Positions 1 through 64,000 of a stretch of 64,000 bases of DNA are shown piece by piece. The position numbers and the translations under genes are program-made. Origin of the DNA: Leifsonia aquatica (GTDB taxonomy: Bacteria > Actinomycetota > Actinomycetes > Actinomycetales > Microbacteriaceae); NCBI RefSeq assembly GCF_014190775.1, contig NZ_JACHVP010000002.1, positions 310,001-374,000 on the forward strand. Direction: 5' to 3'. How positions within the stretch are numbered: the first letter of the stretch is position 1; every line of letters starts with the position of its first letter. The notes under the pieces are model-generated. The model did no database searches, had not been told where the DNA came from, and saw nothing but the letters and a program-made list of their open reading frames with translations.

Positions 1-1362
1 AAGGGCCCGCTCGAGGTCTCGGAGGCCGTGCGGATCACCGAGGGCATCCTGACCGCCCTCGAGTACTCGCACCGCGCGGGCGTGGTGCACCGCGACATCA
101 AGCCGGGCAACGTGATGATCACCAAGACCGGCCAGGTCAAGGTGATGGACTTCGGCATCGCCCGTGCGATCAGCGACTCCTCGGCGACCGTCGCGCAGAC
201 CACCGCCGTGCTCGGCACGGCCAGCTACTTCTCGCCGGAGCAGGCGAAGGGCGAGTCGGTCGACGCGCGCACAGACCTGTACTCGACCGGTGTCGTGCTC
301 TTCGAGATGCTCGCCGGCCGGCCGCCGTTCCGCGGGGACACCCCCGTCGCAGTCGCCTATCAGCACGTGAGCGAGGCGGCCGTCGCGCCGAGCACGCTCA
401 ACCCCAAGGTCTCGCCGGCGATGGATGTCGTCGTCGCCCGCGCACTGACCAAGGACCGTTTCGAGCGCTACCAGACCGTCGCCGAGTTCCGCGCCGACCT
501 CGAAGAGGCCGCCGCTGGACGCGTCCCGGTCCACAAGGAGAGCGACGAGCTCTCCGAGACGCTGTTCGGCGCCCCGCCGAGCTCGGTCTCCGGCCCGGAG
601 GCGGCGTTCCGGCAGCTCGCCGAGGACCAGACGATGACGCGCACGCAGCGCCGTCCCCCGGTCATCTGGATCTGGGCCGGCATCGCCGTCATGGCGGTGG
701 TGATCGTCGCCGTCCTCGCCTGGGTGCTGCGGCTCGCCCCCACGACAACCATGCCCGAGACGTCGCGCACCGTGCCCACCATGGCCGGCCAGACGGTCGA
801 CGAGGCGACGGCGACGCTCGAGAAGATGAAGCTCAAGTGGACGCAGACCACCGAGACGAGCGCGACCTACCCCGAGGGGCAGATCATCCGCAGCGACCCC
901 GGTGCCGGCATCGTCGTCGCGACAGGTGACACGATCAACCTCTACGTGTCGACCGGCAAGAAGACCGTCGCCGTCCCGGACGTGCACAACATGAATCTGG
1001 ACGCGGCCAAGGCGGCGATCACGGCCGCCGGCCTCACCGTCGGCCCGGTCACGACCGAGAACTCCTCCTCTGTCGCCGCCAACATCGTGATCTCGACCGA
1101 TCCCGATGCGACCGGCAAGGCGCACGAGGGAGATCCGATCTCGCTCACCGTGTCAAGCGGCAAGGTCACCCTCGCCGATCTGACGGGGCAGACGATCCAG
1201 GCGGCCACCGGCATCCTGTCGCAGCAGGGTCTCACCGCCAACCCGAAGCCCGATCCTTCCTGCCCGCAGGACAGCGGAGCCCCCCTGGTGCACACGCAGT
1301 CCGTGGCGCCCGGCGACGTGCCGCAGGGATCGACGGTCGACCTGACCTACTGCTCGGGCTGA
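1..1362 (+). CDS. pknB: Ser/Thr protein kinase with PASTA repeats, 5' truncated by window edge
   Basis: The reading frame is open from the first base, so the N-lobe of the kinase lies outside the window. Seen: HRDIKPGN catalytic loop (about residue 30), DFG (about 51), an SPEQ activation-segment end, and a kinase C-lobe to about residue 160. A juxtamembrane stretch and one membrane segment (about nt 660-735) follow, then about three extracellular PASTA repeats to the C-terminus. This is the PknB architecture: a membrane kinase that senses peptidoglycan or lipid II through PASTA and controls growth and division. The location beside a PabA/TrpG-type gene and the sortase/crgA genes near oriC fits actinobacterial pknB. 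A paralogue such as PknA/PknL is less likely because of the PASTA repeats. Confidence 0.93.
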   Translation, partial: KGPLEVSEAVRITEGILTALEYSHRAGVVHRDIKPGNVMITKTGQVKVMDFGIARAISDSSATVAQTTAVLGTASYFSPEQAKGESVDARTDLYSTGVVLFEMLAGRPPFRGDTPVAVAYQHVSEAAVAPSTLNPKVSPAMDVVVARALTKDRFERYQTVAEFRADLEEAAAGRVPVHKESDELSETLFGAPPSSVSGPEAAFRQLAEDQTMTRTQRRPPVIWIWAGIAVMAVVIVAVLAWVLRLAPTTTMPETSRTVPTMAGQTVDEATATLEKMKLKWTQTTETSATYPEGQIIRSDPGAGIVVATGDTINLYVSTGKKTVAVPDVHNMNLDAAKAAITAAGLTVGPVTTENSSSVAANIVISTDPDATGKAHEGDPISLTVSSGKVTLADLTGQTIQAATGILSQQGLTANPKPDPSCPQDSGAPLVHTQSVAPGDVPQGSTVDLTYCSG

Positions 1363-2001
1363 TCAGCCCAGCTTGACGAGCGGGTTCAGCGCGCGCGACG
1401 CCTCGGCAGCGCCGGCGAGGCCGGCGACCTCGAGCCAGTTGCCCAGCATCCGGTAGCCGCCCTCGGTGAGCACGGACTCCGGGTGGAACTGCACGCCGTA
1501 GATCGGTGCGTCGCTGTGCTGCAGAGCCATGATCACGCCCCCGGGTGTGCGAGCCGTGACGACCAGGTCGTCCGGGAGGGTGCCGTCGACGACCGCCAGC
1601 GAGTGGTAGCGCGTCGCGGTGAAGGGCTGGGGCACGCCGTCGAAGAGCGTGCTGTCGTCGTGGCCGACCTGCGAGGTCTTGCCGTGCATCAGCTCTTCGG
1701 CGTTGGTGACCACGCCGCCGAACGCCTCCGCGATCGCCTGGTGCCCGAGGCACACGCCGAGCAGCGGCTGGCCGGTCGCGAGCGCCTGCTCGACCACCGG
1801 GATCGAGACACCGGCGTCGGCCGGCTTGCCCGGCCCGGGAGAGATCAGCACCGCGTCGAACTCGGCGAGACGGGCGGGGATGTCCTCCACCGCGATGTCG
1901 TCGTTGCGCACGACCTCCGTCTGCGCGCCGAGCTCCCGGAGGTAGCCGTTCAGCGTGTAGACGAAGCTGTCGTAGTTGTCGATGACGAGTACGCGGGTCA
2001 C
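1363..2001 (-). CDS. pabA: Glutamine amidotransferase, anthranilate/aminodeoxychorismate synthase component II
   Basis: A class I glutamine amidotransferase of 212 residues. It releases ammonia from glutamine for a chorismate-using partner subunit. Seen: N-terminal VIDNYDSF, catalytic Cys in GVCLGHQAI, and the His/Glu pair in VQFHPES. The length is normal for TrpG/PabA. The GTG start at 2001 is preferred over upstream starts because the conserved family N-terminus begins there and AGGAAGG lies about 10 nt upstream. The start overlaps the stop of the small upstream ORF (GTGA), suggesting coupled translation. The sequence cannot separate TrpG (tryptophan) from PabA (folate). No trp genes are adjacent, and this locus beside pknB is usually annotated either way in actinobacteria. 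The end is convergent with the kinase gene with no gap. Confidence 0.9.
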   Translation of the reverse strand: MTRVLVIDNYDSFVYTLNGYLRELGAQTEVVRNDDIAVEDIPARLAEFDAVLISPGPGKPADAGVSIPVVEQALATGQPLLGVCLGHQAIAEAFGGVVTNAEELMHGKTSQVGHDDSTLFDGVPQPFTATRYHSLAVVDGTLPDDLVVTARTPGGVIMALQHSDAPIYGVQFHPESVLTEGGYRMLGNWLEVAGLAGAAEASRALNPLVKLG

Positions 2002-2156
2002 GGGCCCACGGTACCTTCCTGCGGACCCAAGAGCGAATCCACCCAGGGGAAGACCCAGGTCACGAGTGCGAACAGCACGACGGCCACGAGGACCAGCAGG
2101 ATGATGATGCGCACCCAGACCGGTCCGGGCAGGATGCGCCACAGCGCTGCGTACAT
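1998..2156 (-). CDS. Small single-pass membrane protein, 52 residues
   Basis: Unrecognised short gene. It begins MYAALWRILPGPVWVR, continues with a hydrophobic stretch of about 20 residues rich in Ile, Leu and Val (about residues 17-36), and ends with a short soluble tail. A strong AGGGAGG Shine-Dalgarno sits 5 nt before the ATG, inside the end of the sortase gene. The sortase stop (TGA, 2160-2158) is one base from this ATG, and its own stop overlaps the pabA GTG as GTGA. The packed spacing sortase-small protein-pabA argues for a translated, co-transcribed gene. Function unknown; an envelope role is only an inference from the sortase neighbour. Confidence 0.75.
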   Translation of the reverse strand: MYAALWRILPGPVWVRIIILLVLVAVVLFALVTWVFPWVDSLLGPQEGTVGP

Positions 2157-2157
2157 G

Positions 2158-2988
2158 TCAGCCTCCCTGGCTCGTGTTCAGGACGCCGGCGAGCTCGCTG
2201 GGCACGTCCTGCGGCGGGGCGTAGTTGTCGAAGACGTTGTAGGCGATGAGTCGCTCGCCGGCCGCGAAGGGCGGATTGCAGGTGGTGATCGTCATCAGTC
2301 GCTCGGTCGGCGTCGCCTCGGGCTGGCGCGGGACCGGCAAGAGGACCTGCACGGCGGACGGCTGCACGTACTCGAAGTTGCGGAACGTGTAGGTGTACCA
2401 GCCGTCCTGCGTCTGCACGTAGATGTGGTCGCCGATGTGCAGCTTGGAGAGGTCGATGAACGTGTTGCCCCAGCCGCTGTCGTGCCCCGCCACCGCGAAA
2501 TTGCCGATCTGGCCGGGCATCTGCGTGTCCGCGTAGTGGCCGACACCGGCGGTGTAGCTATTGAGCACCTTCTCCACGTCGACGGTCTGGCGGATCGTCC
2601 GCTTCCAGTCCGCGCCGAGGCGGGGGATGTAGATGACCGCGAACGCCTGGTAGTCGGCCGGCTGCGCCATCACGGGGATGTCGGTGACACCGTTCTCGTC
2701 CGGCGTCGGCGTCGGGCGGGGTGCCTTGATCGCGTCGTCGATCCACTTCTGGCTCTGGGTCGCGGCCGCGGAGCTCTGCTGGTTGTCGACGACGAGGTTG
2801 TTCCACCACATCTGCCAGCCCAGGAAGAGCAGGACGAGCACGCCCGCAGTGATGAGCAGCTCCCCGAGCACCCCGACCACGGTGGGCCTTCGAGTGGGCT
2901 TGCGAGCCTTCGTCGTCTTCCGGCCACCGCCTTCGCGCCGGTCGGCGCCGCGCGGGCGTCGCAGCTCGGGTTCGGTCGGGTCGGCCAT
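2158..2988 (-). CDS. Class E sortase
   Basis: A membrane transpeptidase of 276 residues that cleaves LAXTG-type signals on secreted proteins and attaches them to the cell wall. Seen: a basic cytoplasmic N-terminus, one membrane segment (about residues 38-62), then an extracellular sortase fold with His in FAVAGHDSGWGN, catalytic Cys in MTITTCNPP and Arg in GERLIAY. The position between pabA and crgA is characteristic of class E sortases of actinobacteria. The ATG at 2988 is preferred to the longer upstream frame because a TAGAAT -10 element (2996-3001) lies 7 nt before it, predicting a leaderless mRNA. The protein with a C-terminal LASTG signal at 41212-44040 is a likely substrate. Confidence 0.92.
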   Translation of the reverse strand: MADPTEPELRRPRGADRREGGGRKTTKARKPTRRPTVVGVLGELLITAGVLVLLFLGWQMWWNNLVVDNQQSSAAATQSQKWIDDAIKAPRPTPTPDENGVTDIPVMAQPADYQAFAVIYIPRLGADWKRTIRQTVDVEKVLNSYTAGVGHYADTQMPGQIGNFAVAGHDSGWGNTFIDLSKLHIGDHIYVQTQDGWYTYTFRNFEYVQPSAVQVLLPVPRQPEATPTERLMTITTCNPPFAAGERLIAYNVFDNYAPPQDVPSELAGVLNTSQGG

Positions 2989-2995
2989 ATGACAG

Positions 2996-3001
2996 ATTCT
3001 A
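2996..3001 (-). promoter_or_regulatory. -10 element of the sortase operon (leaderless)
   Basis: TAGAAT on the minus strand, 7 nt before the sortase ATG, so the transcript would start at or beside the start codon. No Shine-Dalgarno is visible. Confidence 0.55.
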
Positions 3002-3038
3002 AGAGGAAAAGCTGGCGGAACCCTCAGACCGGTCCCGC

Positions 3039-3044
3039 TACACT
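3039..3044 (+). promoter_or_regulatory. -10 element of crgA (leaderless)
   Basis: TACACT on the plus strand, 8 nt before the crgA ATG, with no Shine-Dalgarno in between. It is divergent from the sortase promoter within the same 64-bp gap. Confidence 0.5.
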
Positions 3045-3052
3045 GTGGTGCT

Positions 3053-3304
3053 ATGGCACGCAGCAAGTCGAAGATCAAGCCCGAGCGCACCCAGCGGACC
3101 GCAGCCGCCTCCGGAGAGGAAGCGCCCAACCCCGTCTGGTTCAAGCCGGTCATGTTCGGCTTCATGCTGCTCGGGCTCGTCTGGATCATCGTGTTCTACG
3201 TGAGCCAGAACCAGTACCCGATCCCGGCCCTCGGTGCCTGGAACATCCTCGTCGGCTTCGGCATCGCCTTCATCGGCTTCCTCATGACCACCAGGTGGCG
3301 TTGA
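3053..3304 (+). CDS. crgA: Cell division protein CrgA
   Basis: An actinobacterial septal membrane protein that interacts with FtsZ and peptidoglycan synthases and modulates Z-ring and septum assembly. It has 83 residues, as is typical. Seen: a basic, polar N-terminus (ARSKSKIKPERTQRT), the NPVWFKPVMFGFMLLGLVW first membrane segment, a short loop with YPIPALGAWN, and a second membrane segment ending TTRWR. These are hallmark CrgA features. The gene is divergent from the sortase gene and followed by a strong intrinsic terminator. The location next to pknB and the origin is conserved in actinobacteria. Confidence 0.96.
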   Translation: MARSKSKIKPERTQRTAAASGEEAPNPVWFKPVMFGFMLLGLVWIIVFYVSQNQYPIPALGAWNILVGFGIAFIGFLMTTRWR

Positions 3305-3335
3305 CGCCCCTCCCCGTCACTGACGCTGCGCGTCG

Positions 3336-3366
3336 AGAAGCCCGGTCCGTCGAGGACCGGGCTTCT
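3336..3366 (+). terminator. Intrinsic terminator after crgA
   Basis: A perfect 13-bp stem (arms 3336-3348 and 3354-3366, core AAGCCCGGTCC) with a 5-nt loop, 31 bases past the crgA stop. It separates crgA from the DnaA-box cluster that follows. Confidence 0.8.
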
Positions 3367-3369
3367 TCC

Positions 3370-3512
3370 GTTTCCACAGTTGTCCACAGGTGCTTATCCA
3401 CACTGAGGAAAACTCCCCGAGGGCGGTTCTCCCCAGTGTTAATAAGCCTGTGGAGAGTTACACGCGTGTAATTATCCCCACTGTTAACAACCCTGTGGAT
3501 AACTTATCCACG
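3370..3512. promoter_or_regulatory. Cluster of DnaA boxes outside oriC
   Basis: A dense set of matches to the DnaA-box consensus TTATCCACA within 143 bp. Two are perfect: TTATCCACA at 3394-3402 and its complement TGTGGATAA at 3494-3502. Close variants are TTGTCCACA (3380-3388), TTTCCACA (3371-3378), TTATCCCCA (3472-3480), TTATCCACG (3504-3512) and TGTGGAGAG (3449-3457). The stretch is also AT-richer than its surroundings. It lies about 14 kb from the dnaN-dnaA origin candidate, between the crgA terminator and the 3' end of the rhomboid gene, so it is not an obvious promoter for either. It may titrate DnaA or act as an accessory origin element; this is inference. Confidence 0.7.
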
Positions 3513-3538
3513 TCGTGCGGGCGCCTGGGGAGAGCCGC

Positions 3539-4375
3539 TCAGAGGAAGCGGATGAGGCTCAGCGCGATCAGCAGGACGCTCAGCACGATGATGAGCGGGA
3601 GCTGGAGGGCGCGGCGCGACGCCTTGCGCGTCTCCACGTAGATCAGCCCCACCAGCACGCCGCCGATCAGGCCGCCGACGTGCGCCTGCCAGGCGATGTT
3701 GAGGCCCGGGAGGAATCCGATGCCGATGTTGAGGGCGACCAGCACCAGGATCTGCGTGGCATTGCCGCCCAGCCGGCGCTGGATGATGAAGAAGGCGCCG
3801 AACATGCCGAAGATGGCACCGGAGGCGCCGACGACGGGCTGCAAGGGGTTACCCAGCAGCAGCACGCCAAGTGACCCGGCGAACCCGCTGATGAGGAACA
3901 GGCCGAGGAACCTCAGGCGCCCGAGCATCGGCTCCAGGATGCTGCCGAAGATCCACAGCGTGTACATGTTGAGCAGGATGTGGATGATGCTCGCGTGCGC
4001 GAACACCGACGTCAGCATCCGCCACGGCTCGAAGGCGCGCGGATCGGAGTACACGCCGGCGTACTGGATCGCCTGTGTGACCTGTCCGCCGATGAACGGC
4101 AACGACTGCAGGATGAACACGACGACGCACACCGCGATGATCGCGTACGTGACGACGGGCGCGCCCGCACCCGTCAGGCGTGGGATCCAGGCCGGCTTGG
4201 TCTTGGGCGCGGTCGCGCGCTGCTGGGCCATGCACTCCGGGCAGACGAATCCGACCGCAGCGGGCGTCTGGCACTCACCGCAGATCGTGCGCCCGCACCG
4301 CTGGCACAGCACGTAGCTGACCCGGTCCGGGTGGCGGTAGCAGTAGCTCGCTCGCGCGTCGACGGGCTGAGACAT
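3539..4375 (-). CDS. Rhomboid-family intramembrane serine protease with N-terminal zinc finger
   Basis: A multi-pass protease of 278 residues that cleaves membrane-protein substrates within the bilayer. Seen: N-terminal Cys/His-rich domain (CYRHPDR, CQRCGR, CGEC, CPEC; about residues 12-50) typical of actinobacterial rhomboids with a B-box-like zinc finger, then about six membrane segments. The catalytic Ser is in GASGAIFGMFGAFF and the catalytic His in WQAHVGGLIGG. The ATG at 4375 starts a natural N-terminus (MSQPVDAR). GGAAGG directly abuts it, closer than is usual for a ribosome binding site. The gene lies 23 nt downstream of the cyclophilin gene and probably shares its operon. Substrate unknown. 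Confidence 0.92.
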   Translation of the reverse strand: MSQPVDARASYCYRHPDRVSYVLCQRCGRTICGECQTPAAVGFVCPECMAQQRATAPKTKPAWIPRLTGAGAPVVTYAIIAVCVVVFILQSLPFIGGQVTQAIQYAGVYSDPRAFEPWRMLTSVFAHASIIHILLNMYTLWIFGSILEPMLGRLRFLGLFLISGFAGSLGVLLLGNPLQPVVGASGAIFGMFGAFFIIQRRLGGNATQILVLVALNIGIGFLPGLNIAWQAHVGGLIGGVLVGLIYVETRKASRRALQLPLIIVLSVLLIALSLIRFL

Positions 4376-4398
4376 CCTTCCGACTCGCCCGTCCGGTC

Positions 4399-4938
4399 TC
4401 AGACCTGCTCGATCTCGACCGACTCGATGACGACGTCGTCGAGCGGCCGGTCGCGGGCGTCGGTCGGGACCTCGGCCAGCTTGTCGACGATCTTGCGCGA
4501 CGCGTCGTCGGCGACCTCGCCGAAGATGGAGTGCTTGCCCTGCAGCCACGTGGTCGGGCCGACGGTGATGAAGAACTGCGAGCCGTTGGTGCCGTGGCCG
4601 CCCTGGATGCCGGCGTTGGCCATCGCGAGCATGTACGGCTGGGTGAAGTCGAGCTCGGGGCTGATCTCGTCGTCGAACTGGTAGCCGGGGCCGCCGATTC
4701 CCTGACCGAGCGGGTCGCCGCCCTGGATCATGAAGCCGGGGATGATGCGGTGGAAGATGACGCCGTCGTAGAGCGGCGTGGTGGTCTTCTCGCCGGTGGC
4801 CGGGTGGGTCCACTCGGTCTCACCGGTCGCCAGGCCGACGAAGTTGCGCACCGTCTTCGGCGCGTGGTTGCCGAAGAGGTTGACCTTGATGTCTCCGTAG
4901 TTGGTGTGGAGAGTGGCGACGGCGGTGTGCTTAGACAT
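4399..4938 (-). CDS. ppiA: Cyclophilin-type peptidyl-prolyl cis-trans isomerase
   Basis: Catalyses cis-trans isomerisation of Xaa-Pro bonds during protein folding, probably in the cytoplasm because no signal peptide is seen. It has 179 residues. Seen: NYGDIKVNLFGNHAPKTV near the N-terminus, the active-site Arg and Phe in FHRIIPGFMIQGGDP, and the QFFITVGPTTWLQGKHSIFGEV core. The start MSKHTAVATL at 4938 matches the compact actinobacterial PpiA; longer upstream frames add unrelated sequence. It is followed closely by the rhomboid gene on the same strand, an order common near actinobacterial origins. Confidence 0.95.
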   Translation of the reverse strand: MSKHTAVATLHTNYGDIKVNLFGNHAPKTVRNFVGLATGETEWTHPATGEKTTTPLYDGVIFHRIIPGFMIQGGDPLGQGIGGPGYQFDDEISPELDFTQPYMLAMANAGIQGGHGTNGSQFFITVGPTTWLQGKHSIFGEVADDASRKIVDKLAEVPTDARDRPLDDVVIESVEIEQV

Positions 4939-5063
4939 GAGTCCAATTCTTGCACAGGGGGTTAGCTGGTTATCGGCAGAGGACTTCACCTCTCGGTCCA
5001 TCCCCAGCCCTTTCGGTGGCAAGATGGAGACGGTTCGCTATTCCGACGCAATGGAGGTCCAGA

Positions 5064-5606
5064 ATGAGCCTGACACGGAAGCGCAAGAAGGAGCTCAAGC
5101 GACTGCGCAGCAGCGCGGAGGAGCTGTGGGGCAAGCAGCAGGAGGTGCTCGCGAACGCGAACGCCGTCGCAGCGGAAGCCCGCAAGCAGGCCGCCTACTA
5201 CACCCGCGAGGAGATCGCACCGCGCGTCCGTGACGGCTACGACTCCTACGTGCGTCCCGCCGCCCAGACGGCCGGCCACGTGGCCGGTGCCGCGCGCGAC
5301 CGCTTCGTCGGCGACGTGATCCCCGCCGTGGGCTCCGCCGTCGGCACCGCGCTCTCGGTGGTCGACCACGCCCGCGCTGCACGCGCTGCGGCGTTCAACG
5401 GCGACTTCACCAAGGCGCGCAAGGAGCTCACCCGCAAGGTGCAGGTCGCTCCGCAGAAGTCCGGCCCGGGTGCCGGCACCGTGATCGCGGTCGGCCTCGG
5501 GGTCGTCGCGGCCGCCGGTCTGCTGTATGCGGTCTGGCAGACGTTCCGCGCCGACGACGAGCTGTGGGTCGCCGACGAGGAGCCGACCGCTCCCGCTGCG
5601 GAGTAG
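5064..5606 (+). CDS. Hypothetical protein, helical with C-terminal membrane segment
   Basis: Not recognised. It has 180 residues. Seen: a very basic N-terminus (MSLTRKRKKELKRLR), a long Ala/Lys/Glu/Arg-rich helical region likely to form coiled coil, a hydrophobic membrane segment near residues 145-165 (GTVIAVGLGVVAAAGLLYAVW), and an acidic tail. The ATG at 5064 has TGGAGG about 8 nt upstream. A strong terminator follows, so the gene appears monocistronic. The topology suggests a tail-anchored cytoplasmic protein. The function cannot be read from the sequence. Confidence 0.8.
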   Translation: MSLTRKRKKELKRLRSSAEELWGKQQEVLANANAVAAEARKQAAYYTREEIAPRVRDGYDSYVRPAAQTAGHVAGAARDRFVGDVIPAVGSAVGTALSVVDHARAARAAAFNGDFTKARKELTRKVQVAPQKSGPGAGTVIAVGLGVVAAAGLLYAVWQTFRADDELWVADEEPTAPAAE

Positions 5607-5627
5607 TCCCCCCGACCAAGAGAAGAG

Positions 5628-5655
5628 TCCACCCCGGGGTTCGCCCCGGGGTGGA
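5628..5655 (+). terminator. Intrinsic terminator with TTCG tetraloop
   Basis: A perfect 12-bp stem (arms 5628-5639 and 5644-5655, TCCACCCCGGGG and its complement) closed by the stable TTCG loop, 22 nt past the stop of the preceding gene. The trailing bases are G-rich then TTT. Confidence 0.75.
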
Positions 5656-5707
5656 TTGGGGGGTTTCCCCGATGGTGGGCAGGGCATCGGGACGCGAGGC
5701 TGGAGTC

Positions 5708-5908
5708 ATGAACATTCTCCAGCGTCCACTCCAGGGTCGAGTCCTCGGCGGGGTCTGCGCCGGGCTGGCGCAGCGGTTCGGGCTCACGCCCACCACGGTC
5801 CGCGTGCTCTTCCTCGTGTCGTGCCTGTTGCCCGGGCCGCAGTTCATCGCCTACATCGCGATGTGGATCATCATCCCGAGCGAGCGACGCGACGTCGTCA
5901 CGCTCTGA
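5708..5908 (+). CDS. PspC-domain small membrane protein
   Basis: A protein of 66 residues consisting of a single PspC domain. Seen: QGRVLGGVCAGLAQRFGL, the conserved Gly-rich motif of PspC, followed by TTVRVLFLV and a second hydrophobic stretch ending YIAMWIIIPSE. Family knowledge: PspC domains occur in phage-shock and envelope-stress membrane proteins, and small stand-alone forms are common in actinobacteria. The ATG at 5708 has GGAG just upstream. There are no stress-operon neighbours, so a role in membrane homeostasis is inferred from the family only. Confidence 0.9.
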   Translation: MNILQRPLQGRVLGGVCAGLAQRFGLTPTTVRVLFLVSCLLPGPQFIAYIAMWIIIPSERRDVVTL

Positions 5909-5932
5909 CGCGGGCGCGACGTCGGCGGTGCG

Positions 5933-6349
5933 TCAGCGGAGCCCGGCCATCCCGAGCGCCACGTCGACGAGGTCGACCCGTCGGTTCGGGATACCCGTCA
6001 GCGCGAACCAGGCCGCTTCGTCCGTCGAGCCGTCGAGCTCGTTCGTGAGCTTGCCGCCGGTGACGGTCGCCCGGTAGATGATGCGGAGCGCGTGGAGCGG
6101 TCCCGCGTCCGGTGTGAACCTCTGCTCGGCGGGGACGATCTTCGAGTCGATGCCCAGCAGCTCTCCTGCCTGCGCCGCGTAGCCGGTCTCTTCGGCGATC
6201 TCTCGCACGACGGCGTCGATCGGATCCTCCCCCGGATCGATCCCGCCACCCGGCAGCGTCCAGCCGGACCGGCCTCCCTCGTTCCAGTGGGCGAGGAGGA
6301 TGCGGTCGTTGTCGACGATGACCCCGTATGCCGCAACCCTGATATCCAT
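5933..6349 (-). CDS. Nudix hydrolase
   Basis: A pyrophosphohydrolase of 138 residues that cleaves nucleoside diphosphates linked to another moiety. The complete Nudix box is visible: G-x5-E-x7-REIAEETGY around residues 34-56 (GGIDPGE...REIAEETGY), with the metal-binding glutamates intact. It begins MDIRVAAYGVIV. The ATG at 6349 follows a TAGGGT -10 element by 6 nt, so a leaderless transcript is expected. The gene is divergent from the DNA glycosylase gene across 47 bp. Both could serve genome or nucleotide-pool hygiene, but the substrate cannot be assigned. Confidence 0.92.
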   Translation of the reverse strand: MDIRVAAYGVIVDNDRILLAHWNEGGRSGWTLPGGGIDPGEDPIDAVVREIAEETGYAAQAGELLGIDSKIVPAEQRFTPDAGPLHALRIIYRATVTGGKLTNELDGSTDEAAWFALTGIPNRRVDLVDVALGMAGLR

Positions 6350-6355
6350 GCCGAC

Positions 6356-6361
6356 ACCCTA
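6356..6361 (-). promoter_or_regulatory. -10 element of the Nudix gene (leaderless)
   Basis: TAGGGT on the minus strand, 6 nt before the ATG at 6349. Confidence 0.5.
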
Positions 6362-6384
6362 CTGCCGTTGTCGGAGGAGAAGGG

Positions 6385-6390
6385 CAGACT
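6385..6390 (+). promoter_or_regulatory. -10-like element of the DNA glycosylase gene (leaderless)
   Basis: CAGACT on the plus strand, 6 nt before the GTG at 6397. It supports the start that exposes Pro2. The first base deviates from TANNNT. Confidence 0.4.
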
Positions 6391-6396
6391 GGGGTG

Positions 6397-7260
6397 GTGC
6401 CCGAACTTCCGGAAGTCACAGCACTCGCCGCCGATCTCGACGCGCGACTGGCCGGTCGTGTCATCGACCGGCTGAGCGTCGTCGCGTTCGCGGCCCTCAA
6501 GACGTTCGATCCCCCGGCGGATGCGCTCCACGGGCTGACGATCGCCGGCGTCTCGCGCCATGGCAAGTTCCTCGACATCGCAGCCGGCGACCTCCACGTC
6601 GTGCTCCACCTGGCGCGAGCGGGCTGGATCCGCTGGCGGGATGCGCCTCCGCCTCCGCCCACCGGACGGCCCGGCAAGGGACCGTTGGCCGCCCGTCTCG
6701 TCCTCGACGACGGGACCGGCCTCGACATCACCGAGGCCGGTACGAAGAAGAGTCTGTCGATCTCCGTGGTGCACGACCCCGCGGACGTCCCCGGTGTCGC
6801 GCGGCTCGGACCCGATCCACTCGACCCCGCCTTCACCCGCGATGTCTTCGCCGGGATCCTCGCGCAGCAGGGCCGTGCGCAGATCAAGGGGGTGCTGCGC
6901 AATCAGTCCCTGATCGCCGGCATCGGCAACGCCTATTCGGACGAGATCCTGCACGTCGCGAAGATGTCGCCGTTCAAGCCGGCGGCCATGTCGGACGACG
7001 AGCTCGACCGTCTCTACGACGCCGTTCAGTCCACGCTGCGCGATGCGCTGGCGCGAGCGGACGGTCTCGCCGCGTCCGAGCTCAAGAGCGAGAAGAAGTC
7101 CGGCCTCCGCGTGCACGGCCGCACAGGGCAGGCCTGCCCGGTGTGCGGCGACACCATCCGTCAGGTGATCTTCGCCGACTCCACCCTGCAGTACTGCCCC
7201 ACATGTCAGACCGGTGGCAAGCCGCTGGCCGATCGAGTGCTGTCCCGGCTGCTCAAGTAG
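6397..7260 (+). CDS. Fpg/Nei-family DNA glycosylase/AP lyase
   Basis: A base-excision repair enzyme of 287 residues that removes oxidised bases and nicks the abasic site. Seen: N-terminal (M)PELPEV with catalytic Pro2 and Glu3, the helix-two-turn-helix region around NQSLIAGIGNAYSDEIL, and a C-terminal zinc finger CPVCG...YCPTCQ. Two adjacent GTG codons occur (6394, 6397). Only 6397 puts Pro at position 2, which this family needs for its Schiff-base chemistry, and a -10-like element sits 6 nt upstream. The sequence does not decide between an 8-oxoG-type (MutM) and an endonuclease VIII-like specificity. Divergent from the Nudix hydrolase gene. Confidence 0.93.
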   Translation: MPELPEVTALAADLDARLAGRVIDRLSVVAFAALKTFDPPADALHGLTIAGVSRHGKFLDIAAGDLHVVLHLARAGWIRWRDAPPPPPTGRPGKGPLAARLVLDDGTGLDITEAGTKKSLSISVVHDPADVPGVARLGPDPLDPAFTRDVFAGILAQQGRAQIKGVLRNQSLIAGIGNAYSDEILHVAKMSPFKPAAMSDDELDRLYDAVQSTLRDALARADGLAASELKSEKKSGLRVHGRTGQACPVCGDTIRQVIFADSTLQYCPTCQTGGKPLADRVLSRLLK

Positions 7261-7275
7261 TGCGCGACGCGGGCG

Positions 7276-7707
7276 TCAGCACGCGCAGCTGACCTCGTCG
7301 ACCGGAGCGGTCAGAGGATCGGCGTCGCGCGTCACGACTCCGTGGTCGTCCTCGACGGGGAGGCCTTCGCGCGCCCAGTACTCGAAGCCGCCGATCATCT
7401 CGCGCACGTCGTAGCCGAGCAGGCTGAAGGCGAGGGCCGCCTTCGTCGATCCGTTGCATCCCGGACCCCAGCAGTAGACGACCACGGGCGTCCCCGCCGG
7501 CACGAGCGATGCCGCGCGGTCCGCGATCTGCGCCGTCGGGAGGTGGATGGCCCCGACCGCGCGGCCCTGCCGCCAGGCCTCCTCCCCGCGGCTGTCGATC
7601 AGCACGAAGGCGTGGCCCGCCTCCTGCGCCGACCGCACGTCGGACGGGTCGGTCTCGAAGCGGAGTTTCGCAGCGAAATGACGGGATGCTTCTGAGGTGT
7701 CGGTCAT
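7276..7707 (-). CDS. Rhodanese-like domain protein
   Basis: A single rhodanese domain of 143 residues. Seen: VLIDSRGEEAW (CDC25/rhodanese A box), GAIHLP, an active-site loop VVYCWGPGCNGSTKAAL and a GGFEYW terminal motif. The catalytic Cys is the first in YCWGPGC, so sulfurtransferase activity is possible. The C-terminus ends SCAC. The ATG at 7707 follows a TAACGT -10 element by 7 nt and gives the natural MTDTSEASRHF start; the longer upstream frame crosses the divergent regulator gene and is rejected. The divergent Lrp-type gene 93 bp away may control it. Confidence 0.9.
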   Translation of the reverse strand: MTDTSEASRHFAAKLRFETDPSDVRSAQEAGHAFVLIDSRGEEAWRQGRAVGAIHLPTAQIADRAASLVPAGTPVVVYCWGPGCNGSTKAALAFSLLGYDVREMIGGFEYWAREGLPVEDDHGVVTRDADPLTAPVDEVSCAC

Positions 7708-7714
7708 GCACACC

Positions 7715-7720
7715 ACGTTA
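7715..7720 (-). promoter_or_regulatory. -10 element of the rhodanese gene (leaderless)
   Basis: TAACGT on the minus strand, 7 nt before the ATG at 7707. Confidence 0.4.
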
Positions 7721-7788
7721 GAGAAGCGGATCCACGATTTGAACAGATGATCCACGGTAATCGTGCGGGTGTGCCGCGCTTCCCGTGG

Positions 7789-7794
7789 CAGAAT
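7789..7794 (+). promoter_or_regulatory. -10-like element of the Lrp-type regulator (leaderless)
   Basis: CAGAAT on the plus strand, 6 nt before the ATG at 7801. No Shine-Dalgarno is visible. Confidence 0.4.
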
Positions 7795-7800
7795 CGCCGC

Positions 7801-8274
7801 ATGCCCGCGAATCCCCCATTCATCGCCGATTCCGTCGACCGCGCGCTCCTCACGGAGCTGCAGCGCGACGGTCGTCAGTCGATCGCCGAGCTCGCGCGCA
7901 CGGTCCACATGTCCGGCAGCGCGGTCGCGGAACGAGTGCGCCGTCTCGAAGACGCCGGCGTCATCAGCGGATACCGCGCACTCGTGGATCCCGAACGCCT
8001 GGGCTACGGGATCCTCGCGTTCCTGCGGCTGCGCTACCCGAGCAGCGTCTACGGTCCGCTCCACGACCTCCTGGCCGAGACGCCCGAAGTGGTGGAGGCG
8101 CATCACGTCACCGGAGACGACTGCTTCATCCTGAAGGTCGTGGCGACGTCGATGCGGCACCTGGAGCAGGTGAGCGGGAAGATCGGAACGCTCGGCAGCG
8201 TGACGACGAGCGTCTCGTACTCGAGTCCGTTCCCGACACGGACGATCGTCCCGCCGGATGAGGGTGGAGCCTAG
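7801..8274 (+). CDS. Lrp/AsnC-family transcriptional regulator
   Basis: A DNA-binding regulator of 157 residues. Seen: an N-terminal AsnC-type helix-turn-helix (LLTELQRDGRQSIAELA then SGSAVAERVRRLEDAGVI), followed by the RAM/ligand-binding domain (LAFLRLRYPSS... ETPEVVEAHHVTGDDCFIL). Lrp-family proteins form dimers to octamers and often respond to amino acids. They commonly regulate a divergent neighbour, here the rhodanese gene. The last 10 bases of the CDS, including the stop, overlap the 3' end of tRNA-Ala on the other strand. Confidence 0.94.
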   Translation: MPANPPFIADSVDRALLTELQRDGRQSIAELARTVHMSGSAVAERVRRLEDAGVISGYRALVDPERLGYGILAFLRLRYPSSVYGPLHDLLAETPEVVEAHHVTGDDCFILKVVATSMRHLEQVSGKIGTLGSVTTSVSYSSPFPTRTIVPPDEGGA

Positions 8275-8337
8275 GAGATTCGAACTCCTGACATCCTGCT
8301 TGCAAAGCAGGCGCTCTACCAACTGAGCTAAGGCCCC
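8265..8337 (-). tRNA. tRNA-Ala (anticodon TGC)
   Basis: A full cloverleaf of 73 nt. The acceptor stem GGGGCCT/AGGCTCC contains the G3:U70 pair, the alanine identity element. The anticodon loop is CTTTGCAAG with TGC, the T-arm has GTTCGAATC, and the discriminator is A. CCA is not encoded. It lies beside tRNA-Ile downstream of gyrA, the usual actinobacterial arrangement. Confidence 0.97.
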
Positions 8338-8351
8338 GGGAGGGTGAATGG

Positions 8352-8425
8352 TGGGGATACGAGGACTTGAACCTCGGACCTCTTCGTTATCAGCGAAGCG
8401 CTCTAACCGCCTGAGCTATATCCCC
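8352..8425 (-). tRNA. tRNA-Ile (anticodon GAT)
   Basis: A 74-nt cloverleaf with acceptor stem GGGGATA/TATCCCC, D-arm GCTCAGGCGGTTAGAGC, anticodon stem-loop CTTCGCTGATAACGAAG with GAT, T-arm GTTCAAGTC and discriminator A. It is transcribed before tRNA-Ala (gap 14 nt), probably as one transcript. Confidence 0.97.
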
Positions 8426-8492
8426 GAATGGGCAACAGATTAGAGGGTACCTGATCTGTCACCGCAAACGAAATCGAGCGGGGCTCGATCCG

Positions 8493-8906
8493 TCAGTTGT
8501 TGGTGAAGCCGACGAGCAGGCCGCCGGTGATCTTCACGGAAAGGTTGTAGAGGAGCGCGAAGACCGCGCCGAGAGCGGTGACCACGACGATGTCGAGGAC
8601 GGCCACCACGAGCGAGAAGCCCATCACCTGACCGAGGCCGAGCACGGCGCGCAGGTCGCCGCCTCCGGCTCCGGAGATGTCCTTGACCAGGCTGTTGACC
8701 TGGTCGAAGATCCCCGTGCGGTCGAGCACCGTCCAGATGAGGAAGGTGCCGACGACCGCGATGATCGCAAGGCAGATGCCGGCGAGGAACGAGAGCTTCA
8801 CGGTCGACCAGAAGTCGATGTACACCAGCTTGAGCCGCACCTGCTTGGAGGATGCGGGCCGGCGCGACGACTTCTTGGCCAGTTTCTCGGCGACGCTACT
8901 GCTCAT
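8493..8906 (-). CDS. DUF3566 transmembrane protein
   Basis: A 137-residue membrane protein of the actinobacterial DUF3566 family, found directly after gyrA in most members of the phylum. Seen: a Ser/Lys/Arg-rich cytoplasmic N-terminus, [19 protein letters not shown], a first membrane segment (about 43-65), a polar extracellular loop with DISGAGGGD, and a second membrane segment near the C-terminus ending in a Gly/Asn tail. The start overlaps the gyrA stop by 11 nt, indicating translational coupling. Family function unknown; a link to cell-shape or envelope functions has been suggested only from conservation. Confidence 0.92.
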
Positions 8907-11454
8907 CTACGGTCTCTTCCTTCCCGACGGCCTCCGATTCTGACCCATCAGGCTGGTCATCCGCTGGATCCTGCGAATCGAGGTTTCGTTCGGTGTTCTT
9001 TGCCAGAGCGATGATCTTGTCGGTCTCGGCGAAACGTGCAAAGACGACACCCATGGTGTCGCGGCCCTTGGCAGGTACCTCGGCCACGGCAGAGCGTACC
9101 ACCTTGCCGCTGGCAAGAACCACCAAGACCTCGTCGTCCTCATCCACGATCAGAGCGCCCACGAGGTCGCCTCGATCGTCGCTCAGCTTGGCCACCTTGA
9201 TGCCCAGACCACCGCGCCCCTGGAGGCGGTACTGGTCGGCGGAGGTCCGCTTCGCGTAGCCTCCCTCGGTCACCACGAAGACGTAGCCCTCGTCGGAGAC
9301 GACCGACGCGTCGAGCAGGCTGTCCTCGCCGCGGAAGTGCATCCCGATCACGCCGGAGGTCGAGCGGCCCATGGGACGCAGCGCCTCGTCGCTGGCGGTG
9401 AAGCGGATGGACATGCCCTTGCGCGAGACGAGCAGCAGGTCCGAGTCCTCCTCCACCAGCAGGGCCGAGACGAGCTCGTCCTCGTCGCGGAGCTTGATCG
9501 CGATGATGCCGCCGGAGCGGTTCGTGTCGTACTCGCTCAGCGCGGTCTTCTTGATCAGGCCGTCACGGGTCGCGAGCACCAGGTACTTCGCGGCCTCGTA
9601 GTCCCGGATGTCCAGGATCTCGGCGATCTCCTCGTCCGGCTGCATCGCGAGCAGGTTGGCGACGTGCTGGCCCTTCGCGTCGCGGCCGGCCTCCTGCACC
9701 TCGTACGCCTTGGCGCGGTAGACGCGTCCCTTGTTCGTGAAGAAGAGGAGCCAGTGGTGGGTCGTCGTCACGAAGAAGTGGTCGACGACGTCCTCGCCGC
9801 GCAGCTGAGCACCCTTGACGCCCTTGCCGCCGCGGTGCTGCGAACGGTAGTTGTCGCTGCGGGTGCGCTTGATGTAGCCGCCGCGGGTGACGGTGACCAC
9901 CATCTCCTCTTCGGGGATGAGGTCCTCGACGCTCATGTCGCCGTCGAAGCCGAACATGATCTCGGTACGACGGTCGTCGCCGAAGCGGTCGACGATCTCG
10001 GTGAGCTCCTCGCTCACGATCGAGCGCTGGCGCGCCGGGTCCTCGAGGATCGCCTTGAGCTCGGCGATCTCGAGCTCGATCTGGTCGTGCTCCTCGATGA
10101 TCTTCTGACGCTCGAGGGCGGCGAGACGGCGCAGCTGCATCGTCAGGATCGCGTCGGCCTGGATGTCGTCGACGTCGAGCAGCGTCTTCAGACCCTCGCG
10201 CGCGTCGTCGACCGTGGGCGACCGGCGGATGAGGGCGATGACCTCGTCGAGCGCGTCGAGCGCCTTGAGGTAGCCGCGCAGGATGTGCGCCCGCTCCTCC
10301 TTCTTGCGCAGCCGGTACCGGGTGCGACGGACGATGACCTCGATCTGGTGGTCGACCCAGGCGGTGATGAAGCCGTCGAGCGCGAGCGTGCGCGGGACGT
10401 TGTCCACGATCGCCAGCATGTTCGCGCCGAAGTTCTCCTGCAGCTGCGTGTGCTTGTACAGGTTGTTGAGCACGACCTTGGCGACCGCGTCGCGCTTGAG
10501 CACGATGACCAGGCGCTGACCGGTGCGGCCCGAGGTCTCGTCGCGGATATCGGCGATGCCGCCGACGCGGCCGTCCTTCACGAGCTCGGCGATCTTGATC
10601 GCGAGGTTGTCCGGGTTCACCTGGTACGGCAGTTCGGTGACGACCAGGCACACGCGGCCCTGGATCTCCTCGATGCTGACGACGGCGCGCATCGTGATGG
10701 AGCCGCGGCCGGTGCGGTAGGTGTCCTGGATGCCCTTGACGCCGAGGATCTGCGCGCCGGTCGGGAAGTCCGGGCCCTTGATCCGCTTGATCAGCTCCTC
10801 GAGGAGCTCCTCGCGAGACGCGTCGGGGTTGGCGAGGTGCCAGAGCGCACCGTCCGCGACCTCGCGGAGGTTGTGCGGGGGGATGTTGGTGGCCATGCCG
10901 ACCGCGATGCCGACCGAGCCGTTGACCAGCAGGTTCGGGAACCGCGCCGGCAGCACGGCCGGCTCCTGGGTGCGACCGTCGTAGTTGTCCTGGAAGTCGA
11001 CGGTCTCCTCGTCGATGTCGCGGACCATCTCGAGGGCGAGCGGGGCCATCTTCGTCTCGGTGTACCGAGGGGCCGCGGCACCGTCATTGCCCGGCGAGCC
11101 GAAGTTGCCCTGGCCGAGCGCGAGCGGGTAGCGGAGGCTCCACGGCTGCACGAGTCGCACGAGCGCGTCGTAGATCGCCGAGTCGCCGTGCGGGTGGAAC
11201 TGACCCATCACGTCGCCGACGACGCGGGCGCACTTCGAGAACGCCTTGTCGGGGCGGTAGCCGCCGTCGAACATGGCGTAGATCACTCGGCGGTGCACCG
11301 GCTTCAGGCCGTCGCGCACCTCGGGGAGCGCACGGCCCACGATGACGCTCATCGCGTAGTCGAGGTAGGAGCGCTGCATCTCGGACTGCAGATCGACCTG
11401 GTCGATGCGGCCGTGGATGCCGAAGCCTGCGCCGGCGGTCTCTTCGTCGGTCAC
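8896..11454 (-). CDS. gyrA: DNA gyrase subunit A
   Basis: The breakage-reunion subunit of gyrase, forming an A2B2 complex with GyrB to introduce negative supercoils. It has 852 residues from the GTG at 11454. Seen: [22 protein letters not shown] near the N-terminus, catalytic Tyr in AAPRYTE, the QRDR segment [10 protein letters not shown] with Ser and Asp at the E. coli 83 and 87 positions, and six beta-pinwheel blades including the GyrA-box-like [10 protein letters not shown]. Start choice: a TTG 42 nt further upstream (11496) is also open but has poor spacing, while the GTG has GGGAGAAG upstream and gives MTDEETAG. gyrB ends at 11486, so the two genes form one operon. Confidence 0.97.
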
Positions 11455-11485
11455 GATGTTCTCTTCTCCCGGGGTTCCGGTCTCA

Positions 11486-13513
<2,028 letters not shown>

Positions 13514-13547
13514 TTAGGCTCCTGACCGCACTCAACAGTGACTCTCC

Positions 13548-13553
13548 ATTCTA
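13548..13553 (-). promoter_or_regulatory. -10 element of the gyrBA operon
   Basis: TAGAAT on the minus strand, 40 nt upstream of the gyrB ATG, in the 123-bp gap after the DUF721 gene. A leader of about 33 nt is predicted. Confidence 0.5.
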
Positions 13554-13630
13554 CCAAGAGCGGACTGGAGAAATGGCGGAAAATGCCCTTCTGACGCGTT
13601 TTCTTCGCTCGGTCTACCTCTTTTGTGCAC

Positions 13631-14122
13631 TCAACCGTAAGTATCGCGTGGGCCGCGCCCTGGAATCGACCTGGGACCGCGTTTCCAGGTGGGGGCGTCC
13701 GGCCCCTGGAAGCGGATCGACTGGATGTCCGCCTCCGGAAACCTCTCGCCGATGCGCACGAGCAGTTCGGAGCGCATCATGCGCAGCTGCGTCGCCCATG
13801 CCGTCGACTCGCAGCGCACCACCAGAACCCCGTCGGTGATGGCATCCGGGATGGCGTGCTTCGCCGTCTCCTCTCCGGCCAGTTCGCGCCATCCTTCGAG
13901 CAGGTCGGACTGCGCGAGCGCGGAGGTCCAGCCCAGCTGCGACGCGAGGGCGTCGACCACGTCGCCGAGCCCGCGCGGATCGCGCCCGGCGGTGAACGGC
14001 TTGCTCCCGCCGACCTCGTCGGGGCGGACTCTGGTACGGCGGCGCGACGGGGAACCGGTGAAGAGCTCCTTCATCCGGAGGTAGACGATGCTCGCCTCGC
14101 TGAGGCCGGTGCGCTCAGGCAT
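13631..14122 (-). CDS. DUF721 (DciA-type) protein
   Basis: A 163-residue member of DUF721. The family includes DciA, the ancestral loader or operator of the DnaB helicase. Seen: a charged, disordered N-terminal part with SRRRTRVRPDEVGG, then the KH-like DUF721 core (LGWTSALAQSDLLEGWRELAG, GVLVVRCESTAWATQLRMM, IQSIRFQGPDAP). The ATG overlaps the recF stop by 8 nt, so the two are translationally coupled. The position recF-DUF721-gyrB is standard in actinobacteria. Given dnaA, dnaN and dnaB in the same window, a role in helicase loading at oriC is the leading hypothesis. Confidence 0.92.
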   Translation of the reverse strand: MPERTGLSEASIVYLRMKELFTGSPSRRRTRVRPDEVGGSKPFTAGRDPRGLGDVVDALASQLGWTSALAQSDLLEGWRELAGEETAKHAIPDAITDGVLVVRCESTAWATQLRMMRSELLVRIGERFPEADIQSIRFQGPDAPTWKRGPRSIPGRGPRDTYG

Positions 14123-15281
14123 CCGTAGCCTCCACCACCGCCCCGGCCTCGATCCGGACCGTGTGCGCGGCCAGTTCGGGAGGCACGTCGTCGTAGACCG
14201 CAGCGGTGATGAGCACCTGCTCGTAACCGGCTACGGCGGTTGCAAGCATCCGTCTCCGCGCCTGATCCAGCTCGGCGAAGACGTCGTCGAGGATGAGCAC
14301 GGGGTCGCCGGTGCTGGACTCGTGCCGCAGGAGCTCGGCCGACGCCAGTTTGAGGGCGAGGGCGAACGACCACGATTCCCCGTGGCTCGCATACCCCTTG
14401 GCCGGGAGGCCGTTGAGCTCGAAGAGCAGGTCGTCACGGTGCGGCCCGACCAGCGTCAGGCCGCGCTCGAGCTCTTTGCCGCGTACGGCCGCGAGACCCT
14501 GTCGGAAGACGGTGACGGTGTCGACACCGGATGATGCGGTTACAGGCTCCGCCTCGTCATCGTCGTCCTCCTCGACGTGCGCCCCGCGGATCGTCAGCTG
14601 CGGCAGCAGGCGCGGATGGTGGTCGTCGCCGGCGACGGATCGATAGGCGGCGACGAGCGGGTCGCTCAGTCGCGCGACCAGATCGAGCCGCGCATCGATC
14701 AGCTCCGAGCCGAGTGCGACCAGCCGGTCGTCCCAGATGTCGAGCGTTCCGAGCTGGTCGGCTTTGATCCGGGAGGCCCTGGCCGACTTCAGCAGGGTGT
14801 TGCGCTGTTTGAGCACGCGCTCGTAGTCGGCGATCACCGCGGCGTACCGCGGATTGCGCTGGATCAGCAGCTGGTCGAGGAACCGGCGGCGGATCCCCGG
14901 CTCGCCCCGGACGAGCGCGAGGTCTTCGGGGGCGAAGAGCACGCTCGAGAAGTAGCGCGGCAGTTCGCGGGGCTTGATCGCTCCGCGGTTGACCTGCGCG
15001 CGGTTGGGTGAGCTCCGGTTGAGCTGCACCTCCACGAGGAGTTCGCGCCCCTCGTGCTGGATCCGGGAGCGGACGATCGCGGCGTCCGCCCCCTTGCGGA
15101 TCATGGCCTGGTCGCTCGACACCCGATGCGACCCGAGGGTGCTCAGGTAGCCGAGCGACTCGACCAGATTCGTCTTTCCCTGGCCGTTGCGGCCGACGAA
15201 GAGATTCGCGCCGGCCGCGAACGGCACCTCCGCGGTGCGGTAGTTGCGGAAGTCGGTCAGGGAGAGATGTGTAACTCGCAC
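14115..15281 (-). CDS. recF: DNA replication and repair protein RecF
   Basis: An SMC-like ATPase of 388 residues that binds ss/dsDNA junctions and helps RecR/RecO load RecA at gaps. Seen: N-terminal THLSLTDFRNYRTAEV, Walker A GRNGQGKTNLVE, a central region with RRRFLDQLLI, the ABC-type signature near TLVGPHRDD and Walker B LILDDVFAELD. The GTG at 15281 gives the canonical MRVTHLSL start. It ends inside the start of the DUF721 gene. Upstream is gnd, 15 nt away; dnaN-gnd-recF probably form one transcript. Confidence 0.97.
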   Translation of the reverse strand: MRVTHLSLTDFRNYRTAEVPFAAGANLFVGRNGQGKTNLVESLGYLSTLGSHRVSSDQAMIRKGADAAIVRSRIQHEGRELLVEVQLNRSSPNRAQVNRGAIKPRELPRYFSSVLFAPEDLALVRGEPGIRRRFLDQLLIQRNPRYAAVIADYERVLKQRNTLLKSARASRIKADQLGTLDIWDDRLVALGSELIDARLDLVARLSDPLVAAYRSVAGDDHHPRLLPQLTIRGAHVEEDDDDEAEPVTASSGVDTVTVFRQGLAAVRGKELERGLTLVGPHRDDLLFELNGLPAKGYASHGESWSFALALKLASAELLRHESSTGDPVLILDDVFAELDQARRRMLATAVAGYEQVLITAAVYDDVPPELAAHTVRIEAGAVVEATDA

Positions 15282-15295
15282 AGAGGGTTAGCTCG

Positions 15296-16183
15296 TCAGT
15301 CGACGGCCTTCACCGCGTGGCCGCCGAACTGGTTGCGCAGCGCGGCGACGGCCTTCATGGCAGGCGAGTCCGTCTGACGGGAGACGAAGCGGGCGAAGAT
15401 CGAGGCGCTGATCGTCGGCACGGGGACGGCGTTGTTGAGCGCCTCCTCCACGGTCCAACGGCCCTCGCCCGAGTCCTGCACGAAGCCCTCGATGTGCTCG
15501 AACTCCGGGTCCTGCTCGAGCGCGCGCACCAGGAGGTCGAGCAGCCAGGAGCGCACGACGGTCCCGCGCTGCCACGCCTTGAAGGTGCCGGTGACGTCGT
15601 GGATGATGTCCTTGCGCGTGTCCAGCAGCTCGTAGCCCTCGGCGTACGCCTGCATCAGCGCGTACTCGATGCCGTTGTGCACCATCTTCGCGTAGTGGCC
15701 GGCGCCGACGTCGCCGACGTGGACGAAGCCCTCTTCGCGCGGACCCTCCGGACGGAGCGCGTCGAACACCGGCATGACCCGCTCGACCTGCTCCTTGCTG
15801 CCGCCGACCATCAGGCCGTAGCCGTTCTCGAGGCCCCAGATGCCGCCGGAGACGCCGGCGTCCATGAAGTCGATGCCCTTGGGGGCGAGCAGCTCGGCGT
15901 GCGTGAAGTCCTCGGTGAAACGGGAGTTGCCGCCGTCGATGACGAGGTCGCCCTTCTCCAGCAGCGGCTCCAGGTCGCGGATGACGTTATCGGTGATCTC
16001 ACCGGCCGGCACCATGACCCAGACCGTGCGCGGCGCGGGGAGCGCGGCGACCAGGTCGGCCAGGGTGGCGACGTCCGACACCTCGGGGTTGGTGTCGTAG
16101 CCGGTGACCTCGATGTCGTTCTTCTCGAGGCGGGCACGCATGTTGTTGCCCATGCGTCCGAGACCGATGAGGCCGATGTGCAT
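15296..16183 (-). CDS. gnd: 6-phosphogluconate dehydrogenase, decarboxylating (short form)
   Basis: Oxidises 6-phosphogluconate to ribulose 5-phosphate with CO2 release in the pentose phosphate pathway. It has 295 residues, the short NAD-type form (GndA/YqeC-like), rather than the 470-residue form. Seen: Rossmann motif MHIGLIGLGRMGNNM, VDGGNS-type motif (DLVIDGGNSRFTED), DAGVSGGIWGLENGYGLMVGG, and catalytic region GHYAKMVHNGIEYALMQAYAEG. Its place between dnaN and recF is a characteristic actinobacterial insertion in the origin operon. Confidence 0.95.
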   Translation of the reverse strand: MHIGLIGLGRMGNNMRARLEKNDIEVTGYDTNPEVSDVATLADLVAALPAPRTVWVMVPAGEITDNVIRDLEPLLEKGDLVIDGGNSRFTEDFTHAELLAPKGIDFMDAGVSGGIWGLENGYGLMVGGSKEQVERVMPVFDALRPEGPREEGFVHVGDVGAGHYAKMVHNGIEYALMQAYAEGYELLDTRKDIIHDVTGTFKAWQRGTVVRSWLLDLLVRALEQDPEFEHIEGFVQDSGEGRWTVEEALNNAVPVPTISASIFARFVSRQTDSPAMKAVAALRNQFGGHAVKAVD

Positions 16184-16219
16184 GATTGTCCTTCTTCTCT
16201 CGTGGAGTGGGACCGTGTC

Positions 16220-17365
16220 CTAGCGCAGGAGCAGGTTGGGCTGCAGCAGGTACTTGTAGGAGTCCGAGCCCGCCTGGTCCTTGGACGTCTGGCTCGTGAT
16301 GAGCACAGGTCCCGGTTTGTTGGGGTTCTCGGTCTTGGTGAAAGAGATGCGCACGAATTCGGAGTGCACGGCACCGAGACCATCGAGCAGGAACTGCGGC
16401 TTCAATGAAACCACGGTCTCCTGGCCTGTGAGGAGAGCGTCGATGCTCTCGGATGCTTGAGCCTGCTCGGAGCCGATCGCTTCCAGCGTCAGTCCGTCGG
16501 CGGTGAAGGTGTAGCGGAGCGCGGCCTCACGCTCGAGCACGAGGGCGACGCGACGGGTCGCCTCGATGAGCTCCGCGGTGTTCAGCACCGCGTAGTTGTC
16601 GACCTGCTCGGGGAAGAGCCGGCGCACGGGCGGGAAGTTGCCCTTGATCAGCAGCGAGGTCACGGTCTTCTTGTCGGCCGTGAACGCGATGAGCTCACGG
16701 TCGTCGCGGTTGGTGATCGAGACCGAGACCGTGCCGCTGTGACCGAAGGTCTTGCCGATCTCGGTGAGGGTGCGGGCGGGGACGAGTGCGGTCTGCGTCT
16801 CGCCGGAGGTGGTGCCGTTGTCCCAGTCGATCTGGCGGACGGCGACGCGGTACCGGTCGGTGGCCACGAGGCCGAGCGTGTTGTCGCCGACCTCGAGCTG
16901 CACTCCCGTGATGACCGGGGTCACGTCGTCGCGGGAGGCGGCGACGCCGACCTGCGCGACGGCCTCCGCGAACTCCTCGGCCGGGACGAGGCCCGCTTCC
17001 CCGCTGACCTGGGGGATGCTCGGGTATTCCTCGACGGGCATGGAGAGCAGCGTGAAGTTGGCGGATCCGGCGCGCACGCTGATCTTGGACTCGTCGGTCG
17101 AGAACTGCACGGGGGCGTTCGGGAGCTTCGAGGCGATCTCCGCCAGGAGGCGTCCGGAGACGAGGACGCGACCCGGTTCCTCGACCTCGGCGGGGATCTG
17201 CGTCTGAGCGGAGACCTCGTAGTCGAAGGAGGAGAGCTGGAGGCCCGTGTCGGTGGTCTCGATGAGAACGCCGCTGAGGATGGGCAGTGTCGTCCGCTGC
17301 GGGAGGAGCTTCACTGCGAAGGAGACGGCCTCGCTGAAGACATCCCGGTTTGCTTGGAACTTCAC
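16220..17365 (-). CDS. dnaN: DNA polymerase III sliding clamp (beta subunit)
   Basis: The ring-shaped processivity clamp of replicative polymerase, 381 residues, a homodimer of three-domain subunits. Seen: MKFQANRDVFSEAVSFAVKLLPQRTTLPILSGVLIE at the N-terminus, the FPPVRRLFPEQ hydrophobic-pocket region, and C-terminal FVRISFTKTENP. The GTG at 17365 is the family-consistent start. It faces oriC; the gene reads away from the origin on the leading strand. Confidence 0.97.
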   Translation of the reverse strand: MKFQANRDVFSEAVSFAVKLLPQRTTLPILSGVLIETTDTGLQLSSFDYEVSAQTQIPAEVEEPGRVLVSGRLLAEIASKLPNAPVQFSTDESKISVRAGSANFTLLSMPVEEYPSIPQVSGEAGLVPAEEFAEAVAQVGVAASRDDVTPVITGVQLEVGDNTLGLVATDRYRVAVRQIDWDNGTTSGETQTALVPARTLTEIGKTFGHSGTVSVSITNRDDRELIAFTADKKTVTSLLIKGNFPPVRRLFPEQVDNYAVLNTAELIEATRRVALVLEREAALRYTFTADGLTLEAIGSEQAQASESIDALLTGQETVVSLKPQFLLDGLGAVHSEFVRISFTKTENPNKPGPVLITSQTSKDQAGSDSYKYLLQPNLLLR

Positions 17366-17793
17366 GAAGACACCCCTGCCAGCTGACGGATACGGATCGA
17401 AAGAATCCTAGCGCTTGCCCTCTGGGCGAGGAGTTTGTCATTCGGTCCAGCGCTTGAGGTTGTCGACCGGCCTTAACTGAGAAGAGTTAATCATTAATCG
17501 TGTTAACCGCTGTGGAAACTGTGGATAACTCTGTTGAGTCCAGGAAATGACAGGGAACGGCGGGGGTCTCCCCTGTTGATGACCTGAGGAATCCGCTTGT
17601 TCACAAGCCGGCGAGCCGAGAGCGCTCCGAAGCGCTTTTCACAGGGCCCGGTCGTTCGTCCCCATTAATCGGCGGAGTTTCCGGAACTTCTCCACAAGTT
17701 ATCCACACGTGTTAATAACGATCTCTCCCCACTCTGGGGATGAAATTGTGGATAACTCATCCGGAGACGACGGCGTGGCGCGTGTCGAGAGGG
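17366..17793. other. oriC: Candidate chromosomal origin oriC (dnaN-dnaA intergenic)
   Basis: A 428-bp non-coding stretch between dnaA and dnaN, both read on the minus strand. DnaA-box matches: TTATCCACA at 17699-17707, its complement TGTGGATAA at 17520-17528 and 17747-17755, and variants TGTGGAAAC (17511-17519), TTGTTCACA (17597-17605) and TTCTCCACA (17688-17696). A TTAA-rich block at about 17472-17508 is the best candidate for the unwinding element. The same region must hold the dnaN promoter. The position is the actinobacterial norm; function is inferred from context and boxes. Confidence 0.88.
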
Positions 17794-19218
17794 CTACTTG
17801 CCGTAGCGGTGGTTCTGCTTGATCCGGCTGGTCAGCTCGGTGACCTGGTTGTAGATCGAGCGCCGCTCCTTCATGAGCTCGCTGATCTTCTTGTTGGCGT
17901 ACATCACCGTGGTGTGGTCGCGGCCGCCGAACAGCTGGCCGATCTTGGGCAGCGAGAGGTTCGTCAGCTCCCGGCACAGGTACATGGCGATCTGGCGAGC
18001 CGTTGCCACGGCTTGCGACCGGCTCGAGCCGTAGAGGTCGTCGACGCTGAGCTTGAAGTACTCGGCGGTGTTGGTGATGATGTCCGTCGGCGCGATCACG
18101 TTGTCGTCGTCGAGCGTGATCAGGTCCTTCAGCACTGTCTGCACGAGGGGCATGTCGACCGGCGTGCGGTTCAGGCTCGCGAACGCGGTGACGCGGATGA
18201 GCGTCCCCTCCAGCTCGCGGATGTTGCTCGACACCTTCGACGCCATGAACTCGAGGATGTCGTCGGGCACCTGGATCTTCTCGCTCTGCGCCTTCTTGCG
18301 CAGGATGGCGATGCGGGTCTCGAGGTCGGGCACCTGCACGTCGGTGATCAGGCCCCACTCGAAGCGCGACCGCATGCGGTCCTCGAAGCCTGTGAGGTGC
18401 TTCGGCGGCAGGTCGCTGGTGATGACCACCTGCTTGTTGTGGTCGTGGAGGGTGTTGAAGGTGTGGAAGAACGCCTCCTGCGTCTCGACCGCACGCTGGA
18501 GGAACTGGATGTCGTCGATCAGCAGGATGTCGATGTTGCGGTAGCGCGCCTGGAAGGAGGAGCCGCGGTTGTTGGCGATCGAGTTGATGAAGTCGTTCGT
18601 GAACTCCTCACTCGACACGTACCGGACGCGGATCCCGGGGTAGAGGCTCATCGCGTAGTGCCCGATGGCGTGGAGGAGGTGCGTCTTGCCGAGTCCGGAG
18701 TCCCCGTAGATGAAGAGGGGGTTGTACGCCTTGGCGGGCGCTTCGGCCACAGCGACCGCGGCCGCGTGAGCGAACCGGTTCGACTGGCCGATGACGAAGT
18801 TGTCGAAGCTGTACTTGGAGTTGAGGCGCGTGTCGCCGTTGCGCGGGGGCGCCGTGATCTCCGTGGGAGGGGACACCATCGGCGACGCGTTCTCGAGGTA
18901 GGGGGCGGGTTCTGGCTCGACCGGGCCGGCCATCGTCTCCTGCTGGATCTCGGGATTGACCACGATCGCGAAGGTGTTGACCGCGAGAGCCTCGTCCAGG
19001 GCGCCGATCGCGCTCAGGAGGGGGACGCGGCTGCGCTGCTCGATCATGCCCCGGGTGAACTCGTTCGGGACCTCCAGATAGAAGGTCCCGGCCATGATGC
19101 CCTTGGGCTCGACCAGGCTGAGGAATCCGTAGAGCTGCGGCGTGATGCGGTCGTCCGTCTCGAGCTTTCCCAGCACGGACTGCCATGCCGCAGAAATGGA
19201 CTCTTCGCCGCCTGCCAT
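17794..19218 (-). CDS. dnaA: Chromosomal replication initiator DnaA
   Basis: An AAA+ initiator of 474 residues that binds DnaA boxes and melts oriC. Seen: N-terminal domain I ([13 protein letters not shown]), a short Pro-rich domain II (about 85-125), domain III with [20 protein letters not shown], Walker [10 protein letters not shown], Walker [11 protein letters not shown], sensor regions, and domain IV with the DnaA signature [15 protein letters not shown]. The ATG at 19218 is preceded by the 455-bp DnaA-box-bearing gap, which suggests autoregulation. Confidence 0.98.
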
Positions 19219-19673
19219 CGTTCCCCGTCTTCGTTCTTCGTGTGGATGCCGTCGCCCGACGGAGACGAGTCGTCCCCCGGAGGGCTCGAGTCAGGCTGCA
19301 GCAGATGTGCCGTCGGTGGGTATTCACAGAGTTATCCACTGATGTGTCTGCAATACCGTAGTGATCTCCGGCCTTTTGTGAGCCAGGCTGGGGATAACTT
19401 TGGTCCTCACGGTAACTTGTCCACAGGTTGTGGATCAAATTCGACTCCTGGAATACGTCGCCGAAACACGGCGCGTCGCCGCGACGGATCCTGCAAATCC
19501 CGTGCATAATCAGTGGATTTGACTCGATCGGTTTGACCTCGGTCCTTTATAGGCCGTAGTTTTAATCAGTTGACTTCAGCCGTTCAGGCTGCCCTGAAAC
19601 TTTTCTGGCCTCCCCGTGCTGGCGATATCCATCAGCACCGGCCTGCGAAGACACCACCACGGAGATAGAGATT
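19219..19673. promoter_or_regulatory. dnaA-rpmH divergent promoter region with DnaA boxes
   Basis: A 455-bp gap with no gene. DnaA-box matches: TTATCCACT (19332-19340), TTGTCCACA (19417-19425) and TGTGGATCA (19429-19437), closer to dnaA than to rpmH. A plausible rpmH promoter is TTGACC (19533-19538) - 18 nt - TAGTTT (19557-19562), giving a leader of about 105 nt. The boxes could be part of a bipartite origin together with the dnaN-dnaA gap, or an autoregulatory site of dnaA. Confidence 0.65.
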
Positions 19674-19811
19674 ATGAGCAAGAGAACGTTCCAGCCGAAC
19701 AACCGCAAGCGCGCCAAGACCCACGGCTTCCGCCTCCGCATGCGCACGCGTGCCGGCCGCGCCATCCTCTCGGCCCGTCGCTCCAAGGGCCGCGAGAAGC
19801 TCTCGGCGTAG
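19674..19811 (+). CDS. rpmH: 50S ribosomal protein bL34
   Basis: The smallest protein of the large subunit, 45 residues. Seen: [19 protein letters not shown] then [15 protein letters not shown], the full bL34 pattern with its many basic residues. The ATG at 19674 is 4 nt past a weak GGAGATAGAG purine run. It is first in the conserved run rpmH-rnpA-yidD-yidC-jag-rsmG reading away from the origin. Confidence 0.98.
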
Positions 19812-19820
19812 TACCGGCCG

Positions 19821-20189
19821 GTGCTCGCGAAAGCCAATCGCATCACGCGGGGGGCGGACTACCGGGCGACGGTGCGCAAGGGTGCCCGCTTCACCGCGGA
19901 CAACACCATCGCGTACGTCCGTCCGAACGCCGACCCCGACGTGGTGCGATTCGGTTTTATCGTGAGCAAGACGGTCGGCAACGCCGTGCGCCGCAATCTG
20001 GTGCGCCGCCGCCTGAAGGCAGCTGCGTACGAGGTGCTCCCGGCTCTCCGAGAGAGTGCCGGGACGGTGGGCGGAGTGGACATCGTGATCAGAGCATTAC
20101 CAGCTTCTGCGGAGGCCCGGTGGGCTACCCTGCACGAAGAGCTCACCCGAGCCGTCAGCCGCTACGTCCGTCGTAGCTCCACCAGATAA
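19821..20189 (+). CDS. rnpA: Ribonuclease P protein component
   Basis: The protein subunit of RNase P, which assists the catalytic RNA in trimming tRNA 5' leaders. It has 122 residues. Seen: RGADYRATVRKGAR (substrate-leader binding), FGFIVSKTVGNAVRRNLVRR containing the RNR signature, and DIVIRALPAS. GTG start 10 nt after rpmH; CCGGCC precedes it rather than a good Shine-Dalgarno, so translation may be coupled to rpmH. Confidence 0.97.
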   Translation: MLAKANRITRGADYRATVRKGARFTADNTIAYVRPNADPDVVRFGFIVSKTVGNAVRRNLVRRRLKAAAYEVLPALRESAGTVGGVDIVIRALPASAEARWATLHEELTRAVSRYVRRSSTR

Positions 20190-20206
20190 AAGGGCAACGT
20201 CCGTCC

Positions 20207-20533
20207 ATGTACGCCGCGATCACCGCAGTTCTGCTCGTTCCGCGGAACGTCGCCGTGCTGATCCTGCGGGCGTACCGGGCGGTCATCTCGCCGCTCTATG
20301 GAGACGTCTGCCGCTACTACCCGTCGTGCTCGGCCTACGCACTCCAGGCCATCCAGCAGCACGGCGTCGTGGTCGGGAGCGTGCTCGGCGTGCGCCGCAT
20401 CATCCGCTGCCATCCGTGGGCAGCGGGCGGGGTCGACGACGTCCCCGTGAAGAAGCGCCAGCGCTACCGGGTCACTCCGTTCGGATTCGTCGTCGCCACG
20501 GGCGGCAGCAGCTTTAGCCAGAGAAGGGCCTAG
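20207..20533 (+). CDS. yidD: Membrane protein insertion efficiency factor YidD
   Basis: A small membrane-associated helper of YidC-mediated insertion, 108 residues. Seen: LILRAYRAVISPLYG, CRYYPSCSAYALQAI and the RRIIRCHPWAAGGVD motif, all diagnostic of YidD. The C-terminal tail after residue 85 is basic and variable. It lies 17 nt after rnpA and 9 nt before yidC, so all are probably in one transcript. Confidence 0.97.
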   Translation: MYAAITAVLLVPRNVAVLILRAYRAVISPLYGDVCRYYPSCSAYALQAIQQHGVVVGSVLGVRRIIRCHPWAAGGVDDVPVKKRQRYRVTPFGFVVATGGSSFSQRRA

Positions 20534-20542
20534 CAAGCAGAC

Positions 20543-21517
20543 ATGGACATCATCGGTACGATCCTCTGGCCCATCAAATGGGTCGTGGAGCTGATCCTGG
20601 TCGCCTTCCACTGGCTGTTCTCGCAGATCGGGCTCGACCCGGCCGCGGGTCTCACCTGGGTGCTGTCGATCGTGGGACTGACCGTCGTGGTCCGTGCCGC
20701 CCTCATCCCCATCTTCGTCCGCCAGATCAAGAACCAGCGGCGCATGCTCGAGGTGGCGCCGCAGCTCAAGAAGATCCAGGACAAGTACAAGGGCAAGAAG
20801 GACCAGTTCTCCCGCGAGGCCATGTCGCGCGAGACCATGGAGCTCTACAAGAAGACGGGCACGAACCCGCTCAGCTCCTGCCTCCCCCTGCTGCTGCAGA
20901 TGCCGATCTTCTTCTCCCTCTTCCAGGTGCTCAACGGCGCCCAGAGCGGCAAGGCCGGCGTCGGCCCGCTCAACGAGTCGCTCGCGGTGCAGTTCGGCAA
21001 CGCGAGCCTGTTCGGCGTCGCTCCCCTGCACCAGAGCTTCCAGGGCGCGATGAACGCCAACCCGCCGCAGGTGGTCGTCATGGTCATCGCGGCCGTGATG
21101 GTCGTGCTCATGACCGGCTCGCAGTTCCTGACGCAGCTCCAGATCGTGTCGAAGAACATGTCGCCGGAGACCAAGGCGAGCCCGCAGTTCAAGCAGCAGC
21201 GCATCCTCCTCTACCTGCTCCCCTTCGTCTTCCTCTTCTCGGGCTTCGCCTTCCCGCTCGGTGTCATGTTCTACTGGCTGACCTCGAACATCTGGACCAT
21301 GGGCCAGCAGTTCCTCGTCATCCGCAACATGCCGACCCCCGGCTCGGACGCCGCCAAGGCGCGCGAGGCGCGCCTCGCGAAGAAGGGCAAGCTCGTCGCA
21401 CAGGACGGTTCGATCGTCCTGACCGTGCAGGAGTCGGAACCGGAGAAGCCCATCACGACGCAGCGCGTTCAGCCGGTGAGCAAGAACCGCGCCAAGAAGC
21501 AGGCCGGAAAGAAGTAG
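20543..21517 (+). CDS. yidC: Membrane protein insertase YidC
   Basis: Inserts and folds membrane proteins alone or with SecYEG. It has 324 residues, the Gram-positive (Oxa1-like) form without the large periplasmic domain. Seen: several membrane segments, a cytoplasmic hairpin IKNQRRMLEVAPQLKKIQ, the LSSCLPLLLQMPIFFSLFQ core, and FPLGVMFYWLTSNIWTMGQQ near the end. The C-terminus is Lys-rich (KNRAKKQAGKK), suited to ribosome contact. Confidence 0.97.
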   Translation: MDIIGTILWPIKWVVELILVAFHWLFSQIGLDPAAGLTWVLSIVGLTVVVRAALIPIFVRQIKNQRRMLEVAPQLKKIQDKYKGKKDQFSREAMSRETMELYKKTGTNPLSSCLPLLLQMPIFFSLFQVLNGAQSGKAGVGPLNESLAVQFGNASLFGVAPLHQSFQGAMNANPPQVVVMVIAAVMVVLMTGSQFLTQLQIVSKNMSPETKASPQFKQQRILLYLLPFVFLFSGFAFPLGVMFYWLTSNIWTMGQQFLVIRNMPTPGSDAAKAREARLAKKGKLVAQDGSIVLTVQESEPEKPITTQRVQPVSKNRAKKQAGKK

Positions 21518-21525
21518 GGACAGCC

Positions 21526-22083
21526 ATGACCGACGTGCAGACCGAGACCACCTCCCCCGCCGACGAGGCGCCCGCCGTGGACACCGAGGCGGTGGATGCG
21601 CCCGCGACCGCGGCGGAGCCGACGGCCGGCGAACTCGACCGTGAAGGCGACATCGCAGCCGACTACATCGAGGAGCTGCTCGACATCGCCGACATCGACG
21701 GCGACATCGACATCGACGCCCGCAACGGACGCGCCTACATCTCCGTGAACGCGGAGGATGGCACCAACCTCCAGCTGCTCGCCAAGCCCGACACCGTGGC
21801 CGCGCTGCAGGAGCTCACCCGTCTCGCGGTCCAGAACCAGACCGGCGGCTTCTCGCGGCTCATCCTCGACATCGCCGGCTCCCGCGACGCGCGCCAGGCC
21901 GAACTCGGCCAGCTCGTCGCCCGCGCTATCGCGCGGATCGAGGAGGGTGCGGCGGAGGCGGCGCTACCGCCGATGTCCTCCTACGAGCGCAAGCTCGTCC
22001 ACGACATCGTCTCGGAGCGGGGCTTCGTGTCGAACTCGCGCGGCGAGGGTCGCGACCGCCACACGGTCATCACCGCCGCCTAG
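21526..22083 (+). CDS. jag: Jag/KhpB-type R3H-domain RNA-binding protein
   Basis: An RNA-binding protein of 185 residues encoded after yidC. Seen: an acidic, Ala/Glu/Thr-rich N-terminal region (about 1-45), a KH-like domain (DYIEELLDIADIDGD ... LQELTRLAVQN, LILDIAGSR) and the C-terminal R3H motif ERKLVHDIVSERG. Family knowledge: Jag/KhpB pairs with KhpA and affects small-RNA regulation and cell-wall growth in Firmicutes. The yidC-jag-rsmG order is conserved. The last base of the stop codon begins the palindrome at 22083-22096. Confidence 0.93.
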   Translation: MTDVQTETTSPADEAPAVDTEAVDAPATAAEPTAGELDREGDIAADYIEELLDIADIDGDIDIDARNGRAYISVNAEDGTNLQLLAKPDTVAALQELTRLAVQNQTGGFSRLILDIAGSRDARQAELGQLVARAIARIEEGAAEAALPPMSSYERKLVHDIVSERGFVSNSRGEGRDRHTVITAA

Positions 22084-22096
22084 TTTCAGCTGAAAC
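22083..22096. promoter_or_regulatory. parS-like palindrome with altered centre
   Basis: GTTTCAGCTGAAAC, a perfect 14-bp palindrome that equals parS except that the central CG is GC. It starts on the last base of the jag stop and ends one base before the rsmG GTG, where a Shine-Dalgarno would lie. It is 1.6 kb from the true parS array. Confidence 0.4.
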
Positions 22097-22097
22097 C

Positions 22098-22727
22098 GTG
22101 ACGGACACGCTGGAAACCGAGCCGCCCGCAGCAGCCGTCCTGTTCGGGGACCGGCTGGATGTTGCTCGAACGTTCACTGGGAACCTCGCGGCCCAGGGTG
22201 AGGAGCGCGGTCTCATCGGCCCGCTCGAGCTCCCCCGGCTGTGGTCCCGCCACATCCTGAACTGCGCCATCGTCTCTCCGCTTCTGCGGCCCGGGGTGGT
22301 CGGTGACATCGGCAGTGGCGCCGGCCTTCCCGGGTTGGTGCTCGCGATCGCGCGGCCGGATGTCTCGTTCGTGCTGATCGAGCCGATGGAGCGACGGATC
22401 GCCTGGCTCAACGAGCAGGTCGACGAACTCGGCCTGTCGAACGTCACCGTGGTTCGCGCGCGCGCGGAAGAGGCGAAGCTCTCCGCTCCGCTCGACCAGG
22501 TCACCGCGCGCGCGGTGAGCGCGTTCCGCAAGCTCCTCCCCCTCACCGCGCCCCTGGTTCGTGACGGCGGCGAGCTCGTCCTCATGAAGGGCGCCGGCGC
22601 TCAGGCCGAGGTGGATGCGGCGACCAAGGAGATGCGCAAGTACAAGGTGCACGACGTCGTCGTCGAAACGCTCGGCGAGGGTGTGCTGGACGAGGTCACC
22701 CGGGTCATCCGCGCCTCCGTACGCTGA
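22098..22727 (+). CDS. rsmG: 16S rRNA (guanine-N7)-methyltransferase RsmG
   Basis: Methylates N7 of G527 (E. coli numbering) of 16S rRNA using S-adenosylmethionine. It has 209 residues. Seen: LPRLWSRHILNC, the SAM-binding GDIGSGAGLPGLVLAI, FVLIEPMERRIAWL, VTVVRARAEEA, and VTARAVSAFRKLLPL. GTG start 14 nt after jag; no clear Shine-Dalgarno, the space being taken by a palindrome. Loss of this enzyme gives low-level streptomycin resistance in many bacteria (known of the family). Confidence 0.96.
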   Translation: MTDTLETEPPAAAVLFGDRLDVARTFTGNLAAQGEERGLIGPLELPRLWSRHILNCAIVSPLLRPGVVGDIGSGAGLPGLVLAIARPDVSFVLIEPMERRIAWLNEQVDELGLSNVTVVRARAEEAKLSAPLDQVTARAVSAFRKLLPLTAPLVRDGGELVLMKGAGAQAEVDAATKEMRKYKVHDVVVETLGEGVLDEVTRVIRASVR

Positions 22728-22803
22728 GTCCTCTTCCGATTTTCTGGATTTCACGGCGATTCAGGCCGATTTTCCGTTCGGCCGGACTTCGCGATCGCGG
22801 CGC

Positions 22804-22858
22804 AGAATGGCTCTGACAGCGCGGAAGCGGGGTGCTTCGGCGCTGTAGGAGCCATTCT
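22804..22858. repeat. 55-nt imperfect palindrome of unknown role
   Basis: Outer arms AGAATGGCTC (22804-22813) and GAGCCATTCT (22849-22858) are perfect complements. Inner arms ACAGCGC/GCGCTGT (22816-22822, 22840-22846) and GAAGC/GCTTC (22824-22828, 22834-22838) extend the stem to about 22 bp with a 5-nt loop. No T-run follows, so it is not a standard terminator. It sits in the 237-bp gap between the convergent genes rsmG and ridA, which otherwise shows no gene. Confidence 0.65.
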
Positions 22859-22964
22859 CCGGTCCGTTTCGGCGGGACGGATGGGCCGAATTCGGCGTCC
22901 GAATCGGTCGCTTTTGACGATTTCGCGTCTCGGATAGGGTCGAGGCGGATGGGTCGATGCGCTG

Positions 22965-23372
22965 TCAGTCGACGACGGCCGCCACGGTCTCGATCTCCAC
23001 GAGCTGATCGTCGTAGCCGAGGACGGTCACTCCGAACAGGGTGCTCGGCACATCGTGATCGCCGAACGCATCACGCACGACCTCCCACGCGGCCACGAGG
23101 TCGGACTGTCGGGTCGAGGCGACGAGCACGCGCGTGCTGATCACATCGGTCAGGGTCGCACCCGCTGCGTGCAGTGCTGTCGTCATGGTCTCGATGCACT
23201 TCGCGGCCTGGCCCGCGTAGTCGCCCACCGCGGCGGTCGATCCATCGGACTCGAGCGGACACGCGCCGGCGAGGAAGATGAGCCGCGCGTCTTTCGGTGC
23301 GGTCGCTGCGTACGCGTACTGCGCGACATCACTCAGTGCGGACGATCGGATCGGGGTGACGGCGCTCGGCAT
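22965..23372 (-). CDS. RidA/YjgF-family protein
   Basis: A 135-residue RidA-fold protein; the family deaminates reactive enamine/imine intermediates. Seen: YAYAATAPKDARLIFLAGACPLE, DYAGQAAKCIETMTTALHAAGATLTDVISTRVLVAS, and C-terminal VEIETVAAVVD. The Arg that binds the substrate carboxylate in canonical RidA (in the TRVLV segment) is present, so activity is plausible. No functional neighbour; it is an isolated gene between rsmG and the parS region. Confidence 0.9.
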   Translation of the reverse strand: MPSAVTPIRSSALSDVAQYAYAATAPKDARLIFLAGACPLESDGSTAAVGDYAGQAAKCIETMTTALHAAGATLTDVISTRVLVASTRQSDLVAAWEVVRDAFGDHDVPSTLFGVTVLGYDDQLVEIETVAAVVD

Positions 23373-23739
23373 GAATCCATCGTGTCACGCCCGGGCGGTG
23401 ATCACTCCCCCCGCCTGATCGGGCACTGGCGTGTGCCCTCCCCTGGTTGTGCCAAATGAGGCATCGGGGCTGTGTCACGTGGAGCATGGCCGGTCAATTT
23501 GGACTAGGGCTGATCCTCGTCGGCCGCGAGGGACGACTTCGTCGGAGAAGAATGGACTGATTCGACTGGCCCCGGGGCCGGAATGCGTCTGTCGCACCAG
23601 TACTGCGAGGCAGAGAGACGGCGCGTGGACGGTCGACGGGACGTGTTAGCGGGAGCGGCTCATGGCGTGCTCACGTCTCGCAGCATCCGGAGGCCGGGCG
23701 TGCAGGGCGGGGCCGGGTCCGCCCTTGCTCTCACTCTCC

Positions 23740-23753
23740 GTTTCACGTGAAAC
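23740..23753. promoter_or_regulatory. parS: parS site 1
   Basis: GTTTCACGTGAAAC, a perfect palindrome matching the bacterial parS core; the target of the ParB encoded downstream. Confidence 0.93.
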
Positions 23754-24107
23754 TCGCCGAAGGGCGCTTGCCTTGAATGGCTCTATTGACGGGACATGAG
23801 TTGCCCGGACCACACAGTCGCGCCGCGAGGTCATGACGATCGCCAGCCACTCCCCCACGACCCCGCGGGCTCCCGTGCGAACGACGGCCTTCGTGGGCCA
23901 TGCCGGACCATGGCAGGGCGCCTGGGGAGAGTACCCTTCGAGCGCCGTCACATCACGATGTCGAAGGCGCCTTCCGCGCCAGGTGCCCCGAGTGCCTAAC
24001 CTTCCACGTGAAACTCGGGCAGAAGGCTCATGCCTGCGAGCTTCGCTCCGCGGCAGATCCTGAGGCCTAGCGTACGGAGGGCCGCCACTCTCACCAACCC
24101 GCTCTTC

Positions 24108-24121
24108 GTTTCACGTGAAAC
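24108..24121. promoter_or_regulatory. parS: parS site 2
   Basis: Perfect GTTTCACGTGAAAC, 368 bp from site 1 inside the second copy of the duplicated unit. Confidence 0.93.
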
Positions 24122-24484
24122 CTTCTGACCAGCGATCAAGCTGGGGCACCCCGCGTGCGATCCCGGGACTGCAGGTGCGACACAGGAGGCGGCTCCGGGC
24201 GATGAGGAATCGCCAGCCACTCCCCCGCCGCAAGCCCCCGGCGCACGGTGGCCTTCACGGGTGTACGCCGACCCTTGGGGAGCCGGCTTCGCGTGGCCCG
24301 AATGTCCCCATGGTCGGGTCGATACTCCGAGCGGCGCGCGCCTGCCATCAGCACTGACACAGAGCTGGGCCGAGGATGGGTTGGTGGGGCACCGAACCTG
24401 GCCAAAGTCTTCAGGTTCCCCTCGACACCGTCGGACCAGGACGTGAGATCACGTTTCAGCAGGTGCCGCCCGTCAGTGCCTCGC

Positions 24485-24498
24485 GTTTCACGTGAAAC
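24485..24498. promoter_or_regulatory. parS: parS site 3
   Basis: Perfect GTTTCACGTGAAAC, 377 bp from site 2; the spacing is close to the repeat unit but flanking similarity is weak. Confidence 0.93.
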
Positions 24499-24631
24499 CT
24501 TGGGCTGTGTGCCCGTGCCCGAGGGGCTCGCTGGCAGGACCGACCTCGCAGCGCTCCGCGGCCGGCAGTGGTGCCGCGACCGGAGTGCCTGGGTCCGCAT
24601 CATCCAGCCCACGCGTGCGCGCATTCCGGGG

Positions 24632-24645
24632 GTTTCACGTGAAAC
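24632..24645. promoter_or_regulatory. parS: parS site 4
   Basis: Perfect GTTTCACGTGAAAC, 147 bp from site 3 and 178 bp before site 5. Confidence 0.93.
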
Positions 24646-24809
24646 ATCCCGCGCACCGACACCCAGCTCTCGCCCGATCGGACCCGATTCCCCCAGTTCT
24701 CCCCCGGATCGAGGGTCGCGTCAGATGCGCAAGCTAGAGTTGGGAGGAGGCGCAATCGACCCGCGCCGACCCGACCAGACCGGTGCCGCGCACCAGATCG
24801 AGCGACGAG

Positions 24810-24823
24810 GTTTCACGTGAAAC
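24810..24823. promoter_or_regulatory. parS: parS site 5, overlapping the parA start codon
   Basis: Perfect GTTTCACGTGAAAC. The GTG at 24817-24819 within the palindrome is the parA start codon, and CGAGG just before it can serve as ribosome binding site. ParB bound here would cover parA initiation, so direct autoregulation is likely. Confidence 0.9.
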
Positions 24824-25734
24824 AACCGGATCAGGATCCGTCCATCGAGGCGGAGAAGCCTGCCTTCGATGAATCGACACCCCTGGCTCGGGAAATCGAG
24901 GATCTGGCGCGCAGGAGGCAAGCGATCGCAGCGACAACCCTTCCCCTCCCCTCACGGACACGGGTGTTCACCATCTCGAACCAGAAGGGTGGTGTCGGCA
25001 AGACCACGACTGTGGTCAACCTGTCCGCCGCCCTGGCCAAGTCGGGTGCGCGTGTCCTCGTGATCGACCTCGATCCGCAGGGGAACGCCTCGACGGCGCT
25101 GAGTGTCGAGCACCGAGAGGGCACTCCCAGCGTCTACGACGTGATCGTCAACGACAAGGAGCTCGAGGAAGTCATCCAGAAGAGCCCCGAGTTCGACGGG
25201 CTGTTCGTGATCCCCGCCACGATCGACCTCGCCGGCGCCGAGATCGAGCTCGTCTCGATGGTCGCCCGGGAGCAGCGCCTGGAGCGCGCCCTGAAGCGCT
25301 TCCTCGACGAATACGACATCGACTACGTCCTGATCGACTGCCCGCCCTCCCTGGGCCTCCTCACGATCAACGCGTTCGTCGCGGCGACCGAGGTGCTCAT
25401 CCCGATCCAGTGCGAGTACTACGCGCTGGAGGGCCTGAGTCAGTTGCTGAAGAACATCCAGCTGATCGAACGGCACCTGAATCCCAAGCTCCGGGTCTCG
25501 ACCATCCTGCTGACGATGTACGACTCGCGCACCAACCTCGCGCACCAGGTCGCCGCGGATGTTCGCGACCACTTCCCCGACGAGGTGCTCGACACGATCA
25601 TCCCGCGCTCGGTCCGCATCTCGGAGGCGCCGAGCTACGGCCAGAGTGTCATCAGTTACGACGCCAACTCGTCCGGCTCGCTCTCGTATCTCGAGGCGGC
25701 CGCCGAAATCGCACGAAGAGGAGTACCCCGCTAA
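24817..25734 (+). CDS. parA: Chromosome partitioning ATPase ParA
   Basis: A Walker-type ATPase of 305 residues that moves ParB-parS complexes over the nucleoid. Seen: a charged N-terminal extension (about 1-48, FDESTPLAREIEDLARRR), deviant Walker A SNQKGGVGKTTT, VLVIDLDPQGNAS, VLIDCPPSLGLLT and the C-terminal ISEAPSYGQSV. The GTG at 24817 has GAGG 6 nt upstream and lies inside parS site 5. It overlaps parB by one base (TAATG), so the two are coupled. ParA/Soj regulates replication initiation in some bacteria; here it sits 5.6 kb from dnaA. Confidence 0.96.
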   Translation: MKQPDQDPSIEAEKPAFDESTPLAREIEDLARRRQAIAATTLPLPSRTRVFTISNQKGGVGKTTTVVNLSAALAKSGARVLVIDLDPQGNASTALSVEHREGTPSVYDVIVNDKELEEVIQKSPEFDGLFVIPATIDLAGAEIELVSMVAREQRLERALKRFLDEYDIDYVLIDCPPSLGLLTINAFVAATEVLIPIQCEYYALEGLSQLLKNIQLIERHLNPKLRVSTILLTMYDSRTNLAHQVAADVRDHFPDEVLDTIIPRSVRISEAPSYGQSVISYDANSSGSLSYLEAAAEIARRGVPR

Positions 25735-26669
25735 TGGCAGCGAAGCGCACCGGACTGGGCCGCGGCATCGGCGCCCTCATCCCCACGTCCGACCAGTCGG
25801 CCCGCCCCGTCGACGTGTTCTTCCCCGACTCCAATGCCGCCGCGGCGGAGGAGCTCGTCGCGGTGCCCGGTGCCCGCCTGGCCTACCTCTCCCCCGCCGA
25901 CATCGTGCCGAACCCCGTGCAGCCGCGCACCGAGTTCGACCAGGAAGCGCTCGAGGAGCTGGTCGCCAGCATTCGTGAGGTCGGCGTCCTGCAGCCCGTC
26001 GTCGTCCGCCCGCTCGCCGGGCAGACCGACAAGTACGAGCTCATCATGGGCGAGCGCCGGCTGCGGGCGACCAAGGAGCTCGGCCTCGCGAACATCCCCG
26101 CGGTCATCAAAGACACCGCGGACGACGCGATGCTCCGGGACGCCCTGCTCGAGAACCTCCACCGTTCGCAGCTCAACCCGCTCGAAGAGGCGTCGGCCTA
26201 CCAGCAGCTCCTCGCCGACTTCGGCATCACGCAGGACGAGCTGGCGACCCGGATCGGACGCTCCCGCCCCCAGATCACGAACACGATCCGTCTGCTGAAG
26301 CTCCCCGCCCCGGTCCAGAGCCGCGTGGCGGCGGGAGTCCTCAGCGCCGGCCATGCCCGCGCCATCCTCTCCCTCGGTGAGGGCGAAGAGGCGATGGTCA
26401 AGCTCGCGGACAAGATCGTCAACGAGGACCTCTCGGTGCGCGCCGCGGAGGCCGTCGCCAGCAAGTCCCCGAAGCCGGCGCGCTCGAAGGCCACCCCCGG
26501 CAAGCACCGCGGGCACCTGGACGAGATCGCCGAGAAGCTCGGCGACCGCCTGAACACGCGCGTCAAGATCACGCTCGGGGCGCGCAAGGGCCAGATCGTG
26601 GTCGACTTCGCCACGATCCAGGACCTCAATCGCATCCTCGACGAGATCGGCCAGCCCAGCTACAGCTGA
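25734..26669 (+). CDS. parB: Chromosome partitioning protein ParB
   Basis: A CTP-dependent DNA clamp of 311 residues that loads at parS. Seen: N-terminal AKRTGLGRGIGALIP (ParA-stimulating motif), the CTPase region with PNPVQPR, MGERRLRATKELG and ENLHRSQLNPLEEA, a helix-turn-helix (QDELATRIGRSRPQITNTIRLL) that reads parS, and the C-terminal dimerisation domain (HLDEIAEKLGDRLNTRV). The ATG at 25734 shares one base with the parA stop. A hairpin terminator follows at once. Confidence 0.96.
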   Translation: MAAKRTGLGRGIGALIPTSDQSARPVDVFFPDSNAAAAEELVAVPGARLAYLSPADIVPNPVQPRTEFDQEALEELVASIREVGVLQPVVVRPLAGQTDKYELIMGERRLRATKELGLANIPAVIKDTADDAMLRDALLENLHRSQLNPLEEASAYQQLLADFGITQDELATRIGRSRPQITNTIRLLKLPAPVQSRVAAGVLSAGHARAILSLGEGEEAMVKLADKIVNEDLSVRAAEAVASKSPKPARSKATPGKHRGHLDEIAEKLGDRLNTRVKITLGARKGQIVVDFATIQDLNRILDEIGQPSYS

Positions 26670-26696
26670 CGCTCCGGGCCGGCCGATCCCGGAGCG
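26670..26696 (+). terminator. Hairpin terminator after parB
   Basis: A perfect 9-bp GC-rich stem CGCTCCGGG (26670-26678) with CCCGGAGCG (26688-26696), directly after the parB stop and 14 nt before the convergent ddl stop. No T-run. Confidence 0.5.
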
Positions 26697-26710
26697 GCGG
26701 ATCCGGGAGG

Positions 26711-27676
26711 CTACCCCTCTGCGATCGCCGCGACCGCGAGGGCGGCGTAGACGTCGCCGAGGTCCCGCCCAGAGGCGGCGATCGCCTGCGGCATGATGGA
26801 GGTCTCCGTCAGCCCGGGGAGCACGTTGGCCTCAAGGAACCACGGCACCCCCGCGTCATCGACGATCAGGTCGATGCGGGAGAGATGACGCAGGCCCAGC
26901 GCCGTGTGGGCGGTGGAGGCCGCCTGTGCGACGGCCGCTGCGACCTCCGGGGACAGGCGCGCCGGCACGTAGAAGCGGGTCTCCCCCGCGTTGTACCGGG
27001 CGTCGAAGGTGTACTCGCCGTCGACCGGCTCGATCTCGACCGCGGGAAGCGCCTCGGCGCCGTCGCCGGTGTCGATCACGGCGACCGAGACCTCCACACC
27101 CTCGACCTTGCGCTCGATGAGCGCGACCTCGGAGTAGGTGTACGCATCGACCATCGCCCGCGGAAGCTCCTCTGCGGCGGTCACGATGGTGACGCCCTGT
27201 GCCGAGCCTCCCTGCGCCGGCTTGACCACGACGGGCATCCCGAGCCCGTCGATGATCGTCGCGAGGACGCTGTTGGCACCGAGTTCGCGGAACGTCTCCT
27301 TCGGCAAGGTGACTGCGTCCGGGGTCGCGACGCCGGCACGGGCGACCACGGTCTTCGCGGTCGGCTTGGACCACGCGAGGCGGGAGGCGTCCGTGCGCGA
27401 GCCGACGAACGGGATGCCGGTGAGCTCGAGCAGCGCCCGGAGGGCACCGTCTTCGCCGCTCGCCCCGTGCAGCGCGGGCCACACGACATCGGGGCGCGTC
27501 TCGGTCAGGAATCCGAGCAGGGCGCTGTCGGGCTCCCGGACGCTCACGCGGTGGCCCAGCGAGTTCAGGCCGTCGGCGACGCGGCGGCCGCTTCGCAGCG
27601 AGATGTCCCGTTCGTGCGAGATCCCGCCGGCGAGCACGACGATCTCCAGGGCTTCGGAGGCTTCTTTTTCTGCCAT
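26711..27676 (-). CDS. ddl: D-alanine--D-alanine ligase
   Basis: An ATP-grasp ligase of 321 residues making D-Ala-D-Ala for peptidoglycan precursors. Seen: VVLAGGISHERDISLRSG, HGASGEDGALRALLELTGIPFVGS, the ATP-binding MPVVVKPAQGGSAQGV, SEVALIERKVEGVEVSVAV, and C-terminal SRIDLIVDDAGVPWFLEANVLPGLTETS with the metal-binding Asp/Glu/Asn. The ATG at 27676 starts MAEKEASEALEIVV; the longer frame is not family-like. It lies 28 nt after the aminotransferase gene on the same strand. Substrate preference for D-Ala rather than D-lactate cannot be settled by eye. Confidence 0.92.
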   Translation of the reverse strand: MAEKEASEALEIVVLAGGISHERDISLRSGRRVADGLNSLGHRVSVREPDSALLGFLTETRPDVVWPALHGASGEDGALRALLELTGIPFVGSRTDASRLAWSKPTAKTVVARAGVATPDAVTLPKETFRELGANSVLATIIDGLGMPVVVKPAQGGSAQGVTIVTAAEELPRAMVDAYTYSEVALIERKVEGVEVSVAVIDTGDGAEALPAVEIEPVDGEYTFDARYNAGETRFYVPARLSPEVAAAVAQAASTAHTALGLRHLSRIDLIVDDAGVPWFLEANVLPGLTETSIMPQAIAASGRDLGDVYAALAVAAIAEG

Positions 27677-27704
27677 GATCAGCTCTTTCTTGTGGAGCGT
27701 GCGC

Positions 27705-29027
27705 TCAGCGCAGGTCGGTCGGCGGGTTGGCGCTGGTCCGGTTGGTGCGCGCTGCGGTGAGCGGGCCGGTGCCGGCGAAGGTGTCGAGCAGGTCCTGCTC
27801 GCCATTGATCACATTGGCGAGACGGCGGATCCCGACCCGGATGTTCTCCGGCGTGGGATAGCAGAACGAGAGGCGGATGTTCTGGGCGCCGGACCCGTCC
27901 GCGTAGAAGGCGGTGCCGGGCGTGTACGCCACGAGCTCGGTGACGGCACGCGGGAGCATCGCCTTGGAGTCGAGATGCGACGGCAGGGTCAGCCAGACGT
28001 AGAAGCCGCCGTTGGGGTTCGTCCAGCTGAGCTCGGGCAGGTGCTCCTCGAGCGCGGAGATCATCGCCTCCTTGCGCTCCCGGTACACCCCGCGGAAGGT
28101 GTCGATCTGACCCTTCCAGTCGGCGTCGCGCAGGTACTCCGAGATCACCAGCTGACTGAACGAGCTCGGGCTCAGCACGGCGGCCTCGTTCGCGAGGATG
28201 AGCTTCTCGCGGATGGCGTGCGGCGCGAGGGCCCAGCCCACCCGGAAGCCGGGAGCGAGCGTCTTCGAGAACGTGCCGAGGTAGACGACGCCCTCCTTCT
28301 CGACCGAGCGCATCGCCGCCGGCGGGCGCTCTCCGAAGTAGAGGAGGCCGTACGGGTTGTCCTCGAGCACCAGGATGTCGTTGGCCCGTGCGATCTCGAG
28401 GATCTCGAGGCGCCGCTCCCAGGAGAGCGTCACACCGGCCGGGTTGTGGAAGGTCGGCACCGTGTACAGGAACTTCACGCGTCGCCCCGCGGCCTTCAGG
28501 CGCGCGATGTGCTCGCGGAGCGCCTCCGGGATGAGTCCGTGCTCGTCCATCGGCACGTGGTCCACCTCGGCCTGGTACGACCGGAAGATCACCATCGCGG
28601 TGACGTAGCTCGGCCCCTCGGCGAGGACGACATCCCCCGGGTCGATGAAGAGCTTGCTGAAGAGCTCGAGCGCGTGCTGAGAGCCCGTCGTGACCACGAC
28701 GTCGTCCGCGCTGCCGCTGATGCCCTCCAGGGCCATCACGTCGAGGATCTGCTCCCGCAGCGCGGGCACGCCCTGGCCGGAGCCGTATTGCAGGGCGACA
28801 GGGCCTTGCTCGCGCATGACGCGGTCCATCGCGCCCACGACGAGGTCCTCGGGCAGCGCGGCGACGTAGGGCATGCCGCCGGCCAGTGAGACCACCTCGG
28901 GGCGGCTGGCGACGGCGAACAGGGCTCGGACCTCACTGGCGGCCAGGCCGCTGGTGCGCTGCGCGTAGTGGCTGTACCACGGGTCCAGATTGTTGCCCCG
29001 CTGTGGCGGGATGCCCTGTTCGGTCAC
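27705..29027 (-). CDS. PLP-dependent aminotransferase (fold type I, LysN/2-aminoadipate-like)
   Basis: A class I/II aminotransferase of 440 residues. Seen: ASRPEVVSLAGGMPYV, LQYGSGQGVPALREQI, VVTTGSQHALELFSKLF, the NPAG motif in FHNPAGVTLSWERR, EDNPYGLLYF, PLP-binding Lys in GTFSKTLAPGFRVGW, and C-terminal Arg region IRLSFCYP. This pattern fits 2-aminoadipate/LysN or valine-pyruvate-type enzymes and the effector domain of MocR proteins, without the helix-turn-helix domain. GTG start. Amino-acid substrate not determinable. It is encoded upstream of ddl, so a role in supplying a wall amino acid is possible but unsupported. Confidence 0.9.
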   Translation of the reverse strand: MTEQGIPPQRGNNLDPWYSHYAQRTSGLAASEVRALFAVASRPEVVSLAGGMPYVAALPEDLVVGAMDRVMREQGPVALQYGSGQGVPALREQILDVMALEGISGSADDVVVTTGSQHALELFSKLFIDPGDVVLAEGPSYVTAMVIFRSYQAEVDHVPMDEHGLIPEALREHIARLKAAGRRVKFLYTVPTFHNPAGVTLSWERRLEILEIARANDILVLEDNPYGLLYFGERPPAAMRSVEKEGVVYLGTFSKTLAPGFRVGWALAPHAIREKLILANEAAVLSPSSFSQLVISEYLRDADWKGQIDTFRGVYRERKEAMISALEEHLPELSWTNPNGGFYVWLTLPSHLDSKAMLPRAVTELVAYTPGTAFYADGSGAQNIRLSFCYPTPENIRVGIRRLANVINGEQDLLDTFAGTGPLTAARTNRTSANPPTDLR

Positions 29028-29109
29028 GAGTCATTCCATTTCTAGTGGCGTTTAGTCATGCTATTTGGGTGGTGCGCCCTGCGGAAAATCCGCGGGGCGC
29101 GGCGGATAC

Positions 29110-29148
29110 GAAAAAGACCCGCCCGGCGGGTGAGCGCCGGACGGGTCT
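29110..29148 (-). terminator. Terminator after trxA
   Basis: On the minus strand a 14-bp stem (29115-29128 with 29135-29148, one G-U) begins with AGACCCGTCCGGCG and is followed by TTTTT at 29115-29111, 17 nt past the trxA stop. Confidence 0.75.
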
Positions 29149-29165
29149 GCGAAGAGGCTGGTCGG

Positions 29166-29492
29166 CTACGCGAGGTAGGCGGCCAGGTCGGCTTCGAGGG
29201 CGGGCTTCGGCTTGGCGCCGATGACGGTCTTGACGACCTCTCCGCCCTGGTAGACCTTCATCGCGGGGATGGAGGTGATCTGGTACTTCGCAGCGGTCTG
29301 CGGGTTCTCGTCGACATTGAGCTTGACGATCTCGATCTTGTCGGAGTGCTCCGCCGCGATCTGGTCGAGGATCGGGCCGACGGCGCGACACGGGCCGCAC
29401 CACTCTGCCCAGAAGTCCACGAGGATGGTCTTCTCGTTGTTGAGGACGTCCTGCTCGAACGTCGCGTCCGTGACCGAACGTGCTGCTGACAT
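29166..29492 (-). CDS. trxA: Thioredoxin
   Basis: A small dithiol oxidoreductase of 108 residues in the cytoplasm, reduced by the adjacent TrxB. Seen: ILVDFWAEWCGPCRAVGP with the WCGPC active site, cis-Pro in ITSIPAMKVYQGGE, and a normal C-terminal helix. It lies 13 nt downstream of trxB; the pair forms the thioredoxin system operon, a conserved neighbour of murJ near actinobacterial origins. Confidence 0.98.
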   Translation of the reverse strand: MSAARSVTDATFEQDVLNNEKTILVDFWAEWCGPCRAVGPILDQIAAEHSDKIEIVKLNVDENPQTAAKYQITSIPAMKVYQGGEVVKTVIGAKPKPALEADLAAYLA

Positions 29493-29505
29493 TGTCTGTT
29501 TCTCC

Positions 29506-30492
29506 TTAGACGGTGGTCGAGAGTGAAAGGTCGCTGGAGGCGGGCTCGACCGCCTTCTCCAGCAGGTTCTGGGGGAGGGACGCGAGGAAGTGCTCCGCGT
29601 CGAGTGCGGCGACGGTGCCCGACGCCGCAGCCGTGACGGCCTGACGGTAGGTCGGGTCGATCACGTCGCCCGCGGCGAAGACACCGGGGAGGTTGGTCTT
29701 CGACGTGCGTCCGTCGACCGCGATGGTGCCTTCGGCCGTGAGGTCGAGCTGACCGTGGACGAGGTGGACGCGGGGGTCGTTGCCGATCGCGATGAAGAGG
29801 CCCTGGAGCTCCAGCTCGCTCTCCGCGCCGGTCTCGAGGTTGCGCAGCTTCACGTGCTGCACCTGCTCGCTGCCGCCGATGCCGACGACCTCCGAGTTCC
29901 AGACGAACTCGATCTTCTCGTTGGCGAAGGCGCGCTCCTGCATGATCTTGGAGGCGCGGAGGCTGTCGCGACGGTGGATGACGTAGACCTTGTCCGCGAA
30001 GCGGGTAAGGAAGTTGGCCTCCTCCATCGCCGAGTCGCCGCCGCCGACGACGGCGATCGTGCGCTCGCGGAAGAAGAACCCGTCGCAGGTGGCGCACCAC
30101 GAGACGCCGTGGCCGGACAGACGCTCTTCGTCCTCCAGGCCCAGCTTGCGGTACGCGGAACCGGTCGCGAAGATCACGGACAGTGCCTCGTGGACCGCGC
30201 CGGAGCCGAGCGTGACGGTCTTGACCTCGCCGGTCAGATCGACCGAGACGACGTCGTCGAGCACGACCTCGGTGCCGAACTTCTCGGCCTGGGCCTGCAT
30301 CTTGAACATGAGGTCGGGGCCCATGATCCCGTCGGGGAATCCGGGGAAGTTCTCGACCTCGGTGGTGTTCATCAGCTCGCCACCGGCCTCGACGGAGGAG
30401 GCGATCAGCAGCGGCTTCAGATTGGCGCGGGCCGCGTAGATGGCCGCGGTGTAACCGGCAGGGCCGGAACCGATGATGATGATCTGCCGCAC
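29506..30492 (-). CDS. trxB: Thioredoxin reductase
   Basis: An FAD- and NADPH-dependent enzyme of 328 residues that reduces thioredoxin. Seen: FAD-binding IIIIGSGPAGYTAAIYAARA, redox-active CATC in GVSWCATCDGFFF, NADPH-binding VVGGGDSAMEEANFL with HRRDSLRAS, and the C-terminal FAD motif GVFAAGDVIDPTYRQAV. The GTG at 30492 is chosen because the Rossmann motif starts there and AAGGAG lies 8 nt upstream. The following trxA is its substrate. Confidence 0.97.
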   Translation of the reverse strand: MRQIIIIGSGPAGYTAAIYAARANLKPLLIASSVEAGGELMNTTEVENFPGFPDGIMGPDLMFKMQAQAEKFGTEVVLDDVVSVDLTGEVKTVTLGSGAVHEALSVIFATGSAYRKLGLEDEERLSGHGVSWCATCDGFFFRERTIAVVGGGDSAMEEANFLTRFADKVYVIHRRDSLRASKIMQERAFANEKIEFVWNSEVVGIGGSEQVQHVKLRNLETGAESELELQGLFIAIGNDPRVHLVHGQLDLTAEGTIAVDGRTSKTNLPGVFAAGDVIDPTYRQAVTAAASGTVAALDAEHFLASLPQNLLEKAVEPASSDLSLSTTV

Positions 30493-30577
30493 GGCGGAAC
30501 TCCTTGACTGTCTGCAGTGCTCCCGGGACCGGAGGCACCGACCTGTAGAACACATCCTAGGCGGATGGTATTCCGTG

Positions 30578-32188
30578 TCACCCGCTGTGTGGAGTTCGGC
30601 GCCGAAGGCGGTCGAGGATTGGTCCGACTCCCGCTTCCAGGTCGCTCGAACGGAAGATCGCGAGGAATCCGACGTACACGACGAGCATCACGACGCCCAC
30701 GACAGCGGACGAGACGATGGCGCCGAGGATGCCGCTCACCGGGAAGGCGCCCGGCTCCACTCCCCCGAGCAGCACCAGGAAGCCCGCTCCGGCGATCATC
30801 GCGGCGAGGGCGGCCAGGAGGAACCGCCACAGCCCGCTGGCGATGCGGCGGCCGTCCACTCCCCCGACCCTGCGCCGGAGCAGCGCGAACGCGAGCACGG
30901 CCTGGATGACGCTCGCGATCGACACGACGAGGGCGACGGCCGCGGCGCGGAACTCGGGGCCGACGGTGAAGCAGGCCAGCACGCCGATCACGATCACGAT
31001 CGACTGCGCGACGGTGAAGAGGAACGGCGTGCGGGTGTCCCCCAGCGAGTAGAAGGCGCGCTGCGCCATGAAGACGAGCGAGAAGGGGACCAGCCCGACC
31101 AGATACGCGATGAGGACGAGGCCCAGGGACTGATAGCTGGAGGTGAACACGCGGGCGATGGGATACGCGACGACGATCAGCGCGGCCGACGAGAAGACGA
31201 TCAGGAACATGATCGACCGCGCCCCGCTGGAGAAGTCGGCGCGGAAGTCGGCGAGGGCGCCGCGGTGGGCGTGCTCAGCCATCCGCGTGTAGTAGGCGGT
31301 GACGATCGACACGGCGATGATGCCGTGCGGGAGCATGAAGATCAGCCAGGCGTTGTTCATGACGAACGAGCCCGCGTAGCCCTGGCCGGCCGAGTTCGAC
31401 ACGTTCAGCTCGATGAGGCCGGCGATCTGGGTCACGATCAGCATGCCGAACGTCCAGCCGGCGGCCTTGCCCGCGCTCCCGAGGTTGACGCCGCGCCAGC
31501 CGAAGTCGAATCGGAACCTCAGGCCGATGCGGCGCCAGAAGAAGAAGAGCACGAGGGCCTGCACTGCGATGCCGAGCGTCGCTCCCCCGGCCAGCAGGGC
31601 GATCATCCCGAGCGACCACGTGTCGTGCGGGTTGCCCGTCTTCGAGTACACGCCGAAGAGCAGGATGAAGCCGCCGAGCATGACGATGGCGACGACGTTG
31701 TTCAGCACCGGGGCCCAGGTGAACGGGCCGAACGACTTGCGGGCGTTGAGGACCTCGCCGAGCAGCGTGTACAGGCCGAGGAAGAAGATCTGCGGGAGCG
31801 ACCAGTAGGCGAAGGTCGTGGCGAGCTGCGCCTGCTCGCCGCGGAGGCCGTAGAGGCTCATGAGGAGGGGAGCGGCCACGGTCGCGACGACGGTCACACC
31901 GGCGAAGACGACCATCCCGAGCGTGACCAGTTTGTTGATGTACGCGCGGCCGCCGTCTGAGTTGACGGACGCTCGGACGATCTGCGGCACCAGGATGGCG
32001 TTCAGGATTCCCTGGGCGATGATCGCGTAGAGGCTGTTGGGCACCGACGTCGCGGTGCCGTAGGCGTTCGCCGCAAGGCTCAGCGTGCCGATGGCCTGCA
32101 CCAGCAGCCACGCCTTCGCGAAGCCGAGGATGCGCGAGACGAACGTTCCCGAGGCGAGCATGGCGCTGGCGCGCCCGATGCTAGCCAC
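30578..32188 (-). CDS. murJ: Lipid II flippase MurJ (MviN family)
   Basis: A MOP-superfamily membrane protein of 536 residues with about 14 membrane segments, which translocates lipid II for peptidoglycan synthesis. Seen: ASAMLASGTFVSRILGFAKAWL, SVPNSLYAIIAQGILNAILVPQIVRA (MurJ signature region), LPHGIIAVSIVTAYYTRMAEHA and FYSLGDTRTPFLF. There is no cytoplasmic pseudokinase domain, unlike the mycobacterial homologue. The GTG at 32188 overlaps the end of the DUF6049 gene by 8 nt with GGAGG 9 nt upstream; longer upstream frames are spurious. Confidence 0.94.
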   Translation of the reverse strand: MASIGRASAMLASGTFVSRILGFAKAWLLVQAIGTLSLAANAYGTATSVPNSLYAIIAQGILNAILVPQIVRASVNSDGGRAYINKLVTLGMVVFAGVTVVATVAAPLLMSLYGLRGEQAQLATTFAYWSLPQIFFLGLYTLLGEVLNARKSFGPFTWAPVLNNVVAIVMLGGFILLFGVYSKTGNPHDTWSLGMIALLAGGATLGIAVQALVLFFFWRRIGLRFRFDFGWRGVNLGSAGKAAGWTFGMLIVTQIAGLIELNVSNSAGQGYAGSFVMNNAWLIFMLPHGIIAVSIVTAYYTRMAEHAHRGALADFRADFSSGARSIMFLIVFSSAALIVVAYPIARVFTSSYQSLGLVLIAYLVGLVPFSLVFMAQRAFYSLGDTRTPFLFTVAQSIVIVIGVLACFTVGPEFRAAAVALVVSIASVIQAVLAFALLRRRVGGVDGRRIASGLWRFLLAALAAMIAGAGFLVLLGGVEPGAFPVSGILGAIVSSAVVGVVMLVVYVGFLAIFRSSDLEAGVGPILDRLRRRTPHSG

Positions 32189-34463
32189 GCGGGCCGTCCT
32201 CCGGCGTCGGCGGCTCGGGCGCATCTGTCGGTTCGGGCGCATCGGTCGGCTCGGCCGCGTCGGCGGCAGGAGTCTCCCCCTCTTCCTCCGGCCGGCGCTC
32301 CTTGCGTCGGCGCAGGATGTTGCGCACGATGCCGAAGCCGAAGAGCAGCACCAGCAGGACGCCCAGGATGAGGGCGCCGATGCCCTCCCAGTCGGCGTGG
32401 ACGTCGACGGTCACCGACGTGGGGTCGCCGATCGGGACGCCGGTGGGGCTGTAGAGGCGCAGGGAGAGCACCACCTGCCCGTTGCCGACCTTGGCCTTCA
32501 CCGGGATGAGGACCGTGGCACGGGAGTCCTGCGGGATGCGCTTCGTGGCGGTGTCGTCGATCTCGAGCCGGCTGTTCGACGGGGCCGCGGTGAGCGCGAC
32601 GGTCGCCGCCTCCCCCGTGAGCTCGTTGCTGACCGTGAACGGGATGGACCCCTGCGCGCTCACGAGATTGATGTTCTCGGTCGGCAGGATGCGGATGGAG
32701 TGGAGGGTCTTGACGGTCGACTTCTGCGACGCGGTGACAGCGGCCGTCCAGTCCGTGCGCGGGTTCTGCCAGGAGACGGCGAGCAGCGTCAGGAGCTGCG
32801 CTCGCACGTGCCCGGTGAGCGTCTCGGGGGCGTCGAGCACGGACGAGAACGCCCCGAGCGATGTTTCGTCGGCGAACAGGGCGCGGATCGAGTCGATGCG
32901 CGTCTGCGTTTCGGGGGCGTCCGTGAGTGTGAGCCCGGTCGACGGCGCTGCCGACGTCACGGAGTCGAGCGTCGACGGCGTTGCCCACGGCGAGGAGGAC
33001 AGTGCGTCGAGGGTCCGTTTGAGCTGGGTGCCGCTCGATGGCCAGGAGCGGTCGAGGCCGATGAGCAGGTGCCGTGGGTCGCCTCCCTCGGCCGTGATGA
33101 GCTGCAGCTGCGCGTTCAGCTTGCCCATCGCGGTGTTCCAGGCCACGTCGCTGGGGGCGGAGATCGCGGAGCGGAGGGCGTCGGAGAGTCGCTGATCGGA
33201 CGACACGACGCTGCTGCCGGTCGCCGTCACTGCGGCGTTCGGGGTCGAATCCAGATCGGCCGCGTTGGTGTTGTCGCCCGAGACGATCACGGTCGACAGA
33301 CCGGCCGCGGCCAACGGTGCCAGATCGGCGGCACGGGCCGTCTTGTCACCGGGCCACGCGATGCCGGTGAGCGAGAAGTCCCAGGCGGTCAGACCCTCCA
33401 GCGTGGGGAGGGTCGGCCCCGATGTCGGAGTGGGTGTCGGGGTGGGTGCGGAGGTGCCGGTCGTCGTGGGGGGCGCGACGGGCTCGCCGATGGAGGTCGG
33501 GGTCGGCGAGAAGTTCTTCGGATCGAGCGCGTAGGCGAAGGAGGTGGGCACCAGCGGCGCGGCGGCGCCGGCCTGGATCTGCCCGGTGGGGTCGGCGTCG
33601 CCGTAACCGAGTGAGAAGGTTTCGTTGGGGAGGACCGCGAGACGGCGCAGCCAGTCGACCGCCGTGGCCGGTGCGGCATTGCCGAGCGCGCGGATCGACG
33701 CGATGATCATCGGATCGATGCCCAGCGTGACGGCGCTGTGCCCCTCCAGGCCGTCGAGATCGCGGGTCAGGACGCCGTTCGCCGCCGTGTAGGTGGCGAG
33801 GTCGGCCGAGGAGATGAGGCCGTCTGAGGTGGAGGGGCTGACGATCGGCATCACGACGCCGATGCTCGAACGCGAACCGGTGTCGGCCGCGCTCCAGACG
33901 ACGGAGCCGCGCGCCTCCGTGGCGGTGGCGCCGGCGGAGACGGTCGCCCCGATGCCGAAGACCGCCGAATCCGGTCGCGTGCCGAACGGGATCGACGCGG
34001 GCGGGACGGTGACGCGCACGACGGTGCTCGTCCCGCTCTCCAGAGGAGCGAGCGTGGCCTCCCCGAGTGTCACGGGATTGGAGGCCGGGTCGGCCGATCC
34101 GAGCCAGTCCGTGAGGGACCCGCGCGATGCCATCGCCCGCGGGTCGAGCCACACCGACACCGTGCCGGTGGAGACGGGCGAGTCGGTCGGGTTGGAGACG
34201 GTCACCGAGACGGTGAGATCTTGCCCGGCGGCCAGCACGCCGGCGTTCTCGGCGGTGACGCTCGCGGTGAGCCCGGAGTCGGAGGCGGCGGACCTGGCCG
34301 TCGTCACCGCGGAATCCCTCGGTTCAGGCGCCGCCGACGCGGCCGTGGGCGTCGCGGCGAACAGCGCGGTCGCGGCGGCGAAGGCGGCGATGACCGTCGC
34401 AAGACGACCGGTCGCACGCCGGTGACGGGCACCCTGGAGGAGGGTGGGGTCGGCTGCGCTCAT
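32181..34463 (-). CDS. DUF6049 family secreted/membrane-anchored protein
   Basis: A 760-residue envelope protein of unknown function, the usual upstream partner of murJ in actinobacteria. Seen: an N-terminal signal sequence (LATVIAAFAAATALFAATPTAASA, about 20-45), a long extracellular region with beta-rich segments, a Pro/Thr-rich insert (about 330-350), a C-terminal membrane segment (about 697-718, GALILGVLLVLLFGFGIV), a basic stop-transfer RRRKERR and a repetitive Pro/Asp/Glu tail (EPTDAPEPTDAPEPP). It is coupled to murJ by an 8-nt overlap, so a role in cell-wall synthesis or MurJ control is a reasonable inference. Confidence 0.88.
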   Translation of the reverse strand: MSAADPTLLQGARHRRATGRLATVIAAFAAATALFAATPTAASAAPEPRDSAVTTARSAASDSGLTASVTAENAGVLAAGQDLTVSVTVSNPTDSPVSTGTVSVWLDPRAMASRGSLTDWLGSADPASNPVTLGEATLAPLESGTSTVVRVTVPPASIPFGTRPDSAVFGIGATVSAGATATEARGSVVWSAADTGSRSSIGVVMPIVSPSTSDGLISSADLATYTAANGVLTRDLDGLEGHSAVTLGIDPMIIASIRALGNAAPATAVDWLRRLAVLPNETFSLGYGDADPTGQIQAGAAAPLVPTSFAYALDPKNFSPTPTSIGEPVAPPTTTGTSAPTPTPTPTSGPTLPTLEGLTAWDFSLTGIAWPGDKTARAADLAPLAAAGLSTVIVSGDNTNAADLDSTPNAAVTATGSSVVSSDQRLSDALRSAISAPSDVAWNTAMGKLNAQLQLITAEGGDPRHLLIGLDRSWPSSGTQLKRTLDALSSSPWATPSTLDSVTSAAPSTGLTLTDAPETQTRIDSIRALFADETSLGAFSSVLDAPETLTGHVRAQLLTLLAVSWQNPRTDWTAAVTASQKSTVKTLHSIRILPTENINLVSAQGSIPFTVSNELTGEAATVALTAAPSNSRLEIDDTATKRIPQDSRATVLIPVKAKVGNGQVVLSLRLYSPTGVPIGDPTSVTVDVHADWEGIGALILGVLLVLLFGFGIVRNILRRRKERRPEEEGETPAADAAEPTDAPEPTDAPEPPTPEDGPRG

Positions 34464-34543
34464 GCGACGACGCGCGATCCCTGCTCGGCCTCCATGACGA
34501 CGATTCTAGATGCCACCCCCTGAGAGGCCGGCCAGCACGCCCG

Positions 34544-34549
34544 TAAACT
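34544..34549 (+). promoter_or_regulatory. -10 element of the CCA-adding enzyme gene (leaderless)
   Basis: TAAACT, 8 nt before the ATG at 34558. The alternative ATG at 34552 would lie upstream of the expected transcription start. Confidence 0.45.
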
Positions 34550-34557
34550 GGATGACC

Positions 34558-35982
34558 ATGCAGAGCGTCGCCGAATCCCTCGAACGTCTCGGCGACCTCG
34601 CGGCTTCGCCCACGGTCGCCCGACTCGCCTCCCTCTTCGCGGCGGCGGGCTACGAGCTCTCGCTCGTCGGGGGCCCTGTTCGCGACGCCCTGCTCGGGCG
34701 CGCCGTACACGATCTCGACTTCACCACCGACGCCCGTCCGGACGACATCCTGAAGGTCGTCTCCCCCCACGCCGACGCCGTGTGGGACATCGGGCGCCAG
34801 TTCGGCACGATCGGCGCGCGCTTCGGCGACGACACGGTCGAGGTCACCACGTACCGGAGCGACAGCTACGACGGCGAGACCCGCAAGCCGGACGTCGTGT
34901 TCGGGGACTCGCTGGAGGGCGACCTCCTGCGCCGGGATTTCACCGTGAACGCGCTCGCGCTGCGGATCCCGGAGGTCCGCCTCGTCGATCCGTCGGGCGG
35001 GGTCGAGCACCTCATGCAGCGCATCATCACCACTCCGTCGAGCCCGGAGATCTCGTTCGGCGACGACCCGCTCCGGATGCTGCGCGCGGCGCGGTTCGCC
35101 GCCCAGCTCGGCTTCGCGGTCGACGACGCCACGGTCGACGCGATGACCCGGATGGCCGAGCGCATCCGCATCATCAGCGCGGAGCGCGTGCGCGACGAAC
35201 TCACCAAGCTGCTCTGCGCCGACGACCCACGCCCCGGCATCGAGCTGCTGGTGCAGACCGGGCTGGCCGACGAGGTGCTGCCCGAGGTGCCCGCCCTGCG
35301 GCTGGAGGTGGACGAGCACCACCACCACAAGGACGTCTATCAGCACAGCCTCACGGTGCTGGAGCAGGCCATCGGCTACGAGAAGGAGCGCCACCCGGGC
35401 GAGGCGCCCGACCTCGTGCTGCGTCTCGCCGCGATCCTCCATGACATCGGCAAGCCAGCGACGCGTCGGTTCGAGCCGGGCGGAGCCGTCAGCTTCTACC
35501 ACCACGATGTCGTCGGGGCGAAGCTGGCGAAGAAGCGGCTGACGGCGCTCCGCTTCGACAAGGCGACCGTCGAGGCCGTGGCGCGCCTGATCGAGCTGCA
35601 CCTCCGCTTCTTCGGGTACGCCGACGCGAGCTGGACCGACTCGGCCGTGCGCCGCTACGTGCGCGACGCCGGGGCGCAGCTCGAGCGCCTCCACATGCTC
35701 ACCCGGGCGGACGTCACGACCCGCAACCGGCGCAAGGCCGACCGGCTGGGCTTCGCCTACGACGACCTCGAGCAGCGCATCCGCGAGCTCCAGGAGCAGG
35801 AGGAGCTGGACGCGGTCCGTCCGGACCTCGACGGCCAGCAGGTGATGAGCATCCTCGGCATCGCGCCCGGGCGTGAGGTCGGGCAGGCGATGAAGTTCCT
35901 CCTGGAGCTGCGGCTCGACGAGGGCCCGCTGGGCGAGGAGGAGGCGACGCGGCGCCTGCTGGCGTGGTGGGCCGCCCGCTGA
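34558..35982 (+). CDS. cca: CCA tRNA nucleotidyltransferase
   Basis: A class II nucleotidyltransferase of 474 residues that adds or repairs the 3' CCA of tRNAs; needed here because neither tRNA in the window encodes CCA. Seen: YELSLVGGPVRDALLG, metal-binding DLDFTTDARP, RRDFTVNALAL, SFGDDPLRMLRAARFAAQLGF, and a C-terminal HD domain (HHHHKDVYQHSLTVLE, ILHDIGKPATR). Start: the ATG at 34558 is preferred because a TAAACT -10 element lies 8 nt upstream; the ATG at 34552 would add two residues. Divergent from the DUF6049-murJ operon, as in other actinobacteria. Confidence 0.95.
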   Translation: MQSVAESLERLGDLAASPTVARLASLFAAAGYELSLVGGPVRDALLGRAVHDLDFTTDARPDDILKVVSPHADAVWDIGRQFGTIGARFGDDTVEVTTYRSDSYDGETRKPDVVFGDSLEGDLLRRDFTVNALALRIPEVRLVDPSGGVEHLMQRIITTPSSPEISFGDDPLRMLRAARFAAQLGFAVDDATVDAMTRMAERIRIISAERVRDELTKLLCADDPRPGIELLVQTGLADEVLPEVPALRLEVDEHHHHKDVYQHSLTVLEQAIGYEKERHPGEAPDLVLRLAAILHDIGKPATRRFEPGGAVSFYHHDVVGAKLAKKRLTALRFDKATVEAVARLIELHLRFFGYADASWTDSAVRRYVRDAGAQLERLHMLTRADVTTRNRRKADRLGFAYDDLEQRIRELQEQEELDAVRPDLDGQQVMSILGIAPGREVGQAMKFLLELRLDEGPLGEEEATRRLLAWWAAR

Positions 35983-36167
35983 GGCGCTGAGCCCTCCACA
36001 AACTGTGGCTGCGCGGAGTTCTCCACGGATCTTCGGGCACCCGCACCCGCGCGGGATGCGGCGGCGATGCTGAGGGCATGACGAACCTCCTCGACTCCCC
36101 CGCCACTCAGCTCCCCACCCCCGGCTGGCATGTTCACGCCCCGTCCGGTACCATTGGAAAGTTGCCT

Positions 36168-36226
36168 GGGCAGAACTCTGCCCGCACAACCGATGTACAA
36201 CCCTCCTGCTGCAGACCGTCTGCAGC
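36168..36226 (+). promoter_or_regulatory. Structured leader of rpsF, possible S6:S18 autoregulatory element
   Basis: Two hairpins lie in the 272-bp gap before rpsF: GGGCAG-AACT-CTGCCC (36168-36183) and GCTGCAGA-CCG-TCTGCAGC (36208-36226). The second exposes CCG in its loop. The known rpsF leader motif of other bacteria uses a CCG trinucleotide to bind the S6:S18 complex. A match is suggested, not proven. The remainder of the gap shows no gene. Confidence 0.4.
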
Positions 36227-36254
36227 CGCTGAGACCAAGGGAGGTGGGTTAGTC

Positions 36255-36632
36255 ATGCATCAGTACGAGCTGATGGTCATCCTCGATCCAGAGATCGATG
36301 AGCGCACCGTTGCTCCCAGCCTTGACAAGTTCCTCAATGTCGTTCGTAACGACGGTGGAACGATCGACAGCGTCGACATCTGGGGTCGCCGTCGCCTGGC
36401 TTACGAGATCAACAAGAAGTCCGAGGGCATCTACGCGGTCGTTCAGCTGACCGCCACCGGTGACACCACCAAGGAGCTCGACCGCCAGCTGAAGCTCAGC
36501 GAGGCCGTCATGCGCACCAAGGTGCTGCGCGCCGAGGAAGCGATCGCTCAGGTCGCCGCCGCTCAGCAGCGCGCCGACGAGAAGGCTGCCCGCAAGGCCG
36601 CCTCCGCCGGCACCGAGAAGGCCGGCGCCTAG
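36255..36632 (+). CDS. rpsF: 30S ribosomal protein bS6
   Basis: A small-subunit protein that pairs with bS18 on the platform. It has 125 residues. Seen: [52 protein letters not shown], and an Ala/Glu/Lys-rich C-terminal tail. The ATG at 36255 is preceded by AGGGAGGTGGG; a longer upstream frame lacks conservation. First gene of rpsF-ssb-rpsR-rplI. Confidence 0.97.
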
Positions 36633-36636
36633 TCCG

Positions 36637-37146
36637 ATGGCCGGCGAGACCGTCATCACCGTGGTGGGCAACCTCACGGCCGACCCCGAGCTGCGTTACA
36701 CGCAGAACGGGCTGGCCGTCGCCAACTTCACCATCGCGTCCACTCCCCGCACGTTCGACCGTCAGGCGAACGAGTGGAAGGACGGTGAGGCCCTGTTCCT
36801 CCGGGCGAGCGTCTGGCGTGAATTCGCCGAGCACGTCGCGGGCTCGCTGACCAAGGGGTCCCGCGTCATCGCTCAGGGGCGGCTCAAGCAGCGCTCCTAC
36901 GAGACGAAGGAAGGCGAGAAGCGCACGTCGATGGAGCTCGAGATCGACGAGATCGGGCCGTCGCTGCGTTACGCCACCGCTCAGGTGACCCGTGCTCAGT
37001 CGTCCGGTCGCGCACCGGGTGGATTCGGTGGAGGCGCTCCCGCCGCCGTCGAAGAGCCCTGGGCCGCCTCCGCCCCCGCGGATCCGTCCGCGGGCGCCGA
37101 CGTCTGGAACACTCCGGGTTCCTACAACGACGAGACCCCCTTCTAA
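36637..37146 (+). CDS. ssb: Single-stranded DNA-binding protein
   Basis: Binds and protects ssDNA in replication and repair as a tetramer. It has 169 residues. Seen: an N-terminal OB fold ([37 protein letters not shown] region), a Gly/Ala/Pro-rich linker, and the C-terminal partner-binding tip NDETPF, a variant of the usual DDDIPF. It lies 4 nt after rpsF. The rpsF-ssb-rpsR order is widely conserved. Confidence 0.97.
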
Positions 37147-37166
37147 GGGCCCTCTTACATTCATCA

Positions 37167-37192
37167 GCCCTCCCGGTAGCGCCGGGATGGGC
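37167..37192 (+). promoter_or_regulatory. Hairpin between ssb and rpsR
   Basis: GCCC+TCCCGG (37167-37176) pairs with CCGGGA+GGGC (37182-37192, one bulged T) around a TAGCG loop, 17 nt before the rpsR ATG. It could be a stability or translation control element in the operon. Confidence 0.4.
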
Positions 37193-37209
37193 AGAAAGCA
37201 AAGGAAATC

Positions 37210-37473
37210 ATGGCTGGAAAGTCGAGCGGCGACCGCCGCAAGCCGATCCGCAAGGGCAAGGACGGCAAGAACGCCGCTCCCGCGAAGTCCGTTCGCGTCG
37301 GCGTCATTGACTACAAGGACGTCGCAACCCTGCGCAAGTTCATCTCGGAGCGTGGAAAGATCCGCGCCCGCCGCATCACCGGTGTCTCCGTCCAGGAGCA
37401 GCGCCTGATCGCCCGCGCAGTCAAGAACGCGCGCGAGATGGCACTTCTCCCCTACGCCGGCTCGGGCCGTTAA
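37210..37473 (+). CDS. rpsR: 30S ribosomal protein bS18 (cysteine-free form)
   Basis: Partner of bS6 on the 30S platform, 87 residues. Seen: an N-terminal basic extension, [53 protein letters not shown]. It contains no Cys, so it is the zinc-independent (C-) type. AAAGGAAATC precedes the ATG. Confidence 0.97.
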
Positions 37474-37484
37474 GGAGATCACCC

Positions 37485-37937
37485 ATGTCGAAAGTTATTC
37501 TGACGCACGAGGTCACTGGCCTCGGCTCGGCCGGTGACGTCGTCGACGTCAAGAACGGCTACGCGCGCAACTACCTCGTCCCGCAGGGCTTCGCGATCGC
37601 GTGGTCGCGCGGTGGCGAGAAGCAGGTCGAGCAGATCAAGGCGGCTCGCGCCGCTCGTGAGCTGCACACCGTCGAGCAGGCCCAGGACCTCAAGGCCAAG
37701 CTCGAGGCGACCAAGGTCAAGCTCGTCGTGAAGGCGGGCCGCGAGGGCCGTCTGTTCGGCTCCGTGAAGACCGGCGATGTCGCCGACGCCGTCAAGGCGG
37801 CGGGCATCGGCGAGCTCGACAAGCGCAAGATCGAGCTCCCCAACGCGATCAAGGTCGTCGGCGACCACGAGGCGACCGTGCGTCTGCACGACGACCTCTC
37901 GGCCGTCATCACCCTGCAGGTGGTCGCTGCCAAGTAG
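37485..37937 (+). CDS. rplI: 50S ribosomal protein bL9
   Basis: A two-domain protein with a long connecting helix at the base of the L1 stalk. It has 150 residues. Seen: [40 protein letters not shown], the central helix with [14 protein letters not shown], and the C-terminal RNA-binding domain ([34 protein letters not shown]). It lies 12 nt after rpsR, and a terminator follows. Confidence 0.97.
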
Positions 37938-37953
37938 GCGACGAAGAGAGTCA

Positions 37954-37985
37954 GTGTAGCGGTGGGCGCATGCCCGCCGCTACAC
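37954..37985 (+). terminator. Terminator after rplI
   Basis: A 14-bp stem GTGTAGCGGTGGGC (37954-37967) with GCCCGCCGCTACAC (37972-37985, one G-U), GCAT loop, 16 nt past the rplI stop. A T-rich stretch follows only after 15 nt. Confidence 0.65.
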
Positions 37986-38011
37986 CTCGTTAACGGACTT
38001 TTCCCCCGATC

Positions 38012-38227
38012 TTGTACACAGGTCGACACGCCCGGATAACGCGTTTCACCACAGTCCCCGAAGTACTTTCTACACACAACCTGGGGATAGAAAAAGGCCA
38101 GGTCAAAGCCGCTTTAGTGACAGAAATATCTTCCCTGTCCACAGACTTCCCCACATGTTCTGCACAAGCACGGCGGCGTTTCGCGCAGATTCTCCACACA
38201 GTTATCCACAGGCCGAGTTGTGGACCC
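38012..38227. promoter_or_regulatory. DnaA-box cluster upstream of dnaB
   Basis: In the 514-bp gap before dnaB, within about 215 bp: TTATCCACA (38202-38210, perfect), TTCTCCACA (38190-38198), CTGTCCACA (38135-38143), TTCCCCACA (38147-38155), TTGTACACA (38012-38020), TTCTACACA (38068-38076), TTCTGCACA (38158-38166) and TGTGGACCC (38219-38227). The 38228-38440 remainder shows neither a believable gene nor a clear motif. Position suggests DnaA control of dnaB transcription or a DnaA reservoir. Confidence 0.65.
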
Positions 38228-38451
38228 CCTGCCGGGTTCGTAGGGTGAAGCGACGCCGATGGATCGCCCGCCGGATGGACCGGTTCTGTCGGTGGTCGGA
38301 GAGACCATCGGAGGCGACGGCGCGCGGTTCCCGAGCCGCCCGCGTCGGTCGTCGAACCGGCGGCGCGCCTGCGGGCATCCCGACGCCCCACGGCGAAGCT
38401 GAGACCGTGACCACGCCCGCGTGGCTGCTGCGGTCAGAGTGAGGAGAGAAC

Positions 38452-39828
38452 GTGTCGATCGCCCATATCGGCCTCGCCGACGGAGGCGCACCCGCGACCG
38501 AGCCGCGGAGCACCGAGCGGACTCCTCCGCACGACCTGCTCGCCGAGCAGAGCGCTCTCGGCGGCATGCTGCTGAGCAAGGACGCGGTGGCCGACGTGGT
38601 CGAGGTCGTGCGCGGCACCGACTTCTACATCCCGAAGCACGAGATCATCTACGACGCGATCCTCTCGCTGTACTCCCACGGTGAGCCCACCGACGTGATC
38701 ACCGTCACCGACGAGCTGACCAAGCTCGGCGAACTCTCCCGGGCCGGAGGCGCCGAGTACCTCCACACCCTGACGAGCCTCGTGCCCACCGCGGCCAACG
38801 CCGGCTACTACGCCAACATCGTGACCGAGAAGGCGCTGCTGCGCCGTCTGGTCGAGGCCGGGACCCGCATCACGCAGATGGGCTACAAGGCCGAGGGCGA
38901 GGTCCTCGACCTCGTCAACAACGCGCAGGCCGAGATCTACTCGGTGACGGGCGCCCAGGAGGCCGAGGACTACGTCCCGCTGACGGAGGCCGTCACCGTC
39001 GCCATCGACGAGATCGAGGCGGCCAAGCACAAGGACGGCTCGATGACGGGCGTCCCGACCGGCTTCAGCGAGCTCGACGAGCTGACGAACGGCCTCCACC
39101 CCGGCCAGATGGTCATCGTCGCCGCCCGACCCGCGCTCGGAAAGTCGACGCTCGCGCTCGACTTCGCCCGCGCCGCGGCCATCAAGCACGACATGCCGAC
39201 CATCTTCTTCTCCCTCGAGATGGGGCGCAGCGAGATCGCGATGCGTCTGCTCTCCGCCGAGGCGACCGTTCCGCTGCAGCACATGCGCAAGGGAACCGTC
39301 GACAACCGCGACTGGACGACCATCGCCGCCACCCGGGGCCGCATCAACGACGCCCCCCTCTACATCGACGACAGCCCGAACATGACGCTCGTCGAGATCC
39401 GTGCCAAGTGCCGCCGCCTCAAGCAGCGCGTCGGCCTCAAGATGGTCGTCATCGACTACCTCCAGCTCATGACCAGCGGCAAGCGGGTCGAGAGCCGTCA
39501 GCAGGAGGTCTCCGAGTTCTCGCGTGCCCTCAAGCTCCTCGCCAAGGAGCTCCAGGTGCCGGTCATCGCCCTCTCGCAGCTGAACCGTGGCCCCGAGCAG
39601 CGCGCCGACAAGCTCCCCGCCCTGAGCGACCTCCGCGAGTCCGGCTCGATCGAGCAGGACGCCGACATGGTGATCCTGCTCCACCGCGAGTCCGCCTACG
39701 AGAAGGACAACCCCCGCGCCGGCGAGGCCGACCTCATCGTCGCCAAGCACCGCAACGGCCCCACCAAGACCGTCACCGTCGCCTTCCAGGGCATGTACTC
39801 CCGCTTCGCCGACATGGCGCCGATGTAG
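38452..39828 (+). CDS. dnaB: Replicative DNA helicase DnaB
   Basis: A hexameric 5'-3' helicase of 458 residues that unwinds the fork. Seen: N-terminal collar domain (PPHDLLAEQSALGGMLLSKDAV, DFYIPKHEIIYDAILSLY), linker, RecA-like domain with Walker A ARPALGKSTLALDFA, MPTIFFSLEMGRSEI, Walker B LKMVVIDYLQLM, and ALSQLNRGPEQR ... DLRESGSIEQDADMV. There is no intein, unlike some actinobacterial dnaB. GTG start with GAGGAGAG 6 nt upstream. The upstream DnaA boxes and the DciA-type gene in the same window link it to initiation. Confidence 0.97.
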   Translation: MSIAHIGLADGGAPATEPRSTERTPPHDLLAEQSALGGMLLSKDAVADVVEVVRGTDFYIPKHEIIYDAILSLYSHGEPTDVITVTDELTKLGELSRAGGAEYLHTLTSLVPTAANAGYYANIVTEKALLRRLVEAGTRITQMGYKAEGEVLDLVNNAQAEIYSVTGAQEAEDYVPLTEAVTVAIDEIEAAKHKDGSMTGVPTGFSELDELTNGLHPGQMVIVAARPALGKSTLALDFARAAAIKHDMPTIFFSLEMGRSEIAMRLLSAEATVPLQHMRKGTVDNRDWTTIAATRGRINDAPLYIDDSPNMTLVEIRAKCRRLKQRVGLKMVVIDYLQLMTSGKRVESRQQEVSEFSRALKLLAKELQVPVIALSQLNRGPEQRADKLPALSDLRESGSIEQDADMVILLHRESAYEKDNPRAGEADLIVAKHRNGPTKTVTVAFQGMYSRFADMAPM

Positions 39829-39848
39829 AACGCTGGAGAGCGAGGCCC

Positions 39849-40256
39849 ATGCCTGCACCTCACTTCGTGCGATTCCGTTCGGCCACCGCCAATGCGCGTG
39901 GTGTGCGGGTCGGCGTCTTCGCGCTCGCCAACGGCCTCGCGCGAGCCGGGAGGCTGAACGTGGACGAGTACGGACTGTGGAGGCGCAGCAACGACTGGTT
40001 CGAGGCCGCGTACGCAGAGCCCACGCGCGCGGACCCGGCCGTCTACGACCGTGCTGTCCATGCCGGTGCCGTCGCGTGGTTCAAGCTCTCCGCCGTCGAG
40101 CTGATCGACAGGACGGCGCTCTACACCGAGCTATTGGATGCGCACCAGGTGGCGTGGGAAAGAGTCGAGACCGCGGACCCGGGGCGGATCGTCCACGAAG
40201 ACGACGTGCACGTCATCGCCGTCCCGTGGCGAGAAGGGACCACCGGTCACCCATGA
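39849..40256 (+). CDS. Hypothetical protein, 135 residues
   Basis: Not recognised. A soluble protein with a basic first half (VRFRSATANARGVRVGVFALANGLARAG), an aromatic and acidic middle (NDWFEAAYAEPTRADPAVYD), WFKLSAVELI and a C-terminal VHVIAVPWREGT. No signal or membrane segment. The ATG at 39849 lies 20 nt after dnaB and the frame has normal codon bias. It overlaps the next gene by ATGA. The larger frame that contains it overlaps dnaB and is rejected. Probably co-transcribed with dnaB. Confidence 0.75.
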   Translation: MPAPHFVRFRSATANARGVRVGVFALANGLARAGRLNVDEYGLWRRSNDWFEAAYAEPTRADPAVYDRAVHAGAVAWFKLSAVELIDRTALYTELLDAHQVAWERVETADPGRIVHEDDVHVIAVPWREGTTGHP

Positions 40257-40705
40257 CGACGCAGGCGTTCGACCCCGCGGCCGAACTGAAGGAGCTCCTC
40301 GAGGCAGGCGCGATCACCGAGAAGGCGCTGCAGGCCATCACGGGCATCCGGTCGGAGCGGCTGGAGGCGTTCCTCGACGAGCATGCCGGCGCGCCGGTCG
40401 GGCTCTCCGCCCGGCCGCAGGTGCTCTCCGACGACGAGATCGTCAGACTGTCCGTCCTGGCCGGGCAGCTGACCGAGGGGATGCAGGTCGGCGACGATGA
40501 ACGCCTCCGTGCGATCTACGAGTCGTTGACGATCGACTGCCGCCTCACGGCGAGGAACATCGCCGACCTGGCCGGACTCGACGCAGGCGACGTGGATGCC
40601 GTGCTGCGTGACCCGGGCAGTCTGCCGGCCGAGAAGAAGTACCGCCTCGCCCTCGCGGGGAGCCACCTCATCAACGCGGTCAACCTGGCGCGGAGAGAAC
40701 GCTAG
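40253..40705 (+). CDS. Hypothetical protein with two HTH-like helical segments
   Basis: Unrecognised 150-residue soluble protein. Two similar helical segments resemble helix-turn-helix folds: ELLEAGAITEKALQAITGIRSERL (about 14-37) and LTARNIADLAGLDAGDVDAVL (about 100-120). It ends HLINAVNLARRER. Start ATG overlaps the previous stop (ATGA). DNA binding is only a guess from the helix pattern. Convergent with the next gene, overlapping by 4 nt. Confidence 0.7.
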   Translation: MTTQAFDPAAELKELLEAGAITEKALQAITGIRSERLEAFLDEHAGAPVGLSARPQVLSDDEIVRLSVLAGQLTEGMQVGDDERLRAIYESLTIDCRLTARNIADLAGLDAGDVDAVLRDPGSLPAEKKYRLALAGSHLINAVNLARRER

Positions 40706-40983
40706 TCCGCACCCAGCGCGGCCATCACCGTCTGAACGGCGACGACGATGCCGATGACGACCAGACCGCCCGCGACGGAGGCGGCGAAGGCGATGAGCCC
40801 GCGCCGTGTCCGGCGGCCGGCGAGCGTCCCGGGAGTGAAGGCCCCCGCCGAGATCTTGTCGATGTTCGGGGCCACGATGGCCACGTAGGGCTCCTGAGGA
40901 TCCTCGGGCAGGCCGTACGGAAGCGGGGTGTCCGGGCCCTCGGGCCGGAACACGCCGTCCTCGTCCTGCCGCATCTCGATCAC
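40702..40983 (-). CDS. Small single-pass membrane protein, 93 residues
   Basis: Unrecognised. Seen: an acidic, Pro-rich cytoplasmic half (DEDGVFRPEGPDTPLPYGLPEDPQEP), a Ser/Gly stretch, TLAGRRTRRG and one C-terminal membrane segment (about 65-88). The GTG at 40983 has GGGGGAA 2 nt upstream; an in-frame ATG at 40974 is an alternative. The mRNA 5' end can fold into a long hairpin that pairs the ribosome binding site (see the inverted repeat at 40982-41048). Confidence 0.65.
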   Translation of the reverse strand: MIEMRQDEDGVFRPEGPDTPLPYGLPEDPQEPYVAIVAPNIDKISAGAFTPGTLAGRRTRRGLIAFAASVAGGLVVIGIVVAVQTVMAALGAD

Positions 40984-41048
40984 GTTCCCCCGTCGGCCGC
41001 AATTGGGGGCAGCCTACACGCGCTCCTGCCCCCAATTCGAGGGAACGT
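40982..41048 (-). promoter_or_regulatory. Long inverted repeat covering the RBS and start of the 93-residue membrane protein
   Basis: Inner arms AATTGGGGGCAG (41001-41012) and CTGCCCCCAATT (41026-41037) are perfect, with a 13-nt loop. Outer arms ACGTTCCC (40982-40989) and GGGAACGT (41041-41048) are also perfect. On the minus-strand mRNA the outer stem contains the Shine-Dalgarno-like GGGGGAAC and touches the GTG start. It may be an RNA switch, or an operator for either divergent gene. Confidence 0.6.
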
Positions 41049-41211
41049 AGGCGATTTCGGGCGTTTCCGAGTCTGAGCGTTCACTAATGTCATAACGACT
41101 GAGCACCGAAGTCGCCCCACCGACGATTCGCACCCGACACGATCGACCGAAGGCGGCACGGCTACCCGATTCCGGCGCGTCCTAGCGCCGCCATACCTGC
41201 CCGAGGTTTCT

Positions 41212-44040
41212 TTGCGCCCGAAAACCGGCGACCGTCCCGCAACGGTCACGTCCATATCCCGTTCCCTCTTCTCCGGCGTCGCCGCTCTCGGTGTCGCCGC
41301 GCTCGTCCTGACAGGGGCCACGGCGTCGTACGCCGACCCGGTGTCGCCGCCGGCGCAGACCACCTTCGTCAACGAAGGCTTCACCGGCACGACCGCGGGC
41401 AGCGGCTACACGCTGCCGGGCGCGCCGTCCGGAGCCAACAAGGCTTGCCTGACCGCGCGCACCACGACCGCGGTCACGGCCACTGACACCATCCCCGGCT
41501 GCGGCGGAGCGGCGGATGCGGACGGCAACGGTGCGCTGCGCCTGACGTCCGCGACGCTCAACCAGACCGGCGGCGTCGGCGCCAAGCAGTCGGTGCCGAT
41601 CACCAAGGGCATCGACGCGATCTTCGACAGCTACCAGTACAACGGCGCCGCCGATCAGACCGGGATCACGGCGGACGGCATCGTCTTCTACCTGGCCGCC
41701 ACCGACCCGTACAACCCGGCGGTGCCGACCCAGATCGGCCAGCTCGGCGGGTCGCTGGGCTACAGCGGCACGAAGTCCGGCAGCGGCCTCGCGCACGCCT
41801 ACCTCGGCATCGGCCTCGACCGTTACGGCAACTTCAACCACCCCGACTTCGAGGGCACGGGCTGCAGCCTGACCCCGACGCGCGTGCGGTACCCGGACAG
41901 CGTCACGGTGCGCGGCCCGGGCAACGGCACCACGGGCTACTGCGTCGTCAAGTCGACCGCCAACACGCCGCTCACGGGTTCCCTGAGCAAGGTGGGCGCG
42001 TCGTCCCGCGCCCAGGCGAAGGTGCCGGTGGAGATCGTCATCAACCCGACCGCGAACCCGATCGCCGCACAGCGGGCGACCACCGTCACGGTCGCCGCGG
42101 GTCAGTTCGCCGTGATCTTCACCCCGATCAGCGGAAGCCAGCAGGTCCTCACCGGATCCCTCCCGACGCTCTCGACCACGTCCAACGCCGCCTCCATCCC
42201 GGCCTCGTGGATCGACCCGGCCACCGGATACCCGTACAAGCTCACCTACGGCTGGGTCGCCGGCACCGGCGGTGCGTCCGACATCCACGAGGTCAACTAC
42301 CTCGAGGCGAAGACGGCGGCCGGCCCCGTTCCCGTGCTCTCCGCGGCAGCGGGAGGCGACACCTCCGTCGCCCACGCGGGAACCGGGACCTACACGGTCA
42401 CCCCGACCGTGACGACGGCCGGTGGAACGGAATCGCAGCTCATCCGTGCGACCACCACCTTCCCGGCGAACGTGCAGCCCACGCAGCCGACCGACCTTCC
42501 GACCGGATGGTCCTGCACCATCGCGGGCCAGGTCGAGACCTGCGACTACACGGTCGACGCGGCCTCGCCGATCCAGCCGGGCACGGACCTGCCGACGCTG
42601 TCCCTCCCGTACACCGTCTCGGGCAAGGCCCGCAGCGCGACGATCTCCACGGTCCTCGCCTCCACGGACGCCGAAGCCGTCACGGTCTCGAACACGTTCG
42701 CCGTGCAGAAGCAGCCGGTGCTCGTCACCGCGGGCGATGTCACGGTCGAGCGCGGCGCAACCGCCACCCTCACGGCGACGGTCGCATCGAGCGCCCCGAA
42801 CGCGCCCACCCCGCCGACGGGCACCGTGACCTTCACCGACCAGGAATCCGGCGACGTGCTCTGCACGGCGACGATCTCGGGCGGCACGGCCAGCTGCACG
42901 ACGGCGGCGAGTGAGATCGGTACTCACACCGTCCTGATCGGTTACGCCGGCGACGACGACCACGCCGCCGTCACCGGGACCGACCGTGCGGAACTGACCC
43001 TCACGGTGACCAAGGTTTCTACCGCCGTCGCACTGACGGTCGCGCCGACCGAGGTGCCGTACGGCACGGCCGCCACGCTCTCCGCGACCGGCCTGCCGTC
43101 CGACGCCACCGGCACGCTCACCTTCACCTCTGGAGGGAAGACCCTCTGCTCCACGACACTTCCCGTGACAAGCTGCCCGACGCTCACCACCCTCGCGGCC
43201 GGCGAGTACCCGGTCACGGTCGCGTACTCGGGTGACGACGTCTACACGAAGGCCGACTCCGCCGAGGCGACCCTCGCCGTCCGCAAGGCCGTCTCCACCA
43301 TCGGCACCGGCGGCCCGGGACAGGGCGGCGGCAACGGCGGACCCGGCCAGGGCGGCGGGGGCACCGGCGGCACCGACCCGGACATCGTCACCGTCGAGCA
43401 CGGCAAGACCGTCGACGTCACGGTCGACGGCGTGCCGAAGGACGCCACCGGGACGATCTCGTTCGTGCTGGACGACGGCACCGTGCTCTGCACCGCCACG
43501 CTCCCCGAGACCACCTGTGCGATCCCGGACACGCTCCGCGGCGGGAAGTACACGGTCCACGCGGAGTACAGCGGCGACGACAACCACGAGCCCGCGACGG
43601 GGTCGGACTTCACCCTCGTGGTCGCGCCCCAGCCGACGAAGCTCGCAACGCGGCACGCCCTCGCCAGCGGTGCGGTGACGCTCACCGCCACGGGACTCCC
43701 GACCGGCGCCACCGGCACCGTCACGTTCACCGACGCGACCGGGCGCACCCTCTGCACGGTCACGCTGCCGGCGACCTCCTGCCGGACGACGGCCCTCGGC
43801 GCGGGAACGCACGCGATCACCGCGACCTACAGCGGAGACGCCTCGTTCGCAGCCTCGACGTCGCAGCTGACCGTCACGGTCGCCGCGATGGCGGTGGCGG
43901 GTGACCCGGCGCTGGCCTCCACGGGCTCCAGCCTCGCGATCGGCGCGTTCGGCGCCATCGCGGCCGCGCTCCTCGCGGCCGGCGGCGTGCTGCTGCTCAG
44001 CCGGCGCCGCGCAGCGCACGGAGCACGTCGCGACGCCTGA
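41212..44040 (+). CDS. LAXTG-anchored surface protein with lectin-like and Ig-like domains
   Basis: A 942-residue cell-wall protein. Seen: signal peptide ending near ASYA-DP (about residue 42); an L-type-lectin-like beta sandwich (about 48-365) with GIDAIFDSYQYNG, ADGIVFYLAATDP and AYLGIGLDRYGNF; a domain with paired Cys (about 370-498); four Ig-like repeats with TGTVTF/TGTLTF/TGTISF cores (about 500-600, 602-693, 724-805, 806-891) and a Gly/Pro linker (about 697-721); then LASTG (901-905), a membrane segment and SRRR. LAXTG is the class E sortase signal and such a sortase is encoded at 2158-2988. TTG start with CGAGG upstream. A role in adhesion or glycan binding is inferred. Confidence 0.9.
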   Translation: MRPKTGDRPATVTSISRSLFSGVAALGVAALVLTGATASYADPVSPPAQTTFVNEGFTGTTAGSGYTLPGAPSGANKACLTARTTTAVTATDTIPGCGGAADADGNGALRLTSATLNQTGGVGAKQSVPITKGIDAIFDSYQYNGAADQTGITADGIVFYLAATDPYNPAVPTQIGQLGGSLGYSGTKSGSGLAHAYLGIGLDRYGNFNHPDFEGTGCSLTPTRVRYPDSVTVRGPGNGTTGYCVVKSTANTPLTGSLSKVGASSRAQAKVPVEIVINPTANPIAAQRATTVTVAAGQFAVIFTPISGSQQVLTGSLPTLSTTSNAASIPASWIDPATGYPYKLTYGWVAGTGGASDIHEVNYLEAKTAAGPVPVLSAAAGGDTSVAHAGTGTYTVTPTVTTAGGTESQLIRATTTFPANVQPTQPTDLPTGWSCTIAGQVETCDYTVDAASPIQPGTDLPTLSLPYTVSGKARSATISTVLASTDAEAVTVSNTFAVQKQPVLVTAGDVTVERGATATLTATVASSAPNAPTPPTGTVTFTDQESGDVLCTATISGGTASCTTAASEIGTHTVLIGYAGDDDHAAVTGTDRAELTLTVTKVSTAVALTVAPTEVPYGTAATLSATGLPSDATGTLTFTSGGKTLCSTTLPVTSCPTLTTLAAGEYPVTVAYSGDDVYTKADSAEATLAVRKAVSTIGTGGPGQGGGNGGPGQGGGGTGGTDPDIVTVEHGKTVDVTVDGVPKDATGTISFVLDDGTVLCTATLPETTCAIPDTLRGGKYTVHAEYSGDDNHEPATGSDFTLVVAPQPTKLATRHALASGAVTLTATGLPTGATGTVTFTDATGRTLCTVTLPATSCRTTALGAGTHAITATYSGDASFAASTSQLTVTVAAMAVAGDPALASTGSSLAIGAFGAIAAALLAAGGVLLLSRRRAAHGARRDA

Positions 44041-44052
44041 CATCGCGGATCC

Positions 44053-44087
44053 ACGGAGGGCCGTCTCGCCACGAGGCGGCCCTCCGT
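44053..44087 (+). terminator. Terminator after the surface protein gene
   Basis: A 16-bp stem (44053-44068 with 44072-44087, one G-U, core GGAGGGCCG) and 3-nt loop, 13 nt past the stop. Confidence 0.75.
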
Positions 44088-44150
44088 CGTCCCATGCGGA
44101 TCATCCTGCGGGATGACGCGCTCGCGACCTTCCGGCGCTTCAATGGAGGA

Positions 44151-44687
44151 ATGGACACGATCCTCCTCCCCCTCCTGCAGAGCGCAGGCGCGGTCGCACT
44201 CGCGGTGGTCGCGTTCTCCCTGGCGTTCACCTGGACGGCGCTGCGCGCGCCGTTGGACCGCCTCGGCACCGAGCGCTCGCGCCTCCTCGGGTACCTCGGC
44301 CTCGGGGTCGTGCTGATGCTCGCGGCGGCCGTCGTCTACCTCGTTCCCGGCCTCCTGCTGCGGGACACGATCGGGCTCGCGCTCGCCTTCCCGCTCGCCG
44401 CCGTGTGGCTCATCGCCGCCGCGGCCCTCATCGTCACCGGGCTCGTGCAGACCGGCGCGGCCAGCGCGGTCTCGTACTCTTTCGCCGTCGTGTCGTTCGC
44501 CGGCGTAGCGGCGGGGATCGTCTCGGCCCTCTGCGCCCAGCACGGCCTCGCGGACCGGATCACGCCGACCGGCGCCTTCCTGCTCGTCATCGGCGGCATC
44601 ACCGCCGTCGTCGTGTGGTCGGGGCGAGAGGACGGCACGGCCTCCCGCGCCAGCGAGCCGCGGATCGGACGGCCCGCGGCCCGCTGA
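44151..44687 (+). CDS. Hypothetical multi-pass membrane protein
   Basis: Unrecognised 178-residue protein with about five membrane segments and a soluble basic C-terminal tail (EDGTASRASEPRIGRPAAR). The ATG at 44151 puts the first membrane segment at the start; GGAGG is directly adjacent. An in-frame start at 44094 would add 19 polar residues and cannot be excluded. The stop abuts the stop of the convergent Pr6Pr-family gene within TGATCA. No functional clue. Confidence 0.7.
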   Translation: MDTILLPLLQSAGAVALAVVAFSLAFTWTALRAPLDRLGTERSRLLGYLGLGVVLMLAAAVVYLVPGLLLRDTIGLALAFPLAAVWLIAAAALIVTGLVQTGAASAVSYSFAVVSFAGVAAGIVSALCAQHGLADRITPTGAFLLVIGGITAVVVWSGREDGTASRASEPRIGRPAAR

Positions 44688-45389
44688 TCAGGCCGCGGAC
44701 TCCCCCTCGACCGGCAACGGCCTGGCCCCGCGCCAGCGACGGGAGACCCAGACGACCCCGTATCCGGCGCAGAGGATGACCACCGCGATCAGCACGATGT
44801 AGAACGCCACCGAGAGATAGCCGTTGGCGGAGGTCGCCGGGTTGAGGAACGGGTACGGGTACCAGGGCTGCTTGCCGGTGTTGGGGTCGGCCGCGATCGG
44901 CGCTCGCAGCAACGTGTAGACCGCCCAGACGATCGGGAACGCCGCGATCCACCAGACGACCCGGCGGCGCAGCGGAGCGCGACCTGGCGCGAACAGCCAG
45001 TCGAGCAGCATGTACAACGGGGCGATCACGTGCAGCACCTCGTTCGACCACGCCACCGTCTGCCCCTGCGGCAACGGGAGGTTGCGCAGCAGGAGGTTGT
45101 AGACCACGCCGGTCGTGACCATGTAGGTGACCACGGCAGCACGGAGGGCGGTGAACCATCCCGGATCGTCGTCCGAGCGGGTGAAGAGCAGCACGGCGCC
45201 GATCGCGAGCACCACGACCGTCGCGACGTTGGAGTCGATCGTGAAGAAGCTCAGAAAGTTCGTGACGAGCCCGGCGACGCTGCCGCCCTTCTCCGTGGTC
45301 TGGGCGATGCTGCTCGCGAGCTGGGCGATGATCGCCGCCAGGGTGACCAGGGCCATGACCGCGCGCAGGGCGCCGAAACCGATCCGCAT
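44688..45389 (-). CDS. Pr6Pr-family membrane protein
   Basis: A membrane protein of 233 residues with about six membrane segments. Seen: LRAVMALVTLAAIIAQL, NFLSFFTIDSNVATVVVLAIGA, TYMVTTGVVYNLLLRNLP, VLHVIAPLYMLLDWLF and KQPWYPYPFLNP, all typical of the actinobacterial Pr6Pr/FAR-17a-AIG1-like group. Start ATG 45389 (MRIGFGALRAV); upstream residues in frame are not hydrophobic. Function unknown; some eukaryotic relatives are androgen-induced or fatty-acid ester hydrolases. Confidence 0.82.
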   Translation of the reverse strand: MRIGFGALRAVMALVTLAAIIAQLASSIAQTTEKGGSVAGLVTNFLSFFTIDSNVATVVVLAIGAVLLFTRSDDDPGWFTALRAAVVTYMVTTGVVYNLLLRNLPLPQGQTVAWSNEVLHVIAPLYMLLDWLFAPGRAPLRRRVVWWIAAFPIVWAVYTLLRAPIAADPNTGKQPWYPYPFLNPATSANGYLSVAFYIVLIAVVILCAGYGVVWVSRRWRGARPLPVEGESAA

Positions 45390-45486
45390 GGCGCGATCGT
45401 AGCGGTCGGCGGCCCCCGCGCGCGGCAAACGCGCAGGTAGGCCACGGCTAGACTGGACGGGAAACCTGTATGAGAGAGGTCGCCGA

Positions 45487-46086
45487 GTGGCACCCGCCGT
45501 TCCTGCCCAGATCCAGGGGATTCAGACTCCGAGCCGATACTGGGTCGTCCCCGCCGTGCGCGCCGTCATCGCGCTCATCGCGGCCGTCGTCGTCACCTTC
45601 ACCCAGGGGGCGCACACCCCGGTCTTCGGGCTCGTCGTCTTCGGCTGCTTCGCGATCGCCGACGGCATCGCCACGGCCGCCCTGACGTTCGTCTTCGGCC
45701 CGCGCACGCTGACCCGCACGCTCTTCGTCATCCAGGGCGCCATCGGGATCGTCGCCGGCGTGCTCGCACTGACGCTCGCGAGCAGCGGCCTCGGCCTCTT
45801 CCTCTACCTCGTCACCGTGTGGGGCGCCCTCACCGGCTTCCTCGAGCTCTACAGCGGCCTCCGCGACCGCGGCCGTGACGCTGCCGCCCGCGACTGGCTC
45901 GTGACGGGAGCCCTCACCGCGGTGCTCGCCCTCGTGCTGCTGCTCGTTCCCGCGGACGCGCTGCTGGCCGTCGGGCTGTTCGGCGCCTGGGCCGTCATCG
46001 TCGGCGTGTTCCAGGGCATCGGCGCCGTCTCCCTGCGATCCGCCGCGCGCTCGCACGACGTCGCAGGACGGACGGAGACCTCGTGA
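45487..46086 (+). CDS. HdeD/DUF308-like membrane protein
   Basis: A 199-residue membrane protein with about six membrane segments arranged as short repeats (AVRAVIALIAAVVVTF; FGCFAIADGIATAALTF; VIQGAIGIVAGVLAL; LYLVTVWGALTGFLELYSGL; DWLVTGALTAVLALVLLL), the pattern of the HdeD/DUF308 family linked to acid and membrane stress. GTG start with GAGAGAGG upstream, and a TAGACT -10-like element near 45448. It overlaps the next gene by GTGA. Confidence 0.75.
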   Translation: MAPAVPAQIQGIQTPSRYWVVPAVRAVIALIAAVVVTFTQGAHTPVFGLVVFGCFAIADGIATAALTFVFGPRTLTRTLFVIQGAIGIVAGVLALTLASSGLGLFLYLVTVWGALTGFLELYSGLRDRGRDAAARDWLVTGALTAVLALVLLLVPADALLAVGLFGAWAVIVGVFQGIGAVSLRSAARSHDVAGRTETS

Positions 46087-46388
46087 CCAAGCGCGACAAG
46101 AAAGCCCCCAGCGTGACCTCCAGCCTCAAGCCGACCCGCCGCGACCGCTTCCTCCCCGTCGAACTGCTCGCCATCTCGGGCGGACTCGGGATCTTCACCG
46201 GACTCATCGTGCTGATGGCGACCAGGGAGTTCCTGCTCGCCGGCATCTTCTTCGGCGTCGCGTTCATCCTCGCGCTCGTGCTGATGGCCCTCTTCGCGCT
46301 CGCGTTCAAGCCGAACGCCGCCGAGGTGAAGGACATCCTGGAGCAGGACGCCGAGGCCCGCGACAAGGACAAGCCCTCGGGTCACTGA
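46083..46388 (+). CDS. Small two-pass membrane protein
   Basis: Unrecognised 101-residue protein: basic N-terminus (TKRDKKAPSVTSSLKPTRRDR), two membrane segments (about 27-47 and 53-74), and an acidic, charged C-terminus (EVKDILEQDAEARDKDKPSGH). Its GTG overlaps the stop of the HdeD-like gene (GTGA), so the pair is coupled and may act together. A bidirectional terminator follows. Confidence 0.78.
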   Translation: MTKRDKKAPSVTSSLKPTRRDRFLPVELLAISGGLGIFTGLIVLMATREFLLAGIFFGVAFILALVLMALFALAFKPNAAEVKDILEQDAEARDKDKPSGH

Positions 46389-46449
46389 GCCGTCACCGGC
46401 CCGTCACTGTCCCGTCACCGGCCGGCAGACCACCGGGTCGCAGACGTAC

Positions 46450-46482
46450 GAGAGGCCGCCGGCAGGACGCCGGCGGCCTCTC
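46450..46482. terminator. Bidirectional terminator between convergent genes
   Basis: A perfect 14-bp stem GAGAGGCCGCCGGC (46450-46463) with GCCGGCGGCCTCTC (46469-46482) and an AGGAC loop, between the small membrane protein gene and purB. Confidence 0.75.
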
Positions 46483-46503
46483 GCGTACGCGGGGCGGGGG
46501 CGA

Positions 46504-47883
46504 TCAGAGCAGCGCGACGAGCTCCGACGCGAGACCGACGTAGCCGGCCGGCGTGAGCTCGAGGAGGCGGTTCTTGGCCGCCTGGCTGATGTCGAGGCCG
46601 TTCACGAACTCGGTGAGGCCGGCGTGGTCGACCCGCTTGCCGCGCGTGAGCTCCTTGAGCAGAGCGTACGGGTCGGTGATCGTCGAGCGGCCGGCGGTGA
46701 CCTCGGCGCGGATCACGGTCTGGATGGCCTCGGCGAGCACCTCCCAGTTGGCGTCGAGATCGGCGGCGAGCGCATCCCGGTCGAGCGAGATCTGCCCGAG
46801 GCCGCGCTGGATGTTGTCCAGGGCGAGCACCGAGTGGCCGAGGCCGACGCCGATGTTGCGCTGCGTGGTCGAGTCGGTCAGGTCGCGCTGGAGGCGGCTG
46901 GTGACGAGCGTCTGCGACAGCGAGTCGAGCACGGCGCTGGAGAGCTCCAGGTTGGCCTCGGCGTTCTCGAAGCGGATCGGGTTGACCTTGTGCGGCATGG
47001 TCGAGGAGCCGGTCGCGCCGGGCTCGGGCACCTGGCGGAAGTAGCCGAGCGAGATGTACGTCCAGAGGTCCGTGCACAGGTTGTGGAGCACGCGGTTGGC
47101 GTGCGAGATGCGGGAGTACAGCTCCGCCTGCCAGTCGTGCGACTCGATCTGCGTGGTGAGCGGGTTCCAGTCGAGGCCGAGGCTGCTGACGAACTCGCGC
47201 GAGATGCGCGGCCAGTCGGCGCCCGGGTCGGCGACGAGGTGCGCGGCGAACGTGCCGGTGGCGCCGCTGAACTTGCCGAGGTACTCGGTCTGCTCCACCT
47301 GCTTGCGGATCCGCTCGAGGCGGTGCACGAAGACGGCGAGCTCCTTGCCCATCGTCGTCGGCGTGGCCGGTTGGCCGTGGGTGCGGGCGAGCATCGCGTC
47401 GTCGCGGTACTGCAGGGCCTGCGAGCGCAGCTCGGCCACCACGGCGCGGAACTTGGGCAGCCACACCCGGTTGACCGCGGCGCTCACGGTGAGCGCGTAG
47501 GAGAGGTTGTTGATGTCCTCGCTGGTGGCCGCGAAGTGCGTCAGCTCGGCGATGTGGTCGAGGCCGAGGGCGTGGAGGCGCTCGCGGACGAGGTACTCGA
47601 CCGCCTTGACGTCGTGCTTGGTGGTCGCCTCCAGCTCCGCCAGGCGATCGATCTCGGGCTGCCCGAAGCCGTCGGCCAGCGTGCGCAGCGAACGGATCTG
47701 CTCGGCCGTCAGCGGCGAGGAGCCGAACATCCGGTGCCCGGTGAGGTAGATGAGCCACTCCACCTCGACCTGCACGCGCGCCCGGTTGAGGCCCGCCTCG
47801 GAGAGGTGGTCGCCGAGGTCGACGACGGCGGAGCGGTACCGGCCGTCCAGAGGGCTCAGGGGCTGGGGAGGCAGGGCGGTCAT
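46504..47883 (-). CDS. purB: Adenylosuccinate lyase
   Basis: Catalyses two fumarate-releasing steps of purine synthesis (SAICAR to AICAR, adenylosuccinate to AMP). It has 459 residues. Seen: PLDGRYRSAVVDL, the KHDVKAVEYLV region, HFAATSEDINNLSYAL, ARTHGQPATPTTMGKE, and the signature GSSTMPHKVNPIRFENAEAN with the flexible catalytic Ser loop. The sequence resembles the E. coli-type PurB rather than the shorter B. subtilis type. GAGGAG precedes the ATG. Confidence 0.96.
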   Translation of the reverse strand: MTALPPQPLSPLDGRYRSAVVDLGDHLSEAGLNRARVQVEVEWLIYLTGHRMFGSSPLTAEQIRSLRTLADGFGQPEIDRLAELEATTKHDVKAVEYLVRERLHALGLDHIAELTHFAATSEDINNLSYALTVSAAVNRVWLPKFRAVVAELRSQALQYRDDAMLARTHGQPATPTTMGKELAVFVHRLERIRKQVEQTEYLGKFSGATGTFAAHLVADPGADWPRISREFVSSLGLDWNPLTTQIESHDWQAELYSRISHANRVLHNLCTDLWTYISLGYFRQVPEPGATGSSTMPHKVNPIRFENAEANLELSSAVLDSLSQTLVTSRLQRDLTDSTTQRNIGVGLGHSVLALDNIQRGLGQISLDRDALAADLDANWEVLAEAIQTVIRAEVTAGRSTITDPYALLKELTRGKRVDHAGLTEFVNGLDISQAAKNRLLELTPAGYVGLASELVALL

Positions 47884-47961
47884 GGGACTCCTCGCGAGGA
47901 TCGGCGTGTGGGGTTCGCCGCCTATTCTCCCATCACCGCGCGCGCGGCGCTCCCGCCGCCG

Positions 47962-48345
47962 TCAGCTGCGGTTCGGGCGCACGATCAGGCCGAACAGCCA
48001 CGCGATGATGCCGAGCACCAGCGCGCCGAGCACGCCTGCCCAGAAGCCGTCCACGTGCAGGCCGAAGCCCATCGCGTCGCTGATCCACGAGACGATCAGC
48101 AGCAGGAGGGCGTTCACCACGAGCGAGATGAGCCCGAGCGTGATGATGTAGATCGGGAACGCGACGATGCGGATGGCCGTGCCGATGACCGCGTTCACCA
48201 CGCCGAAGATGACCGCGATGAGCAGGTACGTCAGCACGGTGGCGGAGGTGGTGTCCTCGTACGGGTGCACGGTGACGCCGCTGACGATGAGCGTCGTCAG
48301 CCAGAGCGCCAGGGCGTTGATGATGACCTTGAGCAGGAATCGCAT
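47962..48345 (-). CDS. Phage-holin-family (YvlD-like) membrane protein
   Basis: A 127-residue four-segment membrane protein. Seen: MRFLLKVIINALALWLTTLIVSG, VLTYLLIAVIFGVVNAVIGT, IRIVAFPIYIITLGLISLVVNALLLLIVSW and a last hydrophobic segment, the pattern of PF04020 (Phage_holin_4_2). Despite the name, chromosomal members are not phage lysis genes. There are no phage neighbours here. Function unknown. Divergent from the aminotransferase gene. Confidence 0.88.
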   Translation of the reverse strand: MRFLLKVIINALALWLTTLIVSGVTVHPYEDTTSATVLTYLLIAVIFGVVNAVIGTAIRIVAFPIYIITLGLISLVVNALLLLIVSWISDAMGFGLHVDGFWAGVLGALVLGIIAWLFGLIVRPNRS

Positions 48346-48425
48346 GCGCCCATCATCCCAGGCGCGGCGGATTCGAGACAGGGGCCAGCGACGAAGGAAT
48401 TCCCCCGGAGGAATGCGGGCGAGAC

Positions 48426-48431
48426 TAAGTT
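48426..48431 (+). promoter_or_regulatory. -10 element of the hisC-type gene (leaderless)
   Basis: TAAGTT, 6 nt before the GTG at 48438; no Shine-Dalgarno between. Confidence 0.5.
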
Positions 48432-48437
48432 GGTCAG

Positions 48438-49547
48438 GTGACTTCCGAAGACGCGCTCGGCGTGAAGCTCCGGCCCGAGATCGTGGCGGTCCCCGCCTAC
48501 CGGCAGGGACGAGCCGCACCGGCGGACGGCTTCAAGCTGTCGAGCAACGAGAACCCGTACCCGCCGCTCCCCTCCGTCGTGGAGGCCGTGGCCGCCACCC
48601 TGGGCGAGCTCAACCGCTACCCCAACGCCGGTGGGGCCGACCTGCGCCTTCGCCTGGCCGAGCGCCACGGCGTCGACGTCGGGCAGGTGCACCTGGGCAG
48701 CGGCTCGGTCGCGCTGCTCGCGCAGCTGATCTCGGCCGCGGCCGGCGTCGGCGACGAGGTCGTCTACGCGTGGCGGTCGTTCGAGGCGTACCCGGGTCTC
48801 GTGACCGTGGCGGGCGCGACCAGCGTGCAGGTGCCGAACCGCGCCGACGGCGGGCACGACCTCACGGCCATGGCGGCGGCGATCACCGAGCGCACGCGCG
48901 TCGTGATCGTCTGCACGCCGAACAACCCGACCGGGCCCGTCGTGACCGCGGCGGAGTTCGAGACGTTCATGGCGTCGGTGCCGGGCGACCTCCTGGTGCT
49001 GCTGGACGAGGCCTACTACGAGTTCGTCACGGTCGACGGCTCGGTGGACGGCATTCCCCTGCTCTCGCGTTACCCGAACCTCGTCGTGCTGCGCACGTTC
49101 TCCAAGGCCTACGGCCTCGCTGCTCTGCGCATCGGCTACGCGGTCGGTCCGGCCGCGGTGCTCGACGCAGCACGCTCGGCGGCCATCCCGCTGTCGGTGA
49201 CGGACGCCTCCCGCGTCGCGGCCATCGCCTCCATCGAGGCCGAGGACGAGCTGATGGAGCGCGTCGCCCGCGTGGCGATGCGGCGCGACCGGCTCCGGGA
49301 TGCGCTGGTCGAGCAGGGCTGGGTGGTCCCGCAGGCGCAGGGCAACTTCGTGTGGCTCGCGACCGGCGCGCAGACCGACATCGCGAACGACGCCTTCTTC
49401 GATGCCGGGCTCACCGTGCGTGCATTCGCGGGTGAGGGCATCCGGATCAGTGTGGGAGAGCAGGAATCTGTGGACAAACTCCTTGAGGTGGCCGCCGATC
49501 TTGTGCGGAACCTACCAAATGACCACCCTGCCAAGCGGTTAGGTTAG
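48438..49547 (+). CDS. hisC: Histidinol-phosphate/aromatic aminotransferase
   Basis: A fold-type I PLP enzyme of 369 residues. Seen: [73 protein letters not shown] Lys in [18 protein letters not shown], and the substrate-carboxylate Arg in [11 protein letters not shown]. These match HisC, and equally the actinobacterial aromatic aminotransferase Pat. No other his genes are nearby, so Pat is a real alternative. GTG start with a -10 element 6 nt upstream. Confidence 0.88.
49540..49545 (+). promoter_or_regulatory. -10 element of the 2-oxoacid dehydrogenase operon (leaderless)
   Basis: TAGGTT, 6 nt before the E1 alpha GTG at 49552; it overlaps the hisC stop codon. Confidence 0.5.
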
Positions 49548-49551
49548 AACG

Positions 49552-50691
49552 GTGGTTGCGACGAACGATACTCCGCGCCCGGCGAACACCGTCCAGCTGC
49601 TGACAGCTGACGGCCGGTTCCAGCCGAGCGACGCGGCCGGCGAGTACCTCCCCTACCTGGAGCGCCTCGACGAAGACGACTACCGCCGCTTCTACCGCGA
49701 CATGGTGCGCGTGCGGGCCTTCGACACCGAGGCGGCGAACCTGCAGCGCCAGGGCCAGCTCGGCCTGTGGGTGCCGAGCGTCGGCCAGGAGGGCGCCCAG
49801 GTCGGCTCCGCCCACGCGGCGAAGCCCCAGGACCACCTATTCCCCTCCTACCGCGAGCACGTGGTCGGCATGGTGCGCGGCATCGACCCCGTCGGCATCC
49901 TCGCTCTTCTGCGCGGTGTGACGCACGGCGGCTGGGACCCGACGGACCCGGCGGTGAACAACTTCCACCTCTACACGCTCGTGATCGGCTCGCAGACGCT
50001 GCACGCGACCGGCTACGCGATGGGCATCAAGTTCGACGGCGCGGTCGGCACCGGCGACCCCGAGAAGGATGCCGCCGTCATCGCCTACTTCGGCGACGGC
50101 GCCACCAGCCAGGGCGACGTGAGCGAGGCGTTCGTTTTCGCCGCGAGTTACCAGACCCCGCAGGTCTTCTTCCTGCAGAACAACCAGTGGGCCATCTCGG
50201 TGCCGGTGTCGACGCAGTCGCGCACCCCGCTGTACCTGCGCTCGAGCGGCTTCGGCATCCCGGGCGTGCAGGTGGACGGCAACGACGTCCTCGCCTCGTA
50301 CGCGGTGACGGCGAAGCACCTCGACGACGCCCGCAACGGCGAGGGCCCGAGCATGATCGAGGCCCTGACCTACCGGATCGGCGCCCACACGTCGAGCGAC
50401 GACCCGACCAAGTACCGCACCGACGAGGAGACCGCCTACTGGGCGGAGCGCGACCCGATCCTGCGCTTCCGGACGTTCCTGGAGCAGCAGGGCATGGGCC
50501 AGGCGTTCTTCGACAGCGCGGAGGAGGAGGGGGCCGACCTGGCCGCCGACGTGCGCAAGCGCACCCTCCAGCTGGGCCCCCCGCCCATCCAGTCGATGTT
50601 CGACAACGTCTACAGCGAGCCGCACCCCGTCATGGAGGAGCAGCGGCGCTGGCTCGAGGAGTACGAGTCGTCCTTCGGAGGTGACGCGTGA
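49552..50691 (+). CDS. 2-oxoacid dehydrogenase E1 component, alpha subunit
   Basis: A thiamine-diphosphate subunit of 379 residues that decarboxylates a branched-chain 2-oxoacid or pyruvate. Seen: LYRDMVRVRAFDTEAANLQRQGQLG-type start of the E1 alpha fold, SVGQEGAQVGSA, the TPP-binding GDGATSQGDVSEAF ... FFLQNNQWAIS, and phosphorylation-loop-like IGAHTSSDDPTKYR. Translation of the next gene is coupled by a GTGA overlap. Substrate: the alpha/beta split, with E2 but no E3 next door, suits a Bkd complex supplying branched-chain acyl-CoA primers for iso/anteiso lipids, which Microbacteriaceae make; pyruvate is the alternative. Confidence 0.93.
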   Translation: MVATNDTPRPANTVQLLTADGRFQPSDAAGEYLPYLERLDEDDYRRFYRDMVRVRAFDTEAANLQRQGQLGLWVPSVGQEGAQVGSAHAAKPQDHLFPSYREHVVGMVRGIDPVGILALLRGVTHGGWDPTDPAVNNFHLYTLVIGSQTLHATGYAMGIKFDGAVGTGDPEKDAAVIAYFGDGATSQGDVSEAFVFAASYQTPQVFFLQNNQWAISVPVSTQSRTPLYLRSSGFGIPGVQVDGNDVLASYAVTAKHLDDARNGEGPSMIEALTYRIGAHTSSDDPTKYRTDEETAYWAERDPILRFRTFLEQQGMGQAFFDSAEEEGADLAADVRKRTLQLGPPPIQSMFDNVYSEPHPVMEEQRRWLEEYESSFGGDA

Positions 50692-51995
50692 ACGAGGTGC
50701 GGAGTGAGGCCGAGTACGTGGAGGCCGAACTGATCGACGGTCACGAGGGGCAGCCGGCGCACGACGCGCCGAGCGAGCCGCAGGCCGACACGGAGGCCAT
50801 CGACGTGGTCGAGATCGTCGAGAGCGACCCGGACTCGCGCGTGCTCGAGCAGCACGTGGCCGAGCAGGAGTGGGCGCGCGAGTTCTCGATCGACGACGTC
50901 AGCGCCGCGGATGTCGCGGCCGAGGAGTCGTCGGCCGAGCCGGTCGCCGAGAGCGTGTCCGAGGACGAGACGGAGACCGCGGTCGAGACCCCGGCGGCAC
51001 CCGCCGCTCCGGAACCGCCGGTGCAGAGCCTCCCCCTCGTCAAGGCGCTGAACGCGGGACTGCGTCGCGCGCTCGCCGAGGACCCGAAGGTCCTCGTGCT
51101 GGGCGAGGACGTCGGCCCGCTCGGCGGCGTCTTCCGCGTGACGGAGGGCCTGCAGAAGGAGTTCGGCTCGCAGCGCGTCGTGGACACCCCGCTCGCCGAG
51201 GCCGGCATCGTCGGCACCGCGATCGGGCTCGCCATGCGCGGGTACCGGCCCGTCGTCGAGATCCAGTTCAACGGCTTCGTGTTCCCCGGCTTCGACCAGA
51301 TCACCACCCAGCTGGCCAAGATGACCAACCGTCACAGCGGGGCCGTGTCGATGCCGATCGTGATCCGCATCCCGCACGGCGGCCACATCGGCGCCGTGGA
51401 GCACCACCAGGAGGCTCCGGAGGCGTACTTCGCGCACACCGCCGGCCTGCGGATCGTGGCGCCGTCGACCCCGCACGACGCTTACTGGATGATCCAGGAG
51501 GCCATCAAGTCCGACGACCCGGTGATCTTCTTCGAGCCGATGAGCCGCTACTGGCCCAAGGGCGAGGTCGACCTGGTCGAGAACGACACCCCGCTGCACG
51601 CCAGCCGGGTCGTGCGCACCGGCACCGACGTGACCGTGGTCGCCTGGGCGGGCATGGTGAGCGTCGCGCTGCGCGCGGCCGAGATCGCCGCCGAGGAGGG
51701 CCGGAGCATCGAGGTCGTCGACCTGCGCTCCCTCTCCCCCGTCGACTACGGGCCCGTCGTCCAGTCGGTGCAGAAGACCGGCCGCCTGATCGTCGCGCAG
51801 GAGGCGCCCGGCAACGTCTCGCTCGGCTCCGAGATCGCGGCGACCGTCTCCGAGCGTGCGTTCTATTCGCTGGAGTCGCCCATCCTGCGCGTGGCCGGAT
51901 TCGACACCCCGTTCCCGCCGGCGAAGCTCGAAGAGGTCTACCTCCCCGACGCCGACCGCATCCTCGAGGCCGTCGACCGCGCGCTCGCCTACTGA
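50688..51995 (+). CDS. 2-oxoacid dehydrogenase E1 component, beta subunit, with acidic N-terminal extension
   Basis: E1 beta subunit of 435 residues; the family is usually about 325-345. From residue about 113 the standard fold is seen: [89 protein letters not shown], and a C-terminal transketolase domain with [10 protein letters not shown]. The first 112 residues are an extra, low-complexity, strongly acidic region (about 32 Asp/Glu and 3 Arg in the first 100). The GTG at 50688 overlaps the E1 alpha stop and the codon bias is normal across the extension; an internal GTG at 51021 is the only start giving the usual length. Confidence 0.92.
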
Positions 51996-52020
51996 GCGCG
52001 CCAACCGAAAGAAGTCGCAC

Positions 52021-53508
52021 ATGAGCGAGTCCCAGTTCCTGCTGCCCGATGTGGGCGAGGGTCTGACCGAGGCGGAGATCGTCTCGTGGAAGGTCGCCCC
52101 GGGTGAGCCGGTCGCGGTCAACCAGGTGATCGTCGAGATCGAGACCGCGAAGTCGCTCGTCGAACTGCCGTCGCCGTTCGAGGGGACCGTCGGCGAGCTG
52201 CTCGTCTCCGAGGGCCAGACCGTCGAGGTCGGCACCCCGATCATCACCGTGACGGGGGAGGCCGCATCCGCCGAGCCCGCCGCTCCCGTGAGCGAGGTGG
52301 CGGAGGCCGCCGCCGATGCGGCTGCCAGCGTCTCGCACGAGGTCGACGAGCCGAAGCCGGGGGCCGTGCTCGTGGGCTACGGCTCGGCCGGCCACGGCAC
52401 GAGCCGTCGCCGCCGGGTCTCCCACCCGGGGACCGCCGCTCTGCCGGTCGTCACGCAGGCGACGGTCGCTGCTGCTCCTGCTTCTGCTCCTGCTGCCGCT
52501 GCGCCCGCCGCAGCCCCGGCACCGGCTGCGACTCCAGCGCCCGCTGCGGCGCCGGTCCCCGCTGCAGCCCCGGCTGCCGCCGCTCCCACGTCGGCGCCCG
52601 CCTCGCCGAGCGCTCAGGCCCCCGCCGGGCACGCGGTCTCGACCGGTGCCCCCGTGATCGCCAAGCCGCCGATCCGCAAGCTCGCCAAGGACCTCGGGGT
52701 CGACCTCACCACGGTCACCCCGACCGGACCGATCGGAGACGTGACGCGGGACGACGTGCTGCGCGAGGCGACCCAGGCGAGCGTCTTCCGCAACATCCAG
52801 ACCCCGGAGTGGCCGGACGACCGTGAGGAGCGCATCCCGGTCAAGGGCGTGCGCAAGGCCATCGCGAACGCGATGACCACGAGCGCGTTCAGCGCCCCGC
52901 ACGTCAGCCTCTTCGTCGACGTGGACGCCACGCGCACGATGGAGTTCATCAAGCGCCTCAAGAACTCGGCCGACTTCGTCGGCATCAAGATCTCCCCGCT
53001 GCTCATCGTGGCGAAGGCGATCATCTGGGCCGTGCGCCGCAACCCCACCGTCAACTCCACGTGGACCGACGAGGAGATCATCATCCGGCACTACGTGAAC
53101 CTCGGCATCGCCGCGGCCACGCCGCGCGGCCTGATCGTCCCGAACGTCAAGGAGGCGCAGGGCATGACACTCCTCGACCTCGCGAAGTCGCTCGAGCAGC
53201 TCACCCTGACCGCGCGCGACGGCAAGACCCCGCCGTCGGACATGGCGGGCGGCACCATCACGATCACGAACATCGGCGTCTTCGGCATGGACACGGGCAC
53301 GCCCATCCTGAACCCGGGCGAGGTCGGCATCGTGGCGCTCGGCACCATCAAGCAGAAGCCGTGGGTCGTGGACGGCGGGGTCCGTCCGCGCTACGTCACG
53401 ACGGTCGGCGCGTCGTTCGACCACCGCGTGGTCGACGGCGACGTCGCCTCGCGCTTCCTCGCCGACGTCGCCTCCATCATCGAGGAGCCGGCGCTCCTGC
53501 TCGACTGA
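52021..53508 (+). CDS. 2-oxoacid dehydrogenase E2 (dihydrolipoamide acyltransferase)
   Basis: The core acyltransferase of 495 residues that passes the acyl group from lipoyl-Lys to CoA. Seen: one lipoyl domain (residues about 1-80, lipoylated Lys in [15 protein letters not shown]), a long Ala/Pro-rich flexible linker (about 150-200), a peripheral subunit-binding domain ([22 protein letters not shown]), and the catalytic domain with [10 protein letters not shown] and the HxxxDG motif in [14 protein letters not shown]. It starts 25 nt after E1 beta. No E3 gene is in the operon, so lipoamide dehydrogenase must come from elsewhere. Confidence 0.95.
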
Positions 53509-53556
53509 GCCTGCGTCGCGGCTCCCGCTGCCACGTCAGCCGCCGGACAGCGAGAA

Positions 53557-53594
53557 GCCCCGCCCGGGACCGTGAACGATCGACCGGACGGGGC
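53557..53594 (-). terminator. Terminator between E2 and the permease gene
   Basis: An 11-bp stem (53557-53567 with 53584-53594); on the minus strand the central mismatch becomes a G-U pair. It is between convergent genes, so it could serve both. Confidence 0.5.
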
Positions 53595-53629
53595 CTCCTC
53601 GGTGGGGGATACCGAGGTCTCGCGAGACG

Positions 53630-55072
53630 TCAGCCGATGCCCTCCAGGACGTCGGTCTCCGTCGAGCCGATGGCGTCGATGACGTCCGGCCGGTTCTTCT
53701 TCACCCACGCGTAGCGGCCGACGCCGGCGATGACGGCGACGAGGAACAGCAGCGGGATGATGTTCAGCGGGAAGGCGGGGATCGGCACGACGTTCACCCA
53801 GAACACGTACGCCATCCCACCGACGGCCACGACCACGCAGGGCCAGACGAGCCAGTTCTTGATGCCCATGCGGCGCAGGAAGATCGGGGCGGCGATGGCG
53901 ACGGCCGCGTAGGCGACCATGTAGCCGAACGTGCCGAAGGTGTCGACCCACACGAGGACGTCGTTCGCGTCGACGCCGAACAGGTAGAGCACGACGGGCA
54001 CCAGGATGACCAGCGGCGCGAAGACGAGCAGCGCGCGGTGCGGGGTGAGCAGCTTGGCGTGCGTGGTGCCGAGGTACTTCGGGGCGACGCCCTCCTTGCC
54101 CATCACGTAGACGATGCGTCCGATGACGTTGAGCGGGGCGACGACGACGGCGAAGAACGACGCGGCGATGCCGAGGTTCAGGATGGGGTTGAACCAGCTG
54201 GGCAGGCCCACGATCGTCGCGATGTCGTCGAGCGGGCTGACCGACTCGCCGAGCTTGTCGCCCAGCACCACCACCTGCGTGTACGCGGCGAAGACGTAGA
54301 GCACGCCGACGCCGAGGGCGCTCCACATGATGGCGCGGGGGATGGCCTTGAAGGGGTTGCGCGCCTCCCGGCCCAGGGCGTCGGCGCTGGAGAAGCCGAC
54401 GAAGCCGAGGATCGCGAGCACCATGCCGATCGCGACGCCCTGCGGCTCCACGCCCTCGAGCGAGAACTGCGACGGGTCGAACGCGGCCGGCCCGGCGTTC
54501 GCCAGGGCGATGACGAGCAGGATCGTGATGATCGTGACGGAGACGATCTCGAGCACCAGGGAGACCCGGGCCGAGACGCGCACGCCCCACACGGTGAAGA
54601 GCGCGGCCAGGCCGCCCAGCACCACCGCGATGAGGACCTGCCCGGCGACGCCGCTGATGCCGACGCCGATCTGGTTGAGGAACGCGCCGAAGTGGATGAC
54701 CGCACCGCTCAGCGAGCCGGCGGCGATCCCGAAGCAGCCGATCACCAGGGTGAGGCCTGTCAGGAACGCACCGAACGGGCCGAGGCCGGCCGCCGCGTAG
54801 TTGTAGAGCGAGCCGGCGGAGGCGCGGCGCTTGGCGAACTGCGAGATGCAGTAGCCGACGGCCAGGATGACGACGGTCGCGAGGGCGAACGACAGCCAGG
54901 TGCCCTTGCCGGCCGTGACGAAGATGGCGGCGGCGGTGAAGGCGATGACGGCGGAGGGGGCGATGTTGGCGATGGCCTGGGCGACGAGCTCGGCGCCGCC
55001 CATGGCGCCGCGGCGCAGGCCGCTCTCACTCGCGTCCGGGCGTGCCGGGGTGGTGGTTTCGGTCGAAGACAA
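53630..55072 (-). CDS. APC-superfamily amino acid/polyamine permease
   Basis: An inner-membrane transporter of about 480 residues with about 12 membrane segments. Seen: IANIAPSAVIAFTAAAIFVTAGKGTWLSF, AGSLYNYAAAGLGPFGAFL, VLAILGFVGFSSADALGREARNPFKAIPRAI (the conserved consensus stretch between helices) and SFFAVVVAPLNVIGRI. The start is probably the TTG at 55072 (LSSTETTTP, GGAC upstream); an ATG at 55003 would remove 23 residues. The longer frame runs antisense through the alcohol dehydrogenase gene and is rejected. It is 65 nt downstream of that gene in the same operon. Substrate unknown: amine or amino acid. Confidence 0.9.
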   Translation of the reverse strand: MSSTETTTPARPDASESGLRRGAMGGAELVAQAIANIAPSAVIAFTAAAIFVTAGKGTWLSFALATVVILAVGYCISQFAKRRASAGSLYNYAAAGLGPFGAFLTGLTLVIGCFGIAAGSLSGAVIHFGAFLNQIGVGISGVAGQVLIAVVLGGLAALFTVWGVRVSARVSLVLEIVSVTIITILLVIALANAGPAAFDPSQFSLEGVEPQGVAIGMVLAILGFVGFSSADALGREARNPFKAIPRAIMWSALGVGVLYVFAAYTQVVVLGDKLGESVSPLDDIATIVGLPSWFNPILNLGIAASFFAVVVAPLNVIGRIVYVMGKEGVAPKYLGTTHAKLLTPHRALLVFAPLVILVPVVLYLFGVDANDVLVWVDTFGTFGYMVAYAAVAIAAPIFLRRMGIKNWLVWPCVVVAVGGMAYVFWVNVVPIPAFPLNIIPLLFLVAVIAGVGRYAWVKKNRPDVIDAIGSTETDVLEGIG

Positions 55073-55137
55073 CGGTGTCCTGCCTTTCGGGGGATGAGGA
55101 CGGGAGGAGGTGGGGCTGGATGGGGTGGGGCGGGTGC

Positions 55138-56235
55138 TCAGGGGATGAGCAGGGTGCGCAGCGCGGTGCCCTCCTGCAGGGCGTCGAGCGCCTGCTCGGC
55201 CTCGGCGAGCGGACGGCGTCCGCTGACGAGCAGGTCGAGCTCCAGGTCGCCGTCCATGTAGCGGTCGACGAGCGCGGGGATGTCGATCGACGGCCGCACG
55301 CTTCCGTAGTTGGAGCCGAGGATGCGCTGGTCGGCCTCCGCGAGCACGAGCGGCTCGAACGAGGCGCGGGCGCCCGTCGGGGGCAGGCCGACGATGACCG
55401 CGGCGCCGCCGAGGCCGAGCATGCGGATGGCCTGCTCGGTGGTGGCGGTGTTGCCGATGGCGTCGAAGGCGTAGTCGACGCCGTCGGGGAGGATCTCGTG
55501 GAGCGCCTCGACGGCGTCCTGCTTGGAGGCGTCGATCTCGTCGGTGGCGCCGAGGCGGCGGGCGAGCGCCGTCTTCTCGGCGCGCACGTCGACGGCGACG
55601 ATGCGCGAGGCGCCGGCGAGGCGGGCGCCCTGGATGACGGAGAGTCCGACGCCGCCGCAGCCGATGACGACGACGATGGAGCCGGGCTCGACGGCGGCGG
55701 TGTTGGTGACCGCGCCGACCCCGGTCGCGACGGCGCAGCCGACGAGCGCGATGACGTCGAGCGGGGCGTCGTCGCGCACCTTGATGGCACCGGACGCGGG
55801 CACGACCGCCTCCTCGGCGAACGACGAGACGCCGAGGTAGTGGTGGAGGGGCTCGCCGTCGATCGACAGGCGCGAGGTGCCGTCCTGCAGCACGCCGTTC
55901 GGGGCGACCACGTTGGCGGCGACCTGGCAGCGGGCCTCGTGGCCGGCCAGGCAGTAGCGGCACTCGTTGCAGGGGGCGACCCAGGAGAGCACGACATGGT
56001 CGCCCTCGGCCAGGGTGGAGACGCCGGGGCCGACGGCGGTCACGACGCCGGAGCCCTCGTGGCCCATCACCAGCGGCGACGGTGCGTCCCACTCGTTGCG
56101 GCGCACGTGGAGGTCGGAGTGGCAGACGCCGGCGGCCGCGATGCGCACCCGCACCTCCCCCGCGCCGGGTTCGGCGAGGTCGACGTCGGTGTACTCGATG
56201 GAGCTGTCGGTGCTGTCGAAGACGATGGCTTTCAC
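55138..56235 (-). CDS. Zinc-dependent alcohol dehydrogenase
   Basis: A medium-chain dehydrogenase of 365 residues. Seen: catalytic zinc ligands in GVCHSDLH and GHEGSGVV, the structural zinc Cys set CNECRYCLAGHEARC, the NAD-binding VIGCGGVGLSVIQGARLAGAS, and an Asp after the Rossmann strand (VAVDVRAEKT), favouring NAD over NADP. GTG start. It heads an operon with the APC permease and is divergent from the PucR-type regulator, suggesting import and oxidation of one compound, for example an amino alcohol. The compound is not evident. Confidence 0.93.
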   Translation of the reverse strand: MKAIVFDSTDSSIEYTDVDLAEPGAGEVRVRIAAAGVCHSDLHVRRNEWDAPSPLVMGHEGSGVVTAVGPGVSTLAEGDHVVLSWVAPCNECRYCLAGHEARCQVAANVVAPNGVLQDGTSRLSIDGEPLHHYLGVSSFAEEAVVPASGAIKVRDDAPLDVIALVGCAVATGVGAVTNTAAVEPGSIVVVIGCGGVGLSVIQGARLAGASRIVAVDVRAEKTALARRLGATDEIDASKQDAVEALHEILPDGVDYAFDAIGNTATTEQAIRMLGLGGAAVIVGLPPTGARASFEPLVLAEADQRILGSNYGSVRPSIDIPALVDRYMDGDLELDLLVSGRRPLAEAEQALDALQEGTALRTLLIP

Positions 56236-56388
56236 TGCGGGTTCCTCAGGGGTTCGGGGCGCGTCATTACGATGGTGGAAATGCTATGAGCCGTGCTCAG
56301 CACCGGATACCCGCCGTTTCGTCCACCCCGCGGCCGCGCGCACGCCGAAACGTCATCCCGTGCTTGCGAGCGGGAGGAGAGGAAGGTC

Positions 56389-57504
56389 ATGGACGCCGAC
56401 GCCGCGACCTCCCCCGTCGTCGACGCGGCCGAGGCGCGGCTGGTCTCCAGCGGCATCATCTCCCTGACCCTGGCCGCGCGCCGTGGTGGCACCGAAGGGG
56501 TCGTGACGACCCTCTCGCGCCTCCTGAACGGCTGGGCGGTGCTGGTGGATCGCTACGGCGAGCCGATCGCGGCGGTCGGCGCCGGGCGCATCCACATCGA
56601 CGACGCCGTCACCGCTGCGACGCAGCGCAGCCGCCGCCAGCGCAATCCCGAGCTGCAGACCTTCCCGGTCGGGCGGGCGGAGGATCCGCGCGCGACCCTG
56701 GTCGTCTCGGCACGGCGGGGGGCGACGAGCCGCACGCGCGACCTGTCGACGCAGGCGGCGGCGCTCCTCGACCTCACCTATTTCCCGAAGCGGGATGCCC
56801 GCCTCGAGCAGCTCGCCCGGCAGGACGTCGTGGAGGTGCTCCTGAACGCCCCGGCGTCGCTCGCGCGCTCGGTCGCCTCCCGCTGGGGCCTCACCGGCGG
56901 CGAGCTGGTGGTCTGCATCGTGAAGTCGCGCTCGCGCGCGGTCGTGCTGGAGACGAAGGCCCTCGACTGGCTCGAGGAGCTGGAGCTGCCGCCGGTCGCC
57001 GGGATGCTCGACGGCGACGTGGTGGTGGTGATCGCGCCGGAAGCCGTGCCGGCGTGGATCGACCGCGTCGTGGTGGCGGCGACGACCGAGCTCGTCCCCG
57101 TGCGCTGTGGCATCAGCGCCCCGGCCGCTCCCGGTGCGCTCGCCGAGGCGCGATCACAGGCGGACCGCGCGGTCGGGGTCGCGCTGGCGGACGACCGCCC
57201 CGCCGTGGAGTTCGCGCGCATGGCCAGCGTCGCGGAACTGCTGCGCGCCCTCCCCTCCTCGGCCGTCACCGCGCTCGTCGAGCCGCTGCGGCCGCTCGCG
57301 GCGGAGGCAGACGGGCAGCTGCTGGAGTCGCTCCGGGTGTTCCTCGCCGAGAACGGCAGCTGGGAGGCCGCGGCGACGCAGCTGGGCGTGCACCGGCACA
57401 CGCTGCGCAACCGGATGCAGAAGATCGAGGAGCTCACCGGGCTGTCGATGACGAGCGCCGAGGACCGGGCACTGGCGTGGCTGGCGCTGCAGGCGCGGAG
57501 TTGA
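56389..57504 (+). CDS. PucR-type transcriptional regulator
   Basis: A 371-residue regulator. Seen: an N-terminal sensory half (about 20-160, LSRLLNGWAVLVDRYGEPIAAVGAG, autoinducer/PucR-like), a GGDEF-like CdaR middle region, and the C-terminal PucR helix-turn-helix: LLESLRVFLAENGSWEAAATQLGVHRHTLRNRMQKIEELTG. Start ATG 56389 with AGAGGAAGG upstream. It lies divergent to the ADH-permease operon (153-bp gap), so it probably controls it. Its stop codon is 2 nt before the Zur box. Confidence 0.92.
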   Translation: MDADAATSPVVDAAEARLVSSGIISLTLAARRGGTEGVVTTLSRLLNGWAVLVDRYGEPIAAVGAGRIHIDDAVTAATQRSRRQRNPELQTFPVGRAEDPRATLVVSARRGATSRTRDLSTQAAALLDLTYFPKRDARLEQLARQDVVEVLLNAPASLARSVASRWGLTGGELVVCIVKSRSRAVVLETKALDWLEELELPPVAGMLDGDVVVVIAPEAVPAWIDRVVVAATTELVPVRCGISAPAAPGALAEARSQADRAVGVALADDRPAVEFARMASVAELLRALPSSAVTALVEPLRPLAAEADGQLLESLRVFLAENGSWEAAATQLGVHRHTLRNRMQKIEELTGLSMTSAEDRALAWLALQARS

Positions 57505-57506
57505 TT

Positions 57507-57523
57507 TTGACAATCATTCTCAA
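57507..57523. promoter_or_regulatory. Zur box of the znuACB operon
   Basis: TTGACAATCATTCTCAA, an imperfect inverted repeat close to the actinobacterial Zur operator (TGAAAATCATTTTCA type), 81 nt before the znuA ATG. The regulator is encoded at the end of the same operon. Confidence 0.8.
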
Positions 57524-57603
57524 CAAGGCGTAGTTTCGTAGTGGCCCGATCACCGGTGCCCACGAACACGACACAGCAACGCAGACTTAGACAGGTCCCG
57601 CTC

Positions 57604-58512
57604 ATGCAGAAGCGCCCCCTCCTCGCGATCGCCCTCACGGCCGCCGCGGCCCTCGCCCTCACCGGCTGCTCCGCCGCCTCCTCCGGTTCGTCCGCCGACG
57701 ACGGGAAGGTCCGCATCGTCGCCAGCACCAACGTGTACGGCGACATCGCCTCCACCATCGCCGGCGACGCCGTCGAGGTGACCTCGATCATGGACGACCC
57801 CGCGCAGGACCCGCACTCGTTCGAGGCGAGCGCGCAGAACCAGCTCGCCATCTCGAAGGCCGACATCGTCATCGAGAACGGCGGCGGCTACGACGACTTC
57901 GTCGGCACCATGCTCAAGGCGGCGCCGAACGACAAGCGCACCGTCCTGAACGTCGTCGACATCTCCGGCAAGAAGGCCGTCGACGGCGAGCTCAACGAGC
58001 ACGTCTGGTACGACTTCCCGACGGTGCAGAAGCTGGCGGACGACCTGGTCACCGCCCTCTCGAAGGCCGACCCCGCGCAGGCGTCGACGTTCACCGCGAA
58101 CGCGAAGGCGTTCGGCGAGAAGCTGACCGCCCTCGAGAACCGGACCGCCGAGCTCAAGACCACGTACGCGGGCGAGGGCGTCGCCATCACCGAGCCCGTC
58201 CCGCTCTACCTGCTCGAGGCCGCCGGTCTCGAGAACAAGACCCCCGAGGCCTTCAGCGAGGCGATCGAGGAGGGCACCGACGTCTCACCCGCCGTGCTGC
58301 AGGAGATGCTCGGCGTGATCCAGGGCGGCTCCGTGAAACTGCTCGCCTACAATGAGCAGACCAGCGGCCCCGAGACCGAGAAGGTGCTCGCCGCCGCCAA
58401 GCAGGCCGGCGTCCCCGTCGTGCCGGTGACCGAGACCCTCCCGAGCGGCAAGGACTACATCGGCTGGATGAACGCGAACGTCGACGCCGTGGCCAAGGCA
58501 CTCGGGGAATGA
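57604..58512 (+). CDS. znuA: Zinc ABC transporter substrate-binding lipoprotein
   Basis: A surface lipoprotein of 302 residues that captures Zn2+ (or Mn2+) for import. Seen: a lipobox LALTGC with Cys at about residue 20, IVASTNVYGDIASTIAG, metal-ligand His in DDPAQDPHSFEAS, second His in NEHVWYDFPTV, the long connecting helix, and C-terminal LPSGKDYIGWMNANVDAVA. It lacks the long His-rich loop of many ZnuA. Start ATG 57604; upstream residues in frame do not form part of the signal. A Zur box upstream supports zinc. It overlaps znuC by ATGA. Confidence 0.92.
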   Translation: MQKRPLLAIALTAAAALALTGCSAASSGSSADDGKVRIVASTNVYGDIASTIAGDAVEVTSIMDDPAQDPHSFEASAQNQLAISKADIVIENGGGYDDFVGTMLKAAPNDKRTVLNVVDISGKKAVDGELNEHVWYDFPTVQKLADDLVTALSKADPAQASTFTANAKAFGEKLTALENRTAELKTTYAGEGVAITEPVPLYLLEAAGLENKTPEAFSEAIEEGTDVSPAVLQEMLGVIQGGSVKLLAYNEQTSGPETEKVLAAAKQAGVPVVPVTETLPSGKDYIGWMNANVDAVAKALGE

Positions 58513-59369
58513 CCGAACCTCTCGCGCGGGTCCCCGCGCCCACCGAGCGAGGTGTCGTGCTGCAGCTGCGCGACGCCTCGCTCGGCTTCGGCGAGCGGAC
58601 CCTGTGGAGCGGCCTCGACCTCGACGTGCACGCCGGCGAGTTCGTCGCGGTGCTCGGCCCGAACGGCTCGGGCAAGACCAGCCTGCTGCGCGCCATCCTG
58701 GGCCAGCAGCGGCTCGACGGCGGATCGATCGCGTTCGACGGCCACCCCGTGCGCCGCGGCGATCGCCGGATCGGCTACATCCCGCAGCAGAAGCTCATTC
58801 CCGCCGGGACGCCGATGCGCGCGCGGGATCTCGTGCGCCTGGGTGTCGACGGCCACCGCTGGGGGTTCCCGCTGCCCAACCGCGCCGACCGCGCCCGTAC
58901 GGACGAGCTCATCGACGCCGTGGGCGCCCGCCGCTACGCGGATGCACCCGTCGGCTCCCTCTCCGGCGGCGAGCAGCAGCGGCTGCGCGTCGCCCAGGCG
59001 CTCGCCGGAGACCCGGCCATGCTGCTCTGCGACGAGCCCCTCCTCTCCCTCGACCTGCAGCACCAGCGCGGCGTCAGCGAGCTGATCGACCGGCGCCGGC
59101 GCGAGAACGGCAGTGCGGTCGTCTTCGTGACGCACGACGTCAACCCGGTGCTCGGGATGGTCGACCGCGTGCTCTACCTGGCCGGCGGCCGGTTCCGCAC
59201 CGGCACCCCCGACGAGGTGCTGCGCAGCGAGGTGCTGACGGACCTGTACGGGACGCCCGTCGACGTCATCCGCAGCCGCGGGCGCATCGTCGTGGTCGGC
59301 ATCCCCGACTCCGAGACGCACGCCCACCACGCTCACACCACCGCACCGCACCCGGAGCCGGCCCCATGA
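58509..59369 (+). CDS. znuC: Zinc ABC transporter ATP-binding protein
   Basis: The ATPase of the importer, 286 residues. Seen: Walker A GPNGSGKTSLLRA, Q-loop IGYIPQQKLI, signature SLSGGEQQRLRVAQAL, Walker B MLLCDEPLLSLD and H-loop VTHD. The C-terminal tail HAHHAHTTAPHPEP (about 270-283) is His-rich and might bind metal, which is unusual for the ATPase subunit. It overlaps both znuA and znuB by ATGA, so the three are strictly coupled. Confidence 0.94.
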   Translation: MTEPLARVPAPTERGVVLQLRDASLGFGERTLWSGLDLDVHAGEFVAVLGPNGSGKTSLLRAILGQQRLDGGSIAFDGHPVRRGDRRIGYIPQQKLIPAGTPMRARDLVRLGVDGHRWGFPLPNRADRARTDELIDAVGARRYADAPVGSLSGGEQQRLRVAQALAGDPAMLLCDEPLLSLDLQHQRGVSELIDRRRRENGSAVVFVTHDVNPVLGMVDRVLYLAGGRFRTGTPDEVLRSEVLTDLYGTPVDVIRSRGRIVVVGIPDSETHAHHAHTTAPHPEPAP

Positions 59370-60253
59370 TCATGCACCTCGCCGCCTCGGGCGACCTCTG
59401 GTCGCAGCTGTTCTCGTTCGCCGACTACGGCGAGCTGCTCGCGCTCGTGAAGAACTCGATCTTCGCGGGCGCCGTGCTGGGCGTCGTCGGCGGTCTCATC
59501 GGCGTCTTCGTCATGCAGCGCGACATGGCGTTCGCCGTGCACGGCATCAGCGAGCTCTCGTTCGCCGGGGCCGCCGCCGCGCTGCTCTTCGGGGCGAACG
59601 TCGTGGTCGGCTCCCTCTTCGGCTCCCTCATCGCGGCCGTGCTGATCGGCCTGCTCGGCGCGAAGGCCCGGGACCGCAACTCGATCATCGCGGTGCTCAT
59701 GCCGTTCGGGCTGGGCCTCGGCATCCTGTTCCTGGCGCTCTACCCCGGCCGCAGCGCGAACAAGTTCGGCCTGCTCACCGGCCAGATCGTCTCGGTCGAC
59801 GACCCGCAGCTCGGCTGGCTGATCGGGATCGGCGTGGTCGTGCTGATCGGGCTGCTGCTCATGTGGCGCCCGCTGACCTTCGACAGCCTGGACGCGGACG
59901 TCGCCGCCGCCCGCGGCATCCCGACCCGGTTCGTCGCACTCGCCTTCATGGTGCTGCTCGGCCTCGCGGTCGCCGTGTCGGTTCAGATCGTGGGCGCGCT
60001 GCTGGTGCTCTCGCTCCTCGTCACGCCGGCCGCGGCGGCGATGCGCGTCTCGTCGTCGCCGATCGGCGTCCCGGTGCTCAGCGTCGTCTTCGCGCTGGTC
60101 TCGGTGGTCGGCGGCATCATGCTGGCGCTCGGGAGCTCGCTGCCGATCAGCCCGTACGTCACCACCATCTCGTTCGTCATCTACGTCGTCTGCCGCGTGA
60201 TCGGCGTGCGGCGGGAACGCGGTTCACGGCGTCTCGTGAGCCAGGCGGGCTAG
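59366..60253 (+). CDS. znuB: Zinc ABC transporter permease
   Basis: An ABC-3 family membrane protein of 295 residues with about eight segments. Seen: IFAGAVLGVVGGLIGVFVMQRDMAFAVHGISELSFAGAAAALLFG (the conserved ABC-3 N-terminal region), SLDADVAAARGIPTRF and VGALLVLSLLVTPAAAAMRV. Start ATG 59366 overlapping the znuC stop. It ends in a basic tail. zur follows 9 nt later but seems to have its own leaderless promoter. Confidence 0.94.
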   Translation: MIMHLAASGDLWSQLFSFADYGELLALVKNSIFAGAVLGVVGGLIGVFVMQRDMAFAVHGISELSFAGAAAALLFGANVVVGSLFGSLIAAVLIGLLGAKARDRNSIIAVLMPFGLGLGILFLALYPGRSANKFGLLTGQIVSVDDPQLGWLIGIGVVVLIGLLLMWRPLTFDSLDADVAAARGIPTRFVALAFMVLLGLAVAVSVQIVGALLVLSLLVTPAAAAMRVSSSPIGVPVLSVVFALVSVVGGIMLALGSSLPISPYVTTISFVIYVVCRVIGVRRERGSRRLVSQAG

Positions 60254-60256
60254 CCT
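60251..60256 (+). promoter_or_regulatory. -10 element of zur (leaderless)
   Basis: TAGCCT, overlapping the znuB stop codon and 6 nt before the zur GTG. It would let zur be expressed without the Zur-repressed znu promoter. Confidence 0.45.
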
Positions 60257-60262
60257 GAGACC

Positions 60263-60670
60263 GTGAAGCGCAACACCTGGCAGCGGGAGGCCGTCCGCGA
60301 GGCCCTGACCTCGACGGAGGGCTTCATCAGCGCGCAATCGCTGCACCTCAGCCTCCACGAGACCGGCTCCCCGATCGGCCTCGCCACCGTCTACCGCGCG
60401 CTCGCCGATCTGGCGGCCGAGGGCGACGCCGACTCCCTGCAGTCGCCCGAGGGCGAGAGCCTGTACCGCGCCTGCACCGGCGGCCACCATCACCACCTGA
60501 TCTGCCGCAACTGCGGTCTGACGGTCGAGATCGAGGCCGACGCCGTCGAGGAATGGGCGCGCGCGGCGGCGGCCGCCCACGGCTTCACGCAGGCGCAGCA
60601 TGTCGTCGACGTCTTCGGCCTGTGCGAGAACTGCTCCGCCGGATTTGCCAGCAGCCCGGGCGTGTCGTAG
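60263..60670 (+). CDS. zur: Zinc uptake regulator Zur (Fur family)
   Basis: A metal-sensing repressor of 135 residues. Seen: N-terminal winged helix (WQREAVREALTSTEGFISAQSLHLSL, IGLATVYRALADLAAEGDADSL), the HHHHLICRNCG metal-site region, and a C-terminal second CxxC (LCENCSAG) for structural zinc. Genome context, directly after znuACB with a Zur box before znuA, favours Zur over Fur. It is likely a feedback regulator: high zinc closes the operon. Confidence 0.93.
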   Translation: MKRNTWQREAVREALTSTEGFISAQSLHLSLHETGSPIGLATVYRALADLAAEGDADSLQSPEGESLYRACTGGHHHHLICRNCGLTVEIEADAVEEWARAAAAAHGFTQAQHVVDVFGLCENCSAGFASSPGVS

Positions 60671-60810
60671 AGTTGTTCTTTGGCTGAGTGGGCTCCTCCT
60701 GCTCAGATCGCGTACGAACCCCTCACACCCTTCCAAGCGTGGGGAAGTCGTGCGCCGACAAGTGACCTTGGGTGAGGCCGTCCGGCCTCACGGTATTGGA
60801 GAAGAAAGCA
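60671..60810 (+). promoter_or_regulatory. rpmB promoter and structured leader
   Basis: A 140-bp gap. TAGAGT (60667-60672) may be a -10 element. A hairpin GTGAGGCCG (60772-60780) / CGGCCTCAC (60783-60791) precedes the GGAGAAG ribosome binding site. No Zur-box-like repeat is visible, so the ribosomal genes are not obviously under Zur. Confidence 0.4.
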
Positions 60811-61047
60811 ATGGCAGCAGTGTGCCAGGTGACGGGAGCCGTTCCAGGCTTCGGTCACTCGATCTCGCACTCGCACCGTCGCAACAAGCGCCGGTTCGAT
60901 CCGAACATCCAGAAGAAGACGTACTACGTTCCGTCGCTTCGCCGTAAAGTGACCCTCACCTTGAGCGCCAAGGGCATCAAGGTCATCGACGCCCGTGGCA
61001 TCGAGGCCGTCGTCAAGGACCTCCTGGCCCGTGGGGAGAAGATCTAA
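60811..61047 (+). CDS. rpmB: 50S ribosomal protein bL28 (zinc-independent form)
   Basis: A large-subunit protein of 78 residues. Seen: [38 protein letters not shown] and [23 protein letters not shown]. Only one Cys and no CxxC pairs, the C- type that needs no zinc. It overlaps rpmG by one base (TAATG), giving coupled translation in rpmB-rpmG-rpsN. Confidence 0.97.
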
Positions 61048-61214
61048 TGGCAAAGCAGCAGGACATCCGTCCGATCATCAAGCTCCGTTCGACGGCGGGC
61101 ACCGGTTACACCTACGTGACCCGCAAGAACCGTCGCAACAACCCTGACCGTCTCGTGCTCAAGAAGTACGACCCCGTCGTGCGCAAGCACGTCGACTTCC
61201 GAGAGGAGCGCTAA
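61047..61214 (+). CDS. rpmG: 50S ribosomal protein bL33 (zinc-independent form)
   Basis: A 55-residue protein. Seen: [48 protein letters not shown]. No Cys at all, so it is the C- form. It starts on the last base of the rpmB stop and ends 2 nt before rpsN. Confidence 0.97.
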
Positions 61215-61216
61215 AC

Positions 61217-61522
61217 ATGGCCAAGAAGTCCAAGATCGCCAAGAACGAGCAGCGCAAGGTCGTCGTCGAGCGCTACGCCGCCCGCCGCGCCGAGCTCAAG
61301 AAGGCTCTCGTCGACCCGAACGGCTCCGACGAGTCCCGCGAGGCCGCGCGCCTCGGCCTGCAGAAGCTCCCCCGCGACGCTTCGCCGATCCGCGTCCGCA
61401 ACCGCGACGCCGTCGACGGCCGTCCGCGCGGAAACCTCAGCAAGTTCGGCATCTCGCGCGTTCGCTTCCGCGACATGGCGCACCGTGGCGAGCTGCCCGG
61501 CATCACCAAGTCCAGCTGGTAA
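61217..61522 (+). CDS. rpsN: 30S ribosomal protein uS14 (long, zinc-independent form)
   Basis: The 101-residue long form of uS14 without the CxxC zinc motif found in the short form. Seen: [21 protein letters not shown], the [23 protein letters not shown] segment, and [27 protein letters not shown]. The rpmB-rpmG-rpsN trio beside zur resembles the mycobacterial zinc-responsive alternative ribosomal protein operon, although no Zur box is seen. Confidence 0.97.
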
Positions 61523-61537
61523 CCAGCGACTGACGCA

Positions 61538-61574
61538 CGAAGGGGCGTCCGGCATCATGCCGGGCGCCCCTTCG
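61538..61574 (+). terminator. Terminator after rpsN
   Basis: A 16-bp stem CGAAGGGGCGTCCGGC (61538-61553) with its complement (61559-61574, one G-U) and ATCAT loop, 15 nt past the rpsN stop and before the convergent epoxide hydrolase gene. Confidence 0.78.
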
Positions 61575-61590
61575 GCGTTCTCGGGCGACG

Positions 61591-62694
61591 TCAGGCGGTG
61601 AAGAACGAGCGGATGTCGTCGGCGAGCACCTCGGGGAACTCGAGGGCGGCGAAGTGGCCGCCCTCCGGGAACCGGCTCCAGTGCACGATCCGGGAGTTGT
61701 CGCGCTCCGCGAACACCCGGATGGTCTGGAAGTCGTCCGCGAAGACGGCGACCCCGGTGCGCGCGGCGTTGACCGCGGTCGACGGCGGCACGATGGCGTT
61801 CTCGTAGTAGGCGCGGCTCATGCCGGCGGAGGCGTTGGTGAACCACGCGATGCTCACCGCCGTGAGCACCGAGTCCAGCGGCACCCGCGACGTGCCGTTG
61901 CCGAACGACTCGAACAGCTCGCTGTAGGCGAGGAGCCCGAGCGGGGAGTCGCTGAGCGCCGCCGCGATGGTCTGGGGGCGGGAGGAGTTCATCGCGTTGT
62001 AGGCGCCGACGGACTGGAACCACTTCATGTGCTCGAGGCCCGCGTAGTCCTGCGGCTCGAGGCGCTCGAACTCCGAGGGGTCGCCCGACGGGAACGCGAA
62101 GAGCTGCTGCACGTGGAGGCCGAGGAAGCCCTCCGGGGAGAGGAGGCCGAGCTCGCGGGCGATCAGGGCGCCGTTGTCGGAACCGTGCACGCCGTAGCTG
62201 TCGTAGCCGAGGCCGCGCATCAGGGTGTCGTAGGCCGCGGCGACGCGTGCGGTCGTCCATCCGCTCTCGGTGACCGGCTGCGACCAGCCGAACCCGGGCG
62301 CGTCCGGGATCACCAGGGAGAAGTCCGCTGCGAGGGCGTCGATGAGGCCCAGGAAGTCGGCGGAGGAGCCGGGGTAGGTGTGGGCGAGCAGGAGCGCCGG
62401 AGCGTCGGGCCGGGATGAGGGCACGTGGAGGAAGTGGATGGTCTGGCCGTCGATCTCCGTGAGGAAGTGCGGCCGTGCGTTCAGCTTCTCCTCGACCGCG
62501 CGCCAGTCGAAGTCGTCGCGCCAGCGGTCGATGGCGGCGCTCAGGTAGCTGTTGGGGGTTCCGGTGCTCCAGTCGTCGGCCGGCGCGGGCTGCGGCAGCC
62601 GGGTGCGTGCGAGACGCTCGCGCAGATCGGCGAGCTGGGACTCGTCGACGCGGATCGTGAACGGGCGGAGGGCGAGGGTGGTGTTGGTTTCCAT
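61591..62694 (-). CDS. Epoxide hydrolase (alpha/beta hydrolase, EHN domain)
   Basis: A hydrolase of 367 residues of the epoxide hydrolase N-terminal-domain family. Seen: N-terminal EHN region (RPFTIRVDESQLADLRERLARTRLP), oxyanion-hole motif LLAHTYPGSSADF (H-T-Y-P rather than the usual H-G-W-P), nucleophile Asp in GVHGSDNGALIAREL, and catalytic His in FPEGGHFAALEFPE. The ATG at 62694 lies 7 nt after a TAGCGT -10 element; the GTG at 62703 lies inside that element and is rejected. Divergent from a WYL regulator 56 bp away that probably controls it. Substrate unknown. Confidence 0.88.
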   Translation of the reverse strand: METNTTLALRPFTIRVDESQLADLRERLARTRLPQPAPADDWSTGTPNSYLSAAIDRWRDDFDWRAVEEKLNARPHFLTEIDGQTIHFLHVPSSRPDAPALLLAHTYPGSSADFLGLIDALAADFSLVIPDAPGFGWSQPVTESGWTTARVAAAYDTLMRGLGYDSYGVHGSDNGALIARELGLLSPEGFLGLHVQQLFAFPSGDPSEFERLEPQDYAGLEHMKWFQSVGAYNAMNSSRPQTIAAALSDSPLGLLAYSELFESFGNGTSRVPLDSVLTAVSIAWFTNASAGMSRAYYENAIVPPSTAVNAARTGVAVFADDFQTIRVFAERDNSRIVHWSRFPEGGHFAALEFPEVLADDIRSFFTA

Positions 62695-62701
62695 AGATCC
62701 C

Positions 62702-62707
62702 ACGCTA
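62702..62707 (-). promoter_or_regulatory. -10 element of the epoxide hydrolase gene (leaderless)
   Basis: TAGCGT on the minus strand, 7 nt before the ATG at 62694. Confidence 0.4.
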
Positions 62708-62750
62708 TGGTCGATAACGGCAGTATGACTTCCTGAATTCGGAGAGTGTG

Positions 62751-63719
62751 ATGAGCGATTCCGCGATGCGCATCCTGGCCCTGCTCGGACTGCTCGCGAC
62801 GCCCTCCGGACGATCGGGCCCCGAGCTGGCGGCCGAGCTCGGCGTCTCCGAGCGCACGGTGCGCACGGACATCGAGCGGCTGCGCGAGCTGGGCTATCCC
62901 GTCGACGGCGCGCGGGGCCCGGGAGGCGGCTACCGCTTCGGTTCGGGCGGCCGGATGCCCCCTCTCCTGCTCGACGACGATGAGGCCGTGGCGACAGCGG
63001 TCGGCCTGCGTTCGACAGCGCGTCTGCCCGGCATCGGGGAGGCGGGAGGGCGCGCGCTCGCGAAGCTCGAGCAGATGCTCCCGGAGCGGCTGCGACCCGC
63101 GGTGGAGGCCGTGTCCACGTCGATGGAGCCGGCGTCCGAGAACACGGGAAGCGACGCGGAGGACCCGGAGGTCTCCCCCGCGGCGCTGCGAGCGGTGGCC
63201 GATGCCATCCACCGCCGGCACTGGCTGCGCTTCGAGCACCGCGGCCGCCCGGTGCTGGTCGAGCCGTACCGGCTGCTCAGCTGGCAGCGCCGCTGGTACC
63301 TCGTGGCACGCGACCCGGAGGCCGACGCGTGGGCGAGCTACCGGCTCGACCACCTGGAGCTCAGGATGCCGACCAGGCGCGCGTTCGAGCCGGTGCCGTT
63401 CCCGCACGGCGACTTCGCGGCATTCGCGGTGCGGCAGGCGGCCCACAGCGGCTGGGACGTGCACGTGCGACTGCGCGTCGACGCCAGCGCCGAGGCCGTC
63501 CTCGCGCGGATCAACCCGGCGGTCGGTGCCGTCGAGGCCGTCGACGCGACCCACTCCGTGCTCCTCACGGGCGGCGACAGTCTCCATACGGTCGCCGCAT
63601 ACGTCGGGATGCTGGGCATGGACTTCACCGTCGAGTCGCCCGCGGAACTGGTCCCGTTGCTCCGCGAGATCGCCGATCGGTACCGCCGGGCGGTCGGCCA
63701 GGACCCCTCCTCGAGGTGA
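62751..63719 (+). CDS. YafY-type HTH/WYL-domain transcriptional regulator
   Basis: A regulator of 322 residues. Seen: N-terminal DeoR-like helix-turn-helix (SGPELAAELGVSERTVRTDIERLRELGYPVDGARGPGGGY), a WYL domain (RRHWLRFEHRGRPVLVEPYRLLSWQRRWYLVARD, with RLDHLE) and a C-terminal WCX domain. WYL domains bind ligands or nucleic acids to switch the regulator. ATG 62751 with GGAGAG upstream; the GTG just before adds one residue. Divergent to the epoxide hydrolase gene, its likely target. Confidence 0.92.
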   Translation: MSDSAMRILALLGLLATPSGRSGPELAAELGVSERTVRTDIERLRELGYPVDGARGPGGGYRFGSGGRMPPLLLDDDEAVATAVGLRSTARLPGIGEAGGRALAKLEQMLPERLRPAVEAVSTSMEPASENTGSDAEDPEVSPAALRAVADAIHRRHWLRFEHRGRPVLVEPYRLLSWQRRWYLVARDPEADAWASYRLDHLELRMPTRRAFEPVPFPHGDFAAFAVRQAAHSGWDVHVRLRVDASAEAVLARINPAVGAVEAVDATHSVLLTGGDSLHTVAAYVGMLGMDFTVESPAELVPLLREIADRYRRAVGQDPSSR

Positions 63720-63741
63720 AAGAGCCGTGAGAAACGCCGAA

Positions 63742-63774
63742 AATCCGCGTGTTTCCGCGGATTCCTGATACATT
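63742..63774 (+). promoter_or_regulatory. Inverted repeat and -10 region of the HU gene
   Basis: AATCCGCG (63742-63749) and CGCGGATT (63756-63763) form a perfect inverted repeat that overlaps the expected -35 region of TGATACATT (63766-63774), a good extended -10. It could be an operator or a terminator of the upstream gene. A leader of about 90 nt ends in GAGGAGGA before the ATG. Confidence 0.45.
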
Positions 63775-63870
63775 CGAGGCGGTCATCCGACCAACCGTTA
63801 TGGCCCTCCGCGGCCGTGGCTGTTCCACTGCAAGCTGTAGATCCAGCACAACGTCCGAGGAGGACACTCA

Positions 63871-64000
63871 ATGGCTGACAAGTCGCTGAACAAGACCGAG
63901 CTCGTCGCTGCCGTCGCCGCGGCGTCGGGGCAGAGCCAGGCCACCGTCTCCGGTGTCGTCGACGCGTTCTTCGCGACGATCTCCGAGACCGTCGCCGCCG
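63871..64000 (+). CDS. HU-family DNA-binding protein, 3' truncated by window edge
   Basis: The first 43 residues of a nucleoid protein. Seen: MADKSLNKTELVAAVAAASG and QATVSGVVDAFFATISETVAA, the helical N-terminal half of HU. The beta-arm and any Lys/Ala/Pro-rich C-terminal tail typical of actinobacterial HupB are beyond the window. A strong GAGGAGGA ribosome binding site lies 5 nt upstream. Confidence 0.93.
   Translation, partial: MADKSLNKTELVAAVAAASGQSQATVSGVVDAFFATISETVAA

Follow-up and report, generated by a model that had tools for sequence, protein, structure and literature searches.

DnaA-box clusters that tune the initiation of replication exist, and older work on such clusters is available for Streptomyces. 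Control of the helicase gene dnaB by DnaA is of an already known kind; for mycobacteria, binding of DnaA in front of this gene has been shown (PMC7738170). Five main DnaA sites were described in vitro for Mycobacterium tuberculosis, and the homologous five were found by ChIP-seq in M. smegmatis; in both species, by these respective methods, DnaA binds upstream of dnaB, and a mycobacterial DnaA mutant with weaker binding at this place under-expresses dnaB (PMC7738170). Another of the five sites is adjacent to crgA (Rv0011c; PMC3989709). The authors saw nothing that obviously corresponds to it in other bacterial species, and it has been linked to isoniazid resistance in M. tuberculosis (PMC7738170).

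The dnaB site considered here belongs to another family, the Microbacteriaceae, and is described by sequence alone, with its phasing, its promoter geometry and two extra motifs. A further comparison reaches into a different phylum, that of Caulobacter crescentus. The dnaB gene of this organism is in the DnaA regulon (Hottes et al. 2005, cited in PMC8203912), and the likeness lies in predicted DnaA boxes upstream of the gene, accompanied there by DnaA-dependent transcription (PMC8203912). Autoregulation of dnaA is similar in that DnaA boxes precede a replication gene, and the locus studied here has such boxes in the rpmH-dnaA gap as well. The datA and DARS elements (named in PMC4585315) share with it several DnaA boxes outside oriC; the dnaB array differs from them in following the dnaB promoter and not a chromosomal place. 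Our literature search, with most subscription papers outside its reach, found no report that the dnaB or crgA clusters are conserved across the class. What is added here to the known dnaB control is a promoter-locked architecture in the family, conservation in the class, the motifs E1 and E2, and a four-site match with mycobacteria.

DnaA-box array in the rplI-dnaB gap

The window, the whole 64-kb stretch of Leifsonia aquatica DNA analysed here, contains the dnaN, dnaA, ssb, rpsR, rplI and dnaB genes, and crgA as assigned by Pfam match. The dnaB gene lies 19 kb from dnaA. A gap of 514 bp separates the end of rplI (37937) from the GTG start codon of dnaB (38452). Counting 9-mers with at most two mismatches to TTATCCACA, we found nine DnaA-box-like sequences in this gap, all inside 38012-38210 (Table 1). 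One is perfect, one has a single mismatch and seven have two, in line with the one perfect and about seven near-matching boxes that had been claimed. Dinucleotide shuffles of the gap contain 0.57 boxes on average and none of 2000 reached nine, so the cluster proposed directly upstream of dnaB lies beyond chance.

Eight of the nine boxes are oriented toward dnaB. These eight fit a period of 11.2 bp (R 0.956), a value equalled in 0.1% of 5000 random placements. Since two-mismatch boxes are by themselves weak evidence, the support for these seven comes from their conservation and phasing.

Other features of the gap were also considered. The strong hairpin downstream of rplI may mark where the ribosomal-protein transcription unit ends; a terminator scan found no T-rich intrinsic terminator in the gap, including at this hairpin. 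An Rfam search of the gap gave no match up to an E-value of 1. The minimum GC content, calculated in 100-bp windows from base composition only as a look at a possible unwinding element, is 48%.

Table 1. Predicted features of the dnaB upstream region (window coordinates)
Feature	Position	Strand	Basis or comment
Strong hairpin 3' of rplI	37954..37985	+	fold of 37938-38012: -34.6 kcal/mol, z -4.2
DnaA-box-like TTGTACACA, 2 mismatches	38012..38020	+	9-mer scan, relatives
DnaA-box-like TTCACCACA, 2 mismatches	38045..38053	+	9-mer scan
DnaA-box-like TTCTACACA, 2 mismatches	38068..38076	+	9-mer scan; kept in near relatives
DnaA-box-like CTATCCCCA, 2 mismatches	38082..38090	-	9-mer scan
E2, conserved non-DnaA motif CAGGTCA (CWGGTCA)	38099..38105	+	36 bp before box 38135
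DnaA box CTGTCCACA, 2 mismatches to TTATCCACA	38135..38143	+	9-mer scan, relatives
DnaA-box-like TTCCCCACA, 2 mismatches	38147..38155	+	9-mer scan, relatives
DnaA-box-like TTCTGCACA, 2 mismatches	38158..38166	+	9-mer scan, relatives
E1, conserved non-DnaA motif CGGCGTTTCGCGCA	38174..38187	+	relatives; single genome copy, searched as CGGCGTTTCNCNCA
DnaA box TTCTCCACA, 1 mismatch	38190..38198	+	9-mer scan, relatives
Perfect DnaA box TTATCCACA, promoter-proximal	38202..38210	+	9-mer scan, geometry
Putative -35 element TTGTGG	38218..38223	+	conserved TTG; 16 bp after start of last box
Putative -10 element TAGGGT (TAnnnT)	38241..38246	+	conservation; 17-bp spacer
dnaB, replicative DNA helicase, 458 aa	38452..39828	+	TIGR00665, E 5.9e-160

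Conservation of the array

Conservation was measured as the number of TTNTCCACA matches with at most one mismatch in the 500 bp upstream of dnaB. The family set comprised 73 loci from 150 family genomes (matches in 149) and one from a further family genome, the window's own locus being included; 45 loci were fetched from 143 genomes belonging to other families in the class. About half of the loci are the closest matches, and the rest were hand-picked for spread or for the dnaB-dnaA distance. As the loci are related, the counts are not independent events. Preservation of the boxes before dnaB in relatives had been set beforehand as the test on which the original prediction could fail, and the boxes are kept: at least three occur in 73 of the 74 family loci and in 35 of the 45 loci from other families (one of them with only 192 bp of upstream sequence), and in 3 of 26 loci from other classes of the phylum (one without upstream sequence). 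At least one exact box is present in 66/74, 34/45 and 7/26 loci, respectively.

Subsets of these loci were compared with shuffled sequences. Three or more boxes were found in 30/30 family loci (shuffles 0.5%), 16/20 distant class loci (0.7%) and 3/25 loci from other classes (0.3%). None of the control stretches reached this number, neither downstream of dnaB (0/29 in the family set, 0/27 in the class) nor upstream of rplI (0/30). The family locus without the array (L130, from a 0.9-Mb genome) has no box before dnaB. Fewer than three boxes were counted in 10 of the 45 other-family loci, among them three of the four with rplI beside dnaB. Of 25 other-family loci, 21 have no detected rplI and four have it; the cluster is present in 18 of the former and in one of the latter. 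Its preservation where rplI was not detected indicates independence of that neighbour.

Large dnaB-dnaA separation occurs in several genera of the family (loci L120-L129, L020, L025, L026). We hand-picked, non-exhaustively, 13 family genomes in which dnaB and dnaA are 77-565 kb apart or on separate contigs. The distances are 565 kb (G148), 452 kb (G001), about 310 kb on the assumption of a circular contig (G149), 156 kb (G133), 112 kb (G070), 90 kb (G050), 80 kb (G120) and 77 kb (G062). In the remaining five genomes (G002, G033, G085, G086, G108) the two genes are on different contigs, with dnaB at least 90 kb from the ends of its contig. The box cluster is kept in all 13 genomes. They average 6.77 boxes, while the average is 6.40 for the 30 nearest family loci, a set that shares three members with the 13. 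The promoter geometry described below is kept in ten of the 13 and missing from three. In 11 of them rplI is still beside dnaB, so the block seems to have moved there as a unit. Because the cluster is kept both in these genomes and in loci without rplI, the array goes with dnaB and not with the place or with rplI, although this is not universal. A conserved place near oriC, as expected of a datA-like element, is thus not a property of the cluster, since it is kept when dnaB is far from dnaA.

Promoter-like elements and box geometry

Alignment of ten near relatives revealed near-constant spacing between the boxes and a conserved promoter-like pair downstream of the array. A sigma-70 consensus scan of the gap did not find a promoter, and TTGTGG and TAGGGT are weak hexamers, so the promoter is proposed solely from conservation. 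In the window, the last box ends 7 bp before the putative -35 element, and its centre is, as computed from the sequence, about 47 bp before a presumed transcription start near 38253. All boxes found are upstream of the putative core promoter, which stays free.

Measured from the last plus-strand box, 52 of 73 family loci have TTG at offset 16 (mean 1.35 over all offsets), and 57 of 73 have TAnnnT at offset 39 or 40 (mean 0.95). The joint geometry, a box 16-17 bp before TTGnnn-16..18-TAnnnT, is present in 56 of 74 loci, compared with 0.36% in shuffles that leave the boxes in place; 18 loci lack it in this strict form. In alignment of these 56 loci, selected by promoter geometry, the box-core positions reach 2 bits. 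The distance from the start of the geometry-matching box to the dnaB start codon ranges from 62 to 266 bp, and this variation indicates that the boxes keep their place relative to the promoter-like pair rather than to the reading frame. Within the family, therefore, the boxes hold a conserved place relative to a promoter-like pair, the latter being a promoter by prediction.

Among the 45 loci from the other families of the class, only one shows a TTG/TAnnnT pair at the 16-17 bp spacing. The commonest position of TTG there is 28 bp after the last plus-strand box (12/44). In six aligned loci of one such family (f21), an inverted perfect box lies closer to the promoter, between the last plus-strand box and TTG.

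The boxes of the dnaB arrays are mostly co-oriented: 396 point toward dnaB and 57 away in the family, 133 and 35 in other families of the class. This distinguishes them from the boxes of the rpmH-dnaA gap, which are mixed in direction (82 to 80), as are those of oriC (61 to 68), and also from the boxes on the 3' side of crgA.

Conserved motifs E1 and E2

Two further conserved motifs that differ from the DnaA box are present in the array. E1 is roughly as well conserved as the boxes, with 11 of its 14 positions carrying 1.35-1.87 bits in the 56 geometry-selected family loci. The full motif CGGCGTTTCGCGCA was found with up to three mismatches in 54 of 70 family loci. As a class-wide motif E1 was rejected: it matched only 11 of 49 class loci, a set that included the family loci L091-L094, and nine of these 11 matched only with three mismatches. 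A short form, GTTTCGCG with at most one mismatch, located 9-14 bp before a box, is present in 38 of 74 family loci and in 6 of 44 loci from other families, all six in a single genus (g107) of family f21. By eye, E1 agrees with the DnaA box at five of nine positions, and we considered that it may be a degenerate DnaA box.

The composite pattern of E1 and two boxes has at least 119 matches in the species collection. Among the 119 matches listed, 112 lie 61-285 bp before a same-strand dnaB gene, three immediately precede the first segment of a split dnaB, and four are at the end of a locus where dnaB is not covered. Split dnaB matches were seen in many class genomes; in L266, L273 and L296 the gene is interrupted by an intein-like insertion. 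One contig labelled Microthrixaceae (L284) has a typical Microbacteriaceae dnaB control region, and this metagenome bin may therefore be contaminated.

E2, with the consensus CWGGTCA, is found in 35 of 74 family loci (10.5% in shuffles) and in 26 of 44 other-family loci (7.2% in shuffles), compared with 3/33 and 5/24 in the control stretches downstream of dnaB. Of the loci that have it, 21 of the 35 in the family and 13 of the 26 in other families show it 35-37 bp ahead of a box. When both strands were searched, the short E1 was found in 57 of 74 regions before dnaB versus 9, 9 and 8 of 30 at oriC, the rpmH-dnaA gap and the crgA 3' side; the corresponding numbers for E2 are 35/74 versus 8, 6 and 7 of 30. 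E1 and E2 probably contribute to the shape of the DnaA complex or serve as sites for an additional factor. Because the listed targets of MtrA in M. tuberculosis include dnaB (PMC11215152), MtrA was considered as a candidate E2-binding factor; the MtrA motif in that source shows no obvious match to E2.

Other DnaA-box clusters in the window and the genome

The window was scanned for stretches with at least three TTNTCCACA near-boxes (at most one mismatch) per 500 bp. Four reach the threshold: the 3' side of crgA (about 3.4 kb), the dnaA-dnaN oriC region (about 17.6 kb), the rpmH-dnaA gap (about 19.4 kb; boxes at 19332-19437) and the dnaB gap. The original prediction of several separate clusters over 35 kb thus holds. 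Thirty-nine exact copies of TTNTCCACA are present in the 4.41-Mb genome, and they form groups, with two or more copies inside 300 bp, at four sites, of which three lie in the window. The fourth group (L227 1750-1820; G000:C2:169749-169819) consists of three TTCTCCACA and one TGATCCACA and is located between a radC-like ORF on the minus strand and an acetyl-CoA acetyltransferase-like ORF on the plus strand, both named by eye from their translations. In twenty 20-kb stretches from relatives, which start about 1 kb upstream of dnaA and extend past dnaN, at least three boxes occur in 49 of the 780 500-bp tiles; 44 of these are near dnaA or crgA and five are elsewhere.

The cluster at 3370-3512 of the window lies between the convergent crgA and rhomboid genes and corresponds in position to the Rv0010c-Rv0011c DnaA site of M. 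tuberculosis. In a class set made of the best-scoring 30 of 141 matching genomes (three from the window's family, with the window included), at least three boxes are present on the 3' side of crgA in 18 loci, against none of 30 on the 5' side. The rhomboid gene is convergent on the 3' side in all 21 of the 30 class loci where it was found. Within the family, the cluster is present in 12 of the 13 loci with crgA in the stretch, the other 7 of the 20 stretches having no detected crgA. Eleven of the 13 have the rhomboid gene in the convergent arrangement; two have it 5' of crgA, with the cluster still on the 3' side. Given the convergent arrangement, this cluster is hardly a promoter of either neighbour. 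Overall, four of the five mycobacterial DnaA sites (oriC, rpmH-dnaA, crgA-adjacent and dnaB) have positional counterparts in the window, by comparison with the sites as given in PMC7738170.

Discussion

We consider it very likely that DnaA controls transcription of dnaB, with either sign, from the predicted promoter region in the gap. This reading follows from the geometry of the boxes to the promoter-like pair in the family, from conservation in the class and from co-movement of the array with dnaB. In the proposed mechanism, the array would act as a head-to-tail, helically phased row with one strong box at the promoter and weaker boxes upstream. A DnaA oligomer would nucleate on the strong box at 38202 and extend upstream across the weak sites; its last subunit would come to lie immediately before the -35 element, and the dnaB promoter would be of the sigma-A type. 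Bound DnaA would then control dnaB transcription, most likely by activation, and the supply of helicase could follow the amount or the ATP-state of the initiator. Activation is somewhat more probable than not; it is favoured by the mycobacterial DnaA mutant with less binding and less dnaB expression, a single mutant of another family (PMC7738170). The opposite sign, with the oligomer hindering RNA polymerase as in dnaA autorepression, seems unlikely. A distance of only 7 bp could allow an extended oligomer to occlude the -35 element, and dnaA is autoregulated by DnaA in several bacteria (PMC8203912); against this, every box found is upstream of the putative core promoter, and the same mycobacterial mutant shows less, not more, dnaB expression (PMC7738170).

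The original prediction had offered two readings, transcriptional control of dnaB by DnaA or a DnaA sink near the origin, and it is the former that geometry, conservation and co-movement bear out. As a sink or activity-resetting site similar to datA, DARS or DnaA-box clusters, the array would titrate or recycle DnaA after oriC is copied, with dnaB a mere neighbour. The location 19 kb from dnaA, where the array and the crgA-3' cluster flank oriC as a pair, and the small number of exact-box groups in the genome agree with such a role. It is nevertheless quite improbable, because the array is phased to the promoter-like pair, its boxes run mostly in one direction unlike those of oriC and crgA-3', and the cluster is found with dnaB at remote places or on other contigs in 13 of 13 genomes. 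A place-bound sink near oriC was accordingly dropped as the main reason for conservation; some DnaA titration may occur as a side effect of the array. The dense boxes together with the local GC minimum could also be expected of an auxiliary replication origin or unwinding region before dnaB, which we regard as scarcely credible for an array that accompanies dnaB and keeps register with a promoter-like pair. A chance or compositional effect of an AT-richer intergenic region, with which the mismatches in seven of nine boxes would be compatible, is refuted by the class-wide conservation; given also the shuffling results and the invariant box cores of the geometry-selected loci, its probability is negligible.

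We tentatively suggest, as a possibility with somewhat less than an even chance, that the dnaB control region is an old element of the class, in which a phased DnaA platform is combined with E1 and E2 for a second partner, and that it belongs to an ancestral DnaA network with oriC, rpmH-dnaA and crgA-3'. If the composite-element reading is true, transcription of the helicase gene would read the initiator together with a second signal. E1 and E2 are usable as bait for a regulator. If the ancestral network is true, initiation, the initiator, the helicase and a site at a division gene would be joined in a scheme common to mycobacteria and Microbacteriaceae. The results also suggest that the crgA-adjacent site has counterparts in non-mycobacterial relatives, where it is open to study. 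A DnaA site known in mycobacteria from ChIP and affinity sequencing is thereby widened to a class-wide pattern, with boxes locked to the predicted helicase promoter in one family.
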